Source: a virus. From it: 26,304 nt of DNA. Every line of letters begins with the position of its first letter. Positions within the stretch are counted from its first letter, which is position 1. The stretch spans positions 1 to 26,304 of the IMG/VR virus record IMGVR_UViG_3300008266_013245, one strand, 5' to 3'. This document shows, piece by piece, positions 1-26,304 of the stretch. The notes beneath the pieces were generated by a model. It was not told the origin of the DNA and searched no databases. It worked only from the letters and a program-made list of their open reading frames with translations. A program made the translations under genes and the position numbers.

Positions 1-1020
1 TGTCATATCATATGCGGCTCGCATTTGCTGTTGAATACTAACAATATTAGGCTCATGCCATTTATCATGTATAGTAAAAAGGTTATTATGTAGGGTGGTG
101 GGGGAATAAACATTACTTTCTATAGCATCAACCATTAAGGCATTACCGCTATGGAAATATGTTGAAGATCCTATATTTTTGGTGTTGATCACCACCTTAT
201 TTGTTAATAAAGCCTCCACAGCACAAGGACCAAAACCGTCTGCTCTACACGCATTAACATAGCAGTCAGCAGATTGATGTAATCTGATTATGTCGTTATC
301 TGATAAATATCCACTGATAATATCAATATCACAATACTCTTTTTTGCGTAATGCTTTTTTAATTTGACTAATATCAAATTCTATATATTCATTTAGATTT
401 TCTTTATTTGTATTGTATAGATCGGTTTTGATGAATAGTCTTACATTGTCTTGTTTATTAAATTCTAATAAATATGCTAATATAATACTTTTAATATTCT
501 TTTTTTCAGTATATTGCCCTATAACATAAAAAATAAAAGGCTTGTCGTCCATATTTTTAAAAAAGGGCTGTGTATTTTCTTGATACTTTTTGATATCGTA
601 TGGCTCTGGTAACAGCTTAACAGGAACTTGAATTCCCATATCTTGTAAAGCATTTAATCCATTAATAGAATTAACGCATACCTCGTCCATAATATTCAAA
701 TAATTTGACCACCCTGATCTATATGCGGTTTGCGTTTCCAATTCTACGATACCAATATTTTTACCAAATCTACTATCATAGGCAAACATTTCTGGATATC
801 CATGTTGAATCACGGCGTCATAATATGATAAGGAATATCCTTCGTATTCAGAATATTTTTTTAAATCAATAGGATTGTTGGTATGGCTAGTTGTTGCAAA
901 TAGTGGTCTAATAGCTAAATTAATATTACTATTATTAGCTAAGCAGTCGATATATCTTCTTGCTGCGTATCCAATACCATTGGTGTCTTTATATGGACCT
1001 ATATACAGTATATTTTTCAT
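1..1020 (-). CDS. Glycosyltransferase, GT4-like (C-terminus beyond left edge)
   Basis: The frame is open from ATG at 1020 through base 1, giving 340 residues with no stop. The start MKNILYIGPYKDTNGIGYAA resembles the glycine-rich loop that opens GT-B fold glycosyltransferases. Near residues 265-275 the motif DGFGPCAVE is the acceptor-loop E-x7-E signature of GT4 enzymes with Asp in place of the first Glu. The expected role is transfer of a sugar from a nucleotide-sugar donor, in the cytoplasm, to an unknown acceptor. The ATG overlaps the TGA of the upstream glycosyltransferase (ATGA), so the two are probably co-translated. Family assignment is confident; donor and acceptor cannot be read. Confidence 0.8.
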   Translation of the reverse strand, partial: MKNILYIGPYKDTNGIGYAARRYIDCLANNSNINLAIRPLFATTSHTNNPIDLKKYSEYEGYSLSYYDAVIQHGYPEMFAYDSRFGKNIGIVELETQTAYRSGWSNYLNIMDEVCVNSINGLNALQDMGIQVPVKLLPEPYDIKKYQENTQPFFKNMDDKPFIFYVIGQYTEKKNIKSIILAYLLEFNKQDNVRLFIKTDLYNTNKENLNEYIEFDISQIKKALRKKEYCDIDIISGYLSDNDIIRLHQSADCYVNACRADGFGPCAVEALLTNKVVINTKNIGSSTYFHSGNALMVDAIESNVYSPTTLHNNLFTIHDKWHEPNIVSIQQQMRAAYDMT

Positions 1021-2642
1021 TTTTTGCTATATTCTATAAATGATAATAATTTGGGTGGCAAAGCTAAATTTTGTACGCGTATGGTTTCCATTGCTTGTTT
1101 ATTATTAGCATATACTTCTAATAATTTTACTGCTGTTTCTTTAGAAAAACGCACAACCTTTAATCCTTCTAATATTGTTTCATCGTCTAGACTTTTGATA
1201 ATAGTTTCTATAAATGATGTTCTTTTAAGATCAGGTTCTTTGATCACATTGTCTACTATATCATAAATAAAATCACGATTATTATTTCTATTTATAATCT
1301 GATATGATGTATCGATATTTTTGGGTGGGCTATTCCAAGATCTTTTTTGATTAATATCTATACTATCAAATACTTGTTCATAAATTTTGGCAGTTTGATC
1401 CCAACTATAAGTTTGTAGTAATTTTTTACGAGTATTTTTACCTATGGAGTTTAATTCTGCCATAGGCATATTAATATATCGTTGCAGCATATCTAAACAC
1501 TGATCATTATCTGGATAGCATCTATCAGCATTAGTTTCTTGTTCTCTAAAAATCCTTTTCACATCTACTAATGATGCTCCGATCTTAGATCCCACATCGC
1601 CCATTGCTCCAAAGTTTATTGAGATAACAGGTAGTCCTACAGCAGCAGCTTCTACCGCAGGAATACCAAATCCTTCACATATTGCATACTGGACATACAC
1701 ATCAAATAAATTGTAGACCTCATTTAGTTCTGTTTCGCTAATAGGATTAGCCATACTCCAAATTTCAGATGTTTTAGATTTGCATACTTTACAAATCTTT
1801 TTTATGCCTTTGAAGACTGACGGCGTAAAGTTTTGACAATTTTTACATTTATATGTTAATAATACATTATTAGCAACATTGTGTTCTAATAATAGTGATG
1901 GTATATCCCATCCTAAAGAATCTGGATATGATGTATGAAGATACAATATGGCTTTAGGACGACTTTTTAATAATTTACTAAACGTTTTAATCAGATCTGG
2001 TATGAGTTTACGCTTTTGATTTCTCATAACGCTACCAATCACAAAAGCATCTGGTTTAATATTGTATTTAATTTTATGAAATTTCTTTGTATATCCTATT
2101 GGCTTAAATACATTAGAATCCACAGCGTCATTAGCGATTGGTCCTAAATTATTATGAGAATAGTGATATGTATTAATCAGATCTTGTTTGGCCCATTCTG
2201 TGTGAAATAATACTAAATCAGCATTTGTTAAAGTATTAACACTATCTATTTTGAGTGGCGACGAATCATAAGTGGGATTAATTATCCAATGATAGTATTC
2301 TCTTAGGGGTGAAATTTCCTGAAAAGTATAATTCCAGAAATCTCTAATATCAAATACTATATGTGGCTTAAAATCTAACAGAGCAAATTCGAATCTCCAT
2401 TGACCATAGTTGTTGTTGGGATTCGATGTAAATTCACTAAATGATGGATCGTGTGCAGAAACAGCTACAGGATATATTTTCCATGGTTCTGTTTTGGGTG
2501 TTTCTGCTGTACGATAACAAGATAATTCTGCTATCTCATATTTTCCTGTGGCATGTAGTCTTGATAAAACTTCGCGGGTATAATTACCAAAACCAGATTT
2601 AATATGGCTAGACTCACTAACCATTAGGATTCTTTTTTTCAT
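1017..2642 (-). CDS. Glycosyltransferase family 4-like with inserted zinc ribbon
   Basis: A 541-residue GT-B type glycosyltransferase. The N-terminal loop is seen at residues 8-20 (VSESSHIKSGFGN). The C-terminal Rossmann half carries E323 and E331 in EGFGIPAVE, the GT4 E-x7-E motif. Between the two (residues 266-287) sits a CxxC-x14-CxxC group, C266, C269, C284 and C287, a probable structural zinc ribbon that is not part of the standard fold. About 110 residues follow the usual domain end and match nothing I recognise. The ATG at 2642 lies three bases past the T-tract of a terminator hairpin and has no clear Shine-Dalgarno; M7 is an alternative start. It is followed by a second glycosyltransferase, so the pair probably modifies phage or host surface glycans. 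Confidence 0.82.
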   Translation of the reverse strand: MKKRILMVSESSHIKSGFGNYTREVLSRLHATGKYEIAELSCYRTAETPKTEPWKIYPVAVSAHDPSFSEFTSNPNNNYGQWRFEFALLDFKPHIVFDIRDFWNYTFQEISPLREYYHWIINPTYDSSPLKIDSVNTLTNADLVLFHTEWAKQDLINTYHYSHNNLGPIANDAVDSNVFKPIGYTKKFHKIKYNIKPDAFVIGSVMRNQKRKLIPDLIKTFSKLLKSRPKAILYLHTSYPDSLGWDIPSLLLEHNVANNVLLTYKCKNCQNFTPSVFKGIKKICKVCKSKTSEIWSMANPISETELNEVYNLFDVYVQYAICEGFGIPAVEAAAVGLPVISINFGAMGDVGSKIGASLVDVKRIFREQETNADRCYPDNDQCLDMLQRYINMPMAELNSIGKNTRKKLLQTYSWDQTAKIYEQVFDSIDINQKRSWNSPPKNIDTSYQIINRNNNRDFIYDIVDNVIKEPDLKRTSFIETIIKSLDDETILEGLKVVRFSKETAVKLLEVYANNKQAMETIRVQNLALPPKLLSFIEYSKK

Positions 2643-2644
2643 GA

Positions 2645-2672
2645 TAAAAAAATCCCCACCTTGCGGTGGGGA
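2645..2672 (-). terminator. Rho-independent terminator after ssb
   Basis: Read on the minus strand, 2672-2653 forms an 8-bp stem (TCCCCACC paired with GGTGGGGA) with the loop GCAA, a stable tetraloop. A run of seven T follows at 2652-2646. This is a textbook intrinsic terminator. It lies 24 bases past the ssb stop and ends only three bases before the glycosyltransferase start codon. Confidence 0.9.
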
Positions 2673-2695
2673 TCTCGACTGCCATTTTTAATAAT

Positions 2696-3070
2696 TTAGA
2701 ATGCCACTGTTTCTTCAGCAGTATCTTTTGACTTTCTCTTTGAAGACTTGGTAATCTTAGCAAAGTTATTTACCCTAATCTTCATAGTAGAATGCTTGAC
2801 CCCGTCCTTTTCCCATGAATCATTTCGTAGCGATCCTTCCACCATAACCAGATCACCCTTCTTTAGAGAGTCTGCAATAGCTTCAGCGCCGGTATCCCAA
2901 GCCTCACACTGAACAAATGTGGTTACCTTATCTACTTCCCCATTCTGCTTAGTAAATTCTCTGGACACAGCAATGGTAAAATTAGCAACAGAAGTCTGAC
3001 GACCCGCGGTGCTAACTGTTCTTACTTCAGGATCTCTAGCCAAATTACCCCTTAGAATTACAAGATTCAT
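2696..3070 (-). CDS. ssb: Single-stranded DNA-binding protein
   Basis: A 124-residue bacterial-type SSB. Residues 1-105 form one OB-fold, opening MNLVILRGNLARDPEVR, with the typical strand F-T-I-A-V-S-R and the later segment V-M-V-E-G-S-L-R. A short lysine/serine-rich linker follows. The tail ends T-V-A-F, a reduced form of the acidic D-D-D-I-P-F tip that recruits partner proteins. I chose ATG at 3070 because AAAGGAG lies seven bases upstream; the TTG one codon earlier is too close. SSB coats single-stranded DNA at the replication fork. It is flanked by its own promoter and terminator and so looks like a monocistronic, separately controlled unit between the polymerase and glycosyltransferase genes. 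Confidence 0.95.
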   Translation of the reverse strand: MNLVILRGNLARDPEVRTVSTAGRQTSVANFTIAVSREFTKQNGEVDKVTTFVQCEAWDTGAEAIADSLKKGDLVMVEGSLRNDSWEKDGVKHSTMKIRVNNFAKITKSSKRKSKDTAEETVAF

Positions 3071-3109
3071 CAATTATCTCCTTTGTTAAAAAGACCAATC
3101 CTCAACTAC

Positions 3110-3141
3110 ATTATAGTAGACAGGCCACGAGCCAGTGTCAA
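3110..3141 (-). promoter_or_regulatory. Sigma-70-like promoter for ssb
   Basis: Minus strand: a perfect -35 TTGACA at 3141-3136, a 17-base spacer, then TACTAT at 3118-3113, which overlaps a perfect TATAAT at 3115-3110 (20-base spacing from the -35). The -35 begins at the base after the TAG stop of the polymerase C-terminal gene. The predicted start lies about 30 bases upstream of the ssb ATG. This is the strongest promoter-like sequence I see in the window. Confidence 0.75.
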
Positions 3142-4674
3142 CTAGATCTGCCAGCACTTCTTAATAATAAAACTATCATTATTTTTAGATTTTTCTAAAC
3201 TAAACATAATAGTATTGTGCTGATATAATATACTTTTATATTGATCGTACTCTTTAGGAAATACAACCAAATCACAAGCGCCGGTACCATCACTGATTTT
3301 TAGAAACGCCATTTCTTGACCAGGATTTTTCCCTTTTTTGGTTTTTACAATACTTACCTCATCTATCTCCGCACCCACCACTATACTAGAAGCAATAATC
3401 TTGGATTTGCTCAACGTTTTACAGTCGGTGTTTGCTGCCTCCAAATCTCGTCCATCAACGACCGAACAAGTAATTGATACTCCTAAATATTGCTTCTCCA
3501 TGTTTGCGATCCACTCATAGTCATCGTCCAAAGAATACGCTGGCTTTTTCACTGCTAAAATCAAAGACGATATAATCCCAGCTCTTTTTTTATTCACAAA
3601 GGGTATGAGATCAGATAAAATCTTGTCTAGACTATCATTAAGATTGCACTTTTCTAAGATAATTTGTTTTTCTCTTTGACTCAGATTTTGCACAATATCT
3701 AGATAAAATAGCATTTTTTTTCTAGAAACTTTGGTATAATCTACTCCACCCACAGAGATTAATGACTTGGCTGCTGTTTGATTAATTTGATCGAGCACCA
3801 TTAAGAGCAATTCATTAATATTGATATTAGATAAATTAATATTATGAGTCTGGATCATATTCAGTAATTTATTGAATACAGATTCGCCAATCCCTTTAAT
3901 ATTGGTAAGTCCAAAATAAATAATATGATTATCTAAGATAAAATCTTTATTTAGTTTTCTAAGATCTGGTCTATATACTTTAATATTATTAGCAATAGCA
4001 TTATTAACCAGTTCAGAAACCTCTCTCATGGGGTCTATTTTATCTTTGGAAAATTTTAAATAAGATGTAAAAAATTCCTCAGGATAATGAGCTTTAGCAA
4101 ATGCTGAGACATAAGCATTCATCGCATAACTAACAGCATGACTTTTATTGAATGAATATCGTTGACTTTTTTCGATCCAGCTAAAAATTTGTTCTGCTTC
4201 GTCCTCGCTAACAATGGCCGCTTCCTTACTCTTTTGTAAAAAGAGAGTTTTGATCTTGGCCATTTCTTCTGGCTTTTTCTTTCCGATGGCTTTTCTTACC
4301 ATATCGGCTTCTGATAAATTAAAATTTGCAACTTTTTGACAAATTTGCATAGCTTGTTCTTGATATACCATTTCACCATACGTGCTTTTGAGTATGGGCT
4401 CTAGAGAATTATGGAAGTAATCAATAGATTCTAGATTATTTTTTTTATCAATGTAATGATTACTAACGGTTTTGCCATCCCTAACGGCCTCCAAGCATCC
4501 TGGTCTTAGAATGCTAATCAAAGCAGATAACTGTTCCATATTCTGTGGCTTTAATTTTTTAGCCATAGTTTGGCCAAGCCTAGATTCTAATTGAAATACT
4601 CCTTTAGTATCGCCACTAGATATTAGATGCCATGTTTTATCGCATTCTAAATCTATATTTTCAAAATCTAACAT
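3142..4674 (-). CDS. dnaE: DNA polymerase III alpha, C-terminal half (fingers to OB-fold)
   Basis: 510 residues matching family C DNA polymerase from the start of the fingers domain onward. DTKGVFQLES (22-31) opens the fingers, then LRPG (56-59), YQEQAMQI (104-111), RKAIGKKKPEEMAK (127-140) and YSFNKSHAVSYA (173-184), all hallmark DnaE segments. A helix-hairpin-helix-like stretch (G-L-T-N-I-K-G-I-G) follows, and an OB-fold lies at roughly 425-505. There is no clear tau-binding domain. None of the catalytic Asp residues is here; they are in the gene at 5545-7416, so this protein can only work with that half. The ATG lies five bases after the exonuclease stop and has no well-spaced Shine-Dalgarno, suggesting reinitiation after exonuclease translation. 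Confidence 0.93.
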   Translation of the reverse strand: MLDFENIDLECDKTWHLISSGDTKGVFQLESRLGQTMAKKLKPQNMEQLSALISILRPGCLEAVRDGKTVSNHYIDKKNNLESIDYFHNSLEPILKSTYGEMVYQEQAMQICQKVANFNLSEADMVRKAIGKKKPEEMAKIKTLFLQKSKEAAIVSEDEAEQIFSWIEKSQRYSFNKSHAVSYAMNAYVSAFAKAHYPEEFFTSYLKFSKDKIDPMREVSELVNNAIANNIKVYRPDLRKLNKDFILDNHIIYFGLTNIKGIGESVFNKLLNMIQTHNINLSNININELLLMVLDQINQTAAKSLISVGGVDYTKVSRKKMLFYLDIVQNLSQREKQIILEKCNLNDSLDKILSDLIPFVNKKRAGIISSLILAVKKPAYSLDDDYEWIANMEKQYLGVSITCSVVDGRDLEAANTDCKTLSKSKIIASSIVVGAEIDEVSIVKTKKGKNPGQEMAFLKISDGTGACDLVVFPKEYDQYKSILYQHNTIMFSLEKSKNNDSFIIKKCWQI

Positions 4675-4679
4675 AATTA

Positions 4680-5375
4680 TTAAGCAAATGATCCTTTAAA
4701 TTTAATTTTTTTAGAGAGCGTTCTATGTAATCTAAGAAATCTAATTAATATCTCAGCACAGTCCTTAACGTCTTTGATGGCGTCGTGAGCATTAGTTTTA
4801 TCAATACCGAGGTAGTCTCTAAGATTATCTAGTGATAAGGATTTAATATCTGATACGCTCTCAAACCACAACCATGCTATATTCATGAGGTCTATTTGAT
4901 CTCGTGGATGAAATATATTGGTATTATTTTCTTTATTTACATTGCCATACTTATTGCTAAGTCTATGAATAATTTTCATATCATATCTGATAATATTATA
5001 TCCACAAGCTATGGGTGCGGAAAACTGACTCTTTTTTCCCTTAGACGATATATGATAATTATCAAGATAAGATATAAATTGTTGCCAACTATGCTTTTGT
5101 TCTGGATAATTCATCCATGATGTAAAAATATCACTAGCTGCAACGCCCTTGATCTTACCGTGCCATTCTAGTATATCGCTATCTCCATAAACAGACAAGT
5201 CTGATGGATTTTTATGATTTTCTAATTTTTCTGGCTTAATATACGCATTAAACTCAGAACCTTTGATAATCTCTAATCGTTGGGTATCTATAATGACAGA
5301 AGATAATTGTACCGGACTACAAACCAATGGATCCTTACCATCAGTTTCAAAATCAAAAACGCAAATATTATTCAT
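4680..5375 (-). CDS. DEDDh 3'-5' exonuclease (DnaQ/ExoI-like)
   Basis: 231 residues of the DnaQ-like exonuclease fold. Exo I is FDFETDG with D8 and E10, Exo II is the D in NIIRYD (D132), and Exo III is NAHDAIKD with H197 and D202. All five metal and catalytic residues of a DEDDh enzyme are present, so it should be active. Placement between the two halves of the polymerase makes it the likely proofreading subunit, the counterpart of epsilon. The long insert between Exo I and Exo II and the segment VYGDSDILEWHG are more like exonuclease I than epsilon, so an independent single-strand exonuclease role is the alternative. Its ATG overlaps the preceding stop as TAATG. Confidence 0.9.
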   Translation of the reverse strand: MNNICVFDFETDGKDPLVCSPVQLSSVIIDTQRLEIIKGSEFNAYIKPEKLENHKNPSDLSVYGDSDILEWHGKIKGVAASDIFTSWMNYPEQKHSWQQFISYLDNYHISSKGKKSQFSAPIACGYNIIRYDMKIIHRLSNKYGNVNKENNTNIFHPRDQIDLMNIAWLWFESVSDIKSLSLDNLRDYLGIDKTNAHDAIKDVKDCAEILIRFLRLHRTLSKKIKFKGSFA

Positions 5376-5548
5376 TATTCTGTAACCAATTCTACCTCTT
5401 GATTGACATCGATAAAGACATTATTGCCACTAGCGGTTTCTTTAGCATTAACTGATCTGCAACACGATACCTTAACTGTATCAGTTTTTGTATATGTTGT
5501 TCCATTAGCCTTAAATTGTTGACCTACAGCAACCTCTGAAAATTTCAT
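5375..5548 (-). CDS. Small 57-aa protein between polymerase and exonuclease genes
   Basis: A 57-residue protein starting MKFSEVAVGQQFKANGTTYT and ending DVNQEVELVTE. It has a strong Shine-Dalgarno (AAAGGAG, seven bases before ATG 5548). Its ATG overlaps the polymerase N-half stop as ATGA, and its TAA overlaps the exonuclease ATG as TAATG, so it is translated in series with both. The V-G-Q-x-F-x-x-N-G-x-x-Y-x-K beginning followed by a short hydrophobic strand suggests a compact beta-barrel-like fold seen in many phage small proteins of unknown role. The sequence reveals no catalytic motif. The position suggests, but does not prove, a part in polymerase assembly. Confidence 0.8.
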   Translation of the reverse strand: MKFSEVAVGQQFKANGTTYTKTDTVKVSCCRSVNAKETASGNNVFIDVNQEVELVTE

Positions 5549-7416
5549 AGTTTTTCTCCTTTATTGGTGAAAGAATTAACGTGCATAATTTTATCCAATA
5601 GCGCTATACCAAGTATATCAAACTTAATAACACCTAAAGCATCCAAATCATTCATTTCTAAGCCAGCAATATTTTGATTAGTTTTAGTATCAAAAATCAT
5701 GGGACAGATAGTGTTAAGTGGTTGTGCTGATATTGCAATGCCTGCCGCGTGTTTGGATTGATTATATTTGGTACCCTCTATTCTTATAGCCTGTTCAAAC
5801 CTTTTGGCAAGTGGTCCAATCAGTTGACCATTTTCATCAATTTCGCACCAATCCTTAAATTTTTCTGGACTATTTTCTAATGCCCAACGTATAATGGATG
5901 CTGTGCCTTCTTCATCTCTAATTTCTTGTAGTTCATCAGCAATCTTGGCCTCGTCTGGTATATGTTTTGTAATATTATTCATTTCTTCAAAAGATATGTT
6001 ATCATATACTCTAAGTACTTCTTTTAATGCTCCTCGACCCTTAAGAGTATTAAAAGTGATCATTTGAGACACTTTATCATAACCATATTTTTCTTTAATA
6101 TAAGATATAATCTCGTCTCTGTGTGTAATGGGTACGTCAACGTCTATATCTGGCATGGAAATACGATCTTTGGTATTTCTACCAGCATTATAAAATCTTT
6201 CAAATAGCAAATCATATTTAATTGGATCAATATTAGTAATACCAATCAAATACGACACCAAACACCCAGCAGCCGATCCTCTACCCGGTCCCGGAATCCA
6301 CCCGCTACGCCTCACAAATTCAAGTATATCACGCACAATTAAAAAATAGCTGGACAGACCCGCATTTTCTAAAACCTCCAATTCGTGCTTAATCCTTTCA
6401 ACGTAAATAGCCTGATCTTCTTGGCTAACCTTTTTATCGATCTTACGCTTCCATCCTTCTCGACATAGTTGTCTTAGGTACAAAGATTCTGTTTTATATT
6501 CTTTTGGAAAATCAAATTTGGGCAATATTGGCTTACTCAGTGGGCTAAAATTCTCACACATATCGCCAACTTTAATTGTGTTCTGTATCTCTTCAGAGGT
6601 ATACAGCTCCTCCATTAATTTTGGTTCTAATATATGATATTGTTCACTATTAAAAAAATGATTTACGCCCAGATTTTCTCCACCAATGATTTTTCTGGAT
6701 ATGTCTGGTAGTGTGCTTTTCAGACTACTACATAGAAGTATTCTTTGATCTACAGCATCTAACGACTCAGCATAATAACTATCTATTAGTGCTATGGGTT
6801 GATAATTTTTAGTCTTGCATATTTCTCTTAGGTATTTATTAATAGTTTGCTGATTATAGAAATTATCAAAATTTTGAATGCCGATAAAAATATTATCTGA
6901 TCCAAATATTTTGGATAATTCTATCATATGATCATTGAATATATTATCAGCGTCAGCCTTTAGCTCATTATCTGATGTTATCAGGTGCCATAATTGTGAG
7001 CCATAATGTCCTGTGATACAGATCGTGTGGTCTTTGTCGATCAAAGACGCTAACGTAGCCAAATCTAGCCTAGGTTTTTTGTAGAAAAAATTAGGATCAT
7101 TAGATTCAGAGACTATTTTAATCAGATTTTTCCAGCCAATAAGATCTTTACAAATTAATATAATCTTATGTTCTGGATTATTTTCTTTAATAGACACAGG
7201 ATACTGAGTGACAAATAGTTCACAACCTAAAATGGCTTTGATATTATTGTCTTGCATTTCTTTTAGAAAAGCAATTGATCCAGCAATAGTGCCACAATCT
7301 GTGATAGCACAACACGATATGCCTAGTGCTTTACATCGCTCTGCAATATCTTTTGGTTTAGATAAACCTAATTGCAAACTGTAATGAGTATGAACACTTA
7401 ATGGTATGTATGTCAT
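5545..7416 (-). CDS. dnaE: DNA polymerase III alpha, N-terminal half (PHP, palm, thumb)
   Basis: 623 residues covering the front of a family C polymerase. The PHP domain runs from residue 1 to about 270. The palm begins with GPGRGSAAG (376-384) and carries D423 and D425 in PDIDVDV; the third catalytic Asp is D600 in KFDILG. The ORF ends 23 residues later, where DnaE proteins pass from palm to fingers, and the missing part is the gene at 3142-4674. Together they total 1,133 residues, the usual DnaE size. In the PHP domain H9, H11, E66 and H83 are kept, but C41, H137 and Y214/Y215 replace usual metal ligands, so PHP nuclease activity is probably lost. The TAA of the preceding ORF directly abuts this ATG. 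Confidence 0.95.
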   Translation of the reverse strand: MTYIPLSVHTHYSLQLGLSKPKDIAERCKALGISCCAITDCGTIAGSIAFLKEMQDNNIKAILGCELFVTQYPVSIKENNPEHKIILICKDLIGWKNLIKIVSESNDPNFFYKKPRLDLATLASLIDKDHTICITGHYGSQLWHLITSDNELKADADNIFNDHMIELSKIFGSDNIFIGIQNFDNFYNQQTINKYLREICKTKNYQPIALIDSYYAESLDAVDQRILLCSSLKSTLPDISRKIIGGENLGVNHFFNSEQYHILEPKLMEELYTSEEIQNTIKVGDMCENFSPLSKPILPKFDFPKEYKTESLYLRQLCREGWKRKIDKKVSQEDQAIYVERIKHELEVLENAGLSSYFLIVRDILEFVRRSGWIPGPGRGSAAGCLVSYLIGITNIDPIKYDLLFERFYNAGRNTKDRISMPDIDVDVPITHRDEIISYIKEKYGYDKVSQMITFNTLKGRGALKEVLRVYDNISFEEMNNITKHIPDEAKIADELQEIRDEEGTASIIRWALENSPEKFKDWCEIDENGQLIGPLAKRFEQAIRIEGTKYNQSKHAAGIAISAQPLNTICPMIFDTKTNQNIAGLEMNDLDALGVIKFDILGIALLDKIMHVNSFTNKGEKL

Positions 7417-7701
7417 TTATTCGCCAGGAGCCTTATAGAATCCAAAAGAGTGATTAGGGTGTTTATATTTATGAACAACATCAGTCATGCCCAACATATC
7501 GACATCATGACGTATTTGCTCACACTTAGACATTATAGCGCCTTTGGGCGTGATCTGTCCACCCCTATATTCTTCCGAAGGATCGATACAGGTTCCATCA
7601 AAAGTAGTTTTACCAAAATGGCACAGTTTGCTACACATCCACGTTTTGTTTAGTTGTGGCTTCTGAACAGATTTAATTTTTTCAAACTTATGTCTTAACA
7701 T
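7417..7701 (-). CDS. Cys-rich C-terminal piece of a RecB/Cas4-like nuclease
   Basis: A 94-residue ORF with cysteines at 23, 27, 38 and 60 in the contexts WMCSKLCHFG, GTC and SKCEQ. This looks like the C-terminal part of phage PD-(D/E)XK nucleases, where a cysteine cluster (in Cas4/AddB-type enzymes an Fe-S site) follows the catalytic core. The reading frame upstream of the ATG continues back as DLYKTEL before a TAG, also nuclease-like, so the ORF seems to be the detached end of the gene at 7701-8366 in the -1 frame. Start and upstream stop overlap as TAATG, so it could be made by reinitiation and act in trans. It could instead be a remnant. Confidence 0.6.
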   Translation of the reverse strand: MLRHKFEKIKSVQKPQLNKTWMCSKLCHFGKTTFDGTCIDPSEEYRGGQITPKGAIMSKCEQIRHDVDMLGMTDVVHKYKHPNHSFGFYKAPGE

Positions 7702-8366
7702 TAGTTCTGTCTTATATAGATCCTAGCAGCATAATGATATATTCTTAATTGTGGATCATTTTCCAAACACTCTTGGGTTTTTTCTTTACCTGTGGCCCAG
7801 TTGAGTCTTTTGCCAGTTTTCCAATCCACAATTTCATAAAAATTATCATCTATCTTTGTAATCAAATCTATAGTACCTTTTAGGGCAAGTTGACCCTCTA
7901 GTTTACCTGTTGGGGTATCAAAACTATATTTAGCCCAAGGTTTATCTATCACAAAATCAAAATGCTGTTCTGGACAAACAATATGTCTTTGTCTAGGATC
8001 AAACATGCCATTATTAAATGTTAATGTTTTATCCACCCAGTTTTTACAGTCTTTTTTATCTTTTTCTGTCCATTTATGATGACTGCTCATTTTGGCATAA
8101 TATTCGTATACCTGTTCTATAATAGAATCTAGATTATAATTATTAGTATCAATATCACCAATAATATCATCATTGATATGAGAATCATTATTCTGATGGG
8201 CCTGTTTGATAAAAGCTAGTATTTCTAAAATTTTATGTACTATTGTACCTTTATCAGCCTTTTGTCCAGACGGACCTCTCCAACCCAATACATACTCAAT
8301 AAAGTATTGTTGTTCGCAAAGAGAGTGGGTATTATATGAGCTGCTACGAAAATATGTGATTATAAT
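7701..8366 (-). CDS. PD-(D/E)XK nuclease, RecB/Cas4-like, probable ATT start
   Basis: The catalytic core is clear: D167 in GTIDLI, D181 and K183 in VDWKTGK, then a Q-x3-Y motif in PQLRIYHYA, with H44 in GTIVHK. The first ATG/GTG/TTG-type codon in frame is TTG at 8288, but the 26 codons before it are plainly part of the protein (YFRSSSYNTHSLCEQQYF is the usual first helix and includes the N-terminal Cys). No ATG, GTG, TTG or CTG exists there before an upstream TAA. ATT at 8366 has AAAGGA eight bases upstream and is the best start. The predicted 221-residue protein stops abruptly after YHYAARIYIRQN; the rest lies in the next ORF in another frame. Likely role: exonuclease or endonuclease in recombination or DNA processing. 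Confidence 0.8.
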   Translation of the reverse strand: MIITYFRSSSYNTHSLCEQQYFIEYVLGWRGPSGQKADKGTIVHKILEILAFIKQAHQNNDSHINDDIIGDIDTNNYNLDSIIEQVYEYYAKMSSHHKWTEKDKKDCKNWVDKTLTFNNGMFDPRQRHIVCPEQHFDFVIDKPWAKYSFDTPTGKLEGQLALKGTIDLITKIDDNFYEIVDWKTGKRLNWATGKEKTQECLENDPQLRIYHYAARIYIRQN

Positions 8367-8953
8367 TGGAGTATTCCTTTCTTATGTAGGAACTTAAAGA
8401 CGGCATATGTTTGTTGTGGAATATCCATATGATGATTAGTAATAATAATATCAAAATTTCTTTGATCATAATTTAATGGGTCTAGTGCCATTTCGGCAGC
8501 GCTGGTGGAATTATATGGATTTCTTGTCAATTTTATAACTACTCCTCCAGCGTTTTTTATGGCCTCAACCTCATTAGGAAATCTACAATCAGCAATAATA
8601 GCAAGTTCTTTGTTATCTGTAGTGATCTTTTTAAGAGTAGCATCTGACCAAACATTTTGTTGCATAGACCTGAAGATGTCTGTACCTACAAACTCCATCA
8701 CTTCTCTGGCTGTTAATTGTTTATTGTTCCAATGATTATTAGTGAGTTCATTTTTATTGTCATCAGTACCATAACACTGATCGTATGTTAAGCCTAAGAT
8801 ATTCATACAAATATCTGTTTTGAGAGGGTCAGCAAAATTATAAATTTTAACGTTTGTATTATTTTGGATTTCATTACAATACTTAACAATCATTTCTGAG
8901 CATGTTGTTTTACCAGATTGTTTTCTACCAGCAAATGCAATTATTTGAGTCAT
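8360..8953 (-). CDS. Deoxynucleoside monophosphate kinase
   Basis: 197 residues with the P-loop GRKQSGKTT at 9-17. A REVMEFVGTDIFR segment and IIADCRFPNEVEAIKNAGG follow, the arrangement found in T4 gp1-type dNMP kinases. The enzyme phosphorylates dNMPs with ATP to feed dNTP supply, probably including nucleotides scavenged from host DNA. It sits between primase (ATGA overlap at 8950-8953) and the nuclease, whose probable ATT start overlaps its last codons by seven bases. Length and motifs match the family; exact base specificity cannot be read. Confidence 0.88.
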   Translation of the reverse strand: MTQIIAFAGRKQSGKTTCSEMIVKYCNEIQNNTNVKIYNFADPLKTDICMNILGLTYDQCYGTDDNKNELTNNHWNNKQLTAREVMEFVGTDIFRSMQQNVWSDATLKKITTDNKELAIIADCRFPNEVEAIKNAGGVVIKLTRNPYNSTSAAEMALDPLNYDQRNFDIIITNHHMDIPQQTYAVFKFLHKKGILQL

Positions 8954-10080
8954 AAATGTGTCCTTATTTGGTTATTAATTTCTTCGGGTGTCATATCAGC
9001 AATATCATTTTTAGTAATTCTAATATTTAGAATATTATATGTGCGATGACATTTATCATAGATTTGTTTTCTGGCCTTTTCCCCAGCCTCATCGTTATCC
9101 ATAATTAATATCAATGACATAGCACCAGACATATCTAATAGTGTTTTTTGTCTATCATTTAGATTAGATCCAAAAATACCTACGGCATTATGAATATTAT
9201 TCTCTTCTAATCTCCATACATTGCCTGGACTTTCTACTATAATAGCTGATCCACTATCTTTGATAAACTCTTTAGCAAACCAAAAATTATATAGGGAATC
9301 TTGTGTCTTAAATCCAGCACTATGTTTCCATTTGGACATTTTCCAAACTATATCAGACGATGGACACTTATCTGAAGACTCATGATAACTTTTACATTGA
9401 TTACATTGTGAATAAATACTACGTCCAGAACACCCTATCATAGATGTATAATCTATATCATAGATAGGAACCACAGCCCGATTTGACATTTCTTTATTGT
9501 TGCTAATACAATCGCCCACATCATACTTATCTAATACGTCTGCTGAAAATCCTCTATTAAGAAAATATTGACTTGGAATTCTCAGATTGTTTCTAACAGT
9601 TGATCGTTTAATTTGTGGAATATCATTTTCTACCGGTTTTGTTAATAGTTTACTTTGAGCAATAAAGGAATTCTTGTCTTTTTCTGTGGTAGAAATTTTA
9701 ATATCTTTGAGAGATAAGTTTAAGAACTGCGTGGCAAAATCTACGGCCTCATTAAAAGAACAGGCACTATCTCCATTTTTGGTCCATGCATAGTTTTGCC
9801 TGGATAATAATCCTCTAATAAAACCTATAATAGATCCTTTAAATACTTCCTCACAGTGATGAGTTCTACACTTCCAATTGCCTCTATAAGTATCTCCAGT
9901 ATAATATAGGTTTAATGCGGTATCATTATCTCCACCGTGAATAGGACAATTCATGGTCATAAAACGACCATTATCTTTATAGTCCAAATGAAAATGATCT
10001 AATAGATCTTCTATTCTGTCACAAATCCTATCGCACAATACTTTAATTTTATTTTGATCAATTGAAATCGATTTGTTCAT
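8950..10080 (-). CDS. dnaG: DNA primase, DnaG-type
   Basis: 376 residues. The N-terminal zinc-binding domain is C45, H48 (CPIH), C71 and C76 (CRTHHC). A central primase core follows, containing a second cysteine group near 226-239 (CNQC and DKCP). The TOPRIM domain has E283 in VESPG and D328/D330 in MDNDEAG, the metal-binding acidic residues. It synthesises RNA primers on the lagging strand, with the DnaB helicase encoded just upstream. I chose ATG 10080, which overlaps the helicase gene by 23 bases. An in-frame ATG at 10125 would add 15 residues and enlarge the overlap to 68 bases; neither has a well-placed Shine-Dalgarno. Confidence 0.88.
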   Translation of the reverse strand: MNKSISIDQNKIKVLCDRICDRIEDLLDHFHLDYKDNGRFMTMNCPIHGGDNDTALNLYYTGDTYRGNWKCRTHHCEEVFKGSIIGFIRGLLSRQNYAWTKNGDSACSFNEAVDFATQFLNLSLKDIKISTTEKDKNSFIAQSKLLTKPVENDIPQIKRSTVRNNLRIPSQYFLNRGFSADVLDKYDVGDCISNNKEMSNRAVVPIYDIDYTSMIGCSGRSIYSQCNQCKSYHESSDKCPSSDIVWKMSKWKHSAGFKTQDSLYNFWFAKEFIKDSGSAIIVESPGNVWRLEENNIHNAVGIFGSNLNDRQKTLLDMSGAMSLILIMDNDEAGEKARKQIYDKCHRTYNILNIRITKNDIADMTPEEINNQIRTHL

Positions 10081-11518
10081 TTTCCGTTTCTTCAATAGAA
10101 AATTCTGAGCCACCATCTCCTCCATTATGTAATAATTCTATTCTGGTCTTACCTTCCACAATCTTAGCGCACCAACCCTTCATATGACAATTGATATAAT
10201 CATTTTCCTCAATACCGGCCCCATGTCTACTGATAACTGGTATTAGTTTTCTATTGCCACTCTTTGGTCCATCCTCGGCCATTTCTTCATCGCTTTTTCT
10301 TTTAAAGATGGTAAAATTACTGCACAACCATATAATTCTATCAGAACCAGAAGCCGTATCTGTTGTTTCTTTAGTGATGCCATCTCTATTTAATTGTACA
10401 AATGCTACTATAGGAATCTGATATTTACACGCAAAATTATGTAAACTAGTCATCATAAAACCCAATACCTGATATTCTTTCATATCCTGGTTTAATCCAG
10501 CAGTATCCATAAGCTTCAAATAGTCATAAAAAATAACACATGGCTTGGCTGATCCGTCACTATTTAAGCCAACATCTTTAACTATCCATCTTTTCATGAT
10601 GGCTAATTGTTCCTCAAATGGCTTACCGGCAATAGGTTTGTAATATAATTTAGCCTTCTTTAGTTCATCAATGCCATTTGTTACCTTATCTCTTAGTACT
10701 GTGGATTCATTAAATTTACCTGTTTCGATCTTATTAATTTCTATTTCTGTAATCATTGCCAATAGTCTATTAATATGGTCTTCCTTGGTCATTTCTGTAT
10801 CGAGATTCAATACAGGAATACCAACCTTATTAGCAATATGAAAACCCATATTATCTGCTAATAGAGTTTTACCAGTTTTTGGTCTAGCAGCAATTACATT
10901 GATAGTGCTTTTTCTTAATCCTCCACCAATCGCATTATCATAAGCAGGAAATCCTGTGGATATGCCTACCTGATTGATCGGATTATGGATCAGATTATCA
11001 ATATAATTATCTAGACCGTCCGATACATGGGTGGGATTATTTTCAGTATCATTTAAAGATGATGCGAAACTAAAAACCTTATCTTCTGCAATACCTAAAA
11101 TATTGGTAATACTTTCAGAACCACTAATTTCTAGTAGTTTATCCTGAGCGTCTTCTAATTCTTGATGTAGTTTTCTAGCAATCTCAAGTTTTTTAATTTT
11201 GGCAGCGAATGTGAGGGCGTTCTCTTTTTTGGCTGGAAAATCAATAATGGCCTTAAGATGATTGATCTCGTCTTTCTTGTTAAGAATATAGTCAGTACCT
11301 AAGCCCTTCGCTGTAGAGTATATTAAAGGAATATCTATACTGGCTTCACTCTGTGAAGTATCAAAAATATGCTTTAAACACTGAAAAATATACTTATTAC
11401 TATCTATAGTAAAAGTATGATCAGTAATTAAATCAGAAATCTCAACATAAGCACTATCTCCATATTTACACAGTATGGATAATAATGCCCTTTCAGCCGA
11501 TGGATCACTCAATACCAT
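10058..11518 (-). CDS. dnaB: Replicative DNA helicase, DnaB-type
   Basis: 486 residues, a full-length DnaB. The N-terminal helical domain starts DPSAERALLSIL. The RecA-type motor has Walker A ARPKTGKT (211-218) and Walker B in VIFYDYLKLM. IPIVAFVQLNR supplies the motif 3 Gln, and the C-terminal region contains ISRHGAG. The enzyme is a hexameric 5'-3' helicase that unwinds the fork and recruits primase. ATG 11518 follows the preceding stop by two bases; GGGG six bases upstream is the only Shine-Dalgarno-like element. Helicase and primase overlap, as is common in phage replication operons. No inteins or insertions are present. Confidence 0.94.
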   Translation of the reverse strand: MVLSDPSAERALLSILCKYGDSAYVEISDLITDHTFTIDSNKYIFQCLKHIFDTSQSEASIDIPLIYSTAKGLGTDYILNKKDEINHLKAIIDFPAKKENALTFAAKIKKLEIARKLHQELEDAQDKLLEISGSESITNILGIAEDKVFSFASSLNDTENNPTHVSDGLDNYIDNLIHNPINQVGISTGFPAYDNAIGGGLRKSTINVIAARPKTGKTLLADNMGFHIANKVGIPVLNLDTEMTKEDHINRLLAMITEIEINKIETGKFNESTVLRDKVTNGIDELKKAKLYYKPIAGKPFEEQLAIMKRWIVKDVGLNSDGSAKPCVIFYDYLKLMDTAGLNQDMKEYQVLGFMMTSLHNFACKYQIPIVAFVQLNRDGITKETTDTASGSDRIIWLCSNFTIFKRKSDEEMAEDGPKSGNRKLIPVISRHGAGIEENDYINCHMKGWCAKIVEGKTRIELLHNGGDGGSEFSIEETENEQIDFN

Positions 11519-11520
11519 AA

Positions 11521-11904
11521 TTACCCCGCACTACTAGAACACTTGTTACACTTATACCGCTCGGCCGAATCATATAATATGGCCGGATTTACACTTTCTT
11601 TTTTTCCACAGACCCTGCATACAACATCCAGTGACTTGTACTTTCTACTACGCGGAGTGGGAGGAAACTTACTGAGAGCTTTGTCTACTATGGTGTCGTC
11701 CTTATGAAGATCTTTCACACCCATTGTTAAGAATTTATTTTCTGTAAATTCTGATGCTGAAGCTTTAGTTGTTTTGGTTTTGATTACGCTCTTATGTTTA
11801 GGCGGCTCCTTGATTTCGGTTGTGGTTTCTGGCAATAAAGATTGTAGTACACCAATTAAGAGCTTCAATTGTTCAGGATTATTTTTTAATGATTCAAGAT
11901 CCAT
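11521..11904 (-). CDS. Zinc-ribbon protein of unknown function
   Basis: 127 residues. The N-terminal third is a leucine-rich helix (SLKNNPEQLKLLIGVLQSLL), followed by a basic, threonine-rich linker. The C-terminus holds a zinc ribbon: CRVC near 95-98 and CNKC near 118-121, with the segment ILYDSAERYKC between. The preceding stretch PPTPRSRKYKSLDVVC looks structured. A Shine-Dalgarno (AAGGTG) stands just before ATG 11904. It is immediately upstream of dnaB in the operon, so a replication accessory role is reasonable by position, but I recognise no named family. Confidence 0.8.
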   Translation of the reverse strand: MDLESLKNNPEQLKLLIGVLQSLLPETTTEIKEPPKHKSVIKTKTTKASASEFTENKFLTMGVKDLHKDDTIVDKALSKFPPTPRSRKYKSLDVVCRVCGKKESVNPAILYDSAERYKCNKCSSSAG

Positions 11905-11986
11905 GTTTCACCTTGGTTTTTTGTACAGATAATAGTATATCTGATAGGTTTTTAATATTACCAGCTAAATAGGAAAGTCTATCCAT
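11894..11986 (-). CDS. Detached C-terminal piece of the small helical protein upstream
   Basis: From ATG 11986 the frame reads MDRLSYLAGNIKNLSDILLS and ends VKHGS at a TGA overlapping the next gene by 11 bases. The same frame is open further back (KASGLNKIKKYAKQR precedes the Met) as far as the end of the gene at 12030-12314, with no ATG, GTG or TTG. The sequence is a plausible amphipathic helix and fills the only gap here. It looks like the tail of that upstream gene, reached by a +1 frame change. A separate 30-residue protein from ATG 11986 is possible but has no Shine-Dalgarno. Confidence 0.4.
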   Translation of the reverse strand: MDRLSYLAGNIKNLSDILLSVQKTKVKHGS

Positions 11987-12029
11987 ACGTTGTTTCGCAT
12001 ATTTCTTAATTTTGTTGAGGCCAGATGCC

Positions 12030-12314
12030 TTATCGTTGTTCCTTAATGGTCTCTTCTGCCCAATTAAATCTTGCTGTTTCTCTATTCAGTGTTCTCTGTA
12101 AAAATAAAGCATATTGTGCAAGTCTATAGGATATTTGGGCGCAATCTTCTGGTGTTAGCTTCTCAATAATATCACGACTCATACTAAAGTAGTAATTTAG
12201 TTCACTATCTTCAAAACAATTGATATTATTATATGCGCCTAGACCAATTGTTGATTCGTATTCATCTAGGATACGATCCCACTCTTCTACTTGTTCTTTT
12301 GTTGTTTTATTCAT
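12030..12314 (-). CDS. Small helical protein, unknown; apparently frame-broken at its end
   Basis: 94 residues from ATG 12314 (MNKTTKEQVEEWDRILDEYE), with AAAGGA three bases before it. A further in-frame ATG at 12347 lies deep in the previous gene and is less likely. The protein is mostly acidic helix, with LNYYFSMSRDIIEKLTPEDC and ALFLQRTLNRE. It ends NWAEETIKEQR at a TAA, and similar-looking helical coding sequence continues in the +1 frame downstream. I recall longer phage proteins of this style that continue past this point, but cannot confirm this without a search. It lies between the Vsr-like nuclease and the zinc-ribbon gene. No function can be assigned. Confidence 0.65.
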   Translation of the reverse strand: MNKTTKEQVEEWDRILDEYESTIGLGAYNNINCFEDSELNYYFSMSRDIIEKLTPEDCAQISYRLAQYALFLQRTLNRETARFNWAEETIKEQR

Positions 12315-12711
12315 TGATCCTTTTAGTCCATTCTGATGTGTTTTCATAGTACGGTAATTCTATATGCTGTATACCATTAAGTTCACACCATTGTTGCTTT
12401 TCTCTATCTCTTTTCTGTGCCTTTAAAAAAGCGAATTTATTGGCATGATAGTGAGCAACAAACTTATAATGTTGTTCGCCATGTACTTCAATACATTTTT
12501 TGATTAGTGGTATATAAAAATCCAAATATAGAATCTCTGTTTTTCTTATATGTATTGGTACCTCTTCTAAAATCTGCATAGTCGGATAAATACTTTTTAT
12601 CAAAGTTCTAGCTGACGTATGATATGATGATTTATGTTCTAATGAGGATTTGACAATATTACCTACTAAATTCAGATTATAATAATTACCATCTAAATCC
12701 TTAACATTCAT
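12307..12711 (-). CDS. Vsr/DUF559-like endonuclease-fold protein
   Basis: 134 residues whose second half reads LYLDFYIPLIKKCIEVHGEQ (61-80), then QKRDREKQQWCELNGIQHIE and LPYYENTSEWTKRI. This is the very-short-patch-repair or DUF559-type restriction-endonuclease fold, with D64 and E75 as metal ligands. The usual E-x-K position holds H77, with Q80 following. It could nick or cut DNA at repair or recombination intermediates. ATG 12711 overlaps the RecA-like gene stop as ATGA, so it is co-translated with the recombinase. Fold assignment is from pattern only; activity is uncertain because the lysine is replaced. Confidence 0.65.
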   Translation of the reverse strand: MNVKDLDGNYYNLNLVGNIVKSSLEHKSSYHTSARTLIKSIYPTMQILEEVPIHIRKTEILYLDFYIPLIKKCIEVHGEQHYKFVAHYHANKFAFLKAQKRDREKQQWCELNGIQHIELPYYENTSEWTKRINE

Positions 12712-13724
12712 TTGGTACCAATACCCATAGTCTTTTTGACTTCTTCATATAGGTCATTATATGCGGATGGATTATCAATCAAAAACTGTCTAACCTTTTC
12801 AGCGCCTTGAAATTTGGCCTTGTCGTCATTTAAAAAGGTTAGAGTATACCAAGCTCCGCCCTTATTAATCAGACCCATATCTACAGCTAAATTCATCAGC
12901 TCCATGTGCTTATCAATACCCTGACCATATCTAATATAACTAGTAATATTCCCACCCGGTGGACCAAGAGCAGAGCATAGTGTTTGCCACTCTACTTCTT
13001 GACCAACTTGAGTATTATCCGCGCCCAACAACCATGGCTTAAAAGACTTGGCTCTAATTTTAACGTCTGTTTGATATGCGATAGCTTGGCCGCTCTTTTC
13101 CTTAAATTCTGCCCCATATCCTGTTGGATTACCCATCAAGTGCGTGATACCAATGACCACATTCTTATTTACAGGAATCACATTCGCTACTTTTCTGCAA
13201 AATTTAGCTAAGAGCTTAGCCCCATCAGCCCTTTGCATTTTATCCATATCGCTAGTAATTTCTGCTTCTGTACATAAAGCAGAATACGAGTCTATTATTA
13301 GTACCGATCCAGGTTCTTCGTTAATGATTCTTTCAGCTATTTGTAAATATTCTTCTGCGTGTAGGATTTTACCTGTTTGCGATCCAATAATATGAAATCT
13401 ATTTAAATCAATGTTGGGTATGCCCTCTAGGTCTCGTTTCTTTAGTCGTCCTTCAATATTGAGATAATATACGTTACGTAGCTTTCCCGCACAGGCATAT
13501 TGTTCTTTTTGGGCTGTAGCAGCAAAGTCTAGGCTGGTGGTTGTTTTACCGCACTTTGGCTGTCCCGTTAATACGACAAAGCTACCTTCTGGAATGCCAC
13601 CATTAAGAATAATATCTAATGCTGGACTAACAGGGATAGTTAAACATTCCTTGTCTACTACCGCAGCACCAGATAATATAATATTGGATCCAAAATCTTT
13701 AGTAATACTATCCTGTAGTCCCAT
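12708..13724 (-). CDS. RecA/UvsX-like recombinase
   Basis: 338 residues with the RecA core. Walker A is GQPKCGKT (54-61) and Walker B is SVLIIDSYSAL (about 139-149). A loop-like segment (AEITSDMDKMQRADGAKLL) follows, then the GITHLMGNP strand and the C-terminal YGQGIDKHMELMNLAVDMG that is typical of RecA proteins. It should polymerise on single-stranded DNA and drive strand exchange for repair and recombination-dependent replication. AAAGGA lies eight bases before ATG 13724. Partners nearby are SSB, the nuclease genes and the helicase. Length is close to RecA; sequence style is phage-like, so I leave the symbol blank. Confidence 0.9.
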   Translation of the reverse strand: MGLQDSITKDFGSNIILSGAAVVDKECLTIPVSPALDIILNGGIPEGSFVVLTGQPKCGKTTTSLDFAATAQKEQYACAGKLRNVYYLNIEGRLKKRDLEGIPNIDLNRFHIIGSQTGKILHAEEYLQIAERIINEEPGSVLIIDSYSALCTEAEITSDMDKMQRADGAKLLAKFCRKVANVIPVNKNVVIGITHLMGNPTGYGAEFKEKSGQAIAYQTDVKIRAKSFKPWLLGADNTQVGQEVEWQTLCSALGPPGGNITSYIRYGQGIDKHMELMNLAVDMGLINKGGAWYTLTFLNDDKAKFQGAEKVRQFLIDNPSAYNDLYEEVKKTMGIGTK

Positions 13725-14130
13725 TATCTATTTCCTTTAATTTATCTAAGATATTAGAAGTGTGTTTATTTGCTATTTTGCCCTTATCAAGAAAATTTCT
13801 TTCAATGATCTTGGGTGCTGGAGCATCTGGTTTTTGAGTGTCTCGTGTTTGTTCTATAATATCGACTAGGTGTGGGGCTCGCAACGAATAAATTTTTACT
13901 CCTTGAGTAGAATTTAATGCTGCTATAATAACCTTAGCATCATATTGTTTTAGTAGCTTATGAGCTGTGGTTATTTGACCCTTATACTGCTTTTCCCACT
14001 CTTTTGATAGCCAAAATCTATAATGTAAATCCTTTTTAGTTCTTTTAGCTATTCTTTCACAAATCAATTCCGATATATATTGTGCTGGAGTAACAGATTT
14101 ACCATTAGAATATTTTGATGGATACTTCAT
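13708..14130 (-). CDS. Unknown 140-aa protein upstream of the recombinase
   Basis: 140 residues. Ordered-looking N-terminus: SNGKSVTPAQYISELICERI, then KKDLHYRFWLSKEWEKQYKG and ALNSTQGVKIYSLRAPHLVD. The C-terminal third is proline-rich and then charged (DAPAPKIIERNFLDKGK). No catalytic motif is recognised. The aromatic and basic central segment suggests nucleic acid or protein binding. It overlaps its upstream neighbour by ATGA and the RecA-like gene by 17 bases, so it belongs to the same translational chain. Confidence 0.75.
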   Translation of the reverse strand: MKYPSKYSNGKSVTPAQYISELICERIAKRTKKDLHYRFWLSKEWEKQYKGQITTAHKLLKQYDAKVIIAALNSTQGVKIYSLRAPHLVDIIEQTRDTQKPDAPAPKIIERNFLDKGKIANKHTSNILDKLKEIDNGTTG

Positions 14131-14459
14131 GAATTATTTGGCTTAAAGATACAATCTTGATTACGTTTTGATCCTTCTGTAATTAATTTACGTTTAAGTT
14201 CATCATTTACCTCAGAAGCTTCCTTAGTCATAATCGCCACACTATTATTTTTCTTATCTCGTGTGTGTCTAATCATAAGATCCCGCGATTTAGAATTAAC
14301 CGGTGAGGACTTAATTGGCAAAGCCTTGGTATTCTTTTTAAGATATGCCGTTACCTGTTCCTCGGTTAATTTAAGTTCAGTAGCAATCTCCTCAGCTTTC
14401 TTTCCTTGGGTAACCAACCAATTAATCGCATATGATACTGATTTGGTAATTTTTGTCAT
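14127..14459 (-). CDS. Helix-turn-helix protein, unknown role
   Basis: 110 residues. Residues 18-41 (KKAEEIATELKLTEEQVTAY) form a clear helix-turn-helix. A basic linker and a second conserved-looking segment, DLMIRHTRDKKNNSVAIMTK, follow, with a charged helix to residue 95. It may be a small DNA-binding regulator or replication accessory. Joined to both neighbours by ATGA overlaps. No named family recognised. Confidence 0.75.
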   Translation of the reverse strand: MTKITKSVSYAINWLVTQGKKAEEIATELKLTEEQVTAYLKKNTKALPIKSSPVNSKSRDLMIRHTRDKKNNSVAIMTKEASEVNDELKRKLITEGSKRNQDCIFKPNNS

Positions 14460-14827
14460 GCCATCTCCCTTTCTGCGTTATTTATCCAGGCTATATTTTT
14501 AGTGCGTAAAAAGTTCACATACATATCAAACACTTTTTGATTAACTTCTTTGAATTCCCATATTTTTTTGCCAATTTTAGCAACGAACTTATTTGCTGTC
14601 CCTTCTGAATATAATCCAATAGGATTAAAAATCTTACCATATGTACCAACCTTAATCCAATAGCGTGTTTTGCTACTGCTCATACTTTTTTTAGCATAAA
14701 CATTATTGCCGTCATTATTTACTCTTGGATTTTCCTCTTTATCTAAAAAGTCATGCTGTCCAACAATAGTATAGAATTCGTACTGTTTATTTTCTAGCTG
14801 TGGACTATTAGGAGAAAATGTATTCAT
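14456..14827 (-). CDS. Unknown 123-aa protein
   Basis: 123 residues. The central part is beta-like and rich in aromatic residues (KTRYWIKVGTYGKIFNPIGL), followed by TANKFVAKIGKKIWEFKEVN and a helical C-terminus. There is no signal peptide, transmembrane segment or catalytic motif. ATG 14827 overlaps the FmdB-like gene's stop as ATGA, and its own stop overlaps the helix-turn-helix gene start. Real by context and translational coupling; function unknown. Confidence 0.72.
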   Translation of the reverse strand: MNTFSPNSPQLENKQYEFYTIVGQHDFLDKEENPRVNNDGNNVYAKKSMSSSKTRYWIKVGTYGKIFNPIGLYSEGTANKFVAKIGKKIWEFKEVNQKVFDMYVNFLRTKNIAWINNAEREMA

Positions 14828-15207
14828 TTTTTGGGTTTCCTTTTGGACTTAATTGGTTGTGATCCTGGCCATTTAAGTTTTGGTGATTTCTTCACTCTGG
14901 ACATACCAGTAGGCAATGGTTTTAAGTATTTGTCGTCTTTATATTCATTATGTTTATTATATAAATGTTCTTTTTGATCATTACTCATTCTTTCGGCATT
15001 ACGTTGTGCCAAGTCACCAATGGTTTTTAATTCACTATCTGACTTACGCACAGACGCGCTTTGTGTACCAACATCTTTAGCGTAAAGTCTGCATGTTGAT
15101 TTACTATTACAATGAATACACTTGGGCTGTTCTATATAGTCTTTGATATAGAAAAATAATTCAAAATCGTTGTTGCACTTTTGGCAACTATAAGAATATG
15201 TTGGCAT
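14824..15207 (-). CDS. FmdB-type zinc-ribbon protein
   Basis: 127 residues beginning MPTYSYSCQKCNNDFELFF, with the second knuckle at PKCIHCNSKS. This is the FmdB-family regulatory zinc ribbon (CxxC-x(n)-CxxC directly after M-P-x-Y). The rest is a charged helix and a very basic tail rich in Lys and Pro (SQPIKSKRKPKK), suggesting nucleic-acid contact. The family is widespread in bacteria and phages and its role is poorly known. ATG 15207 overlaps the HNH gene's stop as TAATG. Confidence 0.82.
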   Translation of the reverse strand: MPTYSYSCQKCNNDFELFFYIKDYIEQPKCIHCNSKSTCRLYAKDVGTQSASVRKSDSELKTIGDLAQRNAERMSNDQKEHLYNKHNEYKDDKYLKPLPTGMSRVKKSPKLKWPGSQPIKSKRKPKK

Positions 15208-15788
15208 TAGTAATTAAAGGATTGAGGTAAATATATTTTCCATTCCGGAGGGATATCTTTATTTATTCTATGCAGAAAGTTGATGATGGGCAAGTATTTG
15301 ATGTGTTTATTCGGCATGGTAGGCCAATTTTTAAGAGGCATATTAGCTTCTTTGGGTGTCTTATTTCCCTTTTGTCTGTTGCAGCGCACGCAGGCTGTGA
15401 CTATATTTGTCCAACAAGTGGCGGAACTTCTGTTGTCTCTCCATTTGGACTTTGGAATAACATGATCATATGTTAATAGTGACGTTTCAAACTTTAAGCC
15501 ACAATACTGACAAGTATGATCATCTCTTAAAAATATATTTTTCCTAGAGAATGTTAATGGTTGAGCATTAATCTTAAAGTATCTTTTAGTCTTAGCAACT
15601 GCTGGAATAGGATACTTTCTATCCACCCCATTAATATAATCATTCTTATAAAAGTCAATAATCTCTATAGCATACTTAGAGTCATACTCAAATCTCATCG
15701 ACCAAACAATCGCCTTTTGCCAAGAGATGATGCTTAATGGAGTAAAATCAGCATTCAATAGCAAACATTGTTTATGCTTGTTTTCCAT
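15207..15788 (-). CDS. HNH endonuclease
   Basis: 193 residues. The N-terminal domain CLLLNADFTPLSIISWQKAI is the usual lead-in of a bacterial/phage HNH family. The HNH motif is complete: C93 and C96 (CQYC), D108-H109 (YDHVIPKSKW), N128 (WTNIVTAC) and C133/C136 (CVRC), with N137 and K140. It should cut DNA with a single divalent metal. Possible roles are a packaging-associated nuclease or a free-standing homing endonuclease; there is no split gene next to it to favour homing. It overlaps phoH by 17 bases. Confidence 0.9.
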   Translation of the reverse strand: MENKHKQCLLLNADFTPLSIISWQKAIVWSMRFEYDSKYAIEIIDFYKNDYINGVDRKYPIPAVAKTKRYFKINAQPLTFSRKNIFLRDDHTCQYCGLKFETSLLTYDHVIPKSKWRDNRSSATCWTNIVTACVRCNRQKGNKTPKEANMPLKNWPTMPNKHIKYLPIINFLHRINKDIPPEWKIYLPQSFNY

Positions 15789-16506
15789 GTTCGTAGTTAT
15801 CTAACTTAGCTAATATTTTGGCTATAATAGGGTTTCTAACTATATCAGACGCTGTTAGATGAGTAACCCCTATTCCTTCTATATCGGATAGGGCATCTAT
15901 CATACCTATAAAGCCACCTTGTAGGTGTCTACTAAGATCAGATTGTCCTATGTCTCCTGTTAAAACTAATTTAGATTCTGTACCTAAACGAGTCAGCAAC
16001 ATTTTTAATTGTTCGTATGAAGCATTTTGACATTCATCAGCAACAATAAAAGCATTGTGAAAATTTCTACCTCTCATTAAGCCTAGTGGTACTACTTCTA
16101 TTTTATTATTGAGCTTCAATGAAGCATAGTGAGCGGGTGAAATAAAGTGATGAATTTCATCAATAATTGGTAATAAATATGGATGTAGTTTTTCTTCGGC
16201 ACTTCCCGGCAAATATCCTATTTTTTCTCCAGCTTCTAAAACTGGTCGAGTAATAATAATTTTTTTAGCTTTATTCTCTAGTAAATATTCTAGAGCCATT
16301 CCAATAGCAATATGTGTTTTACCACTACCGGCTAAACCCTGACAAAATGTAATAGAATTTTCTGCTATAGATCTGATATATACCGATTGGTTTTCGCTGC
16401 GTGGTTTTAATTTATTTCTAAAATTATGATTAGGTGTTGGTACTAAATTTTCTGTTAAATCAATAGAGTTATTTTTCTTCTTGTTGTTTTTAGTTTTTTT
16501 TCTCAA
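15772..16506 (-). CDS. phoH: PhoH-like ATPase, TTG start
   Basis: 244 residues. Walker A is GLAGSGKT (57-64), RPVLEAGEKIGYLPG is the PhoH signature that follows, and Walker B is VADECQ (155-160). LTGDIGQSD follows it. These define the PhoH family, an RNA helicase-like ATPase common in phages. The start is TTG at 16506: AAAGGA stands six bases before it and there is no in-frame ATG nearby. The first 16 residues are a lysine/asparagine-rich tail. It lies between dUTPase and the HNH gene. Function in phages is unsettled. Confidence 0.92.
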   Translation of the reverse strand: MRKKTKNNKKKNNSIDLTENLVPTPNHNFRNKLKPRSENQSVYIRSIAENSITFCQGLAGSGKTHIAIGMALEYLLENKAKKIIITRPVLEAGEKIGYLPGSAEEKLHPYLLPIIDEIHHFISPAHYASLKLNNKIEVVPLGLMRGRNFHNAFIVADECQNASYEQLKMLLTRLGTESKLVLTGDIGQSDLSRHLQGGFIGMIDALSDIEGIGVTHLTASDIVRNPIIAKILAKLDNYEHGKQA

Positions 16507-16553
16507 AGTATGTCCTTTAATGAGGAATAGGCCATACCATCTAATACACCATA

Positions 16554-16979
16554 CTATGAATTATCACTAGATCCAAACCCCTTATTACCCCTTATAGTAG
16601 AGGATAATTCTTCGGATTCTACTAATGGAAAATTAAAATGTTGTTCGATAATTAATTGAGCGATTTTATCTCCATATGTAATATGAAATTCTTTCTCGGG
16701 GTCAGTATTGAGTAATACAACCTTAATTTCGCCCCTATAAGAACTATCACAAACACCGGCCAATACATCAATACCGTGCTTAGCCGCTAGTCCCGATCTT
16801 GGTGCTATTCTAGCGTAAAATCCTTCTGGTATTTCTAGGCATATGCCGGTACTTACAATGCGTCTAGACATGGGGGGTATAGATAACTGTTCTACCGCAC
16901 AAAGATCAGCACCAGCATCCGTAGGATTATTTCTGCGTGGTACTACTGCTAACTCGTGTGTTCTTTTTACTTTGATCAT
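16554..16979 (-). CDS. dut: dUTPase (trimeric)
   Basis: 141 residues with all five dUTPase motifs: DAGADL (21-26), PRSGLA (60-65), GVCDSSYRGE (75-84, catalytic Asp D78), GDKIAQLII (103-111) and RGNKGFGSS (130-138). The enzyme hydrolyses dUTP to dUMP and pyrophosphate, keeping uracil out of DNA and supplying dUMP for thymidylate synthesis. The dCMP deaminase at 20560 feeds the same pool. Motif 5 is complete, so the active site should close normally. The ATG follows the nrdA stop by six bases. Confidence 0.96.
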   Translation of the reverse strand: MIKVKRTHELAVVPRRNNPTDAGADLCAVEQLSIPPMSRRIVSTGICLEIPEGFYARIAPRSGLAAKHGIDVLAGVCDSSYRGEIKVVLLNTDPEKEFHITYGDKIAQLIIEQHFNFPLVESEELSSTIRGNKGFGSSDNS

Positions 16980-16985
16980 TGATTA

Positions 16986-18644
16986 TTAAGCCTCACAACT
17001 TTTGCAAGTTAAAATATTTCGTACTAGTTCCTGGGCTGGATTAGCACTTCTTTGGTAATAAAATGTTTTAATGCCCATTTTCCATCCTTCAATTAATAAA
17101 TCGCTTACTTGTTTGGGTGATGTCTCTGGCGGAATCATAATATTTAATGACTGAGACTGATCAATATACTTTTGTCTATTAGCAGCCTGAATAACTATTT
17201 CTTTCTGACTAATTTCACCAAAAGTTTTGAATACGTCTTTTTCTTCGTCACTTAAAAAGTCAAGATGCTGCACAGAACCACCCTTGACTAAAATACTCTT
17301 CCAAGTTTCATCATTATTTTTATCATGCTTTTTTAACACTTCTTTTAGGTAAGGATTTTTATATGTAAACTTACCCTTAGCAAGATTTTTAACAAAATAA
17401 TTACTATTAAGAGGTTCTATGCTGGGACTAACCTGACCTAATATAAAACTACTACTAGTTGTTGGGGCTACTGCTAATGTTGTGGCATTACGTCTATTAT
17501 ATCCCTTTAGTAGTGGTGGTTCTCCTACGAGAACCGCTAATTCTGTAGTAGCTTTGTCTGCTCGTTCTCTAATAGTTTTCCATATTAGACTATTTAACAT
17601 CTTAGCTTGCATGCTCTCAAAACCAACCATTTTACTTTGTAGATAAGAATGCCACCCTAGCACACCCATACCTAATGCCCTTTGATTTTTGGCAAAGTTA
17701 TGTGCAGCCTCCATAAACTTGATGCCGTCACTCTTTTGCACAAATTCTTCGTTTACAGCATCTAGGAAATAGATCAGAGTTTCTACAGCATCAGTTTCCA
17801 CAATCTCATCCCAATGTAAAAGATTAAGACTAGATAATACGCACACAAAACTATTATTAGAATCAGATGCTAAACAAATCTCTGAGCATAAATTACTTGC
17901 ATTAATAGTTAAGTTATTATCTTTGTATGCTTGTGGACTATCCTTATTGATAGTATCACTAAAAGCTATATATGGATATCCTGTTTCAAACCTTTTTTGA
18001 ATAATCTTTGCCCACACTTTTCTTTTATCTTTGTCTCCCTCTATCATACTATTCATCCACTCATCACCAATAGTAACTCCAATACTCATATTTTGAATAG
18101 GATGACCTTCACTTCGTATTTGAAGAAATTCTTCAACATCTTTGTGTTCCACAGGAAGATATGCGGCAAAAGATCCTCTGCGAGCAGACCCCTGATTCAC
18201 CACATTAGCAATCTTATCATAGATTTCCATAAAGTGAACAGCGCCACTACTTTCGCCGCCCACACTAATAGAGGCGCCTCGCGGTCTTAGGTCACCAAAA
18301 TAACCACTGGTGCCGCCACCTAATTTGCTCATAATGCCCACTTCTGATGCTTTATATAGAATGCTTTCCATAGTATCATCAATGTGGCTATTGTAACAAC
18401 TAACAGGCAGTCCACGACCGTTGCCAAAATTAGTAATTATTGGAGTGCTTAAAGAATAAAACCCTTTTGATAGATATTTATAGAACTTACTACCAAAACC
18501 TTTGATATTTAAAATCTTTTCTGCGTTATCGGATATGTGTCTATATCTGGTTTCTGGTTCCATGCCCTCTTTGAGATAGCCCCTCTTTAAGAAGAGTCTA
18601 GAGTGTTCATTTAACCAATAAAATTCTTTTTGTTCTTTTTTCAT
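16986..18644 (-). CDS. nrdA: Ribonucleotide reductase class Ia, alpha subunit
   Basis: 552 residues. Catalytic residues are all visible: C83 in PVSCYNS and C268 in FVCVLSS form the redox pair, and N251, C253 and E255 in NLCSEI form the thiyl-radical site. Y529 and Y530 (FYYQR) are the radical-transfer tyrosines, and the C-terminal CKSC (547-550) is the relay for thioredoxin or glutaredoxin. The N-terminal ATP-cone of bacterial NrdA is absent, so the usual dATP feedback is likely missing. The enzyme reduces NDPs to dNDPs with NrdB. It overlaps the GIY-YIG gene's stop as ATGA. Confidence 0.96.
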   Translation of the reverse strand: MKKEQKEFYWLNEHSRLFLKRGYLKEGMEPETRYRHISDNAEKILNIKGFGSKFYKYLSKGFYSLSTPIITNFGNGRGLPVSCYNSHIDDTMESILYKASEVGIMSKLGGGTSGYFGDLRPRGASISVGGESSGAVHFMEIYDKIANVVNQGSARRGSFAAYLPVEHKDVEEFLQIRSEGHPIQNMSIGVTIGDEWMNSMIEGDKDKRKVWAKIIQKRFETGYPYIAFSDTINKDSPQAYKDNNLTINASNLCSEICLASDSNNSFVCVLSSLNLLHWDEIVETDAVETLIYFLDAVNEEFVQKSDGIKFMEAAHNFAKNQRALGMGVLGWHSYLQSKMVGFESMQAKMLNSLIWKTIRERADKATTELAVLVGEPPLLKGYNRRNATTLAVAPTTSSSFILGQVSPSIEPLNSNYFVKNLAKGKFTYKNPYLKEVLKKHDKNNDETWKSILVKGGSVQHLDFLSDEEKDVFKTFGEISQKEIVIQAANRQKYIDQSQSLNIMIPPETSPKQVSDLLIEGWKMGIKTFYYQRSANPAQELVRNILTCKSCEA

Positions 18645-19519
18645 AATAAATTTGCTTCTTTTAGAATAGGGTTAATTGTGCAGGATATGTCGCATTTATA
18701 CTTTTGACTTATCCAAGTTTTAGTTTTACCAGATAAAAAATATTTGATAATTTTATGTTTGTGTTGCCACGCACGAGAAGATTTCCGCGGTTTATGCTTA
18801 GTTCTAATTTGAATATTATTTGTTCTTAATATATATGTAATAGTATTAATTGCGCATTTATATTTTTGAGCCAACTTATATGCTGGTATGCCTTGCTGAT
18901 AAGCAGCAATTATACCCTTAGAGCTTGCCCAAACAGTACTTCTCAGATTTTTGGGTCTTTGTTTCAGATTAGATTCTTCAAATAATATTTTTTTTGCTGT
19001 TTTTTGAGAAATTTTGTAATATCTACATATTTTTTGAATAGACCAAAAATCATTAGTATAACGATTAATTATTTTTGTACTAGATTTTCTAATTTTGGTA
19101 TTGAACGATGGGTGGTCTTTGCCAGACCCTACACTCTTAATACCGCACTGAATCATATTTGTTAAGTCATTACCATTATCTAAAAAAATCTTTTGCCATT
19201 TCTTTTCAGATAAATACGCTTCTGTTTCATCATCAAACTCCTCCAAAACTTTGGACATAATAAAATATCCTTTTTTCTCTAATAGTCTGATTTTTCTAGA
19301 TTTATGAAAATGCCATGATGTTTTATGATATGCTTCTCTAATATGTTCTCTTTCTCTTCTATGGGCTAATATTGTTGGGCGTTTTGCTTTGCCTACATAG
19401 AAAACAAAATTTTTATTATGTCTAGTTTTGTTTGGGTCTACAGAATAGAATAGACAGTATGTATAAAATAACTTATTCACACTATCTAGTCTATAAATAG
19501 CTCTTCTGGACTTATTCAT
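18641..19519 (-). CDS. GIY-YIG homing-type endonuclease with three HTH repeats
   Basis: 292 residues. The N-terminal 110 residues form a GIY-YIG nuclease: YCLFY (20-24) and FYVGKAK (40-46) are the two strands, and R and H residues follow in RREREHIREAYH. After residue 150 come three helix-turn-helix segments: WSIQKICRYYKISQKTAKKI, AYKLAQKYKCAINTITYILR and KTKTWISQKYKCDISCTI, a DNA-recognition array typical of mobile endonucleases. It stands exactly between nrdB (two-base gap) and nrdA (ATGA overlap), as the T4 mobE endonuclease does. Likely a free-standing homing endonuclease that spreads by cutting endonuclease-less relatives near nrd. Its own codon use looks like its neighbours. Confidence 0.8.
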   Translation of the reverse strand: MNKSRRAIYRLDSVNKLFYTYCLFYSVDPNKTRHNKNFVFYVGKAKRPTILAHRREREHIREAYHKTSWHFHKSRKIRLLEKKGYFIMSKVLEEFDDETEAYLSEKKWQKIFLDNGNDLTNMIQCGIKSVGSGKDHPSFNTKIRKSSTKIINRYTNDFWSIQKICRYYKISQKTAKKILFEESNLKQRPKNLRSTVWASSKGIIAAYQQGIPAYKLAQKYKCAINTITYILRTNNIQIRTKHKPRKSSRAWQHKHKIIKYFLSGKTKTWISQKYKCDISCTINPILKEANLL

Positions 19520-19521
19520 AA

Positions 19522-20493
19522 TTAAAATAGATCTTCCTCTGAAAAGCTTTGTGCGGCCTTAGCGTATTCTACTGGCCTACTATGAAAAAAGTCTGTCATA
19601 TTATTACCAAGTATCTGTTCATCAAACCATATTGTTTTAGATATAGCCTCTTCGTCTACCTCAAATACAGGATCGTATCCTATTTGTTTGAGTGAGTCAT
19701 TCATACGGTTTTTGATAAATTCTTTGAGTAGATCGGAGTTTAGTGTTTCGTGTCCATAACCATTAACAATCCACTCTATGATTTCGCATTCATACTTGAT
19801 GGCCTCTTTGGCCTCATGTTGTATTTTCTTTTGTAGTTCGTCGTCGAACAAGTCGGGATATTCTTCCCTAATAGTATTAATCAGTTTGATACCAATCATA
19901 GCATGAATCTGTTCTTCCCGTGAAGTATATTCAACTTGCTTGTTGGTGTCTTTTAATACATTCTTGTGTCGTCCGAACCAACTAATAGTATAAAACTGAG
20001 AGAACAAAGCAATATTCTCTACAAATAATGTGAATAGAATTAATGAGTAAACAAACTGCTTTTTATTATTATCGTGAAATTTATGTAGATGTTTGCGTAA
20101 ATAATTAACGCGTCCTTTGATAATATCTAGTTGTAGTATCTTTTCAAAGTTATCATCAATCCCTAAGACTTCTAGTAGTCGCTCATAAGCATCGCCATGA
20201 ATAACTTCAACATTGGCCATTACATATCCCATATCATTAATAGACGGATGGGGCAGATTGTCGCCTAGTTTGGCCCAAAACTTTTTCACACTAATTTCTA
20301 GTTGACCTATTGTTGACAAGGCACGCGTTATAATCTGCTTCTCTTGTTCTGTTAAATTAACCTTAAAGTCTTGAACATCACTACTAAAATTAAACTCACG
20401 ATGAGTCCAAAAGCCATTGTGCATAGCCTCAATGAACTCTTGTGTCCACGGATAGTGATCTGGTTTTCTAGCTACTTGTTCATTAAAAATCAT
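19522..20493 (-). CDS. nrdB: Ribonucleotide reductase class Ia, beta subunit
   Basis: 323 residues. Di-iron ligands in order: probably E66 (in QLEISVKKFW), E96 and H99 (EVIHGDAY), E159 (LFVENIALF), and E194 and H197 (REEQIH). Y103, four residues after H99, is the expected radical tyrosine, so this is class Ia rather than a tyrosine-free type. The C-terminal tail SFSEEDLF matches the acidic and phenylalanine tail that docks into NrdA. The strong Shine-Dalgarno AAGGGGAG lies seven bases before ATG 20493, and a probable promoter with a dyad is in the 66-base leader. Confidence 0.96.
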   Translation of the reverse strand: MIFNEQVARKPDHYPWTQEFIEAMHNGFWTHREFNFSSDVQDFKVNLTEQEKQIITRALSTIGQLEISVKKFWAKLGDNLPHPSINDMGYVMANVEVIHGDAYERLLEVLGIDDNFEKILQLDIIKGRVNYLRKHLHKFHDNNKKQFVYSLILFTLFVENIALFSQFYTISWFGRHKNVLKDTNKQVEYTSREEQIHAMIGIKLINTIREEYPDLFDDELQKKIQHEAKEAIKYECEIIEWIVNGYGHETLNSDLLKEFIKNRMNDSLKQIGYDPVFEVDEEAISKTIWFDEQILGNNMTDFFHSRPVEYAKAAQSFSEEDLF

Positions 20494-20542
20494 AACAAAA
20501 CTCCCCTTAATTATTTTTGTGTAGAATAGCTAGTAGTCCTAT

Positions 20543-20567
20543 ATGAACGACTATGTTCATTATAGTA
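20543..20567 (-). promoter_or_regulatory. Probable nrdB promoter -10 with adjacent dyad
   Basis: Minus strand TACTATAATG at 20567-20558 repeats the same ten bases found in the ssb promoter; both are preceded by GT plus one base. It overlaps the deaminase stop. No good -35 lies 17 bases upstream, only an A-rich run. Immediately downstream, 20560-20543 is a perfect dyad (ATGAAC, six bases, GTTCAT) at the expected transcription start, a possible operator or short mRNA hairpin. Confidence 0.5.
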
Positions 20568-21111
20568 CACCTATAGTAGATTTTTTTATCCATTCATTTG
20601 AAGTGGAAATCCTTTGTATTTCTAAGCCAGACATCAATATTAATTCTTGTCTCATTTGTGCGGTTTCTTCGTTGTCTGTAATTGATCCTATTCTGTCAGC
20701 CACAATAATTTTTTGAATACCAAAATTGATCATTCGCTGCAAACAATTGTTGCACGGTTGGCCTGTTACATACATCACGCAACCATTACGTCGTTCTGAT
20801 GGATTTTGAGTAGTATTAAGAATACAATTTTCTTCTGCGTGAATCATCCACTTTCTTTTTTCGTCTCTTATATGAAACGGAATACGATTATTGTCAGAAC
20901 CTTTGATTGGGCCGTTGTATCCTGTGCCTATGATCTGATTATATTCGTTAACTAGAATCGCTCCGTGTTTTATATCAGGATCTTCTGATCTTATTGATAC
21001 ATGAAAAGCTAGAGATAGAAAATATTCATCCCATGTTGGTCTTGTTTTTTTAGCATAGTAGCTATTAACATGAGATAAACATTGATCAAATAGTGAATCG
21101 TGTTCAGACAT
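20560..21111 (-). CDS. dCMP deaminase
   Basis: 183 residues of the zinc cytidine/deoxycytidylate deaminase fold. The active site is H91-A-E93-E-N with the catalytic Glu, and C120 and C123 in QPCNNC complete the zinc site. The segment GYNGPIKGSDN before it is typical of dCMP deaminases. It converts dCMP to dUMP, the precursor of dTMP, in concert with dUTPase. Similarity to other deaminase subgroups leaves a small chance of a different substrate. ATG 21111 has no obvious Shine-Dalgarno. It is the first gene of the nucleotide-metabolism block. Confidence 0.9.
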   Translation of the reverse strand: MSEHDSLFDQCLSHVNSYYAKKTRPTWDEYFLSLAFHVSIRSEDPDIKHGAILVNEYNQIIGTGYNGPIKGSDNNRIPFHIRDEKRKWMIHAEENCILNTTQNPSERRNGCVMYVTGQPCNNCLQRMINFGIQKIIVADRIGSITDNEETAQMRQELILMSGLEIQRISTSNEWIKKSTIGVL

Positions 21112-21167
21112 TATACGGTCTATAAATAGGATGAGGCACTAAGAGTCGTGCGAACTGAGTATATCCT

Positions 21168-21195
21168 ATATTATGAACTGGTCCGATTTGGTCAA
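21168..21195 (-). promoter_or_regulatory. Probable sigma-70-like promoter before the deaminase/nrd block
   Basis: Minus strand TTGACC at 21195-21190, a 16-base spacer, then TAATAT at 21173-21168. The -35 overlaps the TGA stop of the YeaQ-like gene. It lies in an 80-base gap, large for this window, and would give a leader of about 50 bases to the deaminase ATG. Spacing and -35 are good; the -10 is imperfect. Confidence 0.5.
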
Positions 21196-21446
21196 GTAGG
21201 AGTCTTGGTTAGTTTATTGTATAGGGCCAAGGCTACTACCGACCCTACAACTCCCATGACTACTCCAGCAGGAGATACGGCACTATATGAGCCCAGCATA
21301 TAGAGTATGGCGCCTCCCATATAAGACCCGGCCACTCCTAGAGCAACGGTTTTAATGAAGCCAAAATTTTCTTCGCCGGGAACCAAAGCCTTGGCAATTG
21401 ATCCGACAAATAAGCCATATACTGCCCATACTAAAATATTAAACAT
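21192..21446 (-). CDS. YeaQ/GlsB-like small membrane protein (Transgly_assoc)
   Basis: 84 residues with three hydrophobic segments: LVWAVYGLFVGSIAKALVPG at 5-24, TVALGVAGSYMGGAILYMLG and VVMGVVGSVVALALY. The glycine-rich G-x-x-G-S-I-A-K and G-V-x-G-x-x-x-G-G patterns match the transglycosylase-associated (YeaQ/YmgE/GlsB) family of stress-related small membrane proteins. Phage copies are of unknown role, perhaps envelope integrity or lysis timing. It is the last gene of the envelope cassette and overlaps its upstream neighbour by eight bases. Confidence 0.85.
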   Translation of the reverse strand: MFNILVWAVYGLFVGSIAKALVPGEENFGFIKTVALGVAGSYMGGAILYMLGSYSAVSPAGVVMGVVGSVVALALYNKLTKTPT

Positions 21447-21831
21447 TTGCTGCCTCCACTAGAGTTACGATTTCATCATCTTGTAGACTTTCGCCAGTAT
21501 AAAGAATAGCGTTCACAAGTTTTAAACTATATTTTTCGTATTGATCTCGTGGCAATTCTCGACGTAATAGTTTTTTGATTCTCATTTTGGTAAACCAGCC
21601 CCTACGAAAACTATACTCTCTCATTTCGGCACCATATAGGTCGTACTTGTCTTGTGCCGTATAGTCTCCCGTTAGTTTATTTTTATTACATTCTTGTAAA
21701 ACTCTAACCAGAGTCAATATGATGCTGATTACCATAAGAATAGCAATGATACTACCAAAATTTTCTTGTTCTGGTACACCAGCCTTATTTAGAACTTTTT
21801 TAGCTATTCGCTTTAATTCTTCGCTATTCAT
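21439..21831 (-). CDS. Single-TM membrane protein, unknown
   Basis: 130 residues. One transmembrane segment (SIIAILMVISIILTLVRVLQ, about 27-46) separates a short charged N-terminus from a basic C-terminal domain of about 80 residues (RRGWFTKMRIKKLLRRELPR). The positive charge after the segment predicts a cytoplasmic C-terminus. It overlaps the next gene and its upstream neighbour (ATGA). No family recognised. Confidence 0.75.
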   Translation of the reverse strand: MNSEELKRIAKKVLNKAGVPEQENFGSIIAILMVISIILTLVRVLQECNKNKLTGDYTAQDKYDLYGAEMREYSFRRGWFTKMRIKKLLRRELPRDQYEKYSLKLVNAILYTGESLQDDEIVTLVEAANV

Positions 21832-22178
21832 CTTCTAAATATCCTTCTTTTAGGAGACTGAGAGCATGAATTATCATCACACTCTACTGGAGACGGAACA
21901 ACAATTACTGGAGTAGCAGATTTAATTATTGCTTGTGGTGGCTGAGTTTTGTCTGGCTCACAATAGCCACAATCAACCATCTTAATACCATCTCCGCTGA
22001 GATATTTCCCTTTACCCTTGCATACTGGACAATCTTTTCTTTTATATTTTTTAACAATGTCCACATGCTTGGCTTTGATAATACCACCAACTAAAGTTAC
22101 AGCAGCTGTACTGGGAACATGACTAGAACTAGTAAATAATATTACAGATGCTATAATTGGCAGTATTATATTTTTCAT
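21828..22178 (-). CDS. Exported small protein with DnaJ-type zinc motif
   Basis: 116 residues. The N-terminus MKNIILPIIASVILFTSSSH is a signal peptide or anchor. Residues about 50-73 carry CPVCKGKGKYL then DCGYC, the CxxCxGxG and CxxC zinc knuckle of DnaJ proteins. A proline-rich tail with two more cysteines (VECDDNSCSQ) and a basic end follow. A zinc or disulfide site outside the cytoplasm is unusual. The ATG directly abuts the preceding 53-aa gene's stop. Function unknown. Confidence 0.75.
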   Translation of the reverse strand: MKNIILPIIASVILFTSSSHVPSTAAVTLVGGIIKAKHVDIVKKYKRKDCPVCKGKGKYLSGDGIKMVDCGYCEPDKTQPPQAIIKSATPVIVVPSPVECDDNSCSQSPKRRIFRR

Positions 22179-22340
22179 TTATTTCTTCCGTAATGGGCGC
22201 CACCTTTTTCGTGGCGGCTTGGGTTGTGGTTCGTCGCCATCTTCTTTGGGTTCTGGCACAAATAGTTTTACAAGAGTGAGGATAAAATTGAGTATAAGAG
22301 TTATTAGTCTTTGTAATGCTATTCTATCTAAAAGTCTCAT
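22179..22340 (-). CDS. Small 53-aa membrane protein with Pro/Arg-rich tail
   Basis: ATG 22340, with AAGGTG eight bases upstream, gives a 53-residue protein. Its first part, MRLLDRIALQRLITLILNFI, continues as hydrophobic LTLVKLF and makes one membrane segment. The remainder is acidic then proline- and arginine-rich (EPQPKPPRKRWRPLRKK). The stop TAA directly precedes the next ATG. The small hydrophobic-plus-basic design resembles phage lysis or membrane-targeting peptides. It fills the only gap between the peptidase and the zinc-motif gene. Confidence 0.75.
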   Translation of the reverse strand: MRLLDRIALQRLITLILNFILTLVKLFVPEPKEDGDEPQPKPPRKRWRPLRKK

Positions 22341-22352
22341 ATATTATACACC

Positions 22353-23276
22353 TTATAAGTAATCAAATCCATAATCTGGTAATTTTTGCAGTGGGAAACC
22401 ATCAAAATTACTAAAAGCATAACTGCCATTTTGGGCCAACATTTCACCAGCCACACTGGATCGTATTAAAAATGACCCGTCAGGAATTGGACCCCATTCT
22501 GGATGACCCCCATCATTCCATTTGCCCCAACTATTCTGTACCAAAAATAAAGGTTCGCTTCCAGTATCATCACAAGCCGTCCAGGCCATACAATGAGCCC
22601 AGCTACCACTTACATTAGCTATGCCCTTCTTGTCTCTTTTATTACTAAAACCATAGCTAGAGCATACTGCTAATCCATAACCATTAGCTAAAGCATCTCG
22701 TGCTTCTTCTATGGTTTTAACAAGACTGACAGTTTTAATTTGGTGATTATTAGCTAAGTCCATTACTGGATCGGGTAAACCACGACCTCCCCAATTGGCC
22801 CCAAGATTACCATTATATTTACTAAGGTCTACAACTCCCTTGTAGTCTTGTCTGACTAAAATACCACCAATTTGACTAACAAATTCAGCAGCCCTAGCAC
22901 AACTCATGCCCTGCCCACTCCAACCTCTTGCTCCATAAATTGCTTCCGTTGCTCCTCTTGCTACCCAACTCTCCTTTTCTCCATGAACATCAATCTCTAC
23001 TGCTCTACTAATATCGCAGGCGTTCCGGGTACCATGGCTTACGCAATCACCTGTTGTTTGTCTCTCATTATATGGATTCTTATCAAATTTTAATACGCTT
23101 TTATATGGTACAGATAACTTGCCTTTTCCACTGTTCTTAATTTTTTTGCTAGCGTCTCCAAACAAAGCATACTTGCTATTTTCCATCAAATGATCAAACA
23201 CCTCCTGTTGCCATATGCAACCAGAAAAGCCTTTGCGATAATTATTATATAATTCTTCTGGAGAAAATCTTGCCAT
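22353..23276 (-). CDS. Papain-like (C1 family) cysteine peptidase
   Basis: 307 residues with a full catalytic set: Q73 and C78 in QTTGDCVSHG (oxyanion Gln and nucleophile), H228 in SWAHCMAW and N248 in VQNSWGKWNDGG, the classic N-S-W-G. The N-terminal 55 residues could be a propeptide or structural lead. There is no signal peptide. Phage C1 peptidases are known but rarely characterised. Within the membrane cassette it may cleave a virion or host envelope protein or act as a cell-wall peptide hydrolase. ATG 23276 overlaps the preceding gene's stop as TAATG. Confidence 0.88.
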   Translation of the reverse strand: MARFSPEELYNNYRKGFSGCIWQQEVFDHLMENSKYALFGDASKKIKNSGKGKLSVPYKSVLKFDKNPYNERQTTGDCVSHGTRNACDISRAVEIDVHGEKESWVARGATEAIYGARGWSGQGMSCARAAEFVSQIGGILVRQDYKGVVDLSKYNGNLGANWGGRGLPDPVMDLANNHQIKTVSLVKTIEEARDALANGYGLAVCSSYGFSNKRDKKGIANVSGSWAHCMAWTACDDTGSEPLFLVQNSWGKWNDGGHPEWGPIPDGSFLIRSSVAGEMLAQNGSYAFSNFDGFPLQKLPDYGFDYL

Positions 23277-23764
23277 TATTTACTTCCTTCATTACAAGCC
23301 CATGCTAGTGCGTTAAAAGCTTCAACAGTTTTTTCTCTAGTAACAGCATCTAATAGAATTAAATCATCACCAATAGCAGACTTGACCAAATTTGTAGTAG
23401 CCTCTTTGAGATCAGGATATTTATCTTTAAGATCTAATTTGAGCATAGCTCCGGTTAGTCTATTGGCTTGGCGTACATCCTCCGTATTTTTAACTACCTG
23501 ATCTTCACCATCAAGACCCATTAAAACAGCCAAATCGCTATATAAAGAAGCCAATCTTTTACCATCAACCTTTCTGCTAGATGGTCCATATTTTAAAGCA
23601 TCTATAACAGGAATACAATGATCTCGCAACATTACATTTGAAGGTTCTACAACTTTAATAGAATTTTCATTATTAACAGGGTCAACTACTGATAGAGAGG
23701 GCTTAAATAAACCAAAAACTATTAATACGGCCGCCACTAATAATACTAGTAAATTTTTATTCAT
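23276..23764 (-). CDS. N-terminally anchored protein, unknown
   Basis: 162 residues from ATG 23764, chosen because AAAGGA lies six bases upstream and the ATG overlaps the previous stop as ATGA; a TTG six codons earlier is not needed. Residues 1-21 (MNKNLLVLLVAAVLIVFGLF) are a membrane anchor or signal. The rest is a soluble helical domain with conserved-looking KYGPSSRKVDGKRLASLYSD and NAL-AWAC near the end. Location is predicted to be outside the cytoplasmic membrane. Directly upstream of and coupled to the C1 peptidase, it might be its partner. No family recognised. Confidence 0.78.
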   Translation of the reverse strand: MNKNLLVLLVAAVLIVFGLFKPSLSVVDPVNNENSIKVVEPSNVMLRDHCIPVIDALKYGPSSRKVDGKRLASLYSDLAVLMGLDGEDQVVKNTEDVRQANRLTGAMLKLDLKDKYPDLKEATTNLVKSAIGDDLILLDAVTREKTVEAFNALAWACNEGSK

Positions 23765-24132
23765 GCTTGTTCCTTTCCGCAAACATTTGGCGATAAATAT
23801 GGAAACATTTGATCAGCAACTTTTACGGCCTCAACACATCCGCTCTCTACTGCTAAATCTCGTGTTTGCTTCCAACTAACAACTAATTTAAAGAAAATAT
23901 CTTCTTTGTTTGTTGGTGTTGATACTTGTGGAATAACCACTGGCTTAATATCAACCACTTTTGATGGAACAACAGTTTTAGCCCTATTAACCAAATCCGT
24001 AATAAATTTTTGTACAGGACTCAGTCTCTCCTTAAACAAAACCCATACCACCAAACCAGCTCCCGCATACAATGCCAAATCCGTTGCAGTTACTCTATTA
24101 GCAAATTCACCGAAAGTCTCTGTATAGTTCAT
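23761..24132 (-). CDS. Single-TM protein, unknown
   Basis: 123 residues. A transmembrane segment (LALYAGAGLVVWVLF, about 19-33) follows a short N-terminus. A basic, valine- and proline-rich linker (VVDIKPVVIPQV) leads to a C-terminal helical domain with three cysteines overall. Both ends are joined to neighbours by ATGA overlaps. Part of the envelope cassette; no family recognised. Confidence 0.75.
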   Translation of the reverse strand: MNYTETFGEFANRVTATDLALYAGAGLVVWVLFKERLSPVQKFITDLVNRAKTVVPSKVVDIKPVVIPQVSTPTNKEDIFFKLVVSWKQTRDLAVESGCVEAVKVADQMFPYLSPNVCGKEQA

Positions 24133-24515
24133 AATCCTGCTTCTTTCTTGATAAAAACGCCCGTATTTCTAAAAATGGTCACAGTAGCATCAATAGTTGC
24201 GCCCACCATAATCATGAGCAAAGTTTTGATGTACCTATGTATTATAGGTTCAACAACACTAGGAACAAAAGGAATATCCACCACTACGAAAACCTTATCA
24301 TAGTATTTATTCAATAATTCTACTGCCAAAGCTTTTTTAGACGGATTACTAAGGTCATTTCCAATAGCTTCTATAATTTGTACAACGCTGGCTGTGGCTA
24401 GTTGTAATAGTTTCCACGCTTCGTCTAAAGCAAATCTTTTAACACTATTTGCTCTTTCTTGGGCGCTGCTTATTAGTTTTTCTACTTCGTCTTTTATTAG
24501 TTGCTGGCTCGACAT
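24129..24515 (-). CDS. Hydrophobic helical protein, unknown
   Basis: 128 residues from ATG 24515, selected because the strong Shine-Dalgarno AGGAG lies seven bases upstream; this start lies inside the holin-like gene (71-base overlap). The first 60 residues are an amphipathic helix (QQLIKDEVEKLISSAQERAN). The C-terminal half is hydrophobic (VFVVVDIPFVPSVVEP, then TLLMIMVGATIDATVTIF), probably membrane-associated. Coupled to the holin-like gene and to the next cassette gene, so a lysis-accessory role is possible but unproven. Confidence 0.72.
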   Translation of the reverse strand: MSSQQLIKDEVEKLISSAQERANSVKRFALDEAWKLLQLATASVVQIIEAIGNDLSNPSKKALAVELLNKYYDKVFVVVDIPFVPSVVEPIIHRYIKTLLMIMVGATIDATVTIFRNTGVFIKKEAGL

Positions 24516-24768
24516 TTGTTTTCTCCTCTGTCGCTTTTTGATTGTTCCACCAAATTTGTTTAATATCATTTCTACCTTTGATGTAGCGAAATAACACAGC
24601 TAATTGACCTACTATTAATATTAATGCTTCTAGCCCCTTGCTGGTTTCTGATATAAGATCATCTTTTTGATCCACACTATCTAATAGTCCTACTAAATAA
24701 GCTCCACTAAATAAGAAACTTACTAAAGTAAACCAAAATTCGCTTGTTCGATATCCTGGCTTAATCAC
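24445..24768 (-). CDS. Holin-like two-TM membrane protein
   Basis: 107 residues. It begins MIKPGYRTSEFWFTLVSFLF, the K-P-G-Y-x-T-x-E-F-W opening seen in many small phage holin-like membrane proteins. The first membrane segment is about 12-28 and the second is GLEALILIVGQLAVLFRYI (about 45-63). The last 35 residues are strongly basic (NKRRSRKTNKQRPRKSK), which would stay cytoplasmic. Likely role: controlled permeabilisation of the inner membrane at lysis. The charged tail also encodes the Shine-Dalgarno and start of the next gene. Alternative: a structural membrane protein. Confidence 0.65.
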   Translation of the reverse strand: MIKPGYRTSEFWFTLVSFLFSGAYLVGLLDSVDQKDDLISETSKGLEALILIVGQLAVLFRYIKGRNDIKQIWWNNQKATEEKTNVEPATNKRRSRKTNKQRPRKSK

Positions 24769-24787
24769 TATGATACCCTACTATATT

Positions 24788-25276
24788 TTATAGTTTTATT
24801 GCTTCACGAAATACTTGATCTATTTGGTTTTCAGAAAATCCAAGAACTGCTGCCATAGGTACAATCCAAGAATGTGTGCGTTCAACATATGGAGCATATT
24901 CCCATTCTATACGCACAGCATCTCTGATACTCACATCTGTAATACTGTTAATAGCAGCATCTACCATCTCCATACTTATATTATGAGCAATTAACCATAA
25001 TCTAATTTGTCGTGCTGATATTTGTTGTGGTACGGGATATATTATAGCGGTGCGATTCCATGATTTTATTTCATCATTCCATCTAAAATGAAAACCTTTT
25101 TTATGTTCGATAATAAAATTAGTTACGTCTTCCTCAAATAAAATAGCTGGTTGTTTTGAGGCGAGTATTTCTGTGGCCTTAGCAGCAAGTTCATCGCTAA
25201 TTTCTGTGGTGCGATCATTTGCTTTATCAAGAATACGCATAATATTATTGTGTGGGCCTAAAATTACATATTTCAT
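24788..25276 (-). CDS. Tail-fibre-assembly-like protein
   Basis: 162 residues from ATG 25276, which overlaps the sulfotransferase stop as ATGA and has GGTGA seven bases upstream. The N-terminal half looks like small phage tail-associated proteins (MKYVILGPHNNIMRILDKAN and EISDELAAKATEI). The C-terminal half has a helical I-S-A-R-Q-I-R start (PQQISARQIRLWL), then IRDAVRIEWEYAPYVERTHS. That pattern recurs in proteins encoded next to tail fibres. Position beside a surface-repeat protein supports the guess; there is no direct proof. Confidence 0.5.
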   Translation of the reverse strand: MKYVILGPHNNIMRILDKANDRTTEISDELAAKATEILASKQPAILFEEDVTNFIIEHKKGFHFRWNDEIKSWNRTAIIYPVPQQISARQIRLWLIAHNISMEMVDAAINSITDVSIRDAVRIEWEYAPYVERTHSWIVPMAAVLGFSENQIDQVFREAIKL

Positions 25277-26070
25277 AGTTGATTCACCCATTCAAATTTT
25301 TGGTTAATAGTTTCAGATAATTTATGTCCTAACATTTCATTCCAGTATGGTTTTAGTGGCTTGACTTCTGAACGAACAACGTGTTCGCCATAAGGCCACC
25401 CAACTTCAATTTCTTTTGTATATTGTTCAACATTATTAAAATCATGTTGATTAAATTCTTCACCTAAATATTCCCATATATGGTTCATAGTTTCTTTTGG
25501 TGATTTACAAAGATCTTCAGCATGAACAAATAGTATGCGTCCGTTAAACCTTTGTGAAGCCTCATAAATTCTGCGTATAGCAATTCCAATAGGAGGTTCT
25601 TCTAGCCACGCTTGTACTCTACCTTCAATAGTGGACCAAACTGTTTTATATTTAGATTCGATACCACTCATAGGAGCAGGATTTTCACGACGCCTACGTT
25701 CCATAGAAGCTAAAATACCACGAATATCACGAACAGGCACAATTATTTTTGCATTAGGCCATACCTGAAATGTTTGATCTAAATGACCTACCCAAGAACG
25801 ACATTTATCAACAACAACTGGACGATCTGTTAATGAATTAAACGCATTTGCACAACCACCACGAACATAATCATAATATTGAGTGGCCGCGTCTTGTGGA
25901 TTTATAAAGCATTTTGCTTCTTCTGTTTGAAAAATTTGTCTAGCAATATATCCAATTTCGTGCAGCATGGATGTTTGGGTGCCGTGTACTCGTGGATTTT
26001 GAGATAATAAATTTACAAGTAGGGTTGAGCATGAAAATGGAAGTCCACTGAGAAAATGAATAGTTTTCAT
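25273..26070 (-). CDS. Sulfotransferase family protein
   Basis: 265 residues. The 5'-phosphosulfate-binding loop is SGLPFSCSTLLVNLL (8-22), a variant of the P-loop-like P-x-S-G-T-T/S motif. The 3'-phosphate site is VPVRDIRGILASMERRRR (about 111-128), with R and S at the usual places. VDKCRSWVG lies between. These support transfer of sulfate from PAPS to an unknown acceptor. Phage copies are known near tail-fibre and glycan genes, so surface modification is the likely use. AAAGGA lies five bases before ATG 26070. Confidence 0.8.
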   Translation of the reverse strand: MKTIHFLSGLPFSCSTLLVNLLSQNPRVHGTQTSMLHEIGYIARQIFQTEEAKCFINPQDAATQYYDYVRGGCANAFNSLTDRPVVVDKCRSWVGHLDQTFQVWPNAKIIVPVRDIRGILASMERRRRENPAPMSGIESKYKTVWSTIEGRVQAWLEEPPIGIAIRRIYEASQRFNGRILFVHAEDLCKSPKETMNHIWEYLGEEFNQHDFNNVEQYTKEIEVGWPYGEHVVRSEVKPLKPYWNEMLGHKLSETINQKFEWVNQL

Positions 26071-26085
26071 AATTGTCCTTTATTG

Positions 26086-26304
26086 TTATAGGTCCTTAAT
26101 TACCGTTACAGTTATTCCACCAATAGTATCAGAACCAGTTGTCCAACTACTATCGCTGGCTCTGGCGTGTAGTGTTGTAATATTGGTACATCCTTGAAAA
26201 GGATTAGTAATATCTAAAACACTACGAGCAACGTATGAATTTATATTAGTAAAGTTAATGCAATTATGGAACGCATAATTTCCTATACTTGTTACGCTAT
26301 TTCC
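26086..26304 (-). CDS. BspA-type leucine-rich repeat protein, C-terminus only
   Basis: The last 72 residues of a protein whose start lies beyond the right edge. GNSVTSIGNYAFHNCINFTN is one BspA/LRR_5 repeat unit, with N-A-F-x-x-C in the usual place, and PFQGCTNITTLHARAS starts another partial one. These repeats form surface binding modules. In a phage this is most likely a tail-fibre or adhesin tip for host binding. It ends in TAA, with a 15-base gap to the sulfotransferase gene. The size and the rest of the protein cannot be judged. Confidence 0.75.
   Translation of the reverse strand, partial: GNSVTSIGNYAFHNCINFTNINSYVARSVLDITNPFQGCTNITTLHARASDSSWTTGSDTIGGITVTVIKDL

Follow-up and report, generated by a model that had tools for sequence, protein, structure and literature searches.

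The DNA analysed here, a virus record of 26,304 bases (the window) whose main genes are read from the minus strand, raises a puzzle: How could a virus rely on a DnaE-type polymerase whose palm and fingers are encoded by two different genes, with the gene of an exonuclease lying between them? The catalytic core of a replicative polymerase is nearly always a single chain. The two polymerase genes, called N and C hereafter, are embedded in a replication block that also encodes a helicase, a primase, a dNMP kinase, a PD-(D/E)XK nuclease and SSB. An initial annotation, based upon the sequence and its open reading frames, had proposed that they form a two-chain alpha subunit assembled with its exonuclease and produced from one translational chain. 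Rechecking the open reading frames of the window reproduced all its coordinates, lengths, overlaps and residue numbers (table 1). N and C together amount to 1,133 aa (623 + 510); N overlaps the gene of the 57-aa protein (p57) by 4 nt (ATGA), the latter overlaps the exonuclease gene by 1 nt (TAATG), and a gap of 5 nt separates the exonuclease gene from C.

Table 1. Features of the split polymerase locus and their coordinates in the window
Feature	Position	Strand	Evidence
N-half of DnaE-type alpha: PHP, thumb and palm with D423, D425, D600; 623 aa	5545..7416	(-)	Pfam, PDB profile, AlphaFold, Foldseek
C-half of DnaE-type alpha: fingers, HhH and OB regions; 510 aa	3142..4674	(-)	Pfam, PDB profile, AlphaFold, Foldseek
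DEDDh (DnaQ-like) 3'-5' exonuclease gene between the halves; 231 aa	4680..5375	(-)	PF00929, phrog_192, alignment
57-aa protein with conserved SCC...N core, accessory	5375..5548	(-)	Alignment A5
AGGAG Shine-Dalgarno-like site of the 57-aa ORF, within the end of the N-half gene	5556..5560	(-)	Read from sequence
SSB gene directly downstream of C-half, conserved neighbour	2696..3073	(-)	PF00436; after C in most relatives
94-aa conserved protein directly upstream of N-half	7417..7701	(-)	Before N in nearly all relatives

Two halves of a DnaE-type polymerase

The N-half contains a PHP domain (PF02811, E 4.5e-29) and the palm (PF07733, DNA_pol3_alpha, E 8.5e-71) according to Pfam, and in a profile search of the PDB it matches residues 6-637 of Taq alpha. 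All three catalytic aspartates lie in this half, as initially annotated, together with the GxGRGSAAG motif of the palm: all 30 sequences of a joint alignment with E. coli DnaE share D423, D425 and D600, the last of which corresponds to E. coli D555. Modelled alone with AlphaFold, the N-half has a pLDDT of 90.9 and a pTM of 0.88, its last helix spanning residues 605-620, and Foldseek matches it to 2hpi (E 1.6e-46). The metal ligands of the PHP domain are partly replaced in the subclade of the window itself (D16L, H41C, H84K and H214Y in the alignment), and in another subclade the N-half is shortened and lacks such ligands, which most relatives keep. Since they are lost in some subclades, any nuclease role of the PHP domain is dispensable, and the separate exonuclease is most likely responsible for proofreading.

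The C-half comprises the fingers, HhH and OB regions. PF17657 (DNA_pol3_finger, E 4.7e-46) and PF14579 (HHH_6) both score above the Pfam cut-off; for the OB region the Pfam match is sub-threshold, while the profile alignment extends to E. coli residue 1056 and beta strands are predicted at 431-509. In the PDB profile search the C-half matches Taq 642-955 and E. coli 584-1056, and because this match stops at residue 1056 the C-terminal, tau-binding region must be absent. The same profile alignment gives no match to the internal clamp-binding motif at its E. coli position, the one site that this comparison covers. AlphaFold models the C-half alone with a pLDDT of 91.1 and a pTM of 0.82, and its Foldseek matches, Pol III alpha structures like that of the N-half, are 4iqj and 7pu7, at about 1e-23.

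Where exactly is the chain broken? In the joint alignment with E. coli DnaE, the N-half ends with KFDILGIALLDKIMHVNSFTNKGEKL and the C-half starts with MLDFENIDLECDKTWHLISSGDTKGVFQLES, the two together spanning the E. coli segment from KFDFLGLRTL to VFQLES, with the break in the loop that follows the last palm helix (about E. coli 574-584). The two halves align with single-chain alpha over their full length and neither overlap nor leave a gap: N reaches Taq 637 and C continues from Taq 642 (E. coli 584), so that nothing is missing at the joint and the abutting PDB profiles bear out the earlier statement that no conserved DnaE block is lost. The alignment, the PDB profiles and the separate AlphaFold models all place the break in the linker that leads from the last palm helix to the fingers, hence at a domain boundary, as had been claimed. 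One detail needs to be amended: the fingers segment DTKGVFQLES, with which the C-half had been said to begin, is indeed there, but the protein starts some 20 residues earlier, in the loop and first helix preceding it.

Conservation and origin of the split

IMG/VR was searched with either half as query, and GTDB genomes were searched also, yielding 157 viral or MAG loci with both halves that are non-redundant in the sense of sharing no identical 400-base stretch, near relatives therefore remaining in the counts. As in the window, alpha is not a single polypeptide but the product of two genes in 155 of these 157 loci, and the exonuclease gene lies between the halves in 154 of the 155; the split is thus clade-wide, a point that the initial annotation had left to be checked. 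Only two viral loci are fused (L142 and L144), both of them distant, and because single halves served as queries, the search would have picked up close fused relatives. The identical gene order recurs in at least 150 contigs, down to about 45% identity, and clustering of 144 full-length split pairs at 58% identity produces 15 groups, which include locus L143 and Rossellomorea phage phiT1. In its simplest form the block is reduced to N-exo-C, with about 690 bases between N and C (L237, L245 and L254). Two MAG contigs carrying the same block, of Flavobacteriales (L145) and Lokiarchaeota (L146), are probably mis-binned viral contigs. At the sensitivity used, the phage collection yielded no isolate of the clade with the exonuclease between the halves.

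The genes of N, exonuclease and C are under purifying selection, with median dN/dS values among close pairs of 0.066 (56 pairs), 0.039 (35 pairs) and 0.042 (34 pairs), respectively. The distance matrices of N and C are correlated (Mantel r 0.917, n 150), which is what partners inherited together should show, but shared descent and linkage alone would also make them so.

In evolutionary terms, the loci with an exonuclease between the halves form one clade with SH-aLRT of 100 in both trees that were obtained, one of 53 rows and the other, under a mixture model, of 35 rows. Their sister is likely L143 (support 85-88), a split locus with RNase HII and other genes between the halves, among which no exonuclease was found. 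The phage phiT1 (PV767480), which has been isolated, has its polymerase broken in the same palm/fingers loop, into gp20 (573 aa) and gp18 (469 aa), with a small gene of 49 aa between them; identity is about 30-33%, there is no exonuclease in between, and in the tree it groups with the fused DnaE of Bacillus phages. A single origin of all palm/fingers splits was considered and discarded, one clade of all split forms being rejected with p-AU 0.027. This result and the position of phiT1 among fused polymerases indicate that the loop has probably been broken at least twice, the break of phiT1 being apparently independent of that in the clade with the exonuclease. Two fused-gene entries from human faeces named 'Bacteriophage sp.' (MT836494 and MT835501) were set aside as bacterial; a phosphofructokinase-like gene follows their dnaE.

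Gene spacing and partner proteins

An in-frame start of C lies no more than 30 nt from the stop of the exonuclease gene in 132 of 153 loci, and the series N-(p57)-exo-C is tightly packed and probably coupled in translation. The single translational chain of the initial annotation is therefore the usual condition, but not a required one, for in several relatives the parts are separated by metabolic or other genes, over distances of up to about 6 kb. The N gene of L230, which encodes 639 aa and ends in ...LSTGIIK, is about 6.1 kb away from exo-C, with genes of amino-acid and sugar metabolism in the interval, and the exonuclease remains beside C although N has been displaced. Other loci have several extra genes between exonuclease and C (L025 and L114) or a methyltransferase-like gene between the parts (contigs of the L036 type). 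The distance seen in L230 implies that N and C are independent proteins, and with complete genes between the parts, neither ribosome bypass nor a simple intron can explain these loci in general, nor are the halves likely to be rejoined covalently.

The protein encoded between the halves belongs to PF00929 in Pfam and to phrog_192, the DNA polymerase exonuclease subunit, in PHROG. Its assignment as a DEDDh exonuclease is sustained by alignment A4, in which the Exo I-III motifs (DxE, D and HxxxxD) are invariant and the DEDDh residues are kept within FDFET, YNIxxxD and AHDAxxDV. The same alignment reveals a conserved, KFKxSF-like C-terminal tail (F226, K227 and F230), a candidate docking peptide. 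Of 155 split loci, 60 have a recognisable 57-aa protein; as it is absent or cannot be recognised in about 60% of them, it is not a core part, and searches of Pfam, PHROGs, the PDB and phages gave no match for it. The 94-aa protein encoded upstream of N matched no family in Pfam or PHROG.

To evaluate the wider complement, 20 contigs of 96-205 kb, the completeness of which is not certified, can be considered. Each has exactly one palm gene and one fingers gene (in one of them, L069, with stops inside the N-half), and none was found to encode a polymerase of family A or family B (PF00136). Hence, the split enzyme appears to be the sole replicase, although a second polymerase might be overlooked if the contigs are incomplete. 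A bacterial-type sliding clamp (PF00712) was likewise not found in these 20 contigs; in combination with the missing clamp motif at the E. coli position, this means that processivity has to be provided by the host or by some other factor.

A probable enzyme of two chains

The arrangement is old, conserved and strongly selected, which makes it probable that two chains assemble into the enzyme. The explanation that we strongly favour is that the two genes encode the replicative polymerase of a bacterial virus, a DnaE-type alpha made of two separately folding chains joined non-covalently. The first chain (PHP, thumb and palm) would carry the whole catalytic site and the second (fingers, HhH and OB) would supply the nucleotide- and template-binding part, the two meeting at what is the linker after the last palm helix in the single-chain enzyme. 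Proofreading would most likely fall to the DEDDh exonuclease as an epsilon-like subunit, and translation of N-(p57)-exo-C with hardly any interruption would favour stoichiometric and local assembly. We infer an N-C complex, its polymerase activity and its binding of the exonuclease; the assembly of both chains with the exonuclease that was originally suggested is plausible. A more stringent version, an obligate three-chain replicase in which N and C make up alpha solely as a non-covalent dimer that the exonuclease holds together or bridges, with assembly and proofreading coupled through gene order and translation, we consider rather doubtful.

Equally doubtful is that the two-chain polymerase is real while the exonuclease does not bind it, the gene order reflecting operon packing only. 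Such a situation would fit L143, in which RNase HII and other genes occupy the place of the exonuclease, and phiT1, with just its 49-aa gene there; against it stand the retention of the exonuclease in all but one of the 155 split loci, its persistence beside C in L230 and the invariant tail motif, which could be a docking peptide. A different proposition is that N and C form no polymerase at all, the virus being copied by the host enzyme and the two proteins having separate roles, for example as decoys or modulators of host Pol III. Either half alone could in principle compete with a host subunit, no phage clamp was found and the PHP site has been lost in several lineages; yet the catalytic palm residues are all invariant, the fingers motifs are conserved, and both genes sit with those of helicase, primase, SSB and exonuclease, each occurring once in all 20 large contigs, so that we regard this proposition as improbable.

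Still less probable is that the halves are rejoined to single-chain alpha, by split-intein trans-splicing, RNA splicing or ribosome bypass. There is a precedent in cyanobacteria, whose DnaE alpha comes from two genes, broken elsewhere, the products of which are joined by a split intein. Moreover, inteins occur in relatives of the window away from the joint, in the fingers of the C-half at ILRPGC (L026 and L058) and in the palm (L077, in which two pieces of the intein-bearing palm gene flank a separate nuclease-like gene). But at the junction itself there are no intein halves: in agreement with the initial annotation, no relative in alignments A1 and A2 or in the joint alignment has intein sequence at either edge of the break, neither at the C-terminus of N nor at the N-terminus of C. 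The halves end or start a few to about 40 residues from the homologous core, complete genes, sometimes several, may separate them, and C has its own start codon, which overlaps or adjoins the exonuclease stop in most relatives. Finally, the broken N-half frames of a few relatives (L069 and L076) might recall an artefact of sequencing or assembly, or a recent inactivating insertion, which the initial annotation had named as what would overturn its reading; nothing specific to the window supports this, and it is ruled out, with practically no probability left to it, by the conservation of gene order across independent contigs, the dN/dS values of both halves and the monophyly of the arrangement.

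Compared with single-chain DnaE or Pol III alpha (E. coli, Taq and Clostridia), the two-chain enzyme that we favour has the same domains in the same order, the same palm aspartate triad, fingers, HhH and fold; it differs in coming from two genes, cut after the last palm helix, and in having neither a tau-binding region nor a clamp motif at the E. coli position. In a widespread clade of uncultured viruses, palm and fingers are kept on different proteins, the gene of a probable proofreader lying between theirs, and an isolated phage that is apparently unrelated has the same loop broken. This offers a natural two-component polymerase for testing the communication between palm and fingers, as well as a ready design for split polymerases; moreover, surveys that rely on complete DnaE as a marker gene will overlook these viruses or break them into fragments.

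The literature searched, subscription papers being outside its scope, contained no palm/fingers break with an exonuclease in between, only the splits of jumbo phages and Microbacterium phages; splitting by inteins is noted in PMC3919608. Phage DnaE split at other sites has already been reported, and the palm/fingers break with an exonuclease between the halves appears to be a new form. RaK2-like (group 2.2) jumbo phages have a split, minimal Pol III alpha without PHP, its genes far apart, plus a family B polymerase, and their family C core is likewise distributed over two proteins expected to reconstitute one enzyme (PMC7824862); here, in contrast, the genes are linked, PHP is present and PF00136 is missing from the 20 contigs. 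The palm profile covers only positions 19-95 in RaK2 (a 175-aa ORF) and 18-98 in Atu_ph07, and the profile search gave no fingers match in either; the limited palm match and missing fingers match of RaK2 imply a break elsewhere than in the palm/fingers loop. Microbacterium phages of cluster EF have DnaE in two genes (PMC7302621). In Anakin, an example of this cluster, as in Bacillus phage vB_BpsS-140, the break falls between PHP and palm (345+767 and 363+852 aa, respectively): the two DnaE genes are adjacent, and palm and fingers stay together in one chain.

PHP site and the joint between the halves

Most of the relatives in alignment A7 retain the PHP metal-binding residues, which correspond to positions 16, 41, 84 and 214 of the window N-half (5545-7416, minus strand), whereas the window itself and two relatives (L002 and L004) have lost them in part. 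In a further set, including L237, L239, L249, L260 and L267, these residues are all or mostly gone and the N-half is shortened to about 520-570 aa. The PHP active site has been lost repeatedly, with the exonuclease gene kept.

In many relatives the C-half fingers are preceded by an N-terminal extension of 25-40 residues with a CGCxF motif (alignment A1, e.g. L013, L106 and L122; also the Lokiarchaeota contig L146), and the C-halves bearing it contain a further conserved Cys (LxCxKTW). The joint may hold a small metal site. The window C-half is without this extension.

Coordinates of features in the window and its relatives ("by eye", recognised by inspection)
Locus	Positions	Feature	Setting
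L143	4788-5975	110-aa ORF, RNase HII-like protein (by eye), 80-aa zinc-ribbon-like protein	between split halves of this distant relative, in place of the exonuclease
L230	3-5254	metabolic gene cassette	within polymerase block, between N-half and exonuclease-C-half genes
L077	3966-7042	intein piece, separate 264-aa gene, second piece	N-half gene interrupted in palm
L026	7707-10046	C-half	intein in fingers
L058	8001-10268	C-half	intein in fingers
L146	3700-5325	C-half	CGCxF extension
Window	18641-19519 (-)	292-aa GIY-YIG endonuclease-like protein (by eye)	between two ribonucleotide reductase genes

Intervening genes, inteins and other breaks

The L230 cassette comprises, by eye, aldehyde dehydrogenase, arginine-metabolism, aminotransferase, nucleotide-sugar dehydrogenase and saccharopine dehydrogenase-like genes. 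The separate L077 gene is nuclease-like, with a weak Phage_endo_I/TnsA-like match, and the arrangement resembles that of a fractured gene carrying a split intein.

The inteins of L026 and L058 (PF14890) lie at ILRPGC, a position different from the palm/fingers split site; L032 and L034 carry similar inserts, the Pfam check having covered L026 and L058. Bacillus phage Jayan (L127) appears to have its DnaE in pieces of 410, 76 and 634 aa, with a break inside the palm, whereas its near relative, PS1 (L141), has DnaE as one gene; an erroneous frameshift may account for the Jayan break, or else some intervening element.
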